DNA of 64,000 nucleotides from Methylocystis rosea SV97. GTDB lineage: Bacteria; Pseudomonadota; Alphaproteobacteria; Rhizobiales; Beijerinckiaceae. The stretch is from assembly GCF_000372845.1 (NCBI RefSeq), contig NZ_KB889963.1, positions 682,001 through 746,000 on the forward strand, given 5' to 3'. Made by a program: the position numbers and the translations under genes. The notes beneath the pieces were generated by a model. That model searched no databases, was not told the DNA's origin, and saw nothing but the letters and a program-made list of their open reading frames with translations. This document shows positions 1 to 64,000 of this stretch, piece by piece (position 1 is the first letter of the stretch; every line of letters begins with the position of its first letter).

Positions 1-131
1 CCGAAGACTATCGTGAGAAGTGGGGCCTCCCGGCCGACTATCCGATGGTTGCGCCCAACTACGCCAAGGCGCGGTCTAATCTCGCCAAGCAGATGGGGCT
101 CGGCCAGCAGCGCCGGCGTCGGGGCAAATAA
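1..131 (+). CDS. MucR/Ros-family transcriptional regulator, C-terminal end only
   Basis: The window opens inside this gene; the readable part is the last 42 codons (reading frame from base 3) ending in TAA at 129-131. The peptide contains the motif [16 protein letters not shown] followed by [18 protein letters not shown] and a basic RRRR tail. This is the signature end of the Ros/MucR zinc-finger regulators of Rhizobiales, which control exopolysaccharide, motility and cell-cycle genes. The zinc finger itself lies upstream of the window and cannot be checked. Family assignment is secure; which paralogue this is cannot be told. Confidence 0.85.
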
Positions 132-160
132 AAAGACGGCCAAAACGGCCGCCTTTTCTC
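132..160 (+). terminator. Probable rho-independent terminator of the mucR-like gene
   Basis: Directly after the stop codon an A-rich stretch leads into a GC hairpin (gacggcc, loop aaaac, ggccgcc, with one mismatch) followed by ttttctcc. The position right behind the stop and the T run fit an intrinsic terminator. Confidence 0.55.
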
Positions 161-218
161 CAATTGACCTGAAAACTGCGGCGCGCGCTGTCGCGCCAGG
201 TCAGCGACGCCCCGCGGT

Positions 219-587
219 TCAGGTCTCTTCGTCAGTTTCGATATCGCCGTCGATCAATCCGGCGACATCGTCGTCGGATTCTTCTTCCTCGAGGAAGGTG
301 TCGTCTTCGGCGTCGTCTGCTTCGATCTCCACATCATCTTCGACATCGATCGATTCCGCCACCGTCTCCGTCTCCTCGACTTCTTCGAGCGACACGGTTT
401 CGGGGCTCTCCTTTTCGAGTTCGCTCTCTTCTTCTTCTTGTTGCGCGCGCGCCGCCGCGCGCGTCAGCGCCACAACCTGATAAATCGCGCCGCATTTCGG
501 ACAGGCGATCGGGTCCTTGTTAAAGTCGTAAAACTTCGTCCCGCAGGACTGACATTGGCGTTTGGCGCCGAGTTCGGGTTTGGCCAC
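219..587 (-). CDS. TIGR02300 family protein (FYDLN-type zinc ribbon, acidic tail)
   Basis: A 122-residue protein read from a GTG start at 587, chosen because the family begins with (M)AKPELG and because gagga lies about 10 bases upstream; a longer reading to 683 adds an unrelated N-terminus. Residues 1-45 form a zinc-ribbon-like module with CQSCGTKFYDFNKDP and CPKCG, so four cysteines are placed as two CxxC knuckles. From about residue 55 on the chain is almost entirely Glu, Asp, Ser and Thr and probably disordered. The family is conserved in Alphaproteobacteria and has no known function. Convergent with the preceding regulator gene. Confidence 0.9.
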   Translation of the reverse strand: MAKPELGAKRQCQSCGTKFYDFNKDPIACPKCGAIYQVVALTRAAARAQQEEEESELEKESPETVSLEEVEETETVAESIDVEDDVEIEADDAEDDTFLEEEESDDDVAGLIDGDIETDEET

Positions 588-750
588 GGTCGATTGGTCC
601 TCGAGAAGCAGCGTGGGAACGCCCCGCCTGTATTGAGAGACTGTTTGGGCGCTCCGGTTAGTGGCGTCCCGCCTCGCTGTCAAATGGGAAATGCATTGTC
701 TGCGCGCCCATTGCCAAGCGCCGCACAGATTGGCATAGAATCACGGTCAC

Positions 751-824
751 GCGGGTGTAGCTCAATGGTAGAGCAGCAGCCTTCCAAGCTGAATACGAGG
801 GTTCGATTCCCTTCACCCGCTCCA
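751..824 (+). tRNA. tRNA-Gly (anticodon TCC)
   Basis: Cloverleaf read directly: acceptor arms GCGGGTG/CACCCGC, D arm GCTC-AATGGTA-GAGC, anticodon loop CTTCCAA giving anticodon TCC, T arm GAGGG-TTCGATT-CCCTT, discriminator T and encoded CCA at 822-824. It decodes GGA/GGG glycine codons. Confidence 0.95.
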
Positions 825-1521
825 AAATCCCTTCCGGTGAATTTTTCCCAGCGTGAGCGATTACGGCCCGCCATTCTTTTGCGTTCGGCCGCGCCTTGCC
901 CGCTGCGACAGCCTCTACGGCCTCCTGTTCAGAGTCTCGCCAATGCGCGAATCGACCTTGCCGTTTACCAATGACGCGCAAAGGCGCGCCGTGCAAAGCT
1001 GCCGCAACGTTAAGACGCCGCGCGCGCGAACGCCGCCCCGCCTCGTCCAAGCGTCCCAGAGAAGGACATGGCGTTAAGCGTTCTTGTATGTCTGCGCCGC
1101 GTTCCTCGTGTCGACGCTGCCGATGAGGCGCTGGAAGGTCGCGGAAACTCGCCGGAACGCAACGCCAACTGAGATCGACCACCGATTCGTGCCTGCTGCG
1201 TTCCCGGTTGATCCCAAAGCTTAACCGCAAGACGCCAAACCGCCTAATCTTGGCCGTTGACAGAAGGGCCGAAACGAGTCCGCCGGCGACTCTTTCGCCA
1301 AAAGCGCGTGCGACGCCATCGACGGGCCGTTCTCGCAAGTTCTGGCGTTTCGTTTCGCCCGCGCGTCCATATATTGTTGGAACAGAGCATGACTCGGCGA
1401 GAGTCAGCGATTCGGGCGCGATTCGTTCGCAGGCTGTTCAGAAGGTAAAGTCGCGCCCTGCTCTAAGTTTCGATATGAAACGAAGGCGCGCTGCGGAGCG
1501 CGTCAGGCAGCAAAGAACAAA
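825..1521. other. 697-base intergenic stretch with no gene recognised
   Basis: Several open frames cross this stretch on both strands but none has a plausible start, domain or composition; the minus-strand frames that run through the tRNA are antisense translations of it. I looked for SRP RNA, tmRNA and 6S RNA signatures and did not find them. The last 150 bases probably hold the promoter of the helicase gene, but no clear -35/-10 pair was identified. Confidence 0.5.
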
Positions 1522-4500
1522 ATGACAGTCGCGCCGTCTTATCCGACGAGCCGCGCCGCCCCCCGCGCAAGGCCGTTCGACAGGGGCGTGGCGGCGGTGC
1601 TCGGCCCCACCAACACCGGCAAGACGCATCACGCCATCGAGCGTATGTTGTCCTTTCCCTCCGGCGTCATTGGGTTGCCGCTGCGCCTGCTCGCTCGTGA
1701 GGTCTATAATCGCGTCGCCGAACGTGTCGGCGTGGACAGTGTCGCGCTCATCACCGGCGAGGAAAAAATTAAGCCCCGTGCGCCGGCCTATTGGGTCGCG
1801 ACGGTTGAAGCGATGCCGCGCGACGTCCCGGCGGATTTCGTCGCGATCGACGAAATCCAGCTCGCCGCCGATCTCGACCGCGGCCACATTTTCACCGACC
1901 GGCTGCTCCACTGGCGCGGACGCCAGGAGACTCTCCTGATCGGCGCGGCCACGATGGCGCCGCTCGTTACGGAGCTCTTTCCTGGCGCACCGATCTTTAC
2001 GCGCCCGAGGCTGTCAAAACTTTCTTTCGCCGGCGACAAGAAAATCTCGAGGCTGCCGCCGCGCACCGCCATCGTCGCCTTTTCAGCCGAAGAGGTTTAC
2101 GCGATCGCGGAACTGATCAAGCGCCAGCGCGGCGGGGCGGCCGTCGTGCTCGGCGTGCTGTCGCCGCGCACGCGCAACGCGCAGATCGAGCTCTATCAGG
2201 GCGGCGACGTCGATTACATCGTCGCGACGGACGCCATCGGCATGGGCCTCAATCTCGACGTCGATCATGTCGCCTTCGCCGCCGATCGCAAATTCGACGG
2301 AATACGCCATCGCAGGCTGACGCCGGCGGAATTTGGACAGATCGCCGGCAGAGCGGGGCGCCATATGAGCGACGGCTTTTTTGGCGCGACCGGCCGCTGC
2401 CCGCCCTTCGACGAGGAGTTGATCGAGGCTTTGGAGGACCACCGCTTCGATCCGGTGAAGACGCTGCAATGGCGCACCAGCGCCCTCGATTTTTCTTCGA
2501 TCGACGCGTTGATGCATTCTCTCGACCAGGTCCCGGCGCATCCGGATCTGGTGCGCGCCCGGGTCGCAGACGATCAAAGGGCGCTTGAAGCGGCGAGCCG
2601 TGATGAAATCGCGCAGCGCAACGCCAAGACGACAGCCGATGTCGCGCGGCTCTGGGAAGCCTGCCAAATCCCCGACTACCGCAAGACTTCGCCCGCCGCT
2701 CACGCCGAGCTCGCGCTGGCCATATTCGCGTTCATCGCCCGGCGCGGCAAGATCCCCGAGGACTGGATGGCGCGGCAGATCGAAGCGGTCGACCGCATCG
2801 ACGGCGACATCGCGACGCTGTCGAACCGCCTCGCGCAAGTGCGTACCGCAAGTTTTATCGCCAACCGTTCCGGCTGGCTTGACGACTCTCAGCATTGGCA
2901 GAGCGTCGCGCGTCGGGTAGAGGACAGCATATCCGACGCGTTGCACGACAGACTGACGCAGCGTTTCGTCGACCGCCGCACCAGCGTGCTGGCGCGCCGC
3001 TTAAGAGAGAACGCGATGCTTGAAGCCGAAATCAACGCCGCCGGCGACGTTCTGGTCGAGGGCCAGCATGTCGGAAGCCTCCAGGGATTTCGCTTTACGC
3101 CGGATCCCGGCGCGGCGGGCGAAGCGGCCAAGACGTTGAACGCCGCGGCGCAGAAGGCGCTTGCTGGAGAATTCGAGGCGCGGGCGACTCGGGTGTTCGA
3201 CGCGGTCGACGACGCCTTCGCGCTCGGCAATGACGGCCTGATTCGCTGGCTCGGCGAACCTGTGGGGAAAATCGCCTCCGGCGCCGGCGTGCTGACGCCG
3301 ACGACGCGCGTGCTTGCCGACGAGCAGCTGACGGGACCGGCTCTGGAGAAGGTCAAGCAGCGCCTCGACCTCTGGCTCGCGCAACATGTCAAGAAGCTGC
3401 TGGGGCCGCTCGAGCAGCTGGAGAAGGGCGAAGGCTTGGAAGGGGTGACGCGCGGCGTCGCCTTTCAGCTCGCCGAAGAATTGGGCGTGCTGGACCGCGC
3501 GCGCGTCGCCAAGGACGTGAAGGCTTTCTCCCAGGAGGACCGCGCTGCGCTGCGCAAGCTCGGCGTGCGGTTCGGCGCCTATCACATCTATCTGCCCGCG
3601 CTTCTCAAGCCCGCGCCGCGCGCGCTCTCGGCGCTGCTTTGGGCCCTGCATCACGGCGGTCTCGAAAACGTGAGGGGTCTTGAGGAAGTCCCGCATCTGG
3701 CGGCCTCCGGACGCACCTCCTTCGCCGCCGACGCTTCGATCCCCAAAGGCTTTTATCGCGCCGCCGGCTTTCGAGTGTGCGGCGAGCGCGTCGTTCGCGT
3801 CGACATTCTCGAACGTCTCGCCGATCTCATTCGGCCGGCGATCGCCTACCGTCCGGGGCTCACCGCGGGCGAGCCGCCGCCCGGCGCGGCCGACGCCGAC
3901 GGCTTCGTCGTCACCGTCGCGATGACCTCGCTCACGGGCTGTTCCGGCGAGGCTTTTTCCTCGATCCTGAAGTCGCTCGGCTACGCTTCGACGCAGCGTC
4001 CAGGGCCTGCGATTACGGTAGCGATCGTGCCCGCGGCTGCGATGGAGCCGGTGACGCCAAAGACCGCGGCCAAGCCAGCGGAAGCCGCGAGCGAGGATAT
4101 TCAGGCCGAAAGCGCCGCCGCCGAGGCGCCCGCCGCCGCGGAAGCGGAAATCGCTCTCGCGTCGCAGACGGCGACCTCGGAGGAGGCGCTGGTCGAGACG
4201 CCTGCCGTTGAAGAGCCGGCGACAGAGGCGCCGGCGTCCGTCGCCGTCGAAGAAAGCGCCGAGGCGCGCGAAGAAGAGGCGACAGCGACCGAAGTGCAGG
4301 AAGAGCCCGCCTTGGAAGCTGCGCCCGCCAAAGCCGCGCCGACCGAGCCGGAATCCATCGAAATCTGGCGTCCGCAGCGCCACGTTCATGCCGCTCCGCG
4401 TCCCCGTGAGGCCGGCGCGCATCGGCAGGCGCCCGGTCAGGGCGCTGAGGACAACAAGCAACAGAGGCCGCCGCGCCGCGACCAGCGGCCCGGCAACGCT

Positions 4501-4686
4501 CCGGGCAAGGAGGGGCGTCCGGCCGGAAAGCCGCGCTTCGAGGGCCGCCCGCCGCGCGATGACGCCCGCGCCCGGCGTCCTGCAGGCTTTGCCGCGCCGG
4601 AGCGGCGCGAGCGCCAGCCCGATCCGGATTCGCCCTTCGCCAAGCTTGCGGCTCTCAAGGCCGAGCTTGAGAAGAAAGGCAAATAG
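1522..4686 (+). CDS. SUV3-like superfamily 2 RNA helicase with long charged C-terminal tail
   Basis: A 1054-residue protein. Helicase core motifs: Walker A GPTNTGKT at residues 28-35, Walker B DEIQ at 110-113, motif III around GAATM, and motif VI QIAGRAGRH at 273-281. The DEIQ box and the compact core match the mitochondrial SUV3 family, which unwinds RNA for degradation; alphaproteobacterial members are usually called helicase-related proteins. From about residue 840 the chain becomes a low-complexity Ala/Glu/Pro region and then, after about residue 950, a basic Arg/Pro/Gln/Gly region, probably disordered and RNA-binding. ATG start at 1522. It stands alone, with a divergently unrelated upstream gap. 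A degradosome role is inference. Confidence 0.9.
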   Translation: MTVAPSYPTSRAAPRARPFDRGVAAVLGPTNTGKTHHAIERMLSFPSGVIGLPLRLLAREVYNRVAERVGVDSVALITGEEKIKPRAPAYWVATVEAMPRDVPADFVAIDEIQLAADLDRGHIFTDRLLHWRGRQETLLIGAATMAPLVTELFPGAPIFTRPRLSKLSFAGDKKISRLPPRTAIVAFSAEEVYAIAELIKRQRGGAAVVLGVLSPRTRNAQIELYQGGDVDYIVATDAIGMGLNLDVDHVAFAADRKFDGIRHRRLTPAEFGQIAGRAGRHMSDGFFGATGRCPPFDEELIEALEDHRFDPVKTLQWRTSALDFSSIDALMHSLDQVPAHPDLVRARVADDQRALEAASRDEIAQRNAKTTADVARLWEACQIPDYRKTSPAAHAELALAIFAFIARRGKIPEDWMARQIEAVDRIDGDIATLSNRLAQVRTASFIANRSGWLDDSQHWQSVARRVEDSISDALHDRLTQRFVDRRTSVLARRLRENAMLEAEINAAGDVLVEGQHVGSLQGFRFTPDPGAAGEAAKTLNAAAQKALAGEFEARATRVFDAVDDAFALGNDGLIRWLGEPVGKIASGAGVLTPTTRVLADEQLTGPALEKVKQRLDLWLAQHVKKLLGPLEQLEKGEGLEGVTRGVAFQLAEELGVLDRARVAKDVKAFSQEDRAALRKLGVRFGAYHIYLPALLKPAPRALSALLWALHHGGLENVRGLEEVPHLAASGRTSFAADASIPKGFYRAAGFRVCGERVVRVDILERLADLIRPAIAYRPGLTAGEPPPGAADADGFVVTVAMTSLTGCSGEAFSSILKSLGYASTQRPGPAITVAIVPAAAMEPVTPKTAAKPAEAASEDIQAESAAAEAPAAAEAEIALASQTATSEEALVETPAVEEPATEAPASVAVEESAEAREEEATATEVQEEPALEAAPAKAAPTEPESIEIWRPQRHVHAAPRPREAGAHRQAPGQGAEDNKQQRPPRRDQRPGNAPGKEGRPAGKPRFEGRPPRDDARARRPAGFAAPERRERQPDPDSPFAKLAALKAELEKKGK

Positions 4687-4790
4687 CAGCGCTTGCGCTT
4701 CTGCCCTTAGCTTCGCCATCGTATTGCCAATAGTCGGGCGGACAATTATTGCTGCCCGGGGGCGGGCGCGGCCGAGTGCTAGAGGGGCTT

Positions 4791-6203
4791 ATGAAGAAGA
4801 TTCTGCCCGTTATTATGTGCGGCGGATCGGGGACGCGGGTGTGGCCCGAGTCGCGCGAGACGTTTCCCAAGCAGTTCATTCCGCTCGTCGGGGAGCGCTC
4901 CACCTTCCAGACGACGATCGCGATGCTGGCCGACCCGGCGTTCGAACGGCCAATCGTCGTCTCCAATTTGGAATACCGCTTCCTCGTCGCCGACCAGCTG
5001 CGCGAGATCGGCGCGGAGGCCGACGTCGTGCTGGAGCCGTCGCGCCGCGACTCGGGTCCGGCGGTCGCCGTCGCGGCGGGCCTCGCCGCGCGCCGCGCGC
5101 CCGACACCATTGTCGTCGTGCTTGCCGCAGACCATGTCGTGCGCGACACGCAAGGCCTCGTCGATCTGTGCAAGCGAGCGAGCGCCGCTGCCGCCGAAGG
5201 CTATATCGTCACGCTTGGCGTCAAGCCGGACGGCCCCGCGACGGGATACGGCTATCTGCGCCCCGGCGCGCCGCTCGAGACCTGTTGCGAGGTCTACAAA
5301 CTCGACGCTTTTGTCGAGAAGCCGGACCGCGCCACGGCGCAGGACTATGTCGACGCAGGCTATCTCTGGAACAGCGGCAACTTCATTTTTCGCGCCGACG
5401 TCATGCAGTCGGAGATCGCGCAGTTCGAGCCCGGCATTTTCGCCGCCGCCGAGGCCGCGATCGAAGCGGCCCGCCAGGACCTCGGCTTCATGATTTTGAA
5501 CGCCGAGGCCTTCGCGCATGCGCCGAAGAAATCGATCGACTACGCGGTGATGGAGAAGACCGACAAGGCGGCGCTGATTCCGGCCGACATCGGCTGGTCC
5601 GACGTCGGCACCTGGCGCGCCGTGTGGGAATTGTCGGAGCGCGACGAAAACGGCAATTCGGTGCGCGGCCATGGCGTCGTGATGGATGCGCGCAACGTCC
5701 ATGTGCGCTCAGAGGACACGCTGACGACGGTGGTCGGCGTCGACGACATCATCGTCGTGACGACGCAGGACGCCGTGCTGGTGCTCAGCCATGAGCATGG
5801 CGATCAGGTCAAACAGCTCGTTGAGCAGCTGCGCAGCGAAAACCGGCGCGAAGCGGGCGAGCACAAGCGCATTTTTCGGCCGTGGGGATACTATCAAGGG
5901 ATCGACGAAGGCCAGCGCTATCAGGTGAAGCGCATCGTCGTGAAGCCCGGCCAACGCCTGTCGCTGCAGAAGCATTTCCACCGCGCCGAACATTGGATCG
6001 TCGTGCGCGGCACGGCGGAGGTCGGCCGTGACGAGGAAATTCATCTCGTCCATGAGAACGAGTCGATCTATCTGCCGATTGGCAGCAAGCACCGCCTGAC
6101 CAATCCCGGCAAGATCGATCTGGAGCTGATCGAAGTGCAGACGGGCTCCTATCTTGGCGAAGACGATATCGTCCGCTTCGAAGACGCCTATAATCGCGGG
6201 TAG
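4791..6203 (+). CDS. manC: Mannose-1-phosphate guanylyltransferase / mannose-6-phosphate isomerase (ManC/AlgA type)
   Basis: 470 residues from the ATG at 4791, preceded by agagggg at a suitable distance; a longer frame from 4749 is not needed. Residues 10-20 carry the nucleotidyltransferase signature GGSGTRVWPESR, and FVEKP near residue 173 is the sugar-phosphate binding motif. From about residue 360 a cupin-type isomerase domain begins (RPWGYY, then QKHFHRAEHW and the cupin Gly/Pro box), so the protein has both halves of the type II enzyme. It makes GDP-mannose for polysaccharide or lipopolysaccharide synthesis in the cytoplasm. No sugar-nucleotide genes are adjacent. Symbol could equally be algA, xanB or cpsB. 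Confidence 0.92.
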   Translation: MKKILPVIMCGGSGTRVWPESRETFPKQFIPLVGERSTFQTTIAMLADPAFERPIVVSNLEYRFLVADQLREIGAEADVVLEPSRRDSGPAVAVAAGLAARRAPDTIVVVLAADHVVRDTQGLVDLCKRASAAAAEGYIVTLGVKPDGPATGYGYLRPGAPLETCCEVYKLDAFVEKPDRATAQDYVDAGYLWNSGNFIFRADVMQSEIAQFEPGIFAAAEAAIEAARQDLGFMILNAEAFAHAPKKSIDYAVMEKTDKAALIPADIGWSDVGTWRAVWELSERDENGNSVRGHGVVMDARNVHVRSEDTLTTVVGVDDIIVVTTQDAVLVLSHEHGDQVKQLVEQLRSENRREAGEHKRIFRPWGYYQGIDEGQRYQVKRIVVKPGQRLSLQKHFHRAEHWIVVRGTAEVGRDEEIHLVHENESIYLPIGSKHRLTNPGKIDLELIEVQTGSYLGEDDIVRFEDAYNRG

Positions 6204-6244
6204 TCGACGCGCGCCAACTTTGCAAAAATCACCGTAGCGGCCGG

Positions 6245-6276
6245 CGTGGATGGCCGCGACAAGCGCGGCCATGACG
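6245..6276. repeat. Dispersed palindrome (cgtggatggcc...ggccatgacg), copy 1
   Basis: A near-perfect inverted repeat built on ggatggccgcg-aca-agcgcggccatgacg. Two further copies of the same family lie at 37542-37573 and 37648-37679. It overlaps the 5' end of trpF and contains the likely trpF start codon. Confidence 0.8.
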
Positions 6277-6915
6277 CAATCAACGATCGTCAAAATCTGC
6301 GGTCTGTCCTCGCCCGAGACGCTTCTCGCGGCGATCGAAGCCGGCGCGGACATGGCGGGCTTCGTCTTCTTCGAGAAAAGCCCGCGCCATATCGACCTTG
6401 AGACCGCCCGCACGCTTGGTCTTCTCGCGCAGGATCGCATCAGCAAAGTCGCGCTTGCCGTCGACGCTCACGACGCCGCGCTTCAAGACATCGTCGAGGC
6501 GCTCGCGCCCGACTATCTTCAGCTTCACGGAAGTGAGACGCCGGCGCGGGTCGCCGAGGTGAAGGCGCGCTTCGGCCTGCCGGTCATCAAGGCGGCGGGC
6601 GTCGCGACGCCCGCCGATGTCGAGACGGCGCGCGCCTATGAAGACATCGCCGACGTCATTCTGTTCGACGCCAAACCCGCGCCGAACGCAGCTGTTCCCG
6701 GCGGCGCCGGCGTCGCTTTCGACTGGTCTCTGCTGCGCGGCGTCGCGGCGAAACACTGGATGCTTTCGGGAGGACTGACGCCCGAGAATGTGGCGGAAGC
6801 GATGCGCCTCACCGGCGCCCGCGCGGTGGACGTCTCTTCCGGCGTCGAGCGCGAACGCGGCGTCAAGGACGCGGCGAAGATTTCAGCCTTCCTGGCCGCC
6901 GCTCGGCTTTCATAG
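6271..6915 (+). CDS. trpF: Phosphoribosylanthranilate isomerase
   Basis: 214 residues from the ATG at 6271 (MTQSTIVKICGL). An in-frame ATG at 6250 would add MAATSAA, but that stretch is the palindrome itself, so the later start is preferred; neither start has a clear Shine-Dalgarno. Family motifs seen are KICGL at the N-terminus, GFVFFEKSPRHI, the QLHG loop, and the phosphate-binding LSGGLTPENV near the C-terminus, as expected of the TIM-barrel enzyme that converts N-(5-phosphoribosyl)anthranilate to the carboxyphenylamino-deoxyribulose phosphate in tryptophan synthesis. trpB follows after a repeat element, so the two may share a transcript. Confidence 0.93.
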   Translation: MTQSTIVKICGLSSPETLLAAIEAGADMAGFVFFEKSPRHIDLETARTLGLLAQDRISKVALAVDAHDAALQDIVEALAPDYLQLHGSETPARVAEVKARFGLPVIKAAGVATPADVETARAYEDIADVILFDAKPAPNAAVPGGAGVAFDWSLLRGVAAKHWMLSGGLTPENVAEAMRLTGARAVDVSSGVERERGVKDAAKISAFLAAARLS

Positions 6916-6952
6916 CGGCGTTTGACAGTTTAAGACTGCGCCGACGGATCGG

Positions 6953-7077
6953 CCCCCTCCCTGTCCCTCCCCCGCTACGCGGGAGAGGGGACGCCAACGA
7001 GCCGCATTGCGGGAAACTCGATGAAGCGCCGAATCTGACTCCCTCTCCCGCGTAGCGGGGGAGGGCTGGGGAGGGGG
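6953..7077. repeat. Long inverted repeat between trpF and trpB (ccctctcccgc element)
   Basis: Two 37-base arms, 6953-6989 and 7041-7077, are inverted copies with 34 of 37 bases matching; the core is ccctcccccgctacgcgggagaggg. They enclose a 51-base loop. This type of GC-rich element occurs widely between genes in Alphaproteobacteria. It could fold into a very stable RNA hairpin between the two trp genes. Confidence 0.85.
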
Positions 7078-7104
7078 TAGCGACGCAGAGCGAGGACGCC
7101 CCCC

Positions 7105-8343
7105 GTGAACAAGCCGATTCCCAATTCCTTCCGCGCCGGCCCGGATGAAAACGGCCGCTTCGGCATTTTTGGCGGGCGTTTCGTCGCCGAAACGCTGATG
7201 CCGCTCGTGCTCGATCTTGAAGCGGCGTACGAGAAGGCGAAGATCGATCCGGCTTTTCACGAGGAGCTCACGAGCCTCCACAAGCACTATGTCGGGCGCC
7301 CCTCGCCGCTCTATTTCGCCGAACGCATCACCGACTATGTGCGTGAGCGGGCGGGCGAGGGCAAAGGCGCCAAGGTCTATTTCAAGCGCGACGAGCTCAA
7401 TCACACCGGCGCGCATAAGATCAATAATGTGCTCGGGCAGATCCTGCTCGCGCGGCGCATGGGCAAGAAGCGCATCATCGCCGAGACGGGCGCCGGCCAG
7501 CATGGCGTCGCCACCGCCACCGCCTGCGCGCGCTTTGGCCTCGACTGCGTCGTCTATATGGGCGCGGTCGACGTCGAGCGGCAGAAGCCGAACGTCTTCC
7601 GCATGAAGATGCTCGGCGCCGAAGTCATTCCCGTGCAGTCGGGCGCGCGGACCTTGAAGGACGCGATGAATGAGGCGCTGCGCGACTGGGTGACGAATGT
7701 CGCCGACACCTTCTACTGCATCGGCACGGCGGCGGGGCCGCATCCCTATCCGGCGATGGTGCGCGATTTCCAGTCGATCATCGGCAATGAGACGCGCGTC
7801 CAGATGCAGGAGATGGAAGGGCGGTTACCGGATTCGCTCGTCGCCTGCATCGGCGGCGGCTCCAACGCCATTGGGCTGTTCCATCCGTTTCTCGACGACG
7901 CCAGCGTCGAGATTTACGGCGTCGAGGCGGCGGGCCATGGCGTCCATGTGCCGAACGGCCATGCGGCGTCGCTCACCGGCGGGCGTCCGGGCGTGCTGCA
8001 CGGCAACCGCACCTATCTCCTGATGGACGACGACGGCCAGATTCTCGAAGGCCATTCGATTTCGGCGGGATTGGATTACCCCGGCATCGGCCCCGAACAT
8101 TCCTGGCTGCATGAGATCGGCCGGGTGAAATATCTGAACGCCACCGATCAGGAGGCGCTGAGCGCTTTTCAGCTCTGCTCGAAACTCGAGGGCATCATCC
8201 CAGCGCTCGAGCCCTCGCACGCGCTGGCGAAAGTGTTCGAGCTCGCGGCGCAGAAGCCGCGCGATCATCTGATGGTGATGAATATGTGCGGCCGCGGCGA
8301 CAAGGACATTTTCACCGTCGCGGAGCATCTCGGCGGGATGTAA
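7105..8343 (+). CDS. trpB: Tryptophan synthase beta chain
   Basis: 412 residues, GTG start at 7105. The pyridoxal-phosphate lysine lies in HTGAHK (residues 100-105), the phosphate-binding loop GGGSNAIG is near residue 250, and GAGQHG, ACARFG and the C-terminal NMCGRGDKD are all typical. The enzyme condenses indole with serine to tryptophan and normally works as an alpha2-beta2 complex with TrpA. Unusually, trpA does not follow; a repeat element and an opposite-strand gene come next, so trpA must lie elsewhere in the genome. Length is normal. Confidence 0.97.
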
Positions 8344-8351
8344 CCCGAGCG

Positions 8352-8466
8352 CCCTCATCCTGAGGAGGCGGCAAAGCCGCCGTCTCGAAGGACGAGGGCG
8401 CGCCGCCATTTTCCTCGCCCTTCGAGACGCGAGCTTCGCTCGCTCCTCAGGATGAGGAAAATGGCG
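8352..8466. repeat. Inverted repeat after trpB (cctcatcctgaggag element)
   Basis: Left arm ccctcatcctgaggag...gtctcgaaggacgaggg (8352-8398) is matched in reverse by cctcgcccttcgagac...ctcctcaggatgagg (about 8413-8457); inside each arm a smaller hairpin occurs (ggcggc aaa gccgcc and gcgagc ttc gctcgc). A gccatttt/aaaatggc pair lies outside. It sits between the convergent ends of trpB and the next gene and could act as a bidirectional terminator; the family is dispersed in many alphaproteobacterial genomes. Confidence 0.8.
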
Positions 8467-10110
8467 TCACCCATCCCTGCGCTTCACAAGCCCCGCCGCA
8501 ATGGCGCCGAGCGTCAGCGCCGCCACCCAGCCGAAAACCTCCTCGAACCAAACAAGACGCTGAGTCCAGCCGCTTAATGACGTCCAGCTTCCGTCCGAAA
8601 TCGGCGTCCACATATTGGATTGGCCGAGCCGCGCTACTGGCAGAATGAGATCAAGCGAATAGGCGAAGGAGCTGAACCGAGGATAGGCGACGAGCAGCGC
8701 GTCGCACTGCGTCCAGTTGATATTTGCTTGCGGAAATTTCTTTTCGCAGGAGGACCGTATCGCATTCACGGCGGTCGGATTTGCCGGCGCGAAATGGCCG
8801 TCTGATGCGACGTAATAATAGACCGCGGCGAACGCCAGCCAGATAAACAGCGCCGAATAGACAATGCGCATCGGACGATGGCCGTAGCCGGAAAATCGAC
8901 CATAGAACCAGTGCAGCGCCCAAGCGACGAAGTCATCAAGACGTGCAACTATGGAGAAGAAGGATGTGTACCGCCCGTCGGGGCCGAGCTTCCCCCAGGT
9001 GCGCAGCCATTTCTTCAGCGCGGTGTGATCCGCGACTTTGCCGGCGGCGCGCAGGCGATCTTCGCGAGCGATATCGACTTCCGCAGCATCGCGGAAATGA
9101 CCTTGTTCTCGAAGAACCTTGGCGAGCTGCATCCAAGGCTGGAGAGCAAAGGAATTGCCAGCAAGCAGCTCAGAACGTTGCCGGTCGAGCCAAACTATGC
9201 GGCTCTTGGCGTCGAGCGGCGCGCCAGCGGCGATGTGGTCGTAAAGAAATCCGTCGAGATCAAGTGCCTGCTCGCGCCACGAAGAGAGGTCATCGTGAAG
9301 AGTCGCTGCGCGCGCACGCGCGAAAGAAATATTACCATCCACCAACCGCACTCGATGAAAAAAGAGCGCACCGTGAATCTCAGCTCCGTGGCAGGAAAGT
9401 GCATCTCCGCCAGTGTTATGGAACCGGCTGCCCATACAATTAAGATCGCCGGCAATTTTCGCCCCTACAAAGCGAACCGCGCCGCTCGCGTAAAATGGCT
9501 GGCTCAGGTAAACGCTGCCCCCAATCTCAGCACTATCGCAGAAAAGGGCATTGCCGCTCGCGTTGTCCAGTCGGGCGCCTCCACATGTCAAGTCGCCGCG
9601 AATCTTTGTCCCCGAGAGGCGCACTTCGCCAGTCGCCTTTGTCATTCGAAAGTGCAGGCTTCCTTCGAGGAAAAGTCTGTCTCCCTGGAGGCCAGGGAAG
9701 ACGGAGCCATCGAGACCGATTGAGCGACCGCAAGTGTCCACTAGAAAAATCTTGGCGTCGAATCGGCAGTTAAAGAGCCAAAGACTGACTGAGAGCGTTG
9801 CGCCCTGGAGATCGAGAGTTTGCGTCGCGCCCACGTCCCGCGCCGTTCCAATCCATGCGCCTTTGAGCCACACGCCCTTTTCATGAACCGGAGCGTTTTC
9901 GTCTCCGCCGAGCGCCAGAAAGCGTACCAGCTCCGGCCTTATGACGTTTGCGCGCATCGGCGCGTTGGGTGCCTCCGCGGCAAGCAGACACGGTTTGCCG
10001 CGCGCGCTACAGGCGATCAGTTTTTTCTCGGCCCAAGAGAGATTTTTGAAATCCCTCAGTGAGCGCCCATGGGCGCGCTTGGTGTGCGGTCCGATAGCGC
10101 TGAAGTTCAC
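8467..10110 (-). CDS. Membrane protein with beta-helix-like repeat domain, function unknown
   Basis: 547 residues. Residues about 95-275 are built of degenerate repeats of the kind VRLSGTKIRGDLTCGGARL and VRFVGAKIAGDLNCMGSRF, each with a G-A/T-K-I-x-G-D-L core, suggesting a right-handed beta-solenoid related to pentapeptide or bactofilin-like folds. The C-terminal third has hydrophobic segments around IVYSALFIWLAFAAVYYYV, a central region, and VFGWVAALTLGAIAAGLV at the end, so the protein is probably anchored in the inner membrane with the solenoid in the cytoplasm. Homologues are often labelled membrane-associated oxidoreductase without evidence. No partner gene is obvious. Confidence 0.75.
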   Translation of the reverse strand: MNFSAIGPHTKRAHGRSLRDFKNLSWAEKKLIACSARGKPCLLAAEAPNAPMRANVIRPELVRFLALGGDENAPVHEKGVWLKGAWIGTARDVGATQTLDLQGATLSVSLWLFNCRFDAKIFLVDTCGRSIGLDGSVFPGLQGDRLFLEGSLHFRMTKATGEVRLSGTKIRGDLTCGGARLDNASGNALFCDSAEIGGSVYLSQPFYASGAVRFVGAKIAGDLNCMGSRFHNTGGDALSCHGAEIHGALFFHRVRLVDGNISFARARAATLHDDLSSWREQALDLDGFLYDHIAAGAPLDAKSRIVWLDRQRSELLAGNSFALQPWMQLAKVLREQGHFRDAAEVDIAREDRLRAAGKVADHTALKKWLRTWGKLGPDGRYTSFFSIVARLDDFVAWALHWFYGRFSGYGHRPMRIVYSALFIWLAFAAVYYYVASDGHFAPANPTAVNAIRSSCEKKFPQANINWTQCDALLVAYPRFSSFAYSLDLILPVARLGQSNMWTPISDGSWTSLSGWTQRLVWFEEVFGWVAALTLGAIAAGLVKRRDG

Positions 10111-10172
10111 AAATAGATTCCTCGTCGCAACTTATTTGTTGATACTTGCCCAAAAAATTGGTCAACGGCTAA

Positions 10173-11114
10173 TCAATTGCCCGCCACACATCTTTGCGCA
10201 ATCTCATTCAACCGGCGTCCGCGCTCGGCCTCATCGGTCACGCCGGCGAGCGCCTTGCTGCTGATCGCTTCCCGCGCCGTGCACGCGCAGGCGTCGTGGC
10301 AAATTTTTCCTTCGCCGCCCTCATTCATGCAGCGCGCTTCGCATGAGGCGACAAATTCCGTCGCGTCGACGGCGGGCGGAATGAGATAGGCGAGTCCCAT
10401 AAAGAGCGCGAAGAGCGCCGGCTGATGCGCGAGATAGATGAGAAGACTGTGCCTGCCGAGGAAGGGAAGCCATTCTCTCTTGGAACGTGTCGGGAGAGGG
10501 TTAGCGCCCTCGCCGCTCACGCCAGCTCTATTTCCGTAAACGGGGAGAGCGAGTTTTGCCGCCGCCACGCCGAGCAGCAGCGCGCCGGCCCAGGGAAAAA
10601 GCGGACGCCAGTCCTGAGTCATCGGTTCGCTGGTCGAAAGCCCGATCCATTGCAGCCAATCGGCGTTGAAGGCGGACGACGCGAAGAACTCCCCGCCGAG
10701 AAGGAAAAAGGCGCCGCAAGCGAATGCGATTGGCCAGGGCGCGAAAAGAAAGGGAACCGCGATCAGGCTGGCGGCCGCGATGCAATGCAGAATGCCGAAG
10801 AACACATAGGAGGTGGGAAAAAGGGCATAGGTGCCGGCCGTCACCAGCGCCGCCGCCGCGGCGATGAGCGCGAAGCGGCGCCAGAAGGCCGGCCAGCGCA
10901 TTGAATCGCGATTGGCCAGTACCAGCGCGACGCCCGCGATGAACAGAAAGGCGAAGGCGATCGAATGGCCGAAGATCCTGACGGGCGCCGACCAGGGGAG
11001 ATTAGCCGGCGCATAGCCGAAATGCGCGAGATCCCAGATGACGTGAAAAACCACCATCGCCAGGACGGCGAGGCCGCGCGCCGCGTCGAGCGCCCACCAC
11101 CGGCCCTGACTCAT
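10173..11114 (-). CDS. DUF1624 (heparan-alpha-glucosaminide N-acetyltransferase-like) membrane protein
   Basis: 313 residues with about seven hydrophobic segments. The N-terminus ALDAARGLAVLAMVVFHVIWDLAHFGY is the hallmark of the DUF1624 family, whose conserved Arg, His and Asp in the first helix resemble acyltransferase-3 enzymes. After the last helix a cysteine-rich tail is seen (CEARC, CHDACAC, C near the end), probably facing the periplasm. The start overlaps the stop of the upstream gene by four bases (ATGA-type junction), so the two are translationally coupled. Substrate unknown; an acyl transfer to a cell-surface sugar is only an inference from the family. Confidence 0.85.
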   Translation of the reverse strand: MSQGRWWALDAARGLAVLAMVVFHVIWDLAHFGYAPANLPWSAPVRIFGHSIAFAFLFIAGVALVLANRDSMRWPAFWRRFALIAAAAALVTAGTYALFPTSYVFFGILHCIAAASLIAVPFLFAPWPIAFACGAFFLLGGEFFASSAFNADWLQWIGLSTSEPMTQDWRPLFPWAGALLLGVAAAKLALPVYGNRAGVSGEGANPLPTRSKREWLPFLGRHSLLIYLAHQPALFALFMGLAYLIPPAVDATEFVASCEARCMNEGGEGKICHDACACTAREAISSKALAGVTDEAERGRRLNEIAQRCVAGN

Positions 11115-12091
11115 CGGCGCGCGGCCGCCGGCGGCGCGCCCTGGAATTTGCTGAACACCATGTCAGGCGCCGAAAGATTATGGCGCGACGGCAGATGACG
11201 GCCGACCCACACTTCTGTCGCGCTGGCGCCAGGAAAGCGAATGACGGGCGCTTCCTCCCAACTCTTCCCGCGCTTGCTGCGCCAGGCGACAATGGCGGCG
11301 TCGCTCATCGTCTCCATGGCGTACATCGACCGCAGCGCCGCGAAGGGCAATCCGTTCGGCATCGCCTGGCTGAAGGAGACGTCGAGCGTTATCCGGTCCT
11401 GATCGACGCTCTTGATCGAGAGGCGGCCTTCGCCGCCGCGCCTGAATTTGAGGATCAGGCTGCGCGATTGAGGCTCGAAGACGATTTCCTCAATATCGAC
11501 GATCGGCCGCTCCTGCGTCTCGACCGGCCCGACGAGAAAGGACGAGCCGTAAGCCGTCCAGCGCATGTCGTCGAAGGGCAGTGGCCGCGCGCGCCAATAG
11601 CCGTCGGGCGGATAGAGCACCATGATCTCTTCGGCGCGCTCGCGGCGCCACATCCAGAGCTGGATCAGATGGAAGCCGTGCTCGACGGAATCGCCGACGC
11701 GGATCGGCACGTCGTTGGGGCGCCAGAACGAGGGAAAGGTGTAGCCCGTCAGCCAGAATTCCGGCGTCTCCCAGAAGGTCTTGCGGCGCGCCTGCGAAAA
11801 CGCCTTGGGGTCCACGGTGAAATCGCAGCTCGACCAGTCGGGCGCCCAGCGATCCGAGGCGATCGTGTTGATGTAGGAGGGGTGCACCGCCTGGATCTGC
11901 AGACTGCGCACGCGCGGCGAGATGAAGTCGAGCTCGACATTGTCCTTCTCGGCGCAGAGCTCCGGGGCCGAATTATTCTCGACGCGAACTTGCAACTCTT
12001 CGGCCGCGTCCGGAGCCTGCGCCGAGGCTGAGCCGGTTAAGGCCAAGCCGCCGGCTCCCAAAAGAAAGCGGCGGCGATCGAATGTGGTCAA
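11111..12091 (-). CDS. Exported protein of unknown function, twin-arginine-like signal
   Basis: 326 residues if read from a TTG at 12091 that is preceded by aagga; the open frame extends further to 12178. The N-terminus TTFDRRRFLLGAGGLALTGSASAQA is a good Tat-type signal with RRRF, hydrophobic core and an AxA cleavage site. The mature part has many aromatic residues (WETPEFWLTGYTFPSFW) and no motif I recognise. It is the first gene of a two-gene unit with the DUF1624 membrane protein, so a joint envelope function is likely. Hypothetical status is honest here. Confidence 0.75.
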   Translation of the reverse strand: MTTFDRRRFLLGAGGLALTGSASAQAPDAAEELQVRVENNSAPELCAEKDNVELDFISPRVRSLQIQAVHPSYINTIASDRWAPDWSSCDFTVDPKAFSQARRKTFWETPEFWLTGYTFPSFWRPNDVPIRVGDSVEHGFHLIQLWMWRRERAEEIMVLYPPDGYWRARPLPFDDMRWTAYGSSFLVGPVETQERPIVDIEEIVFEPQSRSLILKFRRGGEGRLSIKSVDQDRITLDVSFSQAMPNGLPFAALRSMYAMETMSDAAIVAWRSKRGKSWEEAPVIRFPGASATEVWVGRHLPSRHNLSAPDMVFSKFQGAPPAAARR

Positions 12092-12228
12092 CTGGACGAT
12101 TCCTTGCTGCTTTTTGAACTCCTTATCGCGCGCAAAGGAAGCGCGCGGCAAGCGTCGCGATCCATTAACGGGGCGCAAAAGGCGAAAACAAGGAGTAGGC
12201 CCGCCCGGCAGAGGACAGGCCCTTGCAT

Positions 12229-12338
12229 AGAGCAGGCGCCGAAAAAGTTGACGGACTTCCGACGGGAACCTGCTCCACCATTTCGATTTTGAGCGCTTCC
12301 TTACCGATCACATGTTCCATGCGACCGGGAAGCGCTCC
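12229..12338. repeat. Two-hairpin dispersed repeat (agagcagg...ctgctc), copy 1
   Basis: First hairpin agagcagg...cgaaaaagttgacggacttccgacgggaacctgctcc, second hairpin gagcgcttcc...gatcacatgttccatgcgac...gggaagcgctcc. Closely similar copies are at 14016-14128 and, truncated, 31899-31975. This copy ends seven bases before the stop codon of the L,D-transpeptidase gene on the minus strand. Confidence 0.85.
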
Positions 12339-12344
12339 AAGCGT

Positions 12345-12896
12345 TCAGAAAAGGCCGCCGCCAAACAAAGCGGTGAAAGGATCGGCGACTGCGTAGCCCG
12401 AGCCATAATAGGAACGGCCGCGCGAGGACGCATAGTGGACGCTGCTCCCCCGCCGCGCGCTGGCATAGTATTGGCTCCGTGGCGGCGAGCCGGTGATCGA
12501 AATGCGGCCGCCTTCATTCTGCACCATTTGATACAGCATCGCCGCGTGGCCGGGCGACAGGCGCACGCAGCCGTGCGACGCCGGCTGGCCGAGCATCCCT
12601 GTCGCATAAGACCCGTGGATCGCATAGCCGCCGCGGAAAAAGATCGAGTGGGGCATGGGCGACATGTGATACTTTCGGGAATAATGCATGGGCTGCATGC
12701 CGGTGGGCGCAAACGAGCCGCGCGGCGTCGAATAGCCGGCGCGGGCCGTCGACACCGGCCACGAATAGCTGCCCGACGAAGACTGCACATGCATGGTCTG
12801 CGTCGAAAGATTGATGTGGATGTGGGCGGCGGCGTTCGCCGCGCCCGCCCACGCAAACGGACAAACAATGAAAGGAATGATGACGGGAATACGCAT
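12345..12896 (-). CDS. L,D-transpeptidase (YkuD domain), exported
   Basis: 183 residues with a signal peptide ending around AGAANAAAH. The YkuD catalytic site is complete: HGSY at 94-97 and SHGCVRL with nucleophile Cys110. Such enzymes form 3-3 cross-links in peptidoglycan or attach proteins to it. The last 45 residues are Ser/Gly/Tyr-rich and probably flexible. An ATG start at 12896 fits the signal peptide. It is divergently oriented to the murein endopeptidase gene at 13054, which suggests a shared envelope role. Confidence 0.9.
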   Translation of the reverse strand: MRIPVIIPFIVCPFAWAGAANAAAHIHINLSTQTMHVQSSSGSYSWPVSTARAGYSTPRGSFAPTGMQPMHYSRKYHMSPMPHSIFFRGGYAIHGSYATGMLGQPASHGCVRLSPGHAAMLYQMVQNEGGRISITGSPPRSQYYASARRGSSVHYASSRGRSYYGSGYAVADPFTALFGGGLF

Positions 12897-13053
12897 GATG
12901 GACTCCTAACCAAACGCGCAGGCGCCGCGCCGGGCATTCTGCTGTGGCTTGGCGCGCCATCAAACTAAATGAAGCGGTAAGCTTTCCCGGCAAGGATGAA
13001 TCGCAAACCTTTGCGCCGGCGACGCGCGCTTCGACACTGGGGGCGAAACGCCC

Positions 13054-14010
13054 ATGACGACAAATTCGATATTGCGCGCGCTGCGCGTGGCGCTGTTCGC
13101 CTCAGCAGGCTTGGCGTCCTTGGCGTCCTTGGCGGCGCTGGCGACGACAAATGGCGCTCTGGCGCAGGATAGGGGCGTGCTCGATCCAAAGCCGCTGCCG
13201 CCGCTCGCCAATCCCTCCAGTCCGGTGACGCCGGCGCGAGAACTGTTTGGCCGCGCGCAAGAGGCGGCGCCGCTCCATCCCGATCCGATCGGCTTCTATT
13301 CGCGCGGCTGTCTCGCGGGCGGCGAGCCGCTGCCGATCAACGGCCCCCACTGGCAGGTCATGCGCCTGTCGCGCAACCGCAATTGGGGACATCCCAATCT
13401 CATCGCCTTTTTGAAACATTTTTCGTCGAAGGCGGCGCGCGAATCGGGCTGGCCAGGCCTGCTCGTCGGCGATCTGTCGCAACCGCGCGGCGGGCCGATG
13501 CTCTCTGGCCACGCGTCGCATCAGATCGGGCTCGACGCCGACATCTGGCTGACGCCGATGCCCAACCGCGAACTCACCCGCGAAGAGCGCGAAGAGCTGA
13601 TGTCGACGGACGTGGTGCGCGACGACGGGCTCGACGTCCGCCCCGAGGTCTGGAGCGCAGGCCACATCGCCCTGATCCGCGCGGCGGCGATGGAGCCGGC
13701 CGTGCAGCGCATCTTCGTCAACGCCGCGATCAAACGCGCGTTATGCCGCTCGGCGCAGGGCGAAAGCTGGATGCACAAGGTGCGGCCGATGTGGGGGCAC
13801 AACTACCATTTCCACATCCGGCTTCACTGCCCGAACGGCTCCAACTGCCGCGACCAGGACCCGACGCCCTCCGGCGATGGCTGCGACGCCTCGCTCGCCT
13901 GGTGGTTCCAGGACGGGGTGCTGCACGCGAAGAAGTCGGGGAAAAGCTGGCCGCCGATGACCATGGCGGGATTGCCGTCAGCCTGCCGCGAGGTTTTGCG
14001 CGCGCAGTAG
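13054..14010 (+). CDS. mepA: Penicillin-insensitive murein endopeptidase
   Basis: 318 residues with an N-terminal signal peptide (LRVALFASAGLASLASLAALATTNGALA). MepA zinc and active-site motifs are present: SGHASHQIGLDADIW at about 151-164 (His153, Asp160), and WGHNYHFHIRL at 247-257. The enzyme is a periplasmic metallopeptidase of the LAS family that cuts D-Ala-meso-DAP cross-links in peptidoglycan. Length is slightly above the E. coli protein. It lies head to head with an L,D-transpeptidase, and its 3' end is followed within 6 bases by a two-hairpin repeat. Confidence 0.93.
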   Translation: MTTNSILRALRVALFASAGLASLASLAALATTNGALAQDRGVLDPKPLPPLANPSSPVTPARELFGRAQEAAPLHPDPIGFYSRGCLAGGEPLPINGPHWQVMRLSRNRNWGHPNLIAFLKHFSSKAARESGWPGLLVGDLSQPRGGPMLSGHASHQIGLDADIWLTPMPNRELTREEREELMSTDVVRDDGLDVRPEVWSAGHIALIRAAAMEPAVQRIFVNAAIKRALCRSAQGESWMHKVRPMWGHNYHFHIRLHCPNGSNCRDQDPTPSGDGCDASLAWWFQDGVLHAKKSGKSWPPMTMAGLPSACREVLRAQ

Positions 14011-14015
14011 GGCTC

Positions 14016-14128
14016 AGAGCAGGTTCCGAAAAAGTTGACAGACTTTTTCTAGGAGAACCTGCTCCAATGTTTTGATTTTGAGCGTTTCCTTATCGATCAC
14101 ATAGTTCCATGTGATCGGGAAGCGCTCT
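14016..14128. repeat. Two-hairpin dispersed repeat (agagcagg...ctgctc), copy 2
   Basis: First hairpin agagcaggttccgaaaaagt-tgacag-actttttctaggagaacctgctc; second hairpin gagcgtttcc...gatcacatagttccatgtgatcgggaagcgctc. It fills the gap between the convergent mepA and msrA genes and its last bases (ctcta) contribute the msrA stop codon. Confidence 0.88.
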
Positions 14129-14774
14129 AGTCGCAAGAGCCGAGCGGGCAGGCGAGGCCGGTTCCGCCGAGTCCGCAGTAACCGCCGGGATTTTTGGCGA
14201 GATACTGCTGGTGATATTCTTCGGCGTAATAAAACGGCGGGCTCTCGCGGATTTCCGTCGTGATCGCGCCCAGGCCAGCCTGCGTCAATACGCGTTGATA
14301 CATGGCGAGAGAGGCCTTCGCGGCGGCCAGCTGTTCCGGCGTCGAGACATAGATGGCCGAGCGATATTGCGTGCCGGCGTCATTTCCCTGGCGCATGCCC
14401 TGCGTCGGGTCATGGCTTTCCCAAAAAATGCGCAAGAGCTGTTCGAAGCTCATCGCCGGCGGCTGATAGACGACGCACACCACCTCCGCATGGCCGGTGC
14501 GGCCGCTGCAGACGTCATCATAGGTGGGATTTTTCGTCACGCCGCCGGCGTAGCCGACCGCCGTCACATAGACGCCTTCGCCCGCCTGCCAGAATTTGCG
14601 CTCCGCGCCCCAAAAGCAGCCCATGCCGAAGAGGACCTGTTCGGACCCCAGCGGAAACGGCGGGTCGAGCGGGCGCCCGTTAACGAAATGGCGCGCCCCA
14701 TGCGCCACCGGCGTTTCGCGGTCGGGGATGGGCCCAAGCAGTTTGGAAAGACCGAGTTCGTCGAAGATCGTCAT
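14127..14774 (-). CDS. msrA: Peptide-methionine (S)-S-oxide reductase
   Basis: 215 residues from the ATG at 14774 ([15 protein letters not shown]); the open frame continues upstream in unrelated sequence. The active-site motif [11 protein letters not shown] contains nucleophile Cys53, and GYAGG, HAEVV and YHQQYL are family hallmarks; resolving cysteines are near the C-terminus (LACPLGSC). It reduces methionine-S-sulfoxide in proteins with thioredoxin. The stop codon lies in the end of the two-hairpin repeat. Confidence 0.95.
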
Positions 14775-14806
14775 GGCGCCGATATAGTGTGGCGGCTCGA
14801 GGGAAA

Positions 14807-15124
14807 CTAGCGCCGTGCGTAATAGAGAGGCGCCGACCGCCGGTGGCTGAGCAGGATCAGCAAGGCCCCGACGCCGCCGAAGGCGACGCTGACCGGCGCC
14901 AGCATCAGCGTGGTCAAAACCGGGTCCCACAGAAAGGCCGAGACATTCTCGACGCTCGACTGCAGCGACTGATAAAGGCCAGGAAACACCGCGGACGTTC
15001 CCCTGCTGATGCTCGTCACCATGACCCGGCCGGCGGCGATCGAGCGTGTGCCGTCGACGATGAGGGCGATGAAGCCGCCCGCGAGCAGGAGAAGGCCGAT
15101 CAGTCTTGTGAGGAGTCGCAGCAT
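14807..15124 (-). CDS. Small two-helix membrane protein, function unknown
   Basis: 105 residues from the ATG at 15124, which has gaagag just upstream. Two hydrophobic segments ([18 protein letters not shown] near the start and [20 protein letters not shown] near the end) flank a soluble loop of about 45 residues. Similar small proteins are annotated as hypothetical in Rhizobiales. It is transcribed in the same direction as msrA, 32 bases upstream, and may share its transcript. Confidence 0.7.
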
Positions 15125-15251
15125 GGTCTCTTCGTGCGAATGTAAATGTTGCGATGGGTCGAAAAAGCGTGGGGAGAATAGGCGCCGCGGCCGCGTCTGT
15201 CCATGCTTGGCGTTGCGTTCCGGTCGCGCGTGCATATAGTGCGCGCTTCGC

Positions 15252-15341
15252 GGAGGGGTGGCCGAGTGGTTGAAGGCGCACGCCTGGAAAGTGTGTATGC
15301 GGGAAACCGTATCGCGGGTTCGAATCCCGCCCCCTCCGCCA
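15252..15341 (+). tRNA. tRNA-Ser (anticodon GGA)
   Basis: A class II tRNA of 90 bases: acceptor arms GGAGGGG/CCCCTCC, anticodon loop CTGGAAA (anticodon GGA), a long variable arm (tgtgtatgcgggaaaccgtatcg region), T arm CGGGTTCGAATCCCG, discriminator G and encoded CCA. It reads UCC and UCU serine codons. The higBA remnant starts 54 bases downstream, a typical site for acquired DNA. Confidence 0.95.
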
Positions 15342-15394
15342 GTTCTATCGAGGGCAACTGTCTCCGGGCTACATCAACGTAGCGCCGGCGCGCA

Positions 15395-15703
15395 TCACGC
15401 GACGGCCTTCAACGGCTTCGCCCGTTCGATACGTTTGCGCTCGCGAGGCGAATGCATCGCCTCCCATAAATCGCTACGTCGCTGCACGTTCAGCCAGAAG
15501 TCGGGGCTGTTGCCGAATACGCGGGCGAGAATGAGCGCCGTGGCCGCCGTCACGTTCCTGCGGTCATTGCACAGTTCGTTGACATGCTTGCGCTGGACCC
15601 CCATCGCCTCCGCCAGCGCGGTCTGGGTCAGTCCCATCGGCTCCATGAACTCTTCGACCAGAATCTCCGCCACCGTCACCGGCTTGCGCGTCGTCATCAA
15701 CAT
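15395..15703 (-). CDS. higA: HigA-type antitoxin, helix-turn-helix
   Basis: 102 residues from ATG at 15703; a GTG at 15715 is also possible. The helix-turn-helix is seen in MGLTQTALAEAMGVQRKHVNELCNDRRNVT, and the following ALILARVFGNSPDFWLNVQRRSDL is the family-typical C-terminal half. HigA neutralises the HigB ribosome-dependent mRNase and represses their shared promoter. It overlaps or abuts the end of the toxin gene, in the usual toxin-first order. Its partner is frameshifted, so this may now be an orphan antitoxin. Confidence 0.9.
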   Translation of the reverse strand: MLMTTRKPVTVAEILVEEFMEPMGLTQTALAEAMGVQRKHVNELCNDRRNVTAATALILARVFGNSPDFWLNVQRRSDLWEAMHSPRERKRIERAKPLKAVA

Positions 15704-15711
15704 GGCTCGCC

Positions 15712-16006
15712 TCACTGGTAACTGTGGTTGTCCAGATAGACGCTGGAGGCTTCGCCCTTAGCGCCATCCCATCGAAAGATAAGTCGCCACTGCTTGTTCA
15801 ACCGGATCGAATGAAAGTCGGCCAGATCGCCGCGCAGTTTCTCGAAGATTGCTCGGCGGGACACGCAGATCCTGATCCGTCGCCGCATCGTCGATCATCT
15901 GTAGTTTGCGGAACAGGCGGTTTTCGAGATCGGGCGGGATTTTCTTTGAGCGAACGTCGTCGACAAAGAAGGCGCGCAACCAATCGTCCCGAAAGCTTTC
16001 GATCAT
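15712..16006 (-). pseudogene. higB: higB toxin gene disrupted by a frameshift
   Basis: From ATG 16006 the frame gives MIESFRDDWLRAFF... and LENRLFRKLQMIDDAATDQDL...VPPSN, the N-terminal half of HigB. At about 15847-15850 the frame breaks: the family-typical continuation FEKLRGDLADFHSIR...LNKQWRLIFRWDG...VYLDNHSYQ is encoded in another frame and ends in TGA at 15712. Two bases appear missing (or one extra) where Asn-Arg-Phe is expected. Without the frameshift the product would be a normal-length (about 97 residues) RelE-superfamily mRNA interferase. Either a genuine inactivation or a base-calling error. Confidence 0.85.
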
Positions 16007-16248
16007 GCCGCGACTCTATAGGAGCATATGTACCACTCTGTGGGTCACTTGGCAATGCGGACGCGCCGTCCAAGGCTCGGCTGTTACAATCCCACATTCT
16101 GACCGGAGCCAAGCACCCTCGGCCACCCGCCCCCGCCGGCGTTTCCTGCCGCGCCGAGACCAGCTACAAAGCGAAGCATGAATAGGGTCTTGTCGCGCGC
16201 GCGCGCGCCGCGAAGCCGATCTCACAAATCTCGCTCAAAGGGAACGAC

Positions 16249-17364
16249 GTGATTCACCGGTTCCTCTGGCTGGCGATGGGCTATTGGAAAGGCCAAACGC
16301 AACGCCCGGCGTGGGTTCTCTCGGTTGGGTTTCTCATCTGCCTGGTTGTGAACACTTACATGGCTCTGGCCGTGAATCGCTGGAGCAAGAGTTTCTTCGA
16401 CGCGCTTCAAACGCATAAAGTCGATGAAGTGACCGGGGGAATTCTTCAACTCGCCATTCTGGCCGTCGGCGTCGGTCTTGCCTCAATCGCCACAACGCAG
16501 TTTCGTATGCGACTTCAGGTCAACTGGCGATTGTGGCTCACCGCCTCGCTCATCGAGAAATGGCTCGTCAACGAGTCTCGCCAGGCATGCGCCATATCCC
16601 CCGCAATCGATAATCCGGAAGCCCGCATCGCCGATGACGGTCGGCTGGCGATCGAGCTTTTTGTCGATCTCGCCGGCGGCGTCATCAATATTTTCTTGGT
16701 GTCAGCCGCCTTCATCCTCGTTCTCTGGCAAGTCGGGGGCTCCTATGAGTTTCTCGGCGTGGTCATCCCCGGTTATCTGGTGCTCGCGGTCTTCGTCTAT
16801 TCAGTGGTGACGTCGTTTTGCATGTGGGTGCTGGGGCGACCGCTGGTGGCGAGCGTCGAAGCAAAGGCCGCGGCGGAGGGGAACTTCCGCTATGCGCTCA
16901 CCCGCGCTCGTCATGAGTTCGAGTCGAGAGCGGTGGTGGAAGTCGACGAGGACATCGATCGCGATATTGGCGATTACCTGCGCCATCCCGTCGTCAAGGG
17001 GGTTCCGATCATTCCGGATCGGCTGCCCGAGATCGACGCCCAGAGCGGAAATCCCTTCGACAGATTCCTCTTTCTGCTCGCAGCGACCTGGGGGCGCGTC
17101 ATCCAGGGGCAGACAAAGATCGTTTTTTTGACGCACGCGAACAATCTACTGGCTCCCGCCGTCCCCCTGTTGCTTGGCGCGCCGAAATATCTTGCCGGCG
17201 ATTTGACGCTCGGAGATCTGATGCAGGCGGCCGCGGCCTTTTTGCAGGTGCAGCTTTCCCTCAATTGGCTCGCCGACAACGCCCTGAGCATCGCGAACTG
17301 GTCGGCGTCGGCGCGGCGCGTCGCGGCCCTTGATTTGGCGATTGACACGACACGTGAGGAATAG
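16249..17364 (+). CDS. SbmA/YddA-like ABC transporter membrane domain lacking an ATPase domain
   Basis: 371 residues, GTG start at 16249 after aaaggga. The sequence has the ABC_membrane_2 pattern: an N-terminal helix (VLSVGFLICLVVNTYMALAVNRWSKSFFDALQ), then WRLWLTASLIEKWL, NPEARIADD and FVDLAGGVINIFLVSAAFILVLW, and NWLADNALSIANWSASARRVAAL at the end. The NPDQRI-like motif (here NPEARI) is characteristic of the peroxisomal/YddA/SbmA group. In YddA-type proteins an ATP-binding domain follows at this point; here the protein stops, and the next gene starts 38 bases later. It may be an SbmA-like proton-driven peptide importer or a truncated exporter. Confidence 0.8.
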   Translation: MIHRFLWLAMGYWKGQTQRPAWVLSVGFLICLVVNTYMALAVNRWSKSFFDALQTHKVDEVTGGILQLAILAVGVGLASIATTQFRMRLQVNWRLWLTASLIEKWLVNESRQACAISPAIDNPEARIADDGRLAIELFVDLAGGVINIFLVSAAFILVLWQVGGSYEFLGVVIPGYLVLAVFVYSVVTSFCMWVLGRPLVASVEAKAAAEGNFRYALTRARHEFESRAVVEVDEDIDRDIGDYLRHPVVKGVPIIPDRLPEIDAQSGNPFDRFLFLLAATWGRVIQGQTKIVFLTHANNLLAPAVPLLLGAPKYLAGDLTLGDLMQAAAAFLQVQLSLNWLADNALSIANWSASARRVAALDLAIDTTREE

Positions 17365-17402
17365 CGCGTGCGCTTGTGACGTAGCGCTGACCAAGAGGGA
17401 AC

Positions 17403-18104
17403 ATGAGCCGACTTCGCATCCACCGGGAGAGTCATCTCGTCCGGCGCATCGGCTGGCTGCGGGCGGCGGTGCTCGGCGCCAATGACGGCATCGTCTCGAC
17501 CGCGAGCCTCATCGTCGGCGTCGCCGCGGCGCAAGCGACACGCAATGATGTGCTCGTCGCCGGCGCGGCGGGGTTGGTGGCCGGCGCGATGTCGATGGCG
17601 GCGGGCGAATATGTTTCGGTCAGCTCTCAATCCGATACCGAAAAGGCCGACCTCGCGCGCGAACGCGAGGAACTGAGCGATTACGCCGAACTCGAAAGAG
17701 AGGAGCTTGCGCAGATTTATGTCGAGCGCGGCGTCGACCTTGAGCTGGCGCGGGAAGTCGCCTTGCAGCTGATGGAGAAGGACGCGCTGACCGCGCATGC
17801 GCGCGACGAATTGGGCATTTCGGAGATCGCCAGCGCGCGGCCGGTGCAGGCGGCGCTAACGTCGGCCGTCACCTTTGCCGCGGGCGCCGCGCTGCCGCTC
17901 CTCATCGTCGCGATCGCGCCGCGCGACGCGATCATCCCCATCGTCTCGGCCGCCTCTTTAGGGTGCCTGGCGCTGCTCGGCGCTGTCGGCGCCAAGGCCG
18001 GCGGCGCCGGCATCCTGCGCGCCGCGATTCGGGTGACGTTCTGGGGCGCATTGGCGCTGGCGCTGACGGCGGGCGTCGGCAAGATTTTCGGCATGGCCGT
18101 TTAA
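17403..18104 (+). CDS. VIT1/CCC1 family iron/manganese transporter
   Basis: 233 residues. The first membrane helix AAVLGANDGIVSTASLIVGVAAA and the motif AGAMSMAAGEYVSVSSQSDTEKADL are diagnostic of the VIT family; a charged middle domain rich in Glu (EREELSDYAELEREELAQIY, about 78-125), which in the family binds metal, is followed by three more hydrophobic helices. These proteins move Fe2+ or Mn2+ across the membrane, usually to detoxify. ATG start 17403. It follows the SbmA-like gene closely and may share its transcript. Confidence 0.93.
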   Translation: MSRLRIHRESHLVRRIGWLRAAVLGANDGIVSTASLIVGVAAAQATRNDVLVAGAAGLVAGAMSMAAGEYVSVSSQSDTEKADLAREREELSDYAELEREELAQIYVERGVDLELAREVALQLMEKDALTAHARDELGISEIASARPVQAALTSAVTFAAGAALPLLIVAIAPRDAIIPIVSAASLGCLALLGAVGAKAGGAGILRAAIRVTFWGALALALTAGVGKIFGMAV

Positions 18105-18173
18105 AAGAACCGGCGATCGCGGAAACGGTTCTATATGGCGACTGCAAGACGCAGATTGCGAATGGAGCAACAG

Positions 18174-18608
18174 ATGATTCGCTTGGGGTTTGTCGCGGTC
18201 CTGAGCGTCGCTTTCAATATGGTCGGGGCGGCCGTCGCGAAGGAGCCTGCGCCAGCCGAGGTCGTGACGGAAATCGCCAGGGCGACAAAAACCGCCACCG
18301 GGCAGCCGATCACGCTTCCGCAGGGGCCGTTGGAGGTCGTGGCTTCGATTTACACTCTGGCGCCGGGCGTCAAACTGCCGGAACATAAGCATCCGTATCA
18401 GCGCTATGCCTATATTCTTGAAGGGCAACTGATGGTCCAACAAGCCGATTCCTCCTCGCGCGTCTATCACGCTGGAGAATTCGTGATTGAGAGCGTCGAC
18501 CGCTGGCATTTCGGCGCAACGGTCGGGGCCGTTCCGGTCAAATTGCTGGTCATCGATCAGTTGCCGCCCGGCGGCGAGGTCACGGTCAATCGGCCCGCGG
18601 CGCCGTAG
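18174..18608 (+). CDS. Exported cupin-domain protein
   Basis: 144 residues from the ATG at 18174, which has ggag 6 bases upstream; the frame is open further up. A signal peptide is seen (LGFVAVLSVAFNMVGAAVA). The rest is a single small cupin barrel: motif 1 LPEHKHPYQRYAYILEGQL and motif 2 GEFVIESVDRWHFGAT, with His residues suitable for metal binding. Periplasmic location is expected. Substrate cannot be predicted. Confidence 0.85.
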   Translation: MIRLGFVAVLSVAFNMVGAAVAKEPAPAEVVTEIARATKTATGQPITLPQGPLEVVASIYTLAPGVKLPEHKHPYQRYAYILEGQLMVQQADSSSRVYHAGEFVIESVDRWHFGATVGAVPVKLLVIDQLPPGGEVTVNRPAAP

Positions 18609-18654
18609 CGGATAGAACACGAACGCCCGTCCGTTAGACATCGTTTTTGTCGCG

Positions 18655-19701
18655 TTAGAGCCGCGCCTCGAGGATCATGTTGAAGGGCGTCGCCGCCGCC
18701 TTGCGGAAATGGGAGAAGCCGCCTTCGCGCACGACCTCGCCGATGCGCTTTGCGCCGGCTTGCGCGCCGAGCGCGAGCCCGACGTCCTGATTGAGCGACG
18801 TCGGCACGCAGATGTGGGTCGAGCCGGCGTAATAGACCCGCCCAACAGGGTTCAGATTTTCCGCGAGGCTGTCGCCGGCCGCCGGCTCGATCAGCATCAG
18901 GGTTCCGTTTTCCGCCAAGACGTCGCGAATATGCGCGACGGCGCCGACGGGATCGCCCATGTCATGCAGCGAATCGAACATCGTCACGAGGTCGTAGCTC
19001 GCCCCGGCGAAATCCTGCGCCCGCGCCACTTCGAAGCGCACGTTCTTGCGACCGTTCGCCTTCTCCCTTGCGTGCGCGATCGAACCCTCATGGTAGTCGA
19101 TCCCGACAAATTCCGAGTTCGGAAACGCGTCGGCCATGAGCAGGGTCGAGACGCCATGTCCGCAGCCGACGTCGGCGACGATTGCGCCGCGCTCGAGCTT
19201 GGCGGTGACGCCGTCAAGCGCCGGCAGCCATTCGGCGACGAGATGCGTCCGGTAGCCCGGCCGGAAAAAGCGCTCCACGCCGCAGAACAGGCAATTGCAG
19301 TGGTCCCCCCAATGCATGCCCTTGCCGCTCTTGAAAGCCTCGGCGAGTTTGGGTTCGTCGTGAAAAATCGCGGTCATCAGGCTGAAACCTCCCACCATGA
19401 AGGCGGGGCTGTCCTCGGCCGCAAACACCGCGGTCTGCTCGGGAGACATCGAAAATTTGCGCGCCTCGGCGTCATAATCGACGAAGCCGGAGGCCGCTTG
19501 CGCGGAGAGCCACTCGCGCACGTAGCGTTCATGCGTGCCGGTCTTGTCGGCGAGTTCGGCGGAGGTCGCGGCGCCTTGCGAGAGCGCGCGGAACAGGCCG
19601 AGCTTGTCTCCGATGATCACCAGAGCCGCGTTGGAAGCGGCGCCCAGTTCATTGACGACCGTTCCGAGCAGCAAGTCGAGCTTGTTCATGTCGAGGTTCA
19701 T
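18655..19701 (-). CDS. SAM-dependent methyltransferase with N-terminal winged helix
   Basis: 348 residues. An N-terminal helix-turn-helix dimerisation domain (about 20-80, ERYVREWLSAQAASGFVDY) precedes a Rossmann methyltransferase fold with motif I VADVGCGHGVST at 175-186 and MFDSLHDMGDPV further on. The family resembles the Mycobacterium Rv2258c type and plant O-methyltransferases. A cysteine pair WGDHCNCLFCG at about 131-141 is unusual and could bind a metal. Substrate unknown. It is monocistronic, convergent with the cupin gene. Confidence 0.88.
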   Translation of the reverse strand: MNLDMNKLDLLLGTVVNELGAASNAALVIIGDKLGLFRALSQGAATSAELADKTGTHERYVREWLSAQAASGFVDYDAEARKFSMSPEQTAVFAAEDSPAFMVGGFSLMTAIFHDEPKLAEAFKSGKGMHWGDHCNCLFCGVERFFRPGYRTHLVAEWLPALDGVTAKLERGAIVADVGCGHGVSTLLMADAFPNSEFVGIDYHEGSIAHAREKANGRKNVRFEVARAQDFAGASYDLVTMFDSLHDMGDPVGAVAHIRDVLAENGTLMLIEPAAGDSLAENLNPVGRVYYAGSTHICVPTSLNQDVGLALGAQAGAKRIGEVVREGGFSHFRKAAATPFNMILEARL

Positions 19702-19866
19702 CGCTCACCTCTCATTGTGGATGGACGCAGGGCGCCTTCGGATATTGCGCTCAGCGCCTATACAGCGCTCGCGGGCATAAGCCGGGAGAATACAGGCGCA
19801 GCTTCCAACTGCCGAGCAATATCGCCGTCGAGCGCGGGAGAACCGATGGAGCGTGGCGCGTGCGCG

Positions 19867-22041
19867 CTAGCGTAGTTTTATCGTCAGGTCGGTCCCGTCG
19901 TTTCCGGTCTCGCCGCTGACCGGCTGGTCCGAGATGATGAGCGACGCACCAGTCCATAGCCGCTCCGCAATCCGGTCGCGTACGTCTTTCGGGATGTCGA
20001 TGCGCTCCAGCGCCTCGGACGGGCTCGCGCTCGCAGGGCGCCAATCCCAGGATATGTCGGCTTTAGCATCGGCCGACGCCAGATTCTTCCTGCGCTCCGT
20101 CTGCGCTTCCGGCATCGACAGGACCGACCATTTGAGCGAGCTTCCGTCGTCCTTGGCCGCCGTCGCAATATACAGATGCGAGCCGAGCGGCGAGTCCGGA
20201 TCGCGGATCTCGATTGGCGCATCGAAAAGCGGCGACAGGCCCTGGCGAACATAGATCCGCCGATCCTTCTTGCTGATCAGCACCGAGAGGGGCGTTACGC
20301 GCCGCTCGGCTTCTCTTTGAGCGGTTGCGGCGGCGGCGGCGGTCGTTCTCGCCTCATCCAAACGCCGCTCCGCGTCCGCCAGATCCGAGTCCCCGGCGAC
20401 GACGGCCGCGCTCGCCTGTTCGAGCTTTGCCGTGGCTTCCGCCAACGCGGAGCTGGCGTTCGTCTGAATCAGCAGCGCCGCGTCCTCAGCGAGCAGAGCT
20501 TCGCCATAGGCTCTCGTCAGACGGTCGGCTCTGGCTTTGGCCTGTTCATCGCCCGCCGACGCGCTGCGTTCCGCCGTTACGGCCGGCTCCTGCTGGCTGA
20601 TGGCCGCGGCCTTAGAGGCGTCATAGGAGGCCCCAGCCGCGTCCGCCTTGACGACGGCCAAGGCCTGCGCGGCTTTTGCGGCGCGGAGCTCGGCCGCGGT
20701 GCGCGCGGCCTCTTTCTGCTTGATGACCACTTCAGCGGACAAAGCCTTGATTGCCTTGCTGGCGGCGGCGGCGTCAGCCTGGGCCTTGGCTTTCAGTCGC
20801 TGGGCATATTGATGCGGGTTTACCGTCAGGCGTTCGGCGACGGCGGCTGGGCCCGAGGAAACCGACGATGCCGATTTCTCTGCCGTGGTTCCGGGTTTGG
20901 GCTGCTCCGTCTTCGACGCCGGGTCGGCGGAGTCGGGCTGCTGCGAATTTGCAGCGGGCGCGGCTGTATCGGCCGAAGCGACCTCAGCGCCGGCTTCCGC
21001 CTTGGGCTGCTGGGGGTGCTTTGAACCGGCGGCAGTCGCATCAGCCTCGACGGCGGGGGGCTGTGGCATATCAGCCGTCGGCGCGGCTTTGGCGGCTCCA
21101 GTCGCGCCGGCCATGGCGTCGGCTTGAGTGGCCGGCTGCTGCAGTCTGGCCGCCAGCTGGTCGGTCGCGGCGAGGGGCTGCTTCTGCGGGTCTGCAATTG
21201 CCGCGACAGTTTCGCTGGTTTCGGCCTTGGGCTGCTCTGCTTTGTCGCGTCGCGCGTCGCCTTCACCGGCGTCGGCTTTGGGCTGCTCCGCCTGAGGCGC
21301 GAGGCGATCTTCTGCGGCGTGGGGCGGTTGTTGCGGCTCAGCCGCTGGCGCGCCTTTTTCCGCTTCTAGGGATGCGCGCATCATAGGCGCTGGCAGCAAG
21401 GGGTGTTCGAATTCGGCCGGAAACACGTCATGCGGCGTGATCACGACCCGCTCGCCGATTCTGGTCATGCCCCAGAGCTTCGCCGCGAATGCGGCGGGAA
21501 GCCGGATGCAGCCATGCGAGGCCGGATGTCCCGGCACGACTCCAAGATGCATGGCGATGCCGGACCAGGTGATCCGCTGCATGAAGGGCATCGGCGCGCT
21601 GGAATAGATGTTGGATCGATGGAACCGTTCGCGGCCGATGATGGTGAAAATGCCTTTCGGCGTCGGATGTCCGGCAATGCCTGTCGAGATCGCCGAACGC
21701 GCGACCAGGCCGCTGTGGTTGTAGATCGACACCTGCTGATCGGCGATGGAGGCGACGACGAAGAGCGGCCGATCAAGCCGTGCAGCCTCGGGCTTGGCGT
21801 CGAGCGAAGTCGCCGCGCCGCTTTTGTCGCTCGTTGGACGAGAGATCTTTTTTCGCGCGGCCGGGCGTTGCGGGCGAGTGATGCGCTCTGGCTCTGGAAC
21901 CGCATTGATGAGAGGCTCGCGGTCGCCCCAGAAATAATAGCCCTGCGCCAGGACAGGCGTCCGCGCCAAGCCGAGCGTCGCGGCGGCGGTCACTGCCACC
22001 TTCGAAAAAAGCCGGGCGCGAGAGCGCGTTCGCAAGCGCAT
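19867..22041 (-). CDS. Large L,D-transpeptidase with Ala/Gln/Pro-rich repeats and coiled coil
   Basis: 724 residues from ATG 22041, with ggag 8 bases upstream; the frame is open to 22134. A signal peptide (about 1-33) is followed by a YkuD domain at roughly 92-200 with MHLG (His165) and SHGCIRL (Cys178). Residues about 215-430 form a low-complexity spacer with many QPKAE/QPKAD-like repeats; 430-590 is a strongly alanine-rich predicted coiled coil. The C-terminal 130 residues (LSVLISKKDRRIYVRQG...) resemble the N-terminal strand of a YkuD domain without its active site. The architecture suggests a periplasm-spanning peptidoglycan enzyme or tether. Confidence 0.85.
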   Translation of the reverse strand: MRLRTRSRARLFSKVAVTAAATLGLARTPVLAQGYYFWGDREPLINAVPEPERITRPQRPAARKKISRPTSDKSGAATSLDAKPEAARLDRPLFVVASIADQQVSIYNHSGLVARSAISTGIAGHPTPKGIFTIIGRERFHRSNIYSSAPMPFMQRITWSGIAMHLGVVPGHPASHGCIRLPAAFAAKLWGMTRIGERVVITPHDVFPAEFEHPLLPAPMMRASLEAEKGAPAAEPQQPPHAAEDRLAPQAEQPKADAGEGDARRDKAEQPKAETSETVAAIADPQKQPLAATDQLAARLQQPATQADAMAGATGAAKAAPTADMPQPPAVEADATAAGSKHPQQPKAEAGAEVASADTAAPAANSQQPDSADPASKTEQPKPGTTAEKSASSVSSGPAAVAERLTVNPHQYAQRLKAKAQADAAAASKAIKALSAEVVIKQKEAARTAAELRAAKAAQALAVVKADAAGASYDASKAAAISQQEPAVTAERSASAGDEQAKARADRLTRAYGEALLAEDAALLIQTNASSALAEATAKLEQASAAVVAGDSDLADAERRLDEARTTAAAAATAQREAERRVTPLSVLISKKDRRIYVRQGLSPLFDAPIEIRDPDSPLGSHLYIATAAKDDGSSLKWSVLSMPEAQTERRKNLASADAKADISWDWRPASASPSEALERIDIPKDVRDRIAERLWTGASLIISDQPVSGETGNDGTDLTIKLR

Positions 22042-22196
22042 GTGCCGCTCCAAACTGCTGTTGAGCACCTTCGGTACTAAGGCGAATTTCTTATTTAAAC
22101 GATAATGAATGGCTAATGCGTGGCCAAACAGCAACCAAGATCAAGGCCCAATGCTTGAGCTTTGCTTCGTGCGCAGCGAAGAGAGGGTTGTTTTGA

Positions 22197-23237
22197 CTAG
22201 CCTTGGAGCGCCGCCGGGAGGAATCTCGCGATCGCCGCGAAGGCGCCGTCGGTCTCTTTCAACAGGCCGGGGAAGAAATAGAAGCCGTGCGGCATGGCCT
22301 CGCCGATAAAATGCGTGACCGCCACGCCCGCGGCTGTCAATCTCCTGGCAAAGGCGCGATTGTCGTCGACAAGCGGATCGGCGGTTCCGCTGACGAGCAG
22401 AGTTCGCGGGTAGCCGTTCAAATCGCCAAGCGCCGGGCTCGCCCATGGATTTCGCCACTGCTCGAGCTTCGTGAGATAGGCGCCGCGCGCAAATCCCATG
22501 AAGGAGGCGTCGATCACGACGCCGGTCGGCGCCAGCCGCTCGAAGGAGGGAAATTCTTCGAAGTGAAAATCCGTGACCGGACATAAAAGCACGGCCGCGA
22601 GAATGGATATGCGTTCCTCGCGCCCTCTTAGCGGCAACGCCGCCGCGAGATTGCCCCCGGCGGAATCGCCGCAGACCAAGATGCGCGATGCGTCGCCGCC
22701 GATGTCGGCGCCTCTGTCACGCATCCAGCGCAAAACCGCCATGCAGTCGTCGAGGCCGGCTGGGAAGGGCCATTCGGGCGCCCAGCGATAATTGACGCTG
22801 ACCACGATGACGTTGTTTTCGGCGGCGATGCGGCTGGTGACGTAAGCGGTGTCCTCGGATCGTCCGACGACAAAGCCGCCGCCATGCACGTACAGCATCA
22901 GCGGTTTCGGGCCGTCGCCGGGCGGCGCATAACATTCGCAGCGGATCGGACCGGCGTCCGAAGGAACGGCGAGCGTCGAAACCGAGACCTGCGGATAGAG
23001 CTGCGAGGCGCCCGGCGGCAGTTCCGCCGGGTCGATCGCCAGCCCCTCGCCTCTGTAACAGGCGCGCACGGGCGCCATCATCATGTCGCGCATCGCGACG
23101 GGCGCGCGCAGTTTCGACAGCAATCGATAGAAGGGCGCGGCTGGATCATCTTCAAAGATGCGGACGACGCCCGGTCCGTCCGCGCGCGCGTCGACAAAGT
23201 CGGACGGCGCGGCGCCGCGATTCTCAATTTCCCCCAT
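22197..23237 (-). CDS. Alpha/beta hydrolase of the hormone-sensitive lipase family
   Basis: 346 residues from ATG 23237, with ggagcaagg upstream; the frame is open to 23339. The HSL signature is complete: oxyanion HGGGF at 118-122 and nucleophile elbow GDSAGG at 190-195 (Ser192); an Asp in SGTADPLVDDNR and His in EAMPHGFYFF complete the triad. Such enzymes hydrolyse short acyl esters. It is cytoplasmic (no signal peptide). Natural substrate unknown. Confidence 0.92.
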   Translation of the reverse strand: MGEIENRGAAPSDFVDARADGPGVVRIFEDDPAAPFYRLLSKLRAPVAMRDMMMAPVRACYRGEGLAIDPAELPPGASQLYPQVSVSTLAVPSDAGPIRCECYAPPGDGPKPLMLYVHGGGFVVGRSEDTAYVTSRIAAENNVIVVSVNYRWAPEWPFPAGLDDCMAVLRWMRDRGADIGGDASRILVCGDSAGGNLAAALPLRGREERISILAAVLLCPVTDFHFEEFPSFERLAPTGVVIDASFMGFARGAYLTKLEQWRNPWASPALGDLNGYPRTLLVSGTADPLVDDNRAFARRLTAAGVAVTHFIGEAMPHGFYFFPGLLKETDGAFAAIARFLPAALQG

Positions 23238-23433
23238 CAACCTTGCTCCAAATCCTTGCGGCTTCGGGAATATCCTGCATCCACGACAATGTGAAAGACG
23301 CGGCCAACGTCGACCGTCGGCCTGAGCGCGATTTTCCAAGAACCGATGCGAACTCTGATGAAGCGCGCGGCAAATTGACAGGACGCAGCCGCGAGAACAA
23401 TATCATCGCCTACCGTCTGCGGGGGCGAGTTCC

Positions 23434-23760
23434 ATGACTGACAATGACGACGGCGCCGACCGTCGGCTTTCGCGCCGAGCTCTCTTGCTCGGCGCTTTCA
23501 CGCTGCCTCTTGTCGTTGTGGAGCCGGAGCCGGCGTCCGCGCAGCTGGGTCTCATTGGCGCGATGCTTGGAGGGTTTCGCTTCCGGTTTCACCGTCGCCA
23601 TTCTGGCGGCTACCATCATTATCAGGCGCGCCGCCATTACGCGCGTCATCGCGGACGCGTGCGTGTCGCAAACCGTCGCCGTCATGGCGGCGGCGGTGGC
23701 GGAGGGGACAGCGGCGGCGGCGGGGGTGGCGGCGGACAATTCAGCAAAGGCGGACTTTAA
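23434..23760 (+). CDS. Small exported His/Arg/Gly-rich protein, function unknown
   Basis: 108 residues. The N-terminus RRLSRRALLLGAFTLPLVVVEPEPASAQ is a Tat-like signal ending in an AxA-type site. The mature part is only about 70 residues: a His/Arg/Tyr-rich block (HRRHSGGYHHYQARRHYARHR) and a tail of Gly runs. ATG start at 23434. Its stop overlaps the stop of the convergent kinase gene by four bases. The clear signal peptide argues that it is real, but composition alone could mislead. Confidence 0.55.
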   Translation: MTDNDDGADRRLSRRALLLGAFTLPLVVVEPEPASAQLGLIGAMLGGFRFRFHRRHSGGYHHYQARRHYARHRGRVRVANRRRHGGGGGGGDSGGGGGGGGQFSKGGL

Positions 23761-25472
23761 CGCCGGCCGCGTCGCCGCTTGATTCTCTGCAAGGCTTCGG
23801 CGGCGTCGGGAACGTCCTGTAGACTCGCCTTATAATAGAGTTCTTCGGCCTTGCCGCGACTAACGTCCAGTCCTGCCAGGCCCTTCTCATAGGCTTCGCC
23901 GAGCCAATATTGCGCTCTGCCGTTGTTTTGCGCCTCCGCCTGCTCAAACCAACGTACCGCTTCGGTCGGATCTTGCCTGCCGTCGGGCGTCATGCCGTCC
24001 TTGTACATGACGCCGAGCGACGCCTGCGCGTCGGCATAGCCCTGCATCGCGGATTTTTTGAACCAGTTGAAGGCCTCCGAGAAATTCTGCCGGCCCGGCG
24101 CCTTCGCGTAGAGAGTGGCGAGATGATACTGCGCCTCTTTATCGCCGGACTCCGCCAGTTTTTGCGCAAGCGGGAAGGCGACGTCCCATCGTCCGCGATC
24201 CTTCATCGCCGCGCGCAGCTCGGAAATCGAAGCGCTCGAGTTTGAAGTGGATGGCTGGCGCCAATTGCAGCCCAACGGGTCGTTCCGCGTCGCAAACTGC
24301 GAGTTGCAGTCGCCGCCCCGAGCGATCGGCGCATCGTTGACTCTGCTGATGGGACGGTGGTCGCCGTCGCCTGGATCGGTTCGGGTCTGGCGTTCGTCCC
24401 GTGCTGGCGACGACGGCTCGATCAGCGCGAGAAAAGCCAACGTGGCGAGCGCCGCAGCCGCGATGCCGAGGGAAGCGCCTTGCGCCGCGGGATGCAGCCG
24501 CTTGAAGCGGCGCACGAGCGTCGCGCTGCGACTTTTCGCGAGGGCGATAAGCTTCGTCGACATGCGCTCGGGCGTCGGCACGTCGCGCTCGGCCGTCGAA
24601 TCCTGGACGAGATGTCCCGCGCTGCGAATAATGCTCGAGGCGTCGATGCGCAGCGCCGTGGCGCCGAGCGCGTCGCTAAAGGCGCGCATATTCGGGAAGC
24701 GTTGCTCCGGACGTTTCGACAGCGCCGTCATGATCGCCGATTCAATTTCCGGCGTGACGCCCGATATGCGCGGCACGAGCGGCGGCGCCTCGGCGTGGAT
24801 CTGCGCCTGAGTGAGATCATATTCGGTCGCGCCGGAAAAGGGCGGCGCGCCGGCAAGCATCTCATAAAGCACGACGGCCAACGAATAGAGATCGCTCCTC
24901 TCGTCGCCTTCGCCGCCGCGGCACTGCTCCGGCGACATGTAAAGCGGCGTGCCGACCGCCGTGCCGGCGCGCGTGAGACGCACGCTGCCACGCACCCGCG
25001 CGATGCCGAAATCCATGATTTTGATTCGGCCGTCGTCGGCGACCATGAGGTTCGACGGCTTAATGTCGCGGTGAATGACGCCCATCTGATGCGCGTAAGC
25101 GAGTCCGTCCGCCGCCTGCGCGATGATCGCGAGACTTTCCTTGACGCCAAGCGGTTTGCCGCGCTCCCTCAAGATCTCGTCGAGCGGCCGGCCGTTGATA
25201 AGCTCCATGACCATGTAAAGGTCGCTGCCCTGCAGCACCGGCGAATAGAGCGTCGTGATGTTGGGGTGGTTGAGTTTGGCGAGACTCGTCGCTTCGGCGC
25301 GGAAACGTCCGACGAAGTCGGGGTCCTGCGTGAGCTCCGCGCGCAGGGATTTGATCGCCACTTCGCGCTCGAGGAAAGTGTCGAGCGCGGCGTGCACCTT
25401 GCCCATCGCGCCGACGCCGAGCAGCTTGACGATGCGATAGTGTCCGATCATCTGCGGGTCGGTCATGCTCAA
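23757..25472 (-). CDS. Transmembrane serine/threonine protein kinase with Sel1 repeats
   Basis: 571 residues. The kinase domain occupies about 10-270: Gly-rich loop LLGVGAMGKV (17-26), Lys41 in VAIKSL, catalytic HRDIKPSN (134-141), DFG at 154-156, and APE-equivalent MSPEQ. A single membrane helix at about 333-352 is followed by an extracytoplasmic part with three to four Sel1-like repeats (e.g. AFNWFKKSAMQGYADAQASLGVMY). All catalytic residues are intact. It overlaps the PP2C gene by four bases and ends the FHA-protease/phosphatase/kinase operon. Confidence 0.95.
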   Translation of the reverse strand: MSMTDPQMIGHYRIVKLLGVGAMGKVHAALDTFLEREVAIKSLRAELTQDPDFVGRFRAEATSLAKLNHPNITTLYSPVLQGSDLYMVMELINGRPLDEILRERGKPLGVKESLAIIAQAADGLAYAHQMGVIHRDIKPSNLMVADDGRIKIMDFGIARVRGSVRLTRAGTAVGTPLYMSPEQCRGGEGDERSDLYSLAVVLYEMLAGAPPFSGATEYDLTQAQIHAEAPPLVPRISGVTPEIESAIMTALSKRPEQRFPNMRAFSDALGATALRIDASSIIRSAGHLVQDSTAERDVPTPERMSTKLIALAKSRSATLVRRFKRLHPAAQGASLGIAAAALATLAFLALIEPSSPARDERQTRTDPGDGDHRPISRVNDAPIARGGDCNSQFATRNDPLGCNWRQPSTSNSSASISELRAAMKDRGRWDVAFPLAQKLAESGDKEAQYHLATLYAKAPGRQNFSEAFNWFKKSAMQGYADAQASLGVMYKDGMTPDGRQDPTEAVRWFEQAEAQNNGRAQYWLGEAYEKGLAGLDVSRGKAEELYYKASLQDVPDAAEALQRIKRRRGRR

Positions 25473-26347
25473 CCCTCCGCGACGGCGTCGATCTTCGCCG
25501 TCAGGGCGCCCGTCGGCGGGTCCGCGATGTTTATCCGCTTCGTCGCCGCTTGATCGGCCACCCGACCGGCGCCGTCGGTCTCCGCCACGAAGACGCCCAC
25601 TGAAATATTGTCATGTCCGCCGCCGCGGCGCGCGGCGTCGATCAATAGCCGACAGGCCTCCGGCGGCGGGTTTTTTGAGACCACTTCGGCGATCCTTGCG
25701 TCGGAGACGAGATTGGTTAAGCCGTCGGAGCACAAGATCACGATGTCGCCCTGTCGCAGCGGCAGGCCTTCCGTCCAGATTGTCGGCTCGACGTCGAGAC
25801 GCGTGCCGAGCGCCTGCAGAATGACATTGCTTCCGGCGCCCTTGCCTGCGTCCTCCGGCGACATCACGCCGTCGCGCACCAATTGCGCGTGCAGCGTCTG
25901 ATCGTCGGAAAGTTGGACAAGCCGGCCGTCGCGCATCAGATAGGCGCGGCTGTCGCCGACATGCGCGAGCCACAGAAGACCGTCCCTGACGCCGAGCGCC
26001 GTGCAGGTCGTCCCCATGCCGGCGCAGTCAGGATGTTTGGCGGCGTAGTCGAAGATCGCTCGATTGGCGGCGTCAAAAGCCGCCCGCAGCGCCTCAGAAG
26101 CGATCTTGTCGAGCGAATAATAGACGCGCCGCACGACTTCGAGCGCGAGCGCGCTCGCCACCTCGCCAGCGGCGTGGCCGCCCATGCCATCCGCGACAAG
26201 CGCCAGCGCGCCGTGGTCGCGAGCTTGCGAGGGGCCGGCGCCTGCGATGAAGGCGACGGAGTCTTCGTTGAGCTGCCTGACGCATCCGACATCCGTGCGG
26301 ATGGCGCCTGCGATGCGCAACGGGTCTTCTGGCCGGTTCGCCGTCAT
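25469..26347 (-). CDS. PP2C-family serine/threonine protein phosphatase
   Basis: 292 residues. The PPM metal-binding motifs are all visible: RQLNEDS near residue 25, ADGMGGHAAGE near 52, GDSRAYL, SDGLTNLV and GGHDNISV near the end. It removes phosphate from Ser/Thr with Mn2+ or Mg2+. It is soluble. Start overlaps nothing upstream (18-base gap to the FHA-protease gene) and its end overlaps the kinase start (ATGA), so it probably counteracts that kinase. Confidence 0.96.
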   Translation of the reverse strand: MTANRPEDPLRIAGAIRTDVGCVRQLNEDSVAFIAGAGPSQARDHGALALVADGMGGHAAGEVASALALEVVRRVYYSLDKIASEALRAAFDAANRAIFDYAAKHPDCAGMGTTCTALGVRDGLLWLAHVGDSRAYLMRDGRLVQLSDDQTLHAQLVRDGVMSPEDAGKGAGSNVILQALGTRLDVEPTIWTEGLPLRQGDIVILCSDGLTNLVSDARIAEVVSKNPPPEACRLLIDAARRGGGHDNISVGVFVAETDGAGRVADQAATKRINIADPPTGALTAKIDAVAEG

Positions 26348-26365
26348 GGGAGGACGGACCCTTTG

Positions 26366-28198
26366 CTATTCGCGCTGCGCTTGGGTGAGTTCGGCGCCAT
26401 ATTTGATTGGAACCGCCATGGTCGCTTTGGTGTCGCCAACATTGCGGCTGTAGGTGAAGAGACCAATGACCTTGCCGGAGGAATTGAACACCGGCCCGCC
26501 GCTGTTGCCCGATCCGGTGGCGACGACGCTGAGCTGGTAAACGTCGCCCATATCGCTGGCGAAGGTGCCGCCTTCCGTCGACTTCACGCCGCTCGCGGTC
26601 TTCGACACGATGCCTTCGGTGACGGTCGCCTCGGTGATCTTTTCGAGCTGGCTGCGAATACGGCCGCGCTCTTCGGTTTGCCGCAGCACGAAGTTTTCGA
26701 CCGAAACGGCGGGGTAGCCGAGCACGGTGATGTTCTCGCCGATCTCGACGGCGGCGTTGGGCGCCATATCCACTTTGGTCAAAGTCTGGGGCGAATCGAT
26801 CTTGACGAGCGCCGCGTCGGCGTCCGCCGACGTCCTCACGAGACTGGCGTTCACGCCCAAACGGCTGCCGTGAAACTTGACCTCGAGAACTTCGTTGCGG
26901 CCGACGAAAGACGCCTTGTTATTGGAATTTGGATCCGGGGTGTTGCCCGTGAGCGCCGTCGTTGGATCGTCGGTCTTGAAAATGTAGCCGCCCGATTCAG
27001 GAATCCAATGGAACACGTCGGCATAGGCCGAATCATAGAGATCGATGAGCTTCGGCTCTTTGATTTTGGCTTTGCGCTTCTTTCCCGATGAGACGACGAC
27101 GTAATCGTAGAGGATGCCCTCCCTGCCGCCTTCGGCGCCATAGGCGACCTGCCAGCCGGCGGCGACATGCTTATTGGTGAGAATATAGCCCTGCTCGCTG
27201 ATGACGAAGCCGCTGCCAGTGCCGCCGCCGCCGACCATGAGATTGGTGATGTGATCGTCTTCAAGGGTCAGCCAGCGCACGACGCCGAGATTGTTCGGCA
27301 GCTGCACATAGGCGGGATAGCGCCGGCCTTTGTAGTCGATCGTCTTGTGCTGGATGGGCCTGCCGGTCTGCTTATCGTACAGCCGCCACATCATGCCGAC
27401 TTGGACAGTCGCTTTCGCATACTTGTCATAGATCTCGCGCGGCTTCATGCCGATCTTGAGGTTGACGTCGCCGGGGATGCGCGACAGCCTTTCATCCGTC
27501 TCGGTTTGAGCGAGCTTGTCTTCCGCGTCTCTTCGCTCGAGTTCGCGATGCTGAGCCCAGTAGAGCGCCGCGCCGCCGAGTACAAAGAAGGCGACCACCG
27601 CGGCGATCGCGCCGGTCATGTTTCGATTGGCCTTGCCGCGTTCTTCTCCGATGAGCCGCTGCACAGTTTCGTGGCCGATTCCGACCTTCTTCGGCGGTCC
27701 GCCGTCGGCGTTCGCTCCTGCCGCCGTGCTGGCGCCGGTCGCGGCGGCGTTCACAGCCGTCGAGGCGGCGGCTTCGGCGGTCTTGATGACGCGGGTCGCC
27801 GCGGTGTCTGCGACGCCGATCACCTTGGTTCTGGCGGCGAAACTTGCGGGCCGCGGCTGCACGTCGAAGGTGAACTTCGGACCTTTGGCGCCAAGTTCGA
27901 TCGTGTCTTCGGGAAGAAGTTCGACCTCGCCGTTCACCCGCTCGCCATTGAGAAAGGTGCCATTGCTGCTGCCGGCGTCCGAGAGCTTGAAGGAGACATT
28001 GTCGCCTTCGCCCATGATGCGGATGAGCGCATGTTTGCGGCTGACGACGCTGTCGCCGACAGGATCGAAAGCGATCTTCGACGTTGGATCGCGGCCGATA
28101 GTGAATTCGCGCGAGTCGCCGACCGGCAGCTGTTCGATCTGATTGGCCTTGGAGCCCGACAGATGTCGTATGATGATACGCTCGATTGGAGTCGTCAT
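26366..28198 (-). CDS. FHA-domain membrane-anchored trypsin-like serine protease
   Basis: 610 residues from ATG 28198 (MTTPIERIII). Residues about 33-110 form a forkhead-associated domain with GRDPTSKI, SRKHALIR and DAGSSNGTFLNG, which binds phosphothreonine peptides. An Ala-rich linker leads to one membrane helix (196-214). The extracytoplasmic part is a chymotrypsin-fold protease with His344 (TNKHVAAG), Asp461 (DADAALVKI) and Ser566 (GNSGGPVF). No PDZ domain is seen. It is the first gene of an operon with a PP2C phosphatase and a Ser/Thr kinase, so phosphorylation inside the cell may control proteolysis outside. Confidence 0.92.
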   Translation of the reverse strand: MTTPIERIIIRHLSGSKANQIEQLPVGDSREFTIGRDPTSKIAFDPVGDSVVSRKHALIRIMGEGDNVSFKLSDAGSSNGTFLNGERVNGEVELLPEDTIELGAKGPKFTFDVQPRPASFAARTKVIGVADTAATRVIKTAEAAASTAVNAAATGASTAAGANADGGPPKKVGIGHETVQRLIGEERGKANRNMTGAIAAVVAFFVLGGAALYWAQHRELERRDAEDKLAQTETDERLSRIPGDVNLKIGMKPREIYDKYAKATVQVGMMWRLYDKQTGRPIQHKTIDYKGRRYPAYVQLPNNLGVVRWLTLEDDHITNLMVGGGGTGSGFVISEQGYILTNKHVAAGWQVAYGAEGGREGILYDYVVVSSGKKRKAKIKEPKLIDLYDSAYADVFHWIPESGGYIFKTDDPTTALTGNTPDPNSNNKASFVGRNEVLEVKFHGSRLGVNASLVRTSADADAALVKIDSPQTLTKVDMAPNAAVEIGENITVLGYPAVSVENFVLRQTEERGRIRSQLEKITEATVTEGIVSKTASGVKSTEGGTFASDMGDVYQLSVVATGSGNSGGPVFNSSGKVIGLFTYSRNVGDTKATMAVPIKYGAELTQAQRE

Positions 28199-28662
28199 TA
28201 CTGCCCCCTGCGCCAAAAGCGCGCTCGTCTTCGCCGTTTGAAAATGCGCGAATTGCCCCAATTTCGAGGATAGACCCGACTTTCCTCGGGTGGCAAGGCC
28301 GCTTGGCCATGGCTGCGGCAGGCGCGCGCGCGCGTTTCCTTTGCGGCGGCGATCAAGCGGCTCAGACGCTGGGCGAGCGCTGTGCTATTTTTTCAAAGAT
28401 ATCTTGATGGTAGTCGCGCGCGTGTCGACTCGCACGGACACTGTCCGTTTGCGCAATCGGTTCTTTCACCGATTGAATATATTTGCGGCAACGGAGGCGC
28501 GCGGCCCTCTCGTCAACAGTTTCACCGTCGTGCCGGCGCTATGCGTCACCGAACATCACGGGTGGGCTGCGCGTCGAATTTTAAGGACGCCCGATTGGCG
28601 CCGCGAGCGGGATCGTCAAATCCGCTCGCGGCCGCCGTATGCGTCAGGCGTCGCCGCGCCGC
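28199..28662. other. Intergenic region between leuA and the FHA-protease operon
   Basis: Apart from a terminator hairpin at 28600-28632 no gene is supported. Short open frames on the plus strand have no recognisable product or start context. The part next to 28198 must carry the promoter of the FHA-protease operon, but no consensus boxes stood out. Confidence 0.5.
28600..28632 (-). terminator. Probable terminator hairpin of leuA
   Basis: Perfect 11-base inverted repeat gccgcgagcgg / ccgctcgcggc with an 11-base loop, 31 bases beyond the leuA stop codon. There is no strong T run, so it may act as a transcript-stabilising hairpin instead. Confidence 0.5.
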
Positions 28663-30240
<1,578 letters not shown>

Positions 30241-30306
30241 CGGTTTTGAAATCCTGCTGTGCCGCGCCCGCTGGGGGGGCTCTTGTCGTCTGACTGCATG
30301 ACATGT

Positions 30307-30421
30307 CCCCTGAAGGCCTGGGCGCGAGCCCGTCGGGCGCTCAGGGGCGACTAAGAAGCAGCAGGCCGAAAAGCGGCAGGGAACGCGGCCGAGCGAATCC
30401 GTGTGCGCGCGCGGGCGTCAC
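30307..30421 (-). promoter_or_regulatory. Probable transcription attenuator of leuA with leucine leader peptide
   Basis: A short frame from GTG 30421 to TGA 30341 encodes 26 residues, MTPARAHGFARPRSLPLFGLLLLSRP in two parts: a neutral start and the end LFGLLLLSRP with codons ctg ctg ctt ctt. Starting at its stop codon, 30347-30307 can fold as arms cccctga/tcagggg, and inside two mutually exclusive hairpins share one gggc segment (gccc-gac-gggc or gggc-tcgc-gccc). This is the logic of ribosome-mediated attenuation by leucine supply. The leader lacks a good Shine-Dalgarno and the terminator lacks a long T run, so certainty is limited. Confidence 0.6.
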
Positions 30422-30665
30422 AGGGTCATTCGCAAAGGCGGTTGCGTGGGGCAACGATCTCGTCCCGTTCCGGCGGCGTTAGCCGCAATCGCCGGAAGAA
30501 TAGCGCAAGAAGGCCCCGTGCCGCAAGCGCCGCGTCGCCGCGCGCCATCTCGCGCGACTCGCGAGCGTCATAAAGTGAAACAGGCAATGACGCCAAACGC
30601 CTAAGCGTCCCGGCGAGGAGAATTTTTACAGCTGAAACGCTTATGGCTCTTGCCGAAACGAACCG

Positions 30666-31208
30666 ATGGGACCTAACATCAAAGGCATGGTCAAAACCGC
30701 ATTCTCCATCCGTCATGCACGTCCCGGAGACGCAGAGCAGATCACGCGCGTTCACGACGCCTCGTGGCGCTACGCCTATCGCGGCGTCATACCCGGCGCC
30801 GAGCTTGAGCGGATGATCGCGCGCCGGGGTCCCAACTGGTGGCATTCGGCCATCGTGCGTGGCACCGGTCTTCTCGTGCTCGACTTCGATGACGCTATCG
30901 TCGGCTACTCGACTTATGGGCGAAACCGCGTACCATCGATGCCCTATTCCGGTGAGATCTTTGAAATCTATTTGGCGCCTGAGCAGCAAGGGCTTGGCTT
31001 GGGTCGCCGGCTGTTCAACGCCACCCGGCGCGAACTCGCCGAGCACGGCTATCTCTCCACCATCGTCTGGGCGCTCGCCGACAATGAGAAGGCGCTCGCC
31101 TTTTATCGCAGTCTCGGCGGCCAGACGGTTCGCCGCGCCGAGGAGCGGTTCGGCGCGGACATGCTGACGCGCGTCGCTTTCGGCTTCGTTTCCGCGCCGG
31201 TGCGGTAA
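30666..31208 (+). CDS. GNAT family N-acetyltransferase
   Basis: 180 residues (173 if ATG 30687 is used; neither start has a clear ribosome site). The GNAT fold is recognisable: IRHARPGDAEQI near the start, IYLAPEQQGLGLGRRLF with the acetyl-CoA loop QGLGLG, and ALADNEKALAFYRSLGGQ as motif B. Substrate unknown. It stands alone between the divergent leuA and the ppa gene. Confidence 0.88.
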   Translation: MGPNIKGMVKTAFSIRHARPGDAEQITRVHDASWRYAYRGVIPGAELERMIARRGPNWWHSAIVRGTGLLVLDFDDAIVGYSTYGRNRVPSMPYSGEIFEIYLAPEQQGLGLGRRLFNATRRELAEHGYLSTIVWALADNEKALAFYRSLGGQTVRRAEERFGADMLTRVAFGFVSAPVR

Positions 31209-31360
31209 ATCAAATTTGGCGACATAACGCGAAGCACTGTGAAGATATGGACCGCGCAGCGCCGCGATCCCCGCAAGGTTTGTTGCGCGTCCTTCCTCAA
31301 CGAAACCCATACTGCGCCGGCCGTTCACGCGGCGCCATCGATCTCAATCGGAGCACTTGA

Positions 31361-31894
31361 ATGCGTCTCGACGCCATTCCCATCGGCGCGAACCCGCCGC
31401 ACGAAGTCAATGTCATCGTCGAGGTGCCGCTTGGCGGCGAGCCGATCAAATATGAGCTCGACAAGGCCTCCGGCACGCTCTTCGTCGATCGGTTCCTGTA
31501 TACGGCGATGCGCTATCCCGGCAATTACGGCTTCATTCCGCATACGCTTTCCGACGACGGCGATCCCTGCGACGTGCTCGTCGCCAACACCCGGCCTGTG
31601 GCGCCGGGCGCGGTTATCGCAGTCAGGCCGATCGGCGTGCTGCGCATGACGGACGAGGCTGGCGGCGACGAAAAGATCGTCGCCGTGCCGTCGGCGCGGC
31701 TCACGCAACGCTATGTCGACGTCGAGAATTACACCGACCTGCAGGAGATGACCTGGCGCCGGATTGAGCACTTCTTCGTGCATTATAAAGATCTCGAGCC
31801 GGGCAAATGGGCCAAAATCGCGGGCTGGGGCGACGCCGCCGAGGCGCGCGTGCTGATCTCGGCGGCGATCGAGCGGGCGCGAGCGGCGAAATAG
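31361..31894 (+). CDS. ppa: Inorganic pyrophosphatase
   Basis: 177 residues, the normal length of bacterial family I pyrophosphatases. Signature [10 protein letters not shown] is present near residue 65, plus [33 protein letters not shown] and the C-terminal [15 protein letters not shown]. It hydrolyses pyrophosphate in the cytoplasm and so pulls biosynthetic reactions forward. The stop is followed after four bases by a two-hairpin repeat. Confidence 0.97.
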
Positions 31895-31898
31895 CGTC

Positions 31899-31975
31899 AG
31901 AGCAGGTTCCGAAAAAACTGACCGACTTTTTCGATGAGAACCTGCTCGAGCATTTTGATTTTGAGCGAAGCGCCT
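31899..31975. repeat. Two-hairpin dispersed repeat, copy 3 (second hairpin deleted)
   Basis: First hairpin agagcaggttccgaaaaaactgaccgactttttcgatgagaacctgctc is complete; the region then reads ttttgattttgagcg directly joined to aagcgcc, so the second hairpin seen at 12229 and 14016 is missing. It separates ppa from the convergent DUF1636 gene and its end abuts that gene's stop codon. Confidence 0.85.
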
Positions 31976-32337
31976 TAGCGAAGCGGCGGCGTGCGCGACA
32001 CCACGCCCTTCTTGAAGCACGCCGGCCTGTCTTTCCAGGCGACGATGCCATTGTCCGTCGCGGCGAAGCTTTGCGCCGAATCGATCAGCTCGTCGACATG
32101 GACACCGCGGTCGATATCGCCGATCACATAAGTCCATTTGCCGCCGCCGGCGAAGGCGACCGTCGCCGGGCGCTTGCACACCGCGAGGCATTCCACCGGT
32201 TCGACGGCGATATCGAGATTGCGCTCGTTCAGCCGCGTGCGCAGCGCCTCCAGCAAAAGCGCGCCGGGACGCATGTCGGCGTCGCCGTCGTCGCGGCAGG
32301 AGACGCAAACAAAGACCGTGACGCCCGGCGCAGCCAT
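31975..32337 (-). CDS. DUF1636 family small metal-binding (ferredoxin-like) protein
   Basis: 120 residues. Cysteines in VFVCVSCRDDGD (about 10-14) and in ECLAVCKRPATV (about 50-54) are placed as in thioredoxin-like [2Fe-2S] ferredoxins; the pattern CxSC...C...CxRP is typical of DUF1636, a predicted metal-binding protein often found with cobalamin genes in Rhizobiales. No cob gene is present here. The stop lies at the end of a dispersed repeat. Confidence 0.85.
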   Translation of the reverse strand: MAAPGVTVFVCVSCRDDGDADMRPGALLLEALRTRLNERNLDIAVEPVECLAVCKRPATVAFAGGGKWTYVIGDIDRGVHVDELIDSAQSFAATDNGIVAWKDRPACFKKGVVSRTPPLR

Positions 32338-32411
32338 TTAGAACTCCTGTCTATGGACGCGCCTTCTCGGCCAAAGTCGCCCCAAAGACAAGTCGTGCCG
32401 GGGCGCAGCTC

Positions 32412-32888
32412 TTAGGGATTGAAGGCGCAGCGCGCCCCCCCGCCGGCCTTTTCCGCCACCTCGTCGGCGTCGACGATGCAGTCGAGTCCGGTGAGCGACG
32501 CATGCGAGGCGCCGGCGGCGCCGTCCAGGGCGACGCCATTCTCGATCAAGGTCGCATAGAGCTCATGCGCCTTGCGGCCGCGCAGTTCGATCTTCTTGGC
32601 GCCGAAGGTCAGCTCGCAGGCGCGTGACGTGATGTCGACATTACCGGCGCGGCAGTCGATCGCGTCAGCCTTGACCGCAATGCGCAGATCCTTGGCGTGC
32701 GGCGCGTCCGCCTTACCGCTGAAGAACGCCGCAAGAAGCTTTTTATTGGGGGCGCTCGTCTGGGGCGACAATTCGCCGACGATCGCCGCGAGCGCGAGCG
32801 CATTGGAGCCGTTGCTCGCCCCCGCTTGGGCAGCCGCGGGCGCGAGGACGAACAAAAAAAACAAGCCAACCGGTTTAATGGCGATCAT
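32412..32888 (-). CDS. Exported protein of unknown function
   Basis: 158 residues from ATG 32888 with gggga about 8 bases upstream. Signal peptide KPVGLFFLFVLAPAAAQAGA is clear. The mature domain contains two cysteine pairs (DCRAGN / RACELTF, and DCIVD / ARCAFNP) likely to form disulfides. No family recognised. It is 74 bases upstream of the DUF1636 gene on the same strand. Confidence 0.75.
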   Translation of the reverse strand: MIAIKPVGLFFLFVLAPAAAQAGASNGSNALALAAIVGELSPQTSAPNKKLLAAFFSGKADAPHAKDLRIAVKADAIDCRAGNVDITSRACELTFGAKKIELRGRKAHELYATLIENGVALDGAAGASHASLTGLDCIVDADEVAEKAGGGARCAFNP

Positions 32889-33095
32889 GATGATTCCCCG
32901 ACAAATGCATCTGCGCAATTGACCAAAAGCCGACGCCGAATTTGCGACGCAGGCGCGTTCAGTCTACGGCGACGAACATATCCGCCATTTCCGCGACCGT
33001 GAATGCGCGTCTGAAAATTAGAGCCGCAGGCGGACCGTCTACCGCTCGAGTGGCGGCCCTTGTTGAACTGCGAAATTTTGGCCCGCACATGGGGC

Positions 33096-33389
33096 TCAGC
33101 AGCCCTTACGGCGCTCCCACATTTGAAGCTGATTGACGCGGCTTTTCTCCCAACCGCTCAGCCGCCCGTAAGGTGGAAAACAGCCGGCTCCGAAGGCGGC
33201 CCGCCCTCGGTCGGTATTGAAGCAATGGCCGTTACGCGCGTATATCCGGTTGCGTGCGTACCAGAGATCCCCGCAAGACATGTAAGCCGGATCCTGCGCC
33301 GCCGCCGGAGTCGGCGTGACGACCCCCATCGATCCCGCGCCTATCGCGCCGATAAGGCTAAGCGCCGTGAAAATCTTTTGTGATTTCAT
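33096..33389 (-). CDS. Exported YARHG-domain protein
   Basis: 97 residues. Signal peptide TALSLIGAIGAGSMGVVTPTPAAAQ, then the domain MSCGDLWYARNRIYARNGHCF with the YARNG variant of the YARHG motif and four cysteines. YARHG domains are found in secreted bacterial proteins and are thought to bind cell-envelope components; function is not established. Confidence 0.88.
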   Translation of the reverse strand: MKSQKIFTALSLIGAIGAGSMGVVTPTPAAAQDPAYMSCGDLWYARNRIYARNGHCFNTDRGRAAFGAGCFPPYGRLSGWEKSRVNQLQMWERRKGC

Positions 33390-33453
33390 AGGAATTCCCT
33401 CCTCTAATGGATGTTACGTACGATCCGCGCAGTTCTTTTCAATCGCTATGTTG

Positions 33454-34200
33454 TTATTTCTCTTCGCTGCCTGGCGATGTCTCGAAAAATTCGGGCCGGT
33501 ATTCGAAATGCATCGTGTCAAAATGCCCCCATTTGCCGCCCCAGATGAACCCATGGCGTTCGAAAATCTCCACGATCTCGTAAGGAATCCGATTGCGGTA
33601 ACCGCCTTTGCGCCAGAGCCAATAATCAGAGAAGGCGGTATTGAGATCAATCGCCGCGCCATAGGCGTGCATGCTGCGTTTGCCAGTGTCCTTCACAACG
33701 CGGCAATTGAAGGCGCCGGCGCTCGGATAAGCATGACGCTTAATGTCCTGTGGCAGACGATCGATTTCCGTGGCGACCGCGCGCAACCTTTCAGCGACGC
33801 CATTGATCGTGGTGACTCGCACCTTGCCGATGAACCAGGGAATATCGGTCAAATGCTTCTGGGTTTCGCCCTTGTCGCAATCCCCATACATTTTGTCGAA
33901 GAAGGCGGCGTTGCGGAAGCGTCCCGGATCGTCCTGCGGTCCGGGAGGCTGCGTCAGCGCGCCCTTGGGATAGGGAAGGCTCAACTGATCTAGGAGAGAG
34001 GCGTTTTTCAGTTTCTCGTCGAAGCTCTTGTCAGTCCTGCCGTCAGAGAGATTTTGTCTTGTTCCGTCGCGGAATATGATCCCGGCGTCGTCGCGACCGG
34101 CGATTTGATCTGGATAGGCGTGCGTCAACGCGTCGGGCGAAATCGCCTGCCCGCGAGCGGCGACGGAAAAGAAAAGCATCTCGACGCCCGCGAGGAGCAA
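33454..34200 (-). CDS. M15-family D-Ala-D-Ala carboxypeptidase-like protein, exported
   Basis: 248 residues if started at TTG 34200, which gives a plausible signal peptide (MLLAGVEMLFFSVAARGQA); an ATG at 34179 is an alternative, and the open frame continues to 34443 through a repeat, which is unlikely to be coding. Peptidase family M15 metal sites: RSMHAYGAAIDLNTAFSDYW and GKWGHFDTMHFEYRPEFF. These zinc enzymes trim peptidoglycan peptides. Start assignment is uncertain. Confidence 0.8.
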   Translation of the reverse strand: MLLAGVEMLFFSVAARGQAISPDALTHAYPDQIAGRDDAGIIFRDGTRQNLSDGRTDKSFDEKLKNASLLDQLSLPYPKGALTQPPGPQDDPGRFRNAAFFDKMYGDCDKGETQKHLTDIPWFIGKVRVTTINGVAERLRAVATEIDRLPQDIKRHAYPSAGAFNCRVVKDTGKRSMHAYGAAIDLNTAFSDYWLWRKGGYRNRIPYEIVEIFERHGFIWGGKWGHFDTMHFEYRPEFFETSPGSEEK

Positions 34201-34208
34201 GCCGATCT

Positions 34209-34330
34209 TTAGAGCGCGGCTCGCGAAAAAAGTGGAATCCGGCCTTTCGCGTCGAGCGCGCTCTAAGCTTTTGGAAGCGATCACGTCATTTGCATTATGG
34301 CGATTCCGCCAAAATGCAGCGTGATCTAGA
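34209..34330. repeat. Dispersed palindromic repeat (ttagagcgcg family), copy 1
   Basis: Starts as an imperfect palindrome ttagagcgcg...cgcgctctaa (34209-34266) and continues as a second inverted repeat, gatcacgtcatttgcatt...aaaatgcagcgtgatc (34280-34326). A related copy lies inverted at 34509-34563, and a copy of the second half at 57871-57937. Confidence 0.8.
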
Positions 34331-34508
34331 ATCGGCGCTGTCTTTTCATTCTTGTTGCCGTGAGAAGCCATTGCGCGCCGCCAATATTTCGCCGAACGCC
34401 ATACTTTCCGACGCTTTCTTCGCGCCCCGGCGGCGAGGGCCAAAGCATTTCCGCTCTGCGCATACTTCTAGCGCCTCCGGCAAAGCCGGGGAATTCCCTC
34501 ACAGCTTA

Positions 34509-34563
34509 TAGCGCGCCTCGCGCGAAAAACCGGACTTCACTTTTATTCGCGAGCCGCGCTCTA
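34509..34563. repeat. Dispersed palindromic repeat (ttagagcgcg family), copy 2, inverted
   Basis: Read on the minus strand it is ttagagcgcggctcgcgaataaaagtg..., matching 34209-34242 almost base for base. Its outer end supplies the stop codon of the Crp/Fnr gene at 34561. The 178 bases between the two copies hold no gene that I can support. Confidence 0.8.
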
Positions 34564-35415
34564 AGCGGCGTCGTGCCGCTTCTCGATCTTGCGTCGCCCG
34601 AAAGCAAGGCGTGGCGGCCGACCCAGCCGGTCGCACTGATCCGCGAGATGCAGCACGCTTTCGACATGCACGTTGCGCGTCTCCGTGCGGACGCCATGGG
34701 CGCGGAGTTTGGCGAAAGCGCGCGATAGCGTCTCCTGCTTTACGCCGAGGCGCGCGGCGATCAGGCGCTTGTCATAGGGCAGGCGGAAGCGGCACCGGTC
34801 TTCGCCCGGCGGGCAGAGGCCGAGTAGGAAACTGGCAAGGCGCTGATCGGCGTTCTGGCTCTTGAGCGACTCAATCTCGCCGAGGAGACGCGCGATGCTC
34901 TCCTTGGAGTTTTGCATCACCGCGGCGCAGAGCGACGGCGACTCCTTGACGAGCCGAGCGAACAGCGCCGCCGGCAGCTTGAGCACGCGGGTCGCGCCTA
35001 CCGCCTTGGCGGAGAGCGTGTGACTCTCATCGGCGTCGGTCGGGGCCTCGCCGATGATTTCGCCGTCCGAGCAAATGCCAATGAGCGTTTGGCGTCCCGA
35101 AGACGAAATGCGCAGCAGCTTCACATAGCCGCTCAAGACGAATGCGAGGTCCGTGACGACAGCGCCTTGATGGAAAAGCACATCGTCGTCCTGGAGGGAC
35201 TCGATCCTGGCGTCCGCCGACAGACGCGACAATGTCGCTTCGTCGACCTCGGCGAAGAGCGGCGCGTTGCGCAGCTCCCCGGGGCCCGCCGGCTGCGGCG
35301 CGCACGGACCGGCGCGGCTCTTTTGCGAGACGCTGTCATAGCTTCGCACGGCGGGGCCGGTGTCGACTGTCAAGCTCGCGCCTCCTACCGAAGCGCGCGG
35401 AATTACGCGCGTCAT
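34561..35415 (-). CDS. Crp/Fnr-family transcriptional regulator
   Basis: 284 residues from ATG 35415; the frame is open to 35487. A cyclic-nucleotide-like sensor domain (FAEVDEATLSRLSADARIESLQDDDVLFHQG..., about 50-165) precedes a dimer helix and a winged helix with recognition helix LIAARLGVKQETLSRAFAKLRAHGV near residue 230. The Fnr cysteine cluster is not evident. The regulated genes are unknown; neither metW nor the M15 gene is an obvious target. Confidence 0.88.
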   Translation of the reverse strand: MTRVIPRASVGGASLTVDTGPAVRSYDSVSQKSRAGPCAPQPAGPGELRNAPLFAEVDEATLSRLSADARIESLQDDDVLFHQGAVVTDLAFVLSGYVKLLRISSSGRQTLIGICSDGEIIGEAPTDADESHTLSAKAVGATRVLKLPAALFARLVKESPSLCAAVMQNSKESIARLLGEIESLKSQNADQRLASFLLGLCPPGEDRCRFRLPYDKRLIAARLGVKQETLSRAFAKLRAHGVRTETRNVHVESVLHLADQCDRLGRPPRLAFGRRKIEKRHDAA

Positions 35416-35553
35416 CCAAGGGATGACGACGCATGAAGCGGAGGCGCCGCCGCTCCCTCCCGCGCATGATTCTCTTAATGCCGCCAAGGAGAAGGCTAAC
35501 GCGAACCGTCAACCCGCGAAAGGCGACGAACGCGGGACAAACCGTCGCACGGG

Positions 35554-36222
35554 TCAGCGTCGTTGGTCGCCACGCTCCAGCAGAAACACAGCCTGTTCGC
35601 CGAAGAGATTCCAAACCCACCAAGGCGCGCTGAAGCGGATCGGCGCGCCGGCGCGATCAAAGGCGACGCCGCGCTCGATGTGCGCGCCGAGTTCGTCGAC
35701 GATCTCGACGAAGTCACGGATAGTGCAAAGATGAATGTTCGGCGTGTCATGCCAGTGATAGTCGAGTCGCCCGGTGACCGGCATGCGGCCGCCAAAGGCG
35801 AGCTGCGCGCGCACGCGCCAATAGCCGAAATTGGGAAATGAGATGATGGCGCGCCGACCGATGCGCAGCATATTGGCGAGAGCCGCGCGCGGGCGCCTTG
35901 TCGCCTGCAGCGTCTGGGAAAGAATCACATAGTCGAATCCGTCGTCCGGATAATCGGAGAGGTCGGTGTCGGCGTCGCCTTGAATGACGGAAAGTCCTTT
36001 CGCTACGCATTCGTTGACGCCGCGCTGGGAGAGTTCGACGCCGCGGCCGTCAACGCCCTTCTTCTGCGCCAGGAGCTGCAGCAACGCGCCGTCGCCGCAG
36101 CCGACGTCGAGAACGCGCGCGCCGGGCGCGACCATCTCGGCGATGACGGCGAGATCGAGACGCGATTGCTCGAGCGGCTGCGCGGGCCGCTCAGGCGCGT
36201 CGGCCGCAGGCGTGTAGTTCAT
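35554..36222 (-). CDS. metW: Methionine biosynthesis protein MetW
   Basis: 222 residues. Methyltransferase-fold motif [16 protein letters not shown] near residue 37, then [29 protein letters not shown] and [26 protein letters not shown], the family signature. MetW partners with MetX and stimulates homoserine acetylation in Proteobacteria. It overlaps the end of metX by four bases, the standard arrangement. Confidence 0.95.
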
Positions 36223-37400
36223 TTCGAGGTTCCGTCAGGCGCGAGGCCGCGCGCGTCTGCGGCTGAATCGAGAAAGCCGCGCGTCGTCGCAATGAACATC
36301 GGCTCGTGCAGCAGGAACGCGTCGTGCCCCTTGTCGGATTCGATTTCGACGAAAGACACCGAGGCGCCGCCGGCGTTGAGCGCGTGAACGATGGCGCGCG
36401 AGTCGGAGGTGGGATAGAGCCAGTCCGACGTGAAGGAGACGACGCAAAAGCGCGTCTTGGTGTCCTTGAAGGCCATGGCCAGCGAACCGCCATAGTCGGC
36501 GGCAAGATCAAAGTAGTCGCAGGCGCGGGTGACAAAGAGATAGGAATTGGCGTCGAAGCGCTCGACGAAGGCGAGGCCCTGGTAGCGCAGATAGTTCTCG
36601 ACCTGAAAATCCGCGTCGAAGGAGAAGGTCGGCGCGCTGCGGTCCTGCAGCTTGCGGCCGAACTTACGCTGCAGCGCCGCTTCCGAGAGATAGGTGATAT
36701 GCGCCGACATGCGCGCCACCGCGAGTCCCTTCTCGGGCCGCACGCCTTGCTCTTGATAGCGTCCCGAGCGCCAGTCCGGATCGGCCATCACCGCCTGTCG
36801 GCCGACTTCGTGGAAGGCGATGTTTTGGGCCGAATGTTTGGCGGCGGTGGCGATCGGCATGGCCGAGAAGACCCGCTCCGGATAGCTCGCCGCCCATTGC
36901 AGCACCTGCATGCCGCCCATCGAGCCGCCGGCGACGCAAAACAGCGTGTCGATGCCGAGATGATCGATGAGCATCGCCTGCGCGCGCACCATGTCGCGGA
37001 TCGTGACGACGGGGAAATCGACGCCATAGGGCTTGCCGGTCGTTGGATTGATCGACGCCGGGCCGGTCGTGCCCATGCAGCCGCCGACGACATTCGAGCA
37101 GATCAGGAAATAGCGATCCGTGTCGAAGGGCTTGCCGGGTCCCACCATCGCCTCCCACCAGCCGGGCTTGCCGGTGACGGGATTTACGCCCGCGGCATAT
37201 TGGTCGCCGGTGAGCGCATGGCACAGCAAAATGGCGTTGCTGCGCGCGGCGTTGAGCGTTCCACGGGTCTCGTAAGCGATCGTGAGCGGCGCGATGCGGC
37301 CGCCGCCGTCTGTCAGAAGCGGTCGGTCGGGCTGAAAGACGACGGTTTTCGGTGCGAAGCCCTCGCCGCAGGCCGGCCGCGCTTCTGACAATACGGACAA
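36219..37400 (-). CDS. metX: Homoserine O-acetyltransferase
   Basis: 393 residues, TTG start at 37400 with tagga upstream. Alpha/beta-hydrolase fold with nucleophile Ser160 in GGSMGGMQ, oxyanion region [11 protein letters not shown], Asp in FTSDWLYPT and His in [10 protein letters not shown]. It transfers acetyl from acetyl-CoA to homoserine, committing to methionine. Members of MetX can also use succinyl-CoA; residues deciding this were not examined. No SAM-II riboswitch is seen upstream, where it often occurs in this order; a palindrome is present instead. Confidence 0.95.
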
Positions 37401-37422
37401 GCGATCATCCTAGCGTTCGATA

Positions 37423-37443
37423 TGCCGAACAATTCGTTCGGCA
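37423..37443. promoter_or_regulatory. Palindrome upstream of metX, possible operator
   Basis: Perfect 8-base arms tgccgaac / gttcggca around aattc, 23-43 bases before the metX start. On the minus strand a ttgaca box lies at 37468-37473, and the palindrome falls about where transcription should begin. It could be a repressor site or an mRNA hairpin. Confidence 0.55.
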
Positions 37444-37541
37444 ACATCGATGCGCCCGGCGGAGGTGTCAAGCGCCGCGCGGCGGCGCACAAGGTTTCGA
37501 ATCCAGATTATCGAGACGTCATCTCGCCGCGTCATCTCCCC

Positions 37542-37573
37542 CGTCATGGCCGCGCTTGTCGCGGCCATCCACG
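37542..37573. repeat. Dispersed palindrome (cgtcatggcc...ggccatccacg), copy 2
   Basis: Inverted copy of the element at 6245-6276, with the same cgcgcttgtcgcg centre. It lies between metX and an acetyltransferase remnant. Confidence 0.82.
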
Positions 37574-37647
37574 CGATGACGCGATCTAAATGTGACAACA
37601 TGAGCCGAACATGCCGTCTCCGCGCGAGGCATTTCGCGATGTCCCGG

Positions 37648-37679
37648 CGTGGATGGCCGGGACAAGCCCGGCCATGACG
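37648..37679. repeat. Dispersed palindrome (cgtggatggcc...ggccatgacg), copy 3
   Basis: Same element in direct orientation to copy 1, with centre ggggacaagcccgg. Together with copy 2 it forms an inverted pair 75 bases apart. Confidence 0.82.
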
Positions 37680-37719
37680 GCTGAAGCTAGGCTGAAATTA
37701 ACCCGAGGTCGAAGCCATG

Positions 37720-38056
37720 CGGCGGCGCCAGGGCCGGGCTGCCGCCGGCGGCGACGAAAAAGCTGCCCCGCTATCCCGTGCCGCCGGCCATGCTGATCGG
37801 CCTGCTCGCCGTCGCGACGAAACGCCAGGGACAGGGCCAAGGGCTTGAGCTTGGGCGCGCCCTCATCGCCGACGCCATCACCCGCACGGAAAGCCTTCGC
37901 GTCGGCGGTTATGCGCTGATCGTGGACGCCAAAGACGAACGCGCGAGCGCCTTTTACGCAGCGAACGGCTTCGCCTCAATTCCCGACGAAGCCCGGCGGA
38001 TGTTTCTGCCAATGGCGACCGCGCTGCAGCTTCTGGAAAGCGAGCGGCGCGGGTGA
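37720..38056 (+). pseudogene. Remnant of a GNAT acetyltransferase (toxin-like), 5' end missing
   Basis: The frame reads LPPAATKKLPRYPVPPAMLIGLLAV, then GRALIADAITRT, YALIVDAKDERASAFYAANGF and LPMATALQLLE. This is the C-terminal half of the GNAT acetyltransferases that pair with DUF1778 antitoxins (TacT-like): the LPRYPVP and VDAKD motifs are diagnostic. The N-terminal half and any antitoxin are absent, and the acetyl-CoA loop is altered (KRQGQGQGLELGRA). The longest open frame with a start codon begins at GTG 37778. A dead remnant is most likely. Confidence 0.75.
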
Positions 38057-38233
38057 GCCGCTGTCTTGCGAAAGCTCCAATCTTTATCAAAGGCGCGTAG
38101 CCCTGATCAGGGAACCGCTTAAGGCGAACCCGCCTTTTTGGCGTGAGTTAGAGCTGTTTACGGAAACTACCTGCGTGTGGAATAGAGCAATCGTCGAAAT
38201 CTCCAAAAGACATAAAACGTGGGTGCTGTATCG

Positions 38234-38893
38234 ATGTCTCGATTGTTCACTTACACGATCCGAATTGACGACGGGGCAGCACCTAATCCGTTTCATGGCA
38301 TGTGTTCGCTGGCTATTTGTAAACCGAGGATTCGTAGCACGGCAAAAGAAGGTGACTGGGTTGCAGGTCTAGGTTCAAAATTCGCGCAAAGCGGAGATCT
38401 AAGCCAGCGCCTTGTGTACGCGATGCGCGTTGACGAGGTTTTGTCGTTGGAAGCCTATGACAGGCAAGCTCCCGCGAGATGGCCGCATCGAATACCAAAT
38501 ACAGGCAGCGCTGATTTATCAGAGCGGCTTGGCGATTGTATCCATGACTTTTCTCAGGGGAGACCCGTGCAGCGTTCCAGCGTTCATGGTCCACAAAACA
38601 TGGAGATCGATCTGAGCGGAAAGAATGCCCTTGTTTCGTGCCATTTTTACTATTTCGGCAGTCGGGCCATCAGGGTACCTGATGACCTGCTGCCCATTTG
38701 TCATCAAAACCAAGGGCACAAGAGCGACAGTAACGCACCTTACTTTGATCAATTTGTGAGTTGGCTACACAAATTAAATCTATCGCATGGTCAACTCGGC
38801 TGGCCCGATCATATCGTTGACTGGACGGCAATTCCGTCCTGTGGGGGATGTATCGAGCGAAAGCTAGATGCTGAAAGTGACGAGACCTGTTGA
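38234..38893 (+). CDS. Nucleotide modification associated domain 2 (Nmad2) protein
   Basis: 219 residues from ATG 38234. The N-terminal block LFTYTIRIDDGAAPNPFHGMCSL followed by AICKPRIRSTAKEGDWVAGLGS, then LVYAMRVDEVLSLEAY, FYYFGSRAIRVPDDL and the C-terminal DWTAIPSCGGC pattern match the Nmad2 family, predicted from gene neighbourhoods to act in synthesis or handling of modified DNA bases. Its catalytic activity has not been shown to my knowledge. Base composition is visibly less GC-rich than the neighbours, and it stands alone beside a pseudogene, both signs of transfer. Confidence 0.78.
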   Translation: MSRLFTYTIRIDDGAAPNPFHGMCSLAICKPRIRSTAKEGDWVAGLGSKFAQSGDLSQRLVYAMRVDEVLSLEAYDRQAPARWPHRIPNTGSADLSERLGDCIHDFSQGRPVQRSSVHGPQNMEIDLSGKNALVSCHFYYFGSRAIRVPDDLLPICHQNQGHKSDSNAPYFDQFVSWLHKLNLSHGQLGWPDHIVDWTAIPSCGGCIERKLDAESDETC

Positions 38894-39059
38894 AGTTCCT
38901 TGTTGGAGATCCTGCAAAATCCAGGACAGGAACATAGGCCTCCTCTCCTGACCAACGCCTCGACACCTCGGCGTGCTCCGGTCTTTTCGGGCTCGGTGCA
39001 ATAGTCTGCATAGCAACGAGATAGGCTCTACGCGAACCCGCATCGATCCCTTGCGCCCC

Positions 39060-39878
39060 TCAATCGAAAAACGTCGGCGGCGGCTCGCCCGGCGGCGGGG
39101 CGCTCATCGTCTCCACCGCGGCGGCGAGCTGCGCGAGATCTTCGGGGCGGGACAGCCGATGATCGCCGTCAGCGATGAAGGTCAGCGTCACGGGATCGGC
39201 GTTCAGATGCTCGACGATCGTCAGCGCATGCCGCCAGGGCACGGCGTCATCGCGCATGCCCTGCAGAATATGCACGCGCGCATGGGCGCGCATGAGGCCG
39301 CCGAGCAGCAGATGATGGCGCCCCTCTTCGATCAGCCGCCTTGTGACCGGCCCGTGATCCGGCTCCTTGGCGGGCAATACGCCCTTTTCCATGAGTTCGC
39401 GGCGGGTCGCTTCGTCGAAACCTTCCCACATCAGCGCCTCGGTGAAGTCGACCGCCGGCGCGAGCAGGATCAGTCCGGCGAGCCGGGCGCTCTCGCCTCT
39501 CGCGGCGAGCCTGCGCGCCAGAAGCAGCGCGATCCAGCCGCCCATCGAACTGCCGAGGACGATCTGCGGCCCTTGCGTCGAGCGCTCGAAAACGGCGAGG
39601 CTCTGCTCCAGCCAGTCGCCAATGCAACCCTCCTCGAAACGTCCCGCCGAGCGGCCATGGCCCGAATAGTCGAAGCGCAGGAAGGCGCGCCCCCGCGCTT
39701 TTGCCCATTCGTCGAGAAAGCTCGCCTTGGTTCCGTCCATATCGGAGGCGAAGCCTCCAAGCCAGACGAGGCCCGGCGCGTTGCCGGCCTCGGCCGTCGC
39801 GGCGCGCCATCGCCGCGCGATGCGCCAGGCGCCGCCCGCAGGATTGGGAATGTCGAGGAAGTCGAGCGTGTCGGACAA
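39060..39878 (-). CDS. Alpha/beta hydrolase, ABHD10-like
   Basis: 272 residues. Nucleophile elbow GSSMGG with Ser111, GGFASDMDGTKA as the oxyanion region, RFDYSGHGRS, and a late GDHRLSRPEDL with the catalytic His. This pattern matches alphaproteobacterial homologues of the mitochondrial ABHD10 acyl-protein thioesterase. No signal peptide. It is divergent from the glycosyltransferase gene. Confidence 0.88.
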   Translation of the reverse strand: MSDTLDFLDIPNPAGGAWRIARRWRAATAEAGNAPGLVWLGGFASDMDGTKASFLDEWAKARGRAFLRFDYSGHGRSAGRFEEGCIGDWLEQSLAVFERSTQGPQIVLGSSMGGWIALLLARRLAARGESARLAGLILLAPAVDFTEALMWEGFDEATRRELMEKGVLPAKEPDHGPVTRRLIEEGRHHLLLGGLMRAHARVHILQGMRDDAVPWRHALTIVEHLNADPVTLTFIADGDHRLSRPEDLAQLAAAVETMSAPPPGEPPPTFFD

Positions 39879-40015
39879 GCTGGTTCACTCAGGTTCACTT
39901 GGGATCGAAGAGGCGACGCGATTGGAAATAGGCGGTTCGCTCATAGTTGGTAAAGGATCTCGCAACAGAATGCCGCAGCCGGACGCTTCTGTCCGAGGCG
40001 CGCGTTAGCCCAGCG

Positions 40016-41218
40016 ATGTCGCAACAAACCGCCACGATCGCCGCCCCCGGCCAGCGACTCGCCGGACGAACGATCCTGCAGATCGTGCCCGATCTCCAGT
40101 CGGGCGGGGCGGAGCGCGCGACGGTGGACGTGGCCGAGGCTTTAAGCCGGGTCGGCGCCCGCTGTCTTGTGGCGTCGCGCGGCGGCCGCATGGTCAGCGA
40201 GTTGCAGTCGAAAGGCGGCGTCTGGGCGCCGTTTCCGGCGGCGACGAAAAATCCCTTCGCGATGGCGCTGAATTCGGTGCGGCTTGCGCGAATCATCCGC
40301 GACGAAGGCGTCGACATCGTGCATGCGCGCTCGCGCGCCCCCGCCTGGGTCGCCTATTACGCGACGCGTCAGACCGGCGCGAAGCTGGTCACCACCTATC
40401 ACAGCGCCTATAGCGGCGCGTCGGCGATCAAGCAGCGCTACAACGCCATCATGTCGGCGGGCGATGCGGTGATCGCCATCTCGGAATTCGCCGCCCAGCG
40501 CATCCGGGAATTGCATCCGGAAAGCGCGGAGCGGATTGTGGTCATCCCGCGCGGCGCGGATCTGCGCGCCTTCGCGCCCGCCGCCGTCGACCGGCGCCGC
40601 GTCGAACGCCTGCGCGCGGCGTGGGGCGTCGCGGCGCATGATCGCGTCGTGCTGCTGCCGTCGCGGCTTTCGGCGCGCAAAGGCCATTCGGTTCTGGTCG
40701 AGGCGACCAAGCGGCTGATCAAGCAAGGAATCTGCGATCTGCGCGTCATTTTCGTCGGCGACCCGCACAGCGATTCCACGCGCCGCGCCCTCGATACGCA
40801 GATCGAGCACGCCGGCCTGAGCGACGTCGTTCGCAACGCCGGCTACTGCGAAGACATGCCCGCCGCCTATATGGCCGCGGCCGTCATTGTCGCGCCGGCG
40901 ACGGAGCCGGAGGCGTTCGGGCGGATCGCTGTTGAAGCGCAGGCGATGGGGGCGCCGGTGATCATCTCCGATATCGGCGCCGCGCCGGAGATCGTCCTGG
41001 CGCCGCCGCAGACCCCGCGCCATCTTGCGACTGGATGGCGGACGCCGCCCGGCGATCCGGTCGCCTTGGCCGACGCCATCGCAGAGGCGCTGAGCCTGCA
41101 GGCCTCGGCGCATGACGACCTCGCGCTGCGGGCGCGCCGAAACGCGCAGGAGCGCTTCTCGGTGGAGGAGATGCAGCGCGCCACGCTGCAGGTCTATGAG
41201 CGTCTGCTCGGGCTCTAG
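40016..41218 (+). CDS. Family 4 glycosyltransferase (GT-B)
   Basis: 400 residues from ATG 40016; the frame is open to 39947. The N-terminal domain has IVPDLQSGGAERATVDVAEAL, the C-terminal domain the nucleotide-sugar site VVLLPSRLSARKGHSVLVEA and EPEAFGRIAVEAQAMGAPVIISDIGAAPEIV, with the EPEAFG variant of the EX7E motif. It probably builds lipopolysaccharide or capsule from a nucleotide sugar, but no polysaccharide cluster is adjacent. Confidence 0.92.
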   Translation: MSQQTATIAAPGQRLAGRTILQIVPDLQSGGAERATVDVAEALSRVGARCLVASRGGRMVSELQSKGGVWAPFPAATKNPFAMALNSVRLARIIRDEGVDIVHARSRAPAWVAYYATRQTGAKLVTTYHSAYSGASAIKQRYNAIMSAGDAVIAISEFAAQRIRELHPESAERIVVIPRGADLRAFAPAAVDRRRVERLRAAWGVAAHDRVVLLPSRLSARKGHSVLVEATKRLIKQGICDLRVIFVGDPHSDSTRRALDTQIEHAGLSDVVRNAGYCEDMPAAYMAAAVIVAPATEPEAFGRIAVEAQAMGAPVIISDIGAAPEIVLAPPQTPRHLATGWRTPPGDPVALADAIAEALSLQASAHDDLALRARRNAQERFSVEEMQRATLQVYERLLGL

Positions 41219-41296
41219 TTGAAGTCATCAGCTCCGTTCGTGCTGACGGCAAACTCTACAACGCAGCAACGGCGACACCTGAGTTGCGACCGCCAA

Positions 41297-41596
41297 TCAT
41301 CCCTCGGGGAACAGCAACGGTTCATAGTTCATGGCGCCATGCAGCACATGGATCACATCAACCGTTTCAATCCCGACCCGATAGAAAATGAGATAATTGC
41401 CGTGGACGCGACGGCGGATCCCGGCGTGTTCATAGCGCGCCACGAGCGGAAATCGTTTCGACATGTCGCCCAGTCCCTCGCACGCCTCCCGGAGCTCCCG
41501 CACGAACGTCACGGCGCTCTCGGGGCTTTCTTGCGCAATATGATCGCCGATCGATTCAAGATCGGCTTCGGCCTCCTGGGTTATGACAACAATCAT
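41297..41596 (-). CDS. parE: RelE/ParE-family toxin
   Basis: 99 residues: VITQEAEADLESIGDHIAQ, then VRELREACEGLGDMSKRFPLV, RRRVHGNYLIFYRVG and TVDVIHVLHGAMNYEPLLF. These are the strand and helix order of ParE/RelE superfamily toxins. The ParE-like residues rather than the RelE catalytic set seem present, so gyrase is the likelier target. It overlaps the antitoxin gene by four bases. Confidence 0.92.
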   Translation of the reverse strand: MIVVITQEAEADLESIGDHIAQESPESAVTFVRELREACEGLGDMSKRFPLVARYEHAGIRRRVHGNYLIFYRVGIETVDVIHVLHGAMNYEPLLFPEG

Positions 41597-41856
41597 CGGC
41601 GACGGGCTTGCGCCTTGGCCTTGAATTTAGCCTCCAAGCGATCGAACACCGCCTTCGCGGGCTGGGCGCGTCCGGCGTCAGCGTCGGCGATGCCCCTCGC
41701 AATCGAGGCGTCCAGAGCGGCAAGACGGGCCTCGCGCTCCTGAATGAGGCGAACCCCCTCGCGCAAGACTTCGCTCTTTGAGTTGTAGCGGCCCGACGCC
41801 ACCAGCTTGGCGACGAAGGCCTCGAGCTGGCTTCCCAAGTCTGCGCTGATGGCCAT
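41593..41856 (-). CDS. parD: ParD-type ribbon-helix-helix antitoxin
   Basis: 87 residues. MAISADLGSQLEAFVAKLVASGRYNSKSEVLREGVRLIQERE is the ribbon-helix-helix DNA-binding part; the rest is a flexible toxin-binding tail ending in basic residues. A strong aaggagga precedes the ATG by about 8 bases. It forms an operon with the ParE toxin, antitoxin first, and is expected to repress it. Confidence 0.93.
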   Translation of the reverse strand: MAISADLGSQLEAFVAKLVASGRYNSKSEVLREGVRLIQEREARLAALDASIARGIADADAGRAQPAKAVFDRLEAKFKAKAQARRR

Positions 41857-42107
41857 GACACGATCCTCCTTGTGGTTAACATGTCACGGACCAATAACTA
41901 TTATCAACCGTCACTGCGGGCGCGAGACACCCGCCGAATCGGATAGAATCCCGTCGTCAAACGGACGATCTCGCGCGCAGCGCCATGGTCGCGCCAGTCG
42001 GGCTTCCCTAAGCTCGCCCGGCGGCGCGACTCTTGCTGTTTCGTCGCCGATCGCCGCGTGACCCATTTATCCTTCGCTAAGGACCAGCGCGCGAACGACG
42101 AGGCGGC

Positions 42108-43964
42108 ATGACAGGCTCTTTGCATCTTGAATCCTATCGCGAGGCGCTGGTCTTTCTGGCCACGGCGGGGGTCGTCGTCCCGCTGTTTCATCGCATCAAG
42201 GTTTCGCCGGTGCTGGGCTTTCTCTTCGCCGGCGTCGTGCTTGGGCCGTTCGGACTCGGCCGCTTGGCGGGCGATCATGAATGGGCGCGCAATTTCACCA
42301 TCACCAATGTCGAAGGCGTGTCCAATCTCGCCGAATTCGGGCTGGTCTTCCTGCTGTTCATGATCGGCCTCGAACTTTCCTGGGAGCGACTTGCCCGCAT
42401 GCGGCGGCTCGTCTTCGGACTGGGCCTCGCGCAGGTCGTGGTGTGCGCAAGCGTGCTCGCGGCTGTGGGCTTCTATTATTTCCGCGTCGAACTCGGCCCC
42501 TCGATGTTGATGGGCATCGCCCTCGCCATGTCCTCGACGGCGGTGGTGCTGCCGGTGCTCGCCGAGGCGCGGCGCTTAAACAAGACGTCCGGCCGCGTCG
42601 CGTTCTCGGTGTTGTTGTTTCAGGACCTTGCCGTTGCGCCCGCGCTTTTTCTCGTTTCCGCGCTCGCCGAAGCCAAGAACGGCGGCTTCACGGGCGAACA
42701 GGCGGCGTGGGCGTTTGGGCGCGCCTTCCTCGCCATGGGCGCGCTGATCTTCATCGGACGGCTGCTGCTGCGTCCGCTGTTTCGCATGGTCGCGGCCGTG
42801 CAGCTGACCGAATTGTTCATGGCCGCCTGCCTACTCGTGGTCATCGGCGAGGCGGCGCTTTCGGCGGCCGCCGGATTCTCCATGGGCCTTGGCGCCTTCA
42901 TCGCCGGGCTGCTGCTGGCGGAAACGGAGTTCAGGCGCGAGGTCGAGGTGACGATCGAGCCGTTCAAGGGCCTGTTGCTGGGGCTCTTCTTCGTTTCGGT
43001 CGGCGCCGGTCTCGATATGGGGGCCGTCGCCGCGGATCCCGTTCCGATCTTCATATACGCCGCCGGGCTGATCGCGGTTAAGGGCGCGATCATCTTCGTT
43101 CTCGCGCGGCTCTTTGGCGTCGAATGGCGCCCCTCAGCCGAGGCGTCGCTGCTGTTGGCGCCGGGCGGCGAATTCGCCTTCGCGCTGCTGACCTCGGCGA
43201 TGGCCGTCGGCGTGCTGCCGGGTCACTATGGCGCCGACGCGATGATCGTCGTCACGATCAGCATTTTCGCCATTCCCCTTCTTGGCCGGATCGGCGCCGC
43301 TCTCGTCCCGCCGGCGACGGAAGCCGAGGACGAACAGCTTTATGCGGATCTCGCGCCGGCGGCCGAAGTCGCCGAGGACCGCGTCGTGGTCGTCGGGTAT
43401 GGCAGAATCGGCAGCCTTGTCGGCGAAATGCTGAAGCGCCACGACATCCCGTTCGTCGCCGTCGAAAACGTCGTGTCGCTGGTGACCGCGGGGCGCGAGG
43501 ACGGCGTCGAAATCTACTGGGGCAATGCGACGCGGCGCGAGTTCCTGATGCGTTGCGGCGTGGCGCAGGCCCGCGCGCTCGTCGTGACGATCGAGAATGT
43601 TCACGCGGCCGGAGAGATCGTCCGTCTGGCGCATGAAATCCGCGGCGATCTCACCATCGTCGCGCGGGCGCGCGACGCCGACCACGCCACCGAACTCTAC
43701 AAACTCGGCGCAACCGACGCGATACCCGAAACGGTCGAAGCCAGCCTGCAGCTCGCCGAAACCGTGCTCGTCGATATCGGCGTGCCGATGGGCTTCGTCA
43801 TCGCCTCGATCCACGAAAAGCGCGACGAGTTTCGCAAGCTGCTGCAGCCGTCCGACGACAAGACGCGCGCCCGGCACGCGGAGCGCAATCGAAAGATCAG
43901 GCGCGAGCATACGCGCCGGCGCATATCGGGACGCGCGGCGGAAGAGAGCGGGGAGGAGGCTTAG
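42108..43964 (+). CDS. Monovalent cation:proton antiporter-2 (KefB/KefC type) with RCK domain
   Basis: 618 residues. About 12-13 hydrophobic helices in the first 400 residues, including the CPA2 motifs LFMIGLELSW, AMSSTAVVLPVL and LLFQDLAVAPALFL. From about 425 an RCK/TrkA-N Rossmann domain follows (RVVVVGYGRIGSLVGEMLKRH), then a charged basic tail. KefB/C proteins release potassium in exchange for protons, often gated by glutathione adducts or nucleotides. An ancillary KefF/KefG is not seen nearby. Confidence 0.93.
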   Translation: MTGSLHLESYREALVFLATAGVVVPLFHRIKVSPVLGFLFAGVVLGPFGLGRLAGDHEWARNFTITNVEGVSNLAEFGLVFLLFMIGLELSWERLARMRRLVFGLGLAQVVVCASVLAAVGFYYFRVELGPSMLMGIALAMSSTAVVLPVLAEARRLNKTSGRVAFSVLLFQDLAVAPALFLVSALAEAKNGGFTGEQAAWAFGRAFLAMGALIFIGRLLLRPLFRMVAAVQLTELFMAACLLVVIGEAALSAAAGFSMGLGAFIAGLLLAETEFRREVEVTIEPFKGLLLGLFFVSVGAGLDMGAVAADPVPIFIYAAGLIAVKGAIIFVLARLFGVEWRPSAEASLLLAPGGEFAFALLTSAMAVGVLPGHYGADAMIVVTISIFAIPLLGRIGAALVPPATEAEDEQLYADLAPAAEVAEDRVVVVGYGRIGSLVGEMLKRHDIPFVAVENVVSLVTAGREDGVEIYWGNATRREFLMRCGVAQARALVVTIENVHAAGEIVRLAHEIRGDLTIVARARDADHATELYKLGATDAIPETVEASLQLAETVLVDIGVPMGFVIASIHEKRDEFRKLLQPSDDKTRARHAERNRKIRREHTRRRISGRAAEESGEEA

Positions 43965-43970
43965 CGCTCC

Positions 43971-45353
43971 CTACAACCTCCACAGTCCGAGCGCGATCGT
44001 CGCGAGGGTCAGCGGCGCACCCACCTTGAAATAGGTCCAGAAGCCGATCGTGACGCCAAGCGCGCGCGCCCGCTCGACGACGATGAGATTGGCGATCGAG
44101 CCGACGAGCGTGAAATTGCCGGCGAGCGTCGAGGCCATCGCCACAATCAGCCAGGCGCGCCTCGGATCGCTCAGTCCGACGATGAACGGTTTTAGCGCGA
44201 GGACCGCCGGCACATTGCTGACGATGTTGGACAGCACGGCGGAGACGAGCGCGAGCGTCGATGCGTCATCGAGTCGGAGCCGCCCGACATCCGCGATTTC
44301 TCCTGGCGTCAGCACGACCTTGTCGAAGGCGCCGACGACAATGAAGAGTCCGGCGAACATCAGGAGCAGCGGCCAGTCGATTTCGCTGTAGATTTTCTTC
44401 GAGCCGATGCGTCGCGTGAGCAGCAGCAGCCCGCCGGCGACGATCGCCGCTTTGGCGGGCGGAACGCCGGCGAAAAAGAACCCGATCATCGCCGCGGTGA
44501 TCAGCAGCGCTTTCGAGGCGAGCGCCGCATGAAAAGCGCGCGGCGCCGCGACGATCGGCGTCAGCTTCTCGCGCGAAAAGAATTCGCGCGGAAAAGCGAT
44601 CGCCACCAGAAGGATCGTGAGCGCGACGCCGGCGAGGGCGATCGGCCAGAGCGCCTCAGCGAAGTCGCCGTAGGAAATGCCCGAGGCGGCAGCGATGATC
44701 ATGTTTTGAGGATTGCCGGTGATCGTCGCGACGCTGCCGACATTGGAGGCGAGCGGGATCGACAGCACATAGGGCGTCGGATCGCGCTTCAGTCGCTGCG
44801 CCAAATCCACGACCAGCGGCGGCATGACGAGACAGATCGCGTCATTGACGAGAAAGGCGGAAAACAGCCCCGTCGCCGCGGCGACCGCCGCGAGCAGAAA
44901 AATCGGACGCCGCGCGACGTCCGCCAGCCAGTCGGCGGCGCGTCGGAAGAAGCCTGAAAGGCGCAGATTGGCGACGACGATCATCATGCCGAGCAGCAAA
45001 GTGATGGCGTCGAAATCGATGGACCGGTAGGCCTCGTCCAGCGTCAGAGCGCCGACGCCGATCATCAGGCTCGCGCCGAGCAGCGCGCCGCCGGCGCGGT
45101 CGAGCCGATAGTAGGGCAGCTTGCCGATCGCGAGCACGAGATAGGTCGCCGCGAAGATCGCTCCGACCGCCGCCGTCTGCGGCGTCGGCGTCGGCAGGCG
45201 GTTCACGAGCGACAGAAATTCGCCGAGGCCCAGGATCGCGACAGCGGCCAAGGCCGCGCTCCCCGCGACAATGATAGCGACGAGAATCCCAAGCCAGAGT
45301 GTGAGGAAAGGGCGGCGCGGGCGATTTGGCGCGGGCTCGGGCGAGGAAGACAT
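43971..45353 (-). CDS. SLC13/ArsB-like anion transporter
   Basis: 460 residues from ATG 45353, with about eleven hydrophobic segments. Family motifs: LLLGMMIVVANLRLSGFF, SAFLVNDAICLVMPPLV, SNVGSVATITGNPQNMIIA, and the second-half copy SNVPAVLALKPF. The SNxGSxAT(x)xGNPQN signature belongs to the ion transporter superfamily that includes ArsB and CitM. Substrate cannot be given from sequence: arsenite, sulfate or dicarboxylate are all possible. Convergent with the antiporter gene; divergent from the S24 repressor. Confidence 0.88.
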   Translation of the reverse strand: MSSSPEPAPNRPRRPFLTLWLGILVAIIVAGSAALAAVAILGLGEFLSLVNRLPTPTPQTAAVGAIFAATYLVLAIGKLPYYRLDRAGGALLGASLMIGVGALTLDEAYRSIDFDAITLLLGMMIVVANLRLSGFFRRAADWLADVARRPIFLLAAVAAATGLFSAFLVNDAICLVMPPLVVDLAQRLKRDPTPYVLSIPLASNVGSVATITGNPQNMIIAAASGISYGDFAEALWPIALAGVALTILLVAIAFPREFFSREKLTPIVAAPRAFHAALASKALLITAAMIGFFFAGVPPAKAAIVAGGLLLLTRRIGSKKIYSEIDWPLLLMFAGLFIVVGAFDKVVLTPGEIADVGRLRLDDASTLALVSAVLSNIVSNVPAVLALKPFIVGLSDPRRAWLIVAMASTLAGNFTLVGSIANLIVVERARALGVTIGFWTYFKVGAPLTLATIALGLWRL

Positions 45354-45481
45354 GCAACCCGGCAAGTTAGAGCGCGCGGCGTGGAAGACGACGCAGTGAG
45401 AAGAGGGTTATGGCGCCTGGCCTTGCGCGCGCCAAGCCGACAGCGCCGATTTCCTATTGTGCGGCATAGTTAATAGATATA

Positions 45482-45498
45482 TTCCTAGCTGCTAGGAA
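45482..45498. promoter_or_regulatory. Perfect 17-bp palindrome, candidate operator of the S24 repressor
   Basis: ttcctagc-t-gctaggaa, 22 bases before the repressor start. A -10-like tatatt (45478-45483) overlaps its left arm and a ttgtgc lies 15 bases further up, so a protein bound here would block the promoter. A partial ttccta lies at 45451. Confidence 0.75.
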
Positions 45499-45520
45499 AC
45501 TCTTCCGAACGCGGCCAGCC

Positions 45521-46165
45521 ATGTCCGACATTCTCACCCATGCTCAGATCTGGGCGGCGATCGACGCGCTCGGCGAGCGATATGGCATGACGCCGTCGGG
45601 CCTGGCGCGCAAGGCCGGGCTCGATCCCACGACCTTCAATCGCTCCAAGCGCGAAACGACGAGCGGGCGCCAGCGCTGGCCTTCGACCGAATCGATCGCC
45701 AAAGTGTTGCAGGCGACCGGCGCCGGGCTCGACGAATTCATGTCGCTGGTGATGGCGAACAGCGCCGCCGGCCGCTGGCGCCATACGCGGCCGCTGATCG
45801 GCCTGGCGCAGGCGGGAGTCGGCGGCTTTTTCGACGATGCCGGCTTCGCCACCGGCGCGGGCTGGGACGAGATCGACGTGCTCGCCGAGGCCGACGAACA
45901 TTCCTACGCGCTGGAGATTTCAGGCGACTCCATGGCGCCGCTGTATCGCGACGGCGATGTGGTCATCGTCTCGCCGGCGGCGCCGGTGCGGCGCGGCGAC
46001 CGGGTGGTGGTGAAGACCACCTCGGGCGAGATCATGGCCAAGGAGCTGAAGCGCGAGACGGCGCGAACCATCGAACTGCGTTCGGTCAATCCGGCCTATC
46101 CCGACCGCACGATTCCGCGCGACGAGGTCAGCTGGATGGCCCGCATTCTCTGGGCGAGCCAATGA
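45521..46165 (+). CDS. LexA/CI-like S24 peptidase repressor
   Basis: 214 residues. N-terminal helix-turn-helix (MTPSGLARKAGLDPTTFNRSKR, about 23-44) and C-terminal S24 peptidase domain with Ser137 in SGDSMAPLYRDGDVVIV and Lys165 in RVVVKTTSGEIMAKELKR, the catalytic dyad for self-cleavage. An Ala-Gly site that could be cleaved (AQAGVGG) lies near residue 97-102. Such proteins are CI-like repressors that respond to DNA damage; in Rhizobiales chromosomal forms without a prophage are common. A perfect palindrome precedes it. Confidence 0.9.
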   Translation: MSDILTHAQIWAAIDALGERYGMTPSGLARKAGLDPTTFNRSKRETTSGRQRWPSTESIAKVLQATGAGLDEFMSLVMANSAAGRWRHTRPLIGLAQAGVGGFFDDAGFATGAGWDEIDVLAEADEHSYALEISGDSMAPLYRDGDVVIVSPAAPVRRGDRVVVKTTSGEIMAKELKRETARTIELRSVNPAYPDRTIPRDEVSWMARILWASQ

Positions 46166-46268
46166 CGTGTGACGCTTAGCCGCCGACCGACGCATCTAGC
46201 CTCGCGCCCATGCAGCTGTGGTATAAGCTTCAACCTCTTGCGCCGCTTCCATCCGGGTGAAATCCGCC

Positions 46269-47351
46269 ATGCGTCTTTCTTCGATCGTCTCTCTTGTCGC
46301 GCTTCTTGTCGGCGGCCCCGCTTTTGCCGAAGCCGGCCTGCGGGACCGGGCGAAGGAATTGTTCGAGCCGATTCCCACGGCGCCGCCGGCGATTCCTGGA
46401 GAGACGGCGACGCCGGAAAAACTCGCGCTCGGCAAGATGCTGTATTTTGAGCCGCGACTTTCCGGAAGCGGCGATGTCAGCTGCGCCGACTGTCACAATC
46501 TGAGCATGGGCGGCGTCGACGGCGGCGCGCTGTCGGGCGGGCATAATGCGCAGCTCGCCGGCCGCGAAGTCCTCACGGTGTTGAACGCCATTTTCAACAA
46601 GGCCCAGTATTGGGATGGGCGCGCCGCCAATCTTTCGGACCAGGTGGTTAATTCGGTGATGGCCAATCCCAAGGCGATGTTGAAGACGCGCGGGGGGCCG
46701 ATGCCGATCAATCCGACGGAGCACGCAATCGCAAAACAGCGCGCCGTCGAGCAATTCAAGAAAATCCCAGGTTACGTGGCGGCCTTCAAACAGGCCTTTC
46801 CCGAACAGAGCGATCCCGTCGCCTATGACAACATCGGTCGCGCCATCGCACTTTTCGAGGCGACGCTGATCACGCCGGACGCGCCGTTCGACCGCTGGCT
46901 CAAAGGCGACGATCAGGCGCTGTCCGACGCGCAGAAGGATGGTCTGAAGCTCTTCATCGAGAAGGGCTGCGTCACCTGCCACAACGGCGTCAATGTCGGC
47001 GGCGGCATGTATGCGCGTTTCGGCGTCGTCAAACAGCCGACCGCGGAATTTCTGCCGCCGGACGATTTGGGCCGCTTCGCGGTCACTAAGGCGGTCGCCG
47101 ACAAATACGCCTTCAAGGTTCCCTCGCTGCGCAATGTCGAACTGACGGCGCCCTATTTCCACACGGGCGCGACCTTCGATCTGAAGAAGGCCGTGGCGGT
47201 GATGGGCGAAAGCCAGCTCGGCGTCGAACTCAGCGCCGACGAGACCGACAAGATCGTCGCCTTCCTCGATTCGCTGACCGGGCGCCAGCCTGAGGTGGTG
47301 CTGCCGATTCTACCGCCGCGCACCGCGCCGCCGGTCAGCCAGGCGCAGTGA
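46269..47351 (+). CDS. Di-haem cytochrome c peroxidase
   Basis: 360 residues from ATG 46269; a GTG at 46257 would add four residues. Signal peptide IVSLVALLVGGPAFA. Two haem sites CADCH (72-76) and CVTCH (234-238), the MauG/CcpA family features GRDVLTVLN-like GREVLTVLNAIFNKAQYWDGR and VPSLRNVELTAPYFHTG. It reduces hydrogen peroxide in the periplasm with electrons from a small cytochrome c. It stands alone. Confidence 0.94.
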   Translation: MRLSSIVSLVALLVGGPAFAEAGLRDRAKELFEPIPTAPPAIPGETATPEKLALGKMLYFEPRLSGSGDVSCADCHNLSMGGVDGGALSGGHNAQLAGREVLTVLNAIFNKAQYWDGRAANLSDQVVNSVMANPKAMLKTRGGPMPINPTEHAIAKQRAVEQFKKIPGYVAAFKQAFPEQSDPVAYDNIGRAIALFEATLITPDAPFDRWLKGDDQALSDAQKDGLKLFIEKGCVTCHNGVNVGGGMYARFGVVKQPTAEFLPPDDLGRFAVTKAVADKYAFKVPSLRNVELTAPYFHTGATFDLKKAVAVMGESQLGVELSADETDKIVAFLDSLTGRQPEVVLPILPPRTAPPVSQAQ

Positions 47352-47353
47352 CG

Positions 47354-48892
47354 TCAGGCAGCGGCGGGCGTCCAGCGCAGCACCGGCTTTCTCGCCGCGA
47401 GCGCTTCATCGACGCGCCTACGCGGCGCCAATCGCGGCGCGGGGCCAAAGCGCGCGACCTCGCCGGCTTTGGCGCTCCGCGCGAGATCGCGCAGCGTTGC
47501 GATGAAGAGATCGAGCGAGGCTTTCGATTCCGATTCCGTCGGCTCGATGAGCATGGCGCCGTGGACGACGAGCGGGAAATAAATCGTCATCGGATGATAG
47601 CCTTCATCGATCATCGCCTTGGCGAAATCGAGCGTCGTCACGCCGGTGCCGCGCAGCCAGGCGTCGTCGAACAAAACTTCATGCATGCAGATGCGATCGC
47701 CGAACGGCTGAGTCATCACGTCACGTAGCGACGCGCGGACATAGTTCGCCGACAGCACGGCGTCTTTCGAGGCCTGGGCGACCCCGTCGGCGCCATGCGC
47801 CAGCATATAGGCGAGCGCCCGCACGAACATGCCCATCTGGCCGTGAAACGCGGTCAGGCGACCGAAGCTCTGCGTGCCCTCAGCCGCTTCGACGAGCTCC
47901 AGGGCGTCGCCGTTGCGGCGGATGAACGGAACCGGCGCGAAAGGCGCGAGACGCTCCGATAAGACGACCGGACCTGCGCCAGGTCCGCCGCCGCCATGCG
48001 GCGTCGAGAAGGTCTTGTGTAGATTGATGTGCATGGCGTCGATGCCGAAGTCGCCCGGACGCGCGACGCCGGCGATGGCGTTGAAATTCGCGCCGTCGCA
48101 ATAGAAATAGCCGCCGGCCTCGTGCATCGCGTCGGCGATGTCAACGATCTCACGCTCGAACAGCCCGCAAGTGTTGGGGTTCGTCAGCATGATCGCCGCG
48201 ACGTCGGGAGCGAGCGCCTCTTTGACAGCCTCGGCGCGCACGGTTCCGTCCGCCGCCGCCGGAACGACGCGAACCGAAAAGCCGAGCAGCGCCGCCGTCG
48301 CCGGATTGGTGCCGTGCGCCGACTGCGGAATGAGAACGACATTGCGCGTCGCGCTTTCGCCTCTGGCGGCGATCGCGGACTTGATCGCCATCATGCCGCA
48401 GAGTTCGCCATGCGCGCCGGCCTTCGGCGACATCGCCACCGCCTGCATATTGGTGAGCGTCATCAGCCAGTCGGCGAGAATCTGCATCAACTCCAGCGCG
48501 CCTTGCGCGGTCGATTGCGGCTGCAGCGGATGAAGATCCGCGAAGCCCTCGAAGCGCGCGATCTTTTCATTGCTGCGCGGATTATGCTTCATCGTGCAGG
48601 AGCCGAGCGGATAGAGCCCCGCGTCGATCGAATAATTCTTGCGCGACAGACGCACGTAATGGCGCATCGTCTCCGGTTCGGTGAGGCCCGGAAGACCGAT
48701 GGGCGCATTGCGCTCCAGCGCGCCGAGCCGCGTCGCGATGGGCGCAGGATCGTCGATGTCGACGCCGGTCGCGTCAAGCCGACCGATCTCGAAGATCAGC
48801 GGCTCTTCCTGATCGAGCCCGCGATTGCCGGTGAAGGTCGCGGGCGTTTTGTCGTCATCGAGCGGTTCGACGACTGCGGGTCTGTCGAGCAT
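47354..48892 (-). CDS. gcvPB: Glycine dehydrogenase (decarboxylating) subunit 2
   Basis: 512 residues. The pyridoxal-phosphate lysine is Lys293 in INLHKTFSTPHGGGGPG; other signatures are YPLGSCTMKHNPRSNE and SAHGTNPATAALLGF. It is the catalytic half of the split P-protein, which decarboxylates glycine and passes the aminomethyl group to GcvH. The stop codon is three bases from the convergent peroxidase gene, and its start overlaps the end of subunit 1 by one base. Confidence 0.97.
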   Translation of the reverse strand: MLDRPAVVEPLDDDKTPATFTGNRGLDQEEPLIFEIGRLDATGVDIDDPAPIATRLGALERNAPIGLPGLTEPETMRHYVRLSRKNYSIDAGLYPLGSCTMKHNPRSNEKIARFEGFADLHPLQPQSTAQGALELMQILADWLMTLTNMQAVAMSPKAGAHGELCGMMAIKSAIAARGESATRNVVLIPQSAHGTNPATAALLGFSVRVVPAAADGTVRAEAVKEALAPDVAAIMLTNPNTCGLFEREIVDIADAMHEAGGYFYCDGANFNAIAGVARPGDFGIDAMHINLHKTFSTPHGGGGPGAGPVVLSERLAPFAPVPFIRRNGDALELVEAAEGTQSFGRLTAFHGQMGMFVRALAYMLAHGADGVAQASKDAVLSANYVRASLRDVMTQPFGDRICMHEVLFDDAWLRGTGVTTLDFAKAMIDEGYHPMTIYFPLVVHGAMLIEPTESESKASLDLFIATLRDLARSAKAGEVARFGPAPRLAPRRRVDEALAARKPVLRWTPAAA

Positions 48893-50232
48893 CAGAGCGA
48901 CTCCTTGAGCGCCGCGACGAACGCGTCGCGATCTTCTTGCGTATTCACTTCGGTGGTGGCGACGAGGAGAAGATCGTCAAGCCCGGCGCGCGGCAGAAGC
49001 CGCGAGACGGGAACCCCTGCGAGGACGCCGCGCGCCGCCATTTTCTCAACAAGCGCGGCGGCGTCGCCTTCGACGCGAAGCGTAAACTCGTTGAAAAAGG
49101 TCTCGTTGAGGACTTCGGCCTTTGGAACGTCTTTGAGCATTTGCGCCAGCAAGACCGCATTGGCGTGATTGATGCGCGCGAGCCGCGTCAATCCTGCTTC
49201 GCCAAGCAAGGTCAGATGAATCGTGAAGGCGAGCGCGCAGAGCCCCGAATTGGTGCAGATGTTCGATGTCGCCTTGTCGCGGCGGATATGCTGCTCGCGG
49301 GTCGACAGCGTTAGCACATAGGAGCGCCTGCCGTCGGCGTCGACGCTTTCGCCGGCGAGGCGGCCGGGCATCTGACGCAGGAATTCATGTCGCGTCGCGA
49401 AGAGACCGACATAAGGTCCGCCGAAATTGAGCGAATTGCCGATCGACTGGCCCTCGCCGACGACGATGTCGGCGCCCATCGCGCCAGGCGATTTGAGGAG
49501 ACCAAGCGACACGGCTTCGGTGAAGACGGCGATGAGAAGCGCGCCGTTCCGGTGGCAGGCTTCCGCAATCTTCGTCAGATCGCGCAGATTGCCGAAAAAA
49601 TCGGGCGTCTGCACGACGACGCAAGAAAGCGTGTCGTCGATGCGCGCAACGAGGTCTTCGGCGGCGCCAATGTCGGGCGCCATCGTCTCGACTTCATCTT
49701 CGGCAAGCCGCGAGATGGTGCGGACGACTTCGGCGTAATGCGGATGCAGCCCGCCGGACAGCAGCGCCTTGCGTCGCTTCGTCACACGATGCGCCATGAG
49801 CACGGCTTCGGCGGTCGCCGTTGAGCCGTCGTACATCGAGGCGTTGGCGACCTCCATGCCTGTGAGCAGAGCGACCTGGGTTTGGAATTCAAAGAGATAT
49901 TGCAGCGTGCCCTGCGAGATCTCCGGTTGATAGGGCGTGTAGCTCGTCAAGAATTCCGAACGTTGAATGAGATGATCGACGCTAGCAGGAATGTGATGCT
50001 TGTAAGCGCCGGCGCCGACGAAGAACGGCGCGCGCGACGCAGGCATATTGCGGGCGGCAAGCCTTGCGAAGAAACGTTCGACGTCGAGCTCCGACTTGCC
50101 GGACGGCAGGTCGAGCGGCGTTTCTAGCAGCGTCGCGCGCGGCGCATCGGCATAGAGCGCTTCGATCGACGACACGCCGATCGTCGCGAGCATCGCGTTT
50201 CTGTCGGCCTCTGACAGCGGATGATAGCGCAT
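48892..50232 (-). CDS. gcvPA: Glycine dehydrogenase (decarboxylating) subunit 1
   Basis: 446 residues from ATG 50232 (MRYHPLSEADRNAML) with aagga upstream; the frame continues to 50340 but that part overlaps gcvH. FIGAGAYKHHIPA-like FVGAGAYKHHIPASVDHL, TPYQPEISQGTLQYLFEFQTQ and NVASMYDGST-like NASMYDGSTATAEA are family hallmarks. It pairs with subunit 2 in the split form of P-protein seen in many bacteria. The lysine of the cofactor is in subunit 2. Confidence 0.96.
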   Translation of the reverse strand: MRYHPLSEADRNAMLATIGVSSIEALYADAPRATLLETPLDLPSGKSELDVERFFARLAARNMPASRAPFFVGAGAYKHHIPASVDHLIQRSEFLTSYTPYQPEISQGTLQYLFEFQTQVALLTGMEVANASMYDGSTATAEAVLMAHRVTKRRKALLSGGLHPHYAEVVRTISRLAEDEVETMAPDIGAAEDLVARIDDTLSCVVVQTPDFFGNLRDLTKIAEACHRNGALLIAVFTEAVSLGLLKSPGAMGADIVVGEGQSIGNSLNFGGPYVGLFATRHEFLRQMPGRLAGESVDADGRRSYVLTLSTREQHIRRDKATSNICTNSGLCALAFTIHLTLLGEAGLTRLARINHANAVLLAQMLKDVPKAEVLNETFFNEFTLRVEGDAAALVEKMAARGVLAGVPVSRLLPRAGLDDLLLVATTEVNTQEDRDAFVAALKESL

Positions 50233-50249
50233 CGTTCTTTTCCTTGCGC

Positions 50250-50624
50250 TTAAATCGTCTTCAGGAAGCTCGAATAGGCGGCGTCGTCCATCAGCGATGC
50301 GCATTCGCCAGGATCGCTGACTCTCACCTTGATGAGCCAACCGCGTCCAAGCGGATCGTCGTTGACGAGCGCCGGCGCTTCGCCGAGCTCGGGATTGACT
50401 TCGACGACTTCGCCGCTCACAGGCGAATAGACTTCGCTCGCGGCTTTTACGCTCTCGATGACCGCGATCTCTTTGCCCTTCGCGACCTTTTTGCCGACCT
50501 CAGGCAGTTCGATGAAGACGATGTCGCCGAGCTGCGACTGCGCATAGTCCGATATGCCCAGCGTCGCGAGATCGCCATCGAGCGCGACATATTCATGATC
50601 CTTCGAGTAGCGAAGATCGGTCAT
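50250..50624 (-). CDS. gcvH: Glycine cleavage system H protein
   Basis: 124 residues, normal length. The lipoyl lysine is Lys60 in ESVKAASEVYSPVSG. GcvH shuttles the aminomethyl group from P- to T-protein. It overlaps the end of gcvT by four bases and lies 17 bases before gcvPA. Confidence 0.97.
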   Translation of the reverse strand: MTDLRYSKDHEYVALDGDLATLGISDYAQSQLGDIVFIELPEVGKKVAKGKEIAVIESVKAASEVYSPVSGEVVEVNPELGEAPALVNDDPLGRGWLIKVRVSDPGECASLMDDAAYSSFLKTI

Positions 50625-51781
50625 CTCGCATCCTTTCCATCCGGCGTTTTGAAGTAGCGGTGCGGGACGAAGGGCAGAGCCGCCACTGTGACGTCGACGC
50701 GTTTGTCGCGCAGCGGCGCCGAAAGCGTCGCGCCGAGGTTTGCGTGATTGCTGGCGACGTAGCCCATCGCGATCGGGCGTTGCAGCGTCGGCGAAAAGCC
50801 GCCCGACGTCACATGGCCAACAGCTTCGCCGTCGCGCGCCGAGAGCTCCGCGCCTTCGCGCAGCGGCGCCTTTGATTGCGGCTCGAGCCCGACGCGCCTG
50901 CGGGCAGGACCCTGCTCAAGCGCGATCCGAATGCGTTCGAAGCCGGGGAACCCGCCTTCGAGGCGCCGGCGTTTGCCGATCGACCAGCCGAGTCCGGCTT
51001 CGACGGGATCTGTGGTTTCGTCGAGGTCGTGGCCATAGAGGGGCAGGCCCGCCTCCAGCCGCAAGGCGTCGCGCGCGCCAAGGCCCGCCGGCGCGACGTC
51101 CTCATGCGACAGCAACAGGCGCGCGAGGTCTTCGGCATGCTCGGCGCGCAGCGACAGCTCAAATCCGTCTTCGCCCGTATAGCCGCTGCGCGACACGAAG
51201 AGCGGCGCGCCGCCGAAGTCGAAGGCGCGCCAGCCCATGAAAGGAAGGTCCTCGGCGCCGGGGAGGAGCGCGCCGAGGACCGAGGACGCGCGCGGGCCCT
51301 GAAGGGCGAGCAACGCGCGGTCCAATGGATTGAAGTCGAACTGGGGCAACGCCGCGCTGATAAGCGCGAAATCGGCCTGCTTGCGCGAGGCGTTGACCAC
51401 AAGCAGCAGCCGCTCCTCGACGCCTGGCAGACGGGTGACGAGAAGATCGTCGAGTATGCCCCCGCTCTCATTGAGCAGCTGCGTATAACGCGTGCGCTCT
51501 GGCGAAAGCGACGCCAAATCGGCCGGCGTCAGACTTTCAAGCGCCCGTGCGGCGCGCGCGCCGGCGAGGATCGCCTGACCCATATGCGAAACATCGAACA
51601 GACTTGCCCGGCGTCGCGTATGGAGCGTTTCGGCGACGATGCCCTGCTCATATTGCAGCGGCATCTCGTAGCCAGCGAAAGGCGCCATGCGCGCGCCAAG
51701 CCGTCGATGAACGGCGTCGAGCGGAAGTTTGGCCAGCGCTGGAGGCGCGGCGGTCGCGACGTCGAGTTCGGTCACCATCAA
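50621..51781 (-). CDS. gcvT: Aminomethyltransferase (T protein)
   Basis: 386 residues. HRRLGARMAPFAGYEMPLQY near the N-terminus, ASLFDVSHMGQ, RSGYTGEDGFELSL, GLGARDALRLEAGLPLYGHDLDE, and the C-terminal barrel GFSPTLQRPIAMGYV are typical. It transfers the methylene group to tetrahydrofolate and releases ammonia. First gene of the gcv operon; the 48 bases before its start lead into the glycine riboswitch. A second ATG three bases on is equally possible. Confidence 0.96.
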   Translation of the reverse strand: MMVTELDVATAAPPALAKLPLDAVHRRLGARMAPFAGYEMPLQYEQGIVAETLHTRRRASLFDVSHMGQAILAGARAARALESLTPADLASLSPERTRYTQLLNESGGILDDLLVTRLPGVEERLLLVVNASRKQADFALISAALPQFDFNPLDRALLALQGPRASSVLGALLPGAEDLPFMGWRAFDFGGAPLFVSRSGYTGEDGFELSLRAEHAEDLARLLLSHEDVAPAGLGARDALRLEAGLPLYGHDLDETTDPVEAGLGWSIGKRRRLEGGFPGFERIRIALEQGPARRRVGLEPQSKAPLREGAELSARDGEAVGHVTSGGFSPTLQRPIAMGYVASNHANLGATLSAPLRDKRVDVTVAALPFVPHRYFKTPDGKDAR

Positions 51782-51828
51782 CTCCGCCAGGACATGGTTG
51801 GCGCAGCAAAGCCAAACTTCGCTACGCG

Positions 51829-52016
51829 CCCCCTCTGTCCGGTGACCTGAGAGATTTCCCTGCGCTAAAAGCGACAGGTTACGCCCTTCGGTGGGCGAAA
51901 CGCTTGCGCGCTTCGCCGCTTTCCAGAGTTTCTACTTCGTCGCGGTCCTTTGGGCCTGAGCGTTTCCGGGGCGGTTTCGCCTTCGGCGCCGGCGCGAGCG
52001 CCGGTCTCTCCCGCGA
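51829..52016 (-). ncRNA. Tandem glycine riboswitch upstream of gcvT
   Basis: On the minus strand two aptamers follow each other. The first has gcgggagagacc, gcgccgaaggcg, and acgctcaggcccaaaggaccgc; the second actctggaaagc, caccgaagggcgtaacctg, and aatctctcaggtcaccggacagagggggcg. These are the conserved ggagaga, ccgaagg and ctcaggc-aaaggac blocks of the class. It senses glycine and normally turns on gcvTHP when glycine is plentiful. It ends 47 bases before gcvT. Confidence 0.92.
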
Positions 52017-52126
52017 TGAAGTTCGACCTGCAACCAAAATGTGGTCGATTCGCGCGATCGTCAATCCCGGCGCTGCGGGTTTTTTTGCAATGCGGCAGCG
52101 CGCGGTCCGATCGGAAGCGCCGCTGC

Positions 52127-52459
52127 TCAGTGGCGCTTGGGCGCCCGCATGCGATAGACGCCGTCGTCATCGCGCTCAAAGGTCTCGTCGACCTGTGGAT
52201 GGCGCACCGGCCTGTTGCTGTTGTCGGGCAGCAGATTTTGCTCCGACACATAGGCGACATATTCGGTTTCGGCGTTCTCGGCGAAGAGGTGATAAAAAGG
52301 CTGATCCTTGTTCGGACGCAGCTCTTCCGGAATTGAAAGCCACCACTCTTCAGTGTTGGCGAACACCGGATCAACGTCATAGATCACGCCGCGGAACGGA
52401 TAGCGGCGATGCTTGACCACCTGTCCAATAGAAAATTTCGCGGAGTTTTCTCGCGGCAT
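52127..52459 (-). CDS. hspQ: Heat shock protein HspQ (hemimethylated-DNA-binding YccV family)
   Basis: 110 residues. KFSIGQVVKHRRYPFRGVIYDVDPVFANTEEW and QPFYHLFAENAETEYVAYVSEQNLLPD are the family signature (YccV fold). In E. coli HspQ is a Lon substrate and specificity enhancer. ATG start at 52459. It is monocistronic. Confidence 0.95.
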   Translation of the reverse strand: MPRENSAKFSIGQVVKHRRYPFRGVIYDVDPVFANTEEWWLSIPEELRPNKDQPFYHLFAENAETEYVAYVSEQNLLPDNSNRPVRHPQVDETFERDDDGVYRMRAPKRH

Positions 52460-52552
52460 TCCAAGGCGCCTTTAACACGCTGTTTACTTGCCTTTTAGTA
52501 ACGCAGCCGGGGCGCAGCCGTCAATCGGACGTCGCGCCACAGCCAAATCCCC

Positions 52553-53596
52553 TCAAAATCCGTAGATCCTGGCGAGGTCGGCGTCTTTGGCGGCGACTTG
52601 TTTGGCGAGGTCGACGACGACCTTGCACTGCTTCCAGGTGGCGTCGTCCTGCATTCGGCCGTCGATCATCACCGCGCCGGTGCCGTCCGGCATTGCGTCA
52701 AGCACCCGCTTGGCGAAGGCGACTTCTTGCGGATCGGGCGAAAAGACCTTCTTGGCGATGGCGATTTGCGACGGGTGCAGCGACCAGGCGCCGGCGCAGC
52801 CGAGCAGAAAGGCGTTGCGGAATTGCGCTTCGCAGGCGGGGGCGTCGGAGAAATCGCCGAAGGGTCCGTAGAAGGCCTTGATGCCGGCGGAAGCGCAGGC
52901 GTCGACCATCTTGGCGATGGTGTAATGCCAAAGGTCTTGCTGGAACGAGGCGCGCAGGCCCTGGCCGGGCTCGGCGTCGGCGATCACCTTATAATCCGGA
53001 TGGCCGCCGCCGACCCGGGTCGTCTTCATGGCGCGAGAGGCGGCGAGATCGGCCGGTCCAAGCGAAATGCCATGCATGCGCGGCGAGGCCGAAGCGATGG
53101 CGTCGACATTCTTGACGCCTTCCGCCGTCTCCAGAATGGCGTGAATAAGGATCGGCTTCGTCACGCTATGCCGCGCTTCGAGCTGCGCCAGGAGCTGGTC
53201 GAGATAGGCGATGTCCCAGGGACCCTCGACCTTGGGCAGCATGACGACGTCAAGCTTGCTCCCGACCTCGCCGACGATCTCGATCATGTCGTCGAGCGCC
53301 CAGGGGCTGTTCAGCGCATTCATGCGCGTCCACAGGCCGGTCGAGCCGAAGTCGGTCGCCTTGGCCAGTTCAATAAAGCCGGCGCGAGCGGCTTCCTTGG
53401 CGTCGGCGGGAATCGCGTCTTCGAGATTGCCGAGCACGACGTCGACCTGTTTGACGAGCTCGGGAACTTTGGCGCGGAATTTTTCAAGATGCGGCGGCAC
53501 GAAATGGATCATCCGCTCGACCTTGACGGGCGGTTCGCGCAGCGGCGCCGGGGCGCCGATGGCGAGCGGACGATAGAATTGATTGGGAAGTTTCAT
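52553..53596 (-). CDS. mclA: L-malyl-CoA / beta-methylmalyl-CoA lyase
   Basis: 347 residues. The citrate lyase beta-like fold shows [45 protein letters not shown] and [19 protein letters not shown] with metal-binding acidic residues; [15 protein letters not shown] is close to the C-terminus. The enzyme splits malyl-CoA to glyoxylate and acetyl-CoA, the last step of the serine cycle of methylotrophs, and also acts in the ethylmalonyl-CoA pathway. No other serine-cycle gene is in the window; the gcv operon lies 770 bases away. Confidence 0.92.
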
Positions 53597-53682
53597 CTCG
53601 ACGCAGCTCCAAAAAACTGCGTCGAGTTAAGCCAGATGCGTCGGCTTGGCAATGCTGAGCAGTTTGTCACAGCCGCAAAGGC

Positions 53683-55014
53683 TCAGCCCGCTACGGCGTC
53701 CCAGAGCAGCTTCAGGTTCAGCGCGATGATGACGACGGCGATGATCGCCGCAAGCGCGGTGGTGCGTCTGGGCGCGACGAGTTCTCCCATCACGCTGCGC
53801 TGCGCCGTGAAGGCTACGAGCGGCACGACGGCGAAGGGCAGCGTCACGCTCAGCGCCACCTGGCTCATGACGAGCAGCTGCGCCGTCGCCGACTCGCCCG
53901 CGTAAAGCGTCACGCCGATCGCCGGCGCGATCGCGATGCAGCGGGTGATGAGCCGACGCGTCGCCGGCTTCATCCGCAGCCGCACAAATCCCTCCATGAC
54001 GATCTGTCCGGTGAGGGTGGCGGTCACGGTCGAATTGAGCCCGCAGGCGATGAGCGCGACGGCGAAGAGCGTCGCCGCGACCGGCTGCCCGAGCAAAGGC
54101 GCGATGAGCCTATAGGCCTCGCCAAGCTCAGCGACTTCCGTATGGCCGGTCGCGTGGAAGACCGCGGCGGCGAGAACGAGGATGGCGCCGTTGACGAACA
54201 GCGCGAGAAACAGCGCCAGCGTGCTGTCGATCACCGCGAAGCGAATCGCCTCGCGTTTCTTATCGAGCGGCTCGGCGACGGCGCGGGTTTGCACGACGAA
54301 GGAGTGCAGGAAGAGATTGTGCGGCATCACCGTCGCGCCGAGGATGCCGAGGCCGATGTAGAGCATCTCTGGGTCGGTGAAAAAGCGCCGCGTTGGAACC
54401 AGTCCTTGCGCGATCTGCGCCAGATCGGGGCGCGCCATGATGAGTTGCGCCAGGAACGAAAAGGCGATGAGCGCAAGCATCGCGACGACGAAAAGCTCGA
54501 TCTTGCGAAAGCCGGCCCGCTCCAAAGCAAGGACCAGAAAGGTGTCGAGCACCGTGATGAAGATGCCGACCGCAAGCGGCAGGCCGAACAGCAATTGCAG
54601 CCCGATGGCGGTGCCGATCACTTCGGCGAGATCCGTGGCGAAAATGCCGATTTCCGCCAAGATCCAGAGCCCGACCGCGGCCGGGAAGGGATAATGCCGC
54701 CGGCAGGCCTGCGCCAGATCCAGCTCCGCGCCGACGCCGAGCCGCGCCGCAAGGGATTGCAGGACGATCGCCATCAAGCTCGACAGCACGGCGACGAAAA
54801 GCAGCGCCGTGCCGAATTTCGAGCCGCCGGCGAGCGCCGTCGCCCAGTTGCCGGGGTCCATATAGCCGGTAGCGACGAGATAGCCCGGACCCAGAAACAC
54901 GAAGAGCCGCCGGAGAAACCTGCCGCCTTCGGGCACATGCACGGAGCGGCGCATATCGCCGCGTTGCGGAGCGGGCGCGTTGGCGGTCGTCGCTGGCGTC
55001 ACATTTGTCTCCAC
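53683..55014 (-). CDS. mntH: NRAMP-family divalent metal transporter
   Basis: 443 residues from a GTG at 55014; the frame is open to 55053 and an ATG is available at residue 21. Eleven hydrophobic segments. Metal-binding DPGNW in the first helix (GYMDPGNWATALAGG) and the MPHN motif in the sixth (GATVMPHNLFLHSFVV) are intact. It imports Mn2+ (and Fe2+) with protons. No Mur or MntR box was recognised in the upstream 260 bases. Confidence 0.94.
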   Translation of the reverse strand: METNVTPATTANAPAPQRGDMRRSVHVPEGGRFLRRLFVFLGPGYLVATGYMDPGNWATALAGGSKFGTALLFVAVLSSLMAIVLQSLAARLGVGAELDLAQACRRHYPFPAAVGLWILAEIGIFATDLAEVIGTAIGLQLLFGLPLAVGIFITVLDTFLVLALERAGFRKIELFVVAMLALIAFSFLAQLIMARPDLAQIAQGLVPTRRFFTDPEMLYIGLGILGATVMPHNLFLHSFVVQTRAVAEPLDKKREAIRFAVIDSTLALFLALFVNGAILVLAAAVFHATGHTEVAELGEAYRLIAPLLGQPVAATLFAVALIACGLNSTVTATLTGQIVMEGFVRLRMKPATRRLITRCIAIAPAIGVTLYAGESATAQLLVMSQVALSVTLPFAVVPLVAFTAQRSVMGELVAPRRTTALAAIIAVVIIALNLKLLWDAVAG

Positions 55015-55281
55015 GAGGCGCCGGCGGCGCCGGACACAGGATCTACTTGGCAAGGGCCGCTTCTTAGCAAGAAGTTTTCGCCTTAAGGCTTCCCTTTGTC
55101 ACCAATGTAAATCGTGACGGGAGAATTTCACCTGCGGGCGAGCGCCGCCGCAGCCGCGCCTTGTCGCGCGCCGTTCGAGCAGGCATGCTCGCAAGCTGAG
55201 CCGTCGCGATTCAGAATCAGCCGATGTGCTTGTCATGCGACGAGAGATTGCGACACACAGTCAGAACAGCGGGGGCTGGTA

Positions 55282-56388
55282 ATGTTCTCATTGACGATCC
55301 CGATAAGCTCGGAAGGCGGACACACGAGCTTCCATAATAATGTGCCCGATCCCGTGACCTCGGGCGCCGAGCTGCCGACGTTCAAGTTCGAGCTTGAAAA
55401 ATCTCAAGGACGCGTCGACGGCGCCAGCTACGGCAAGGAAGCGACAGTCGCTCAGCTGCCGATCTCCAAGGACATCGCCGGCGTTTCAATGCGCATGGAG
55501 CAGGGCGTCATGCGCGAGCTTCACTGGCACGCGACCGCCGCCGAATGGGGCTTCGTCACCGAGGGTCGTGTGCGCACCACCGTCATCGATCCGGCGGGCT
55601 GCTCGGAGACCAACGACTTTGAGGCGGGCGATCTTTGGTATTTTCCGCGCGGCCATGGCCATGTCATCGAGACGCTGGGAAAAGACCTGTGTCATTTCAT
55701 CCTCGTCTTCGACAATGGCTATTTCTCCGAATTCGGCACCTTCAGCATCAGCGACTGGCTCGGCCATGCGCCCAAGGAGCTGCTGGCGAAGAATTTCGGC
55801 GTCCCCGCGTCGACCTTCGACAGTTTCCCCAAGCAGGAAGTCTATTTCGCCAGGGGCAATAATCCGCCGGAGACCCCCGCGCGACCGTTGCAGGGATGGA
55901 AGCCGCCGCCGCTGACCCACAAATACAGCCTTCTGTCGCAAAAGCCCTATGAGACGTTTCCGGGCGGAATCGAGTGGCGCGTCGACGGATCGCAATTCCC
56001 GATTTCCACGACGATGACCGGCGTCGTTCTGGAAATGGAGCCCGGCGCGCTTCGCGAACTGCATTGGCACCCCAATGCTTCCGAATGGCAATATGTTCTG
56101 AGCGGACAGCTTAGCGTCACGCTGTTTGGGTCAAAGGGCCGCTGGCGCCAGGAGACGTTCTCGAAAGGCGACGTCGGCTATATTCCCCAGGGCATGGGTC
56201 ATTCGCTCGAAAATGTCGGGACCGAGACGGTGCGCGTGCTCATCGTCTTCAACAACGCGCATTATCAGACGATCGACCTCTCGCAATGGATCGCCGGCAA
56301 TCCGACCGACATTCTCGCGACGAATTTCGGGCAGGACCCCTCGGTCTTCGAGAAATTCCCGCGCAGGGACGTCTTCATGACGAAGTGA
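55282..56388 (+). CDS. oxdC: Bicupin oxalate decarboxylase-like protein
   Basis: 368 residues from ATG 55282; the frame is open to 55114. Two cupin domains each carry a metal site: HWHATAAEW (His81, His83, Glu88) with GHGHVIE, and HWHPNASEW (His261, His263, Glu268) with GMGHSLEN. Length and the two-site pattern match OxdC, which decarboxylates oxalate to formate and CO2 with manganese. No signal peptide. The N-terminal SEN-type lid that separates decarboxylase from oxidase was not located, so the reaction remains likely rather than certain. mntH next to it could supply manganese. Confidence 0.85.
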   Translation: MFSLTIPISSEGGHTSFHNNVPDPVTSGAELPTFKFELEKSQGRVDGASYGKEATVAQLPISKDIAGVSMRMEQGVMRELHWHATAAEWGFVTEGRVRTTVIDPAGCSETNDFEAGDLWYFPRGHGHVIETLGKDLCHFILVFDNGYFSEFGTFSISDWLGHAPKELLAKNFGVPASTFDSFPKQEVYFARGNNPPETPARPLQGWKPPPLTHKYSLLSQKPYETFPGGIEWRVDGSQFPISTTMTGVVLEMEPGALRELHWHPNASEWQYVLSGQLSVTLFGSKGRWRQETFSKGDVGYIPQGMGHSLENVGTETVRVLIVFNNAHYQTIDLSQWIAGNPTDILATNFGQDPSVFEKFPRRDVFMTK

Positions 56389-56420
56389 GTAATTACGAAA
56401 TCCGTTTGAACGGCGCGGAT

Positions 56421-56526
56421 GTCATTCCCGACGCGCGCAACGCGCGCGATCGGGAATCCAGAGCGCCGCCGCGATCCTTGTTGTGATTCTGGATTCCCGG
56501 TCAGGCCTTCGGCCTGCCGGGAATGA
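56421..56526. repeat. Inverted repeat (gtcattcccg...cgggaatgac)
   Basis: Arms gtcattcccgacgcg...cgatcgggaatccaga and tctggattcccggtc...ccgggaatgac give a long double hairpin between the convergent ends of oxdC and the phosphatase-NUDIX gene. It could terminate both. Confidence 0.82.
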
Positions 56527-56596
56527 CACTTCCGAGCAAACGGGTGAGCCGGTTTCCGTATAAGAGGCGCGTGCGAGCGCGCCTCGACCGCGCCCG

Positions 56597-57691
56597 TTAC
56601 GTACTGACCTTTCGCAGCAGCGCCTCGAGCCCTTCGGGGAAAATCAGATCGTGCGAGACCGCGATCTCGTCCGCGCTCCACCAGCGCCAGCCGAGCACAT
56701 GGATTTTTTCCTCCTGCGTCAGGTGGCGCGGCTCGATGGCGAAACGTTCGGTGCGGATGAGATAATAGCGCTCCACCGCCTGATGCCAGTCGTCGCCGAT
56801 CTCCATCGGAAATTCGCGCGTCGCGACGACCGGACCGGGATCGAGAAGGGTGAGGCCCGTCTCTTCATAGACCTCCCGGCGCAGCGCCGACTCGAAGTCC
56901 TCGCCCTCCATGACCGCGCCGCCCGGCGTCGCCCAGAAGTGATGATGTCCGAGCGCCAGAAAATGCGGCGTGAGTCCGCCGGCGTAGCGCATCAGCAGGA
57001 CGTCGTTATCCTGATCGACGATCAAGGCGCGCGCGGCTTCGCGACGTGGCAGTTCACGGCCGTCCCATGGCGCGGCGATTTCGGCGCGTCCCTCCGGCGT
57101 CGCCCAGTCGACGAGCGACCATTTCCCGTCCTCATAGGCGATCCAATTCGGCGTGGCGTTAAGCACCGGATGTTCGCGCTTTTCGTCGAGCCTCTTGCCG
57201 GCGGCGAGCCGCCAGGCGATGTCGAGCACGCCGGCATGGGCGACGACGAGCACGGTCTCGCCGGCGCTCTCCTTGGCGATCTGGGTCAAGGCCTTGCGCA
57301 CCCGCGCGGCGAAATGTTCCAGGCTTTCGCCTTGCGGTGCGGCGAAATCCGGCCGGCGCGTCAGATAGTTCGGATAGATGTCGGCGTGCGTCGCCTGCAC
57401 TTCCGCATGCGTGTGGCCCTGCCAAACGCCGTCGTCCTTCTCGCGCAGCGCCGGGGTCTTGGCGACGTCGAGGCCGCGTGCGCCGGCGATCGGCGTCGCT
57501 GTCGCGAGCGCGCGGCGCAGGTCGCTCGAATAGACTCTGTCGAAATGCGCGCCGGCGAGCTCCTTCGCCAGGGCGGCCGCCTGCGCGCGTCCGCGGGCGT
57601 TCAGCGCAATGTCGAACTGGCCCTGAAAGCGCCTTTCGATATTCCAGTTGGTCTCGCCGTGCCGTGCGAGACACAGAAGCGTGCGGGGCAT
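56597..57691 (-). CDS. Fusion of a histidine phosphatase domain and a NUDIX hydrolase domain
   Basis: 364 residues. Residues 1-205 are a phosphoglycerate-mutase-like phosphatase with RHGE (10-13), Arg in SSDLRRALATA, Glu in LREKDDGVW and His152 in VVAHAG. Residues about 215-360 are a NUDIX domain with the complete box GX5EX7REVYEETGL from Gly258 to Leu280. A joint role, clearing a diphosphate compound and then its phosphate, is an inference. ATG start at 57691. I know of no common name for this combination. Confidence 0.88.
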   Translation of the reverse strand: MPRTLLCLARHGETNWNIERRFQGQFDIALNARGRAQAAALAKELAGAHFDRVYSSDLRRALATATPIAGARGLDVAKTPALREKDDGVWQGHTHAEVQATHADIYPNYLTRRPDFAAPQGESLEHFAARVRKALTQIAKESAGETVLVVAHAGVLDIAWRLAAGKRLDEKREHPVLNATPNWIAYEDGKWSLVDWATPEGRAEIAAPWDGRELPRREAARALIVDQDNDVLLMRYAGGLTPHFLALGHHHFWATPGGAVMEGEDFESALRREVYEETGLTLLDPGPVVATREFPMEIGDDWHQAVERYYLIRTERFAIEPRHLTQEEKIHVLGWRWWSADEIAVSHDLIFPEGLEALLRKVST

Positions 57692-57870
57692 GTCGTTTCG
57701 GATTTAAGGCGCAGGAGTCGCTGTGCAAAGCCGCCGGGCGTCTACGCCCGCGGCGTCCGGCGTTCTAGGGCCTTGCAGTGCAAAAGTCAGTCCGCATTCG
57801 CGGGGTCGCGGCGAATAACCGCAAGCGACTTGGCGCGCGCTGCGCAAAAGTGGCGGCGTTATGGGCGGAG

Positions 57871-57937
57871 AGAGCGCCCTAAACTTTGAGATTGATCCGC
57901 ATTCGAGCGATTTTGCCCAAATGCAGTGCGATCTAAT
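57871..57937. repeat. Partial dispersed repeat (ttagagcgcg family), copy 3
   Basis: Reads agagcgccctaa...gattgatccgcattcgagcgattttgcccaaatgcagtgcgatcta, similar to the second half of 34209-34330. It provides the stop codon of the small gene at 57933. Confidence 0.65.
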
Positions 57938-58187
57938 GTCTCAGGCCGGTGGTGAATTCGCCCGCCCGCAGCCTCGCGGGCAGCGTTTCGGCGAAGACCG
58001 CCACCGATTCCTCGCCATAGGTCGCCACCAGTTCGCGCAACGCCGCGCAGAGGGCGGCATGCGCGAAGGAATCGCTTTCGATCCCCGCGAGAATCGCCTC
58101 GGCGAAGGCCTCGGTGACATAGGCAAGGGCCGCTCGGTGCTGGTCCCCGCCCAAGTCGTAGAGCGAGGCGACGTTCAATTCGTTCAT
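57933..58187 (-). CDS. Small helical protein, function unknown
   Basis: 84 residues: MNELNVASLYDLGGDQHRAALAYVTEAFAEA and two more helices rich in Ala, Glu and Leu. No membrane segment. No Shine-Dalgarno is obvious before ATG 58187. The last codons run into a dispersed repeat that supplies the TAG. It may be a short regulatory protein; the evidence for coding is amphipathic pattern and uninterrupted frame only. Confidence 0.5.
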   Translation of the reverse strand: MNELNVASLYDLGGDQHRAALAYVTEAFAEAILAGIESDSFAHAALCAALRELVATYGEESVAVFAETLPARLRAGEFTTGLRH

Positions 58188-58259
58188 GACGCCACTGTAG
58201 AGAAGCCGCCCGCGCCGCGCGAGGCGACGCTCGCCGGAAGGTTAATTTCGCGAGTCCGC

Positions 58260-58865
58260 TTAGGGGTTTCCGTAGCGATAGGTGATGTCGCGGGTCAGCC
58301 GGGAGGCCTCCGCCAGATAGCGGGAGATCACCGTCTTGGCGTTGGGCGTGCAGGCGCGATAGGTCAGCTCATAGCCGCGAAATCCGTGGTTGAAGGACGC
58401 CATGAGCCTCTGGCGGCGCGCGCCGCTGGGGGCGTCGGCGTCGAGCAGCGCCGACATCTTCCCCCGCCACTCCTCGCCGTCGCCCGACCCGCAGAGGTCG
58501 CGCAGGAAGGCCAGCGCGCCGAGGACTTCCGAGAGCCGCGTGATCTGGGGATCATAGGGCGGCGGCGGCCCCTCCGGTCCGCTCGGCGCCGCCGGCGCTC
58601 CGGTCGTCCCTGGCGCGCCGGGCGCCCCGGGAGCCTGCTGATTTTGACCCTTCGTCTGGGTCTGCGCGGCGCCGTCCCGCTTGCGCGGCGGCGGACGCTC
58701 GGACCGTCTCGGCGCGCTGGGCGCGCGCCTGGCGCGGCGGGGGCCGTCGTAGCCGCCGCCGAAGAGGAAATCGAAAGGATCCTGCGCGGCGGCCTCGGCC
58801 GAAAAAAGCGCCGCGGCCGCCGCCACAGCGAGCGCCGCCGTCGCGCGCTTTGCTTGCCCTGTCAT
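58260..58865 (-). CDS. TIGR02301 family exported protein
   Basis: 201 residues from ATG 58865, overlapping the pdxH stop by four bases. Signal peptide [19 protein letters not shown], a Pro/Gly/Ala-rich low-complexity stretch (about 40-105), and a C-terminal domain with [27 protein letters not shown] and [27 protein letters not shown], the family signature with two cysteines. The family is alphaproteobacterial and of unknown function. Confidence 0.88.
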
Positions 58866-59494
58866 GGATAGAGCCGCTCCTTTTGCCAATCTTGACCCGG
58901 CTCGGCCCGGAAAAAGCGGACGCGGTCGTGGAGCCGGAACGGCCGATCGGACCAAAACTCCATCGCGACCGGCGCAATTCGAAAGCCGCGCCAATAAGGC
59001 GGGCGGGGAATGCCGCCCACCGCATATTTGGCGGCGAAGACGGCGACGGACTTTTCGAGCGCGAACCGGCTTTCCAGCGGACGCGACTGTTGGCTCGCCC
59101 ACGCGCCGATGCGGGAATCGCGCGGCCGGCTGGCGAAATATTCGTCCGCCTCGGCGTCGCTGACGCGGCTGACGGGTCCGCGCAGCCGCACCTGCCGGCG
59201 AAGCGATTTCCAGTGAAAGAGCCCCGCCGCCTGCATGTTCGACTCGAGTTGGCGCCCCTTGGCGCTCTCGGCGTTGGTGTAGAATACGAAGCCCTCTGGC
59301 GTCCATTCCTTCAGGAGCACCATGCGCGCGTCGGGCAGGCCGTGCGCGTCGGCCGTCGCCAAGACCATCGCCTCGGGATCGTTCGGCTCCTTGAGTTGAG
59401 CCTCCTGGAACCATTGACCAAACAATGCGAAAGGTTCGGCGGCCTCGACAAAGTCACCCGACGTTAACGCGTTCAAGCGAGAATCCTTTCTCAA
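58862..59494 (-). CDS. pdxH: Pyridoxamine 5'-phosphate oxidase
   Basis: 210 residues. [65 protein letters not shown] and the C-terminal [27 protein letters not shown] with ERLYP are all diagnostic. It oxidises pyridoxine or pyridoxamine phosphate to pyridoxal phosphate with FMN, the cofactor used by GcvP and TrpB encoded in this window. Operon with the TIGR02301 gene. Confidence 0.97.
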
Positions 59495-59577
59495 GCCGAT
59501 TCAAAGATCGGCGCTTCAAAGGTGGCGCTTTGCAGTTCCAGTGCGTCAGACATACCGCCGCTTGCGTCATTGCTCAA

Positions 59578-60027
59578 ATGTCGCGCGGCGCAAAGCTCAT
59601 TGCCCTGACGGCGACGGCCGGCGGCCTCGCCGGCTGCTCGATCGCCGTTCCCATGGCCTCGGACCCTTCCGTCATGTGGAATTCGGAACGCGTCGCATCG
59701 GACGTCACAAGCGCGATTCCAAAGTCTCCTCCCAAACTGTCGGGCGCGCTCGATTCGGAAGATCAGCGCAGGGCGATCGCGGCGCTGAGCACCGCGCTCG
59801 ATCCGCAAGGAAGCGGGACGAGCGTCAATTGGGACAATCCGCAGAGCGGCGCCAAGGGCTCCTTCACGCCGGTGGGCCAGCCCTATCCGCTGGAAGGCAG
59901 AATTTGCCGCGCCTTCCATGGCGACATCGTCGTCAGCGACACTCAGGAAAGCCTCCAGGGCGCGGCCTGTCGCGAAAAAACCGCTGAATGGGCGCTCACC
60001 GAGGTGAAGCGCTCCAAGAAAGGATGA
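59578..60027 (+). CDS. RT0821/Lpp0805-like surface lipoprotein
   Basis: 149 residues from ATG 59578; the frame is open to 59425. A lipoprotein signal ends in LAGC (Cys at residue 20). The rest resembles the Rickettsia-type 17-kDa surface antigen family: RRAIAALSTALDPQGSGTSVNWDNPQSGAKGSFTP, then CRAFHGDIVVSD and AACREKTAEW. An outer-membrane lipoprotein of unknown function. The next gene starts one base after its stop. Confidence 0.85.
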   Translation: MSRGAKLIALTATAGGLAGCSIAVPMASDPSVMWNSERVASDVTSAIPKSPPKLSGALDSEDQRRAIAALSTALDPQGSGTSVNWDNPQSGAKGSFTPVGQPYPLEGRICRAFHGDIVVSDTQESLQGAACREKTAEWALTEVKRSKKG

Positions 60028-60028
60028 C

Positions 60029-60313
60029 ATGTCGGCGCCCTTCGGCAAATGGCTCATTGTGGCGACAATCGCCGCCATCCTCGCGATTCCGGCGTTCTTT
60101 TTCGTCGCGCGCGCCATCATGGCCTGGCGGCAAGGCTACGACTGGGCGGAAATGGATTGGGACGACAAGGGCCATACGTCGATGGCGGATTTCCTGCGCG
60201 CCGCTGACGTCGGCAAGCGGCCGGTCGACGTCAATGGTCAGTCTTGCGTCGAATATTTCATCTACAGGGACGGGATCACAGTGAAGATCGTCTGCCCGCA
60301 ACGCCGAAGCTAA
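60029..60313 (+). CDS. Small single-helix membrane protein, function unknown
   Basis: 94 residues with an N-terminal hydrophobic helix (WLIVATIAAILAIPAFFFVARAI) and a soluble part containing SMADFLRAADVGKRPVDVNGQSCVEYFIYRDGITVKIVC. It is translationally coupled to the surface lipoprotein gene, so it probably acts in the envelope. Its stop overlaps that of the next gene by four bases. Confidence 0.75.
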   Translation: MSAPFGKWLIVATIAAILAIPAFFFVARAIMAWRQGYDWAEMDWDDKGHTSMADFLRAADVGKRPVDVNGQSCVEYFIYRDGITVKIVCPQRRS

Positions 60314-61734
60314 AGCAACACGCCCGGATTGAGGATGCCGTTGGGGTCGAGCGCCGCCTTGATGGCGCGCATGGCGTCGAGCGCGACCGGGTCTTTCGTT
60401 TCGCGCAGGAGATCCCGCTTCAGCCGTCCGATCCCATGTTCGGCGGAAATCGATCCGCCGAACTCGTGCACGACGCCGTGCACGATGGCGTTGACCTCGG
60501 CCCAACGCGCGATGAATTCCGCCTTATCGACGCCGAGAGGCTGCGAGACATTATAATGGATGTTGCCGTCGCCCATATGGCCGAAGGGCACCGGCCGCGC
60601 CAGCGGGAAAGCGGCGCGCAGCCGTCGCCCAGCCTCCTCGATGAAGTTGGGAATGACATTCACGGGAACGGCGATGTCGTGCTTGATCGAGCCGCCTTCA
60701 CGCTTCTGAGCTTCCGACATGCTTTCACGCAGCTTCCATAGCGCGCGCGCCTGATCCAGCGATTGCGCGAGCGTTGCATCTTGCGTCAAATCCGCGTCGA
60801 TCGCGGCGGCGAGAATCTCGGCGGCGGCGCGCTCGGCGTCGCCATCGGCGAAGCCGGCAAGCTCGATCAGCGCATACCAATCGTGCGGCTGCGACAGAGG
60901 ATCGCGCGTTCCGGGGATATGGCGCAGGACGAGCTCGAGGCCCTGCCGCGACACGAGCTCGAAGGCGTGGAGCATCGGACCCGCGCGGCCTTTGACGAAG
61001 TTCAGCAATTGCAGCGCCTGAGCGGGATCGCGAAGCCCGAGAAAGGCGACGGCGTGGGAGCGCGGTGAGGGGAAAAGCTTTAGCGTCGCGGCGGTGATGA
61101 CGCCGAGCGTGCCTTCCGAACCGACAAAGAGGCGGGTCAGATCGTAGCCGGTGTTGTCCTTGCGCAGGGCGCCGATGGTCGAAAGCAGCCGGCCGTCGGC
61201 GAGCGCCACTTCGACGCCCAGCACAAGGTCGCGCATCGAGCCATAGGCGAGGACATGCACGCCGCCGGCGTTGGTCGCGAGATTGCCGCCGATGGTGCAA
61301 CTTCCTTCGGACGCGAGCGAAAGCGGGAAATAGCGGTCGGCCGCCTGCGCGGCGTCTTGCGCCTGCGACAGCGTTACGCCGGCCTCGACCGTCATCGCGT
61401 CGGCCGTCGCGTCGACGGCGCGAATCTGATTGAGCTTTTCCAGCGAAAGCACGACGGACGCGCCGCTTCGGTCGGGGGTTTGTCCGCCGACGAGTCCGGT
61501 GTTGCCGCCTTGGGGCGTTACGGACGCGCCGGTTTCATTGCACAGCGCCAGGATGCCGGCGACTTCTTGTGGGGCGCTTGGCTTGAGAACGCAGAGCGCG
61601 CGGCCATGATAGAGGTCGCGAGGCTCAGCCAGGTAAGGGGACATCGCCGTCGCATCCGTTACGACGGCCGCCTCCCCGACAATGGCCGCGAGACGAGAAA
61701 GCAAAAGAGGCGCGTCAGACCGAATGGCTGTCAC
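60310..61734 (-). CDS. FAD-linked dehydrogenase, D-2-hydroxyglutarate/D-lactate dehydrogenase-like
   Basis: 474 residues. The PCMH-type FAD domain (VTPQGGNTGLVGGQTP, SEGSCTIGGNLATNAGG, LLSTIGALRKDNTGYDLTRLFVGSEGTLGVIT) is followed by the FAD-oxidase C-terminal domain with HMGDGNIHYNV and GSISAEHGIGRLK. Members oxidise D-2-hydroxyacids and pass electrons to the respiratory chain. D-2-hydroxyglutarate is the most likely substrate given the sequence pattern, glycolate (GlcD-like) being an alternative; no glcE or glcF is present. Confidence 0.9.
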   Translation of the reverse strand: MTAIRSDAPLLLSRLAAIVGEAAVVTDATAMSPYLAEPRDLYHGRALCVLKPSAPQEVAGILALCNETGASVTPQGGNTGLVGGQTPDRSGASVVLSLEKLNQIRAVDATADAMTVEAGVTLSQAQDAAQAADRYFPLSLASEGSCTIGGNLATNAGGVHVLAYGSMRDLVLGVEVALADGRLLSTIGALRKDNTGYDLTRLFVGSEGTLGVITAATLKLFPSPRSHAVAFLGLRDPAQALQLLNFVKGRAGPMLHAFELVSRQGLELVLRHIPGTRDPLSQPHDWYALIELAGFADGDAERAAAEILAAAIDADLTQDATLAQSLDQARALWKLRESMSEAQKREGGSIKHDIAVPVNVIPNFIEEAGRRLRAAFPLARPVPFGHMGDGNIHYNVSQPLGVDKAEFIARWAEVNAIVHGVVHEFGGSISAEHGIGRLKRDLLRETKDPVALDAMRAIKAALDPNGILNPGVLL

Positions 61735-61769
61735 AGGCAGTAAGATGCGCCCTTTTTGTCGCGCTGTCC

Positions 61770-61889
61770 TTAGCGATAGTGACGGCGGCGATCATCTTTG
61801 CGGCGGGCATAGACATAAGCGCGCATGGCGACCGGCGCGCTTGCGAGGACGATACTGCATAATGTCGCGGCGATAAGCGCATTCATCAT
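61770..61889 (-). CDS. Small membrane protein of 39 residues
   Basis: MMNALIAATLCSIVLASAPV followed by a basic tail ending RRHYR. One hydrophobic helix with a strongly positive C-terminus (inside). An excellent aaggag lies 6-7 bases before the first ATG at 61889, which supports translation. Function unknown; too short for most annotation pipelines. Confidence 0.65.
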   Translation of the reverse strand: MMNALIAATLCSIVLASAPVAMRAYVYARRKDDRRRHYR

Positions 61890-62071
61890 GACGTTCTCCT
61901 TCCAGACCTCGGAAATCATTGAATTTCCGGCTACGCTGGACCACTCGCAAATCCTATGCCTGATTTGGGCGGCCGGCAACTGCTCAGGGCGGAGCCGCTG
62001 CGTCGCAATGTCGCTTCTTGACGCTCCTGTGACATTCTTGGCACGCACGAGCGACGCAGGCGCCGACAATT

Positions 62072-63340
62072 TCATCCAAGCAGACGCCGTTTTGCGGATT
62101 TGCGTCCGCTCGACTTCTCGAAAACGGCCACGATCTCGACATGCGCCGCATAGCGGAACTGGTCGATGGGCGTGATTTCCCGGATGACGTACCCGCCTTT
62201 GAGCAAAATTGCGGCGTCACGGGCGAAACTTTGTGCATGGCAGGAGACGGCGACGACGATCGGAGCTTCCGATCGTGCGATTTCAGCCGCCTGCGCGGCG
62301 GCGCCGGCGCGCGGCGGATCGAACACGACGGCGTCGAACTCATTGAGTTCACAGGCGCTGAGCGGACGCGTGAAGAGATCGCGGGCGACGTCTTCGAGTG
62401 TGCGCAGGCCGGGCGTCGCATGCGCCGCGGCGCGCATCGCCGCGAGTGCGCCGGCGTCCATATCATAGGCTTTCACTTGCGCGCGCCGCGCCAGCCGAAG
62501 TGCGAAGGCGCCGACGCCGCAGAACAGGTCGGCGACGTTTTGCGCTTTCGCCGTCGCGCTTAAAACGCGGGCCGCGAGCGTTTCTTCGCCGGCTTGGGTG
62601 GCCTGCAGGAATGCGCCAGGCGGAAGCGTGAGCGTCGCTTCGCCGACTTGGATCTGTGGCGCGCGGCGGAGCGCGACAAGCTTGCCGTGATTCGTCAGCC
62701 GCGCGAGATCAAGCGCCTCAGCCGCGGCGAGCAGCGCGCCGGTTTCCGTCTCGGAGAGCGGCCCGCCGCCGCGTAACTCGACGTCCAAACCACCGAGGGT
62801 CGCCGTGACGGCGATGTCGAGCGGCTTGCCGCGCGGCGCGAGAATCGCCGCGATTGCGCGGGCGGCGGGCAGCGCTCCGGCAAGTTCGGGCGCGAGCACT
62901 GGACAGGTCTCGATCTCGACGATTCGATGCGAGCGCGCCGCCATATAGCCGACCCGCGCCTTGCCGGCATCGAACCGGGCGTGGAACGTCACGCGCCGCC
63001 GGCCGGCGCCATGCGCGTCGACGGTCGGCGCCACGTCGAGCGTCAGCCCTGCATTTGCGAGCGCCGTCTCGACGAGACTGCGCTTCCACGCCGCATAGCC
63101 GTCGGCGCGCAGCGTTTGAACGGCGCAGCCGCCACAATCCTCAAAGTGCGGACAGATCGGCGCGATACGCTGCGGCGACGCTTCGACGATGTCGACGAGG
63201 CGCGCGTGCTCGCCGTCGACCTCCGCCGTCACGGTCTCGCCGGATAGCGCATAGGGAATGAAGACGCGCCGCTCGCCAAGCAGCGCCACGCCCTCGCCGC
63301 GATTGCCGAGCCGCTCGATGACGAGGCGCTCAACGCTCAT
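62072..63340 (-). CDS. TrmA/RlmD-type 5-methyluridine RNA methyltransferase
   Basis: 422 residues from ATG 63340. N-terminal TRAM-like domain (VIERLGNRGEGVALLGERRVFIPYALSGE), iron-sulfur cysteines C63, C69 and C72 in CPHFEDCGGC with a fourth in ETCPVL, and the methyltransferase domain with NVADLFCGVGAFALRL, FDPPRAGA and the nucleophile region AVSCHAQSFARD. It methylates U747, U1939 or a tRNA U54; which site cannot be said. It overlaps the end of tlyA by four bases, so the two RNA modification genes form an operon. Confidence 0.92.
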   Translation of the reverse strand: MSVERLVIERLGNRGEGVALLGERRVFIPYALSGETVTAEVDGEHARLVDIVEASPQRIAPICPHFEDCGGCAVQTLRADGYAAWKRSLVETALANAGLTLDVAPTVDAHGAGRRRVTFHARFDAGKARVGYMAARSHRIVEIETCPVLAPELAGALPAARAIAAILAPRGKPLDIAVTATLGGLDVELRGGGPLSETETGALLAAAEALDLARLTNHGKLVALRRAPQIQVGEATLTLPPGAFLQATQAGEETLAARVLSATAKAQNVADLFCGVGAFALRLARRAQVKAYDMDAGALAAMRAAAHATPGLRTLEDVARDLFTRPLSACELNEFDAVVFDPPRAGAAAQAAEIARSEAPIVVAVSCHAQSFARDAAILLKGGYVIREITPIDQFRYAAHVEIVAVFEKSSGRKSAKRRLLG

Positions 63341-64000
63341 GATCGCGCCGCGTGAATCAAAAATTCGCGATTGCCGTCGCCGCCCTCGATCGGCGAAGGA
63401 ATGTCGCCGCTTACACGCCAGCCGAGCGCTTCGATTTCGCCTTCGATGCGCGCGCAAACTTGTGCGTGAATCTTCTCGTCGCGCACCACGCCCTTCTTCA
63501 CCGCGGCGCGCCCGGCTTCGAATTGCGGCTTGATCAGCGCGACAAGGTCGGCGCGCGGCCCCGCGAGCGAAAGAACATGCGGCAGCAGGACGCTAAGCGA
63601 AATGAAGCTCGCGTCGATCACGATCAGGCTCGGCGCCTCGGTCAGATGCGCCGCCGTCAGCGTGCGGGCGTCCTGCCCTTCGAGCGAGGTCACGCGCGGA
63701 TCTCCGAGCAGCCGCGCATGCAGTTGTCCGTGACCGACGTCGGCCGCGACGACATGGCGCGCGCCGCGCGTCAGCAGAACGTCGGTGAAGCCTCCCGTCG
63801 AGGCGCCGACGTCGAGACAGAAGCGCCCGTCTGGATCGACGCCGAACTGGTCGAGCGCATGCGCCAGCTTCACGCCGCCCCGCGACACCCAGGGATAAGC
63901 CGCTTGCGCGACAATATGTGCGTCGGCGGCGATCGGCTCGGAGGGCTTTTTGACGATGCGTCCGTCGACGGTGACAAGCCCGGCTTCGATCGCCTCGCGC
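63337..64000 (-). CDS. tlyA: TlyA-family rRNA 2'-O-methyltransferase, N-terminus beyond the window
   Basis: The readable part covers the end of an S4 RNA-binding domain (EAIEAGLVTVDGRIVKKPSEPI) and the FtsJ-like methyltransferase domain: YPWVSRGGVKLAHALD, CLDVGASTGGFTDVLL, VDVGHGQLH-like ADVGHGQLHARL, and VALIKPQFEAGR. TlyA methylates 16S C1409 and 23S C1920 in mycobacteria. Start codon and first about 35 residues are missing because the window ends. Confidence 0.93.
   Translation of the reverse strand, partial: REAIEAGLVTVDGRIVKKPSEPIAADAHIVAQAAYPWVSRGGVKLAHALDQFGVDPDGRFCLDVGASTGGFTDVLLTRGARHVVAADVGHGQLHARLLGDPRVTSLEGQDARTLTAAHLTEAPSLIVIDASFISLSVLLPHVLSLAGPRADLVALIKPQFEAGRAAVKKGVVRDEKIHAQVCARIEGEIEALGWRVSGDIPSPIEGGDGNREFLIHAARS

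Follow-up and report, generated by a model that had tools for sequence, protein, structure and literature searches.

FHA domains act in secretion and wall growth, as in type VI secretion systems (T6SS) and mycobacteria. What do the described systems share with the locus reported here? The mycobacterial pkn operon, as excerpted in PMC11898655, contains pknA, pknB, a phosphatase gene, fhaA and fhaB together with pbpA and rodA, and the T6SS threonine phosphorylation pathway consists of PpkA, PppA and Fha1 (PMC5995506, in excerpt). In the window (the whole 64,000-nucleotide stretch of DNA analysed, part of a Methylocystis-type genome) we find a tightly packed operon for an FHA-domain membrane protein, here called FHAP, a PP2C phosphatase and a Ser/Thr kinase. 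The pairing of kinase, PP2C and FHA protein is known as a type; what appears to be new, judging from the sequences, is the fusion of FHA to a predicted periplasmic protease.

Sequence comparison likens the parts to the mycobacterial PknB/PstP/FHA set. The kinase is closest to PknB (8.7e-59), the phosphatase matches a chain named PstP at 9.8e-39 and a chain named PppA at 2.5e-23, and the FHA part of FHAP is closest to GarA. Like the pkn operon as excerpted, this one unites a PknB-type kinase, a PP2C and an FHA protein. It differs in that FHA is joined via a TM segment to a trypsin-like domain predicted to be periplasmic, in that the kinase carries Sel1 repeats where the mycobacterial one has PASTA, and in that the operon is without wall-synthesis genes and is linked to a small, basic protein of exported type. 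The first-pass annotation had named T6SS clusters as the precedent; these do share the clustered kinase, PP2C and FHA protein (so far as the excerpt describes them), but the mycobacterial PknB/PstP/FhaA-FhaB set is closer by parts, and here there is no VipB nearby, the FHA protein is a membrane protease and the phosphatase is PstP-like.

Two further comparisons concern the protease. Proteases of the DegS/HtrA/MarP type likewise have a trypsin-like domain outside the inner membrane (predicted here), and the FHAP residues H344, D461 and S566 line up with the catalytic triad of the HtrA/DegP-type proteases MucD and HTRA1. FHAP differs from them in its cytoplasmic FHA domain ahead of the TM segment and in having no PDZ match (Pfam, E 0.01); its scores lie far under the DegS, Do and MarP cut-offs (for degP_htrA_DO, 59.8 bits where 416.2 is needed). 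The excerpted catalogue of conflict systems (PMC7159879) includes trypsin-like peptidases, kinases with PP2C neighbours and FHA domains. The trypsin-containing systems in that excerpt thus share these components with our locus; they differ in that their defining NTPase/adaptor partners are absent from the three genes here and in that our protease is predicted to lie on the opposite side of the membrane. In the open-licence literature we found no report of such kinase-FHA signalling in methane or ammonia oxidisers, and no description of a phosphorylation-steered extra-membrane protease operon of this make-up.

Operon Layout and Domain Architecture

The features of the locus are as follows.

26366..28198, minus strand: FHAP, 610 aa; FHA domain (cytoplasmic, predicted), linker, one TM segment, trypsin-like domain (periplasmic, predicted)
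27890..28102, minus strand: FHA domain (Pfam FHA), FHAP residues 33-103; pocket R36, S53, N79
27557..27619, minus strand: predicted TM segment of FHAP, about residues 194-214, by hydropathy
26459..27217, minus strand: Trypsin_2 domain, FHAP residues 328-580; triad H344, D461, S566, with a long His-to-Asp stretch
25469..26347, minus strand: PP2C phosphatase of the Stp1/PstP kind, 292 aa
23757..25466, minus strand: Ser/Thr kinase of the PknB kind, 569 aa; one TM segment, Sel1 tail
23763..24227, minus strand: Sel1 helical tail of the kinase (Pfam), residues 414-568, predicted outside
23434..23760, plus strand: small convergent gene, 108 aa; twin-arginine-like signal, His/Arg/Gly-rich tail

The order FHAP, PP2C, kinase occupies 23757-28198 on the minus strand, with gaps of 18 nt and 2 nt; the kinase ATG lies at 25466, and a possible alternative TTG at 25472 would turn the second gap into a 4-nt overlap. 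The first-pass annotation had listed these three reading frames correctly, as adjacent, co-oriented and nearly or truly overlapping, and had overlooked the small convergent gene. The nearest coding neighbours are leuA and, past the small gene, an esterase gene (Pfam). A YkuD L,D-transpeptidase gene lies two genes away within the window (Pfam).

Pfam recognizes both domains of FHAP (FHA 6.9e-16, Trypsin_2 8.4e-21), Pkinase (8.7e-51) and three Sel1 repeats (6.8e-18) in the kinase, and PP2C in the phosphatase (3e-14). The Pfam search gave no PASTA repeats on the kinase, which scores 298.5 bits against NCBIfam PknB_PASTA, under the cut-off of 450. By hydropathy FHAP has a single strong hydrophobic segment (residues 194-212), as does the kinase (residues 331-349); the phosphatase has none. 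The TM segment and charge pattern of FHAP predict FHA inside and the protease outside the inner membrane, in agreement with the earlier proposal, and the predicted placement of the Sel1 repeats outside agrees likewise. Because the structure models have low confidence (mean pLDDT 42.5 for FHAP and 49.3 for the kinase, of which the Sel1 part alone is confident), we claim neither the protease fold nor the kinase-domain fold from them.

The phosphothreonine (pThr) pocket motifs of FHA domains are GR, SxxH and NG (PMC1262709, in excerpt), and FHAP has all three; R36, S53, H56 and N79 are invariant in the nine aligned relatives. The FHA domain is thus a plausible, putative pThr binder with an intact pocket. 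The protease triad is intact in eight of the same nine relatives. The exception, L144, is the most divergent row of the alignment (31% identical) and has lost H, D and S while keeping the FHA pocket; proteolysis therefore appears dispensable in L144 and is, by this reading, not always the output of FHAP. Among linker positions, Thr conservation (2/8, compared with 5/73 other residues) was not significant (Fisher p 0.14). A TxxI motif that occurs twice in the linker was invariant in the nine rows of a first alignment, not so in the distant rows of a second, and was dropped.

Conservation as a Unit

FHAP, PP2C and kinase run in one direction in 20 of 21 distinct loci; in the remaining locus FHAP is inverted and the genes are still neighbours. 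Since this order is kept although protein identity falls as low as 28% (BLAST), and since the distance matrices of the three proteins correlate (r 0.96-0.98 over 16 loci; 0.91-0.94 over the 13 alphaproteobacterial ones), the unit is not a product of chance. The earlier suggestion of a single unit is thus upheld in relatives, where the genes are not scattered. Carriers belong to Methylocystis (patchily, 14 of 39), Methylosinus, one more genus of the same family and a remote proteobacterial family, one member of which oxidises ammonia. The combination is rare across the genome samples searched: large genome draws yielded no full-length FHAP elsewhere, the other matches covering the protease part alone or the FHA part alone. 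A G-x-SGG scan of 29 weakly matching loci gave a frame in 27, some cut off by the locus end, and the one that matched lay on the strand opposite the FHA match. A plasmid collection, searched with two FHAP proteins for plasmid-borne copies, gave no match.

A Proposed Envelope Phospho-Switch and Its Alternatives

We propose, with about an even chance of being right, that the operon is a dedicated envelope phospho-switch. The kinase would sense the periplasmic state through its Sel1 tail and phosphorylate Thr residues of its own and/or of the FHAP linker (candidates: T135 and T178); pThr would then be bound, on the cytoplasmic side, by the FHA domain with its intact pocket, so that FHAP is assembled or reoriented; this rearrangement may alter the activity of the trypsin-like domain across the membrane on an envelope protein, for which the small, basic, apparently exported product of the linked gene is one possibility; and PP2C, by its family, would reset the switch. 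The proposal draws on what the sequences show: the make-up of the locus, its intact active sites and predicted topology, the retention of the three genes as a unit and the absence of VipB nearby. Control of proteolysis across the membrane by pThr binding, as the first-pass annotation envisaged, is plausible and, if true, would add a new kind of output to those of bacterial Ser/Thr kinases. The host genome has a single FHA match, and apart from the operon's kinase only a PP2C-kinase fusion passes the kinase cut-off; FHAP, PP2C and kinase are therefore natural partners. The circuit in the host is for the same reason nearly closed, and simple genetics could reveal its targets.

Against the proposal count the lost triad of L144, the non-significant Thr conservation in the linker, the poor FHAP model, the small gene's convergent position outside the shared transcript, and a kinase input that differs among relatives: the kinases of L142 and L144 have no visible Sel1, and in L096 and L143 the alignment to the host's kinase is confined to the kinase domain. 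In favour, FHAP of L144 is preceded by a stand-alone Sel1 protein and one with an OmpA domain; both have export-like N-termini, which fits a periplasmic input.

Could FHAP instead be a receptor or docking platform, its trypsin-fold domain sensing or binding envelope ligands while phosphorylated partners in the cytoplasm collect at its FHA side, with proteolysis optional and signalling perhaps outside-in? L144, which keeps the FHA pocket and the three-gene order with a dead triad, speaks for this; given the intact triad in most relatives, and that so divergent a row may be a special case, we consider it unlikely. More unlikely, in our view, is a phage-defence or conflict module in which the kinase senses infection and frees the protease against an envelope target. 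Such a module would suit the patchy presence in Methylocystis, the TIR and patatin genes beside L098, the TIR and RyR/TrkA_N genes near L142, the DUF4062 gene near L143 and the Arm-DNA-binding (integrase-type) gene adjoining L097, but the commonest neighbours are leuA and the esterase gene, and the protease is predicted outside the cytoplasm. The operon kinase also matches the PADLOC PD-T4-6 kinase models (3.5e-89); the host's other, unrelated kinase matches them too (3.5e-48), so that the match is general, and we discounted it as defence evidence.

Improbable, again, is a wall-growth switch like mycobacterial PknB/FhaA, in which FHA would recruit phosphorylated wall proteins and the protease would trim envelope factors. 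Parts nearest PknB, PstP and GarA, the YkuD gene two genes on, and the position of the L142 operon, some 1.3 kb away from putative mraZ/rsmH genes, favour such a switch, but the operon itself has no wall gene and its contexts vary. Descent as an orphan of the T6SS pathway (PpkA-PppA-Fha) has the same three kinds of protein in its favour, and VipB, the sole T6SS marker searched, does occur in three of four family carriers outside Methylocystis. In G128 it is on a different contig from the operon, and in G078 and G126 the two are about 2 Mb and 121 kb apart; none was found in the host genome or in the 14 Methylocystis carriers, as the first-pass annotation's claim of no T6SS would have it, and the phosphatase is nearer PstP than PppA. 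Going by the VipB marker and the phosphatase's kinship, we reject this parentage as highly improbable.

The Linked Small Gene and Copper Monooxygenase

The small gene shares 4 nt with the end of the kinase gene and is convergent, hence outside the operon and not co-transcribed, and it adjoins the kinase in all 16 distinct alphaproteobacterial loci checked. Its substitutions at codon positions 1/2/3 number 52/69/254, a coding pattern. The product is basic and apparently exported (twin-arginine-like signal), gave no match in family searches including Pfam, and is a candidate substrate of the FHAP protease. A broader and decidedly unlikely reading is that kinase, PP2C and FHA-anchored periplasmic protease act with this protein as a dedicated exported substrate, that the system is concentrated among methanotrophs and ammonia oxidisers, which have copper membrane monooxygenases, and that it remodels or monitors their envelope or intracytoplasmic membranes. 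The link of the operon to copper monooxygenase is suggestive only: PF02461 is present in 9 of 11 carriers tested and also in two of four tested non-carriers (G089, G1267). The two carriers without it, G1295 (85% complete) and G1350 (97% complete), are each in about 150 contigs, and two genomes with only partial FHAP matches (G1314, G1368) also have PF02461.

Organization of the three-gene unit

We analyzed the genes encoding FHAP (an FHA/transmembrane/trypsin-like protein), a PP2C phosphatase and a kinase, together with a small neighboring gene.

28198-26366, minus strand: FHAP; FHA and Trypsin_2 domains (Pfam)
26347-25469, minus strand: PP2C; PP2C domain (Pfam)
25466-23757, minus strand: kinase; Pkinase domain and three Sel1 repeats (Pfam)
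23434-23760, plus strand: small gene, downstream of the kinase gene, convergent with it and overlapping its end by 4 nt

Gaps of 18 nt (FHAP/PP2C) and 2 nt (PP2C/kinase) separate the three co-directional genes. A promoter-like site lies 5' of FHAP (28267-28296, minus strand; consensus scan), in a region whose total of 2 sites against 1.0 expected is near chance level. FHAP and the kinase each contain a single strong transmembrane segment with basic residues N-terminal of it, while PP2C contains none; from this predicted topology, the FHA and kinase domains are expected inside and the trypsin-like and Sel1 parts outside. The genome is of Methylocystis type (3.91 Mb), and FHAP is 98% identical in four relatives, Methylocystis or Methylocystaceae. 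Besides this kinase, the genome has one other that scores above the cut-off, a fusion of PP2C and kinase (L041:1207-2913; G000:C1:403409-403996).

What are the closest relatives of these proteins? The kinase has PknB as its best solved relative (8.7e-59). PP2C matches a chain named PstP (9.8e-39) level with 1txo, an unnamed bacterial enzyme (6.1e-39), and a chain named PppA scores well below PstP (2.5e-23). The FHA part of FHAP is akin to GarA, and the protease part to MucD, HTRA1 and DegP. None of the three proteins had an NCBIfam match exceeding a family cut-off.

Conservation of the unit

A scan of named genomes yielded 8 loci and genome searches added more, giving 21 distinct loci after duplicate removal (the window, L002-L009, L096-L104 and L142-L144). 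The first-pass annotation had proposed a phospho-signalling operon, and the genes are indeed kept together in relatives rather than scattered: the order FHAP-PP2C-kinase is co-directional in 20 of the 21, including L003, where a contig end truncates the kinase, and L143, where FHAP is split over two overlapping frames. In the remaining locus, L098, FHAP is reversed and faces PP2C-kinase; genes for a TIR-domain protein and a patatin phospholipase immediately adjoin it (L098:6099-8349). The distance matrices of the three proteins correlate at 0.96-0.98 over 16 loci and at 0.91-0.94 within the 13 of these that are alphaproteobacterial.

The surroundings vary. Flanks were fetched for 7 of the 14 Methylocystis carriers of full-length FHAP (L097-L100, L103-L105) in addition to the window. 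leuA and/or an esterase gene flank the unit in ten loci, one of them the window; the flanking genes differ in L097, L098, L101 and L102, and L008 and L009 share no flanking gene with the window. Conservation of the unit thus extends beyond its neighborhood. Between leuA and FHAP, L004:2725-7812 and L103:3570-8660 hold an apparent TonB-type receptor, response regulator and histidine kinase, which the window does not.

A fourth gene

The product of the small gene begins with a signal (SRRALLLGAF...ASAQ) predicted to be twin-arginine-like from the consensus of such signals, followed by a His/Arg/Tyr/Gly-rich tail. Among alphaproteobacterial kinase loci, to which this count applies, the RR signal and Ala-x-Ala-Gln end occur in the counterpart at 17 of 17 (16 distinct, L105 being identical to L006), and its stop lies between overlap with the kinase gene and 86 nt past the kinase stop. 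In L098 it sits between FHAP and the kinase. Across six close sequences (15 pairs), differences number 52, 69 and 254 at codon positions 1, 2 and 3; the small ORF is therefore a coding gene. NCBIfam had no model matching the product or four relatives, and Pfam gave nothing for the window copy. This small, basic, exported-type protein is an obvious candidate for a substrate or partner of the periplasmic trypsin-like protease. Past the small gene and the esterase gene lies a YkuD L,D-transpeptidase gene (19867-22134, minus strand) with a long Ala/Glu-rich tail.

Active sites and variation across lineages

In six-frame pattern scans, the kinase motifs VAIK, HRD and DFG and the PP2C motif DGMGG were present in 18 of 18 loci; 12 of the 18 also contained a second PP2C pattern, a strict one. 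FHAP residues H344, D461 and S566 align with the catalytic positions of MucD and HTRA1. This triad is complete in eight of nine aligned relatives. In L144 (L144:513-3872) all three residues are substituted (in the alignment, D replaces H, A replaces D and N replaces S), and FHA-domain residues R36, S53 and N79 are retained. The trypsin-fold domain thus looks active in most lineages, not all.

The kinase tail varies as well. The L142 and L144 kinases have no Sel1 repeats, and those of L096 and L143 align with the window kinase over the kinase domain only. Upstream of FHAP, L144 encodes two further proteins with export-like N-termini, one a stand-alone Sel1 protein and the other carrying an OmpA domain. 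The outside input therefore varies while kinase, PP2C and FHA stay; taken with the lost triad, this leaves kinase-PP2C-FHA at the membrane as the constant core. As read, the kinase gene in L142, L096 and L143 is followed by a small gene whose lipoprotein-like product has a glycine zipper; the L142 copy matches two Pfam glycine-zipper models just under their cut-offs. In L142 (L142:4114-12776) FHAP lies ~1.3 kb from apparent mraZ/rsmH, with TIR and RyR/TrkA_N genes on the opposite side; L143 (L143:1056-9035) is alike by position and length, with a DUF4062 gene there.

A proposed phospho-switch and its alternatives

Our preferred reading is that a periplasmic input reaches the kinase, which would generate phosphothreonine; that FHA binds it, altering the state of the periplasmic protease, which would then cleave an envelope protein; and that PP2C resets the switch. 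We regard this mechanism as a whole, from periplasmic input to PP2C reset, as evenly balanced between right and wrong. That FHAP is instead a receptor or dock for which proteolysis is optional seems rather unlikely: the loss of the triad in L144 speaks for it, the complete triad in most relatives against it. A defence module, to which TIR, patatin, RyR, DUF4062 and integrase-type neighbors in four loci would point, is a less probable reading still.

The nearest precedent by parts is the mycobacterial operon of pknA, pknB, phosphatase, fhaA and fhaB with rodA and pbpA, as described in PMC11898655, and we consider a wall-growth switch improbable here. Related background is given in PMC7159879 (trypsin-containing conflict systems), PMC1262709 (FHA pocket motifs) and PMC5995506 (T6SS threonine phosphorylation). 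Searches of the open-licence PMC literature, a scope outside which subscription papers and preprints fall, listed no paper recognisable as an account of an FHA-anchored protease accompanied by a kinase and PP2C. Descent from a T6SS is very improbable. With VipB as the sole T6SS gene searched, the earlier observation that no such system adjoins the unit extends to relatives: among 18 carriers, VipB was found neither in this genome nor in any of the 14 Methylocystis carriers, and in three of four others it lies on another contig (G128), ~2 Mb off (G078) or 121 kb off (G126).

Distribution and distant carriers

Full-length FHAP occurs in 14 of 39 genus genomes (some of the 25 others being incomplete), 5 of 149 in the family, 1 of 397 in the order, 1 of 385 in the class and 2 of 398 in the phylum, the second being G1017. 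The draws overlap, and the genome of the window is itself part of every count; for order, class and phylum, up to three candidates were scored per genome, so that a rare carrier may escape detection. Of 125 genomes in the family of G1017, 6 match FHAP: four have the three-gene set (G1017, G1283, G1350, G1295), G1368 has an FHA-only protein and G1314 a partial match. Not counted as carriers were L145, whose FHA protein (~349 aa) has no protease, and L146 (surrounding a partial match, where blastp recovered no FHAP). In the class of G1017, 144 of 369 genomes exceeded the cut-off; among the matches listed only G1017 was full-length, the others covering the FHA part alone or, once, the protease part alone.

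PF02461, the marker of copper membrane monooxygenases, is present in 9 of 11 tested carriers and 2 of 4 tested non-carriers and is therefore no predictor of carriage. G1017 and G1283 have three copies each. A G1017 copy is closest to solved ammonia monooxygenases (2.4e-150, against 4e-86 for methane enzymes), so G1017 is most likely an ammonia oxidiser; its family is presumably Nitrosomonadaceae.
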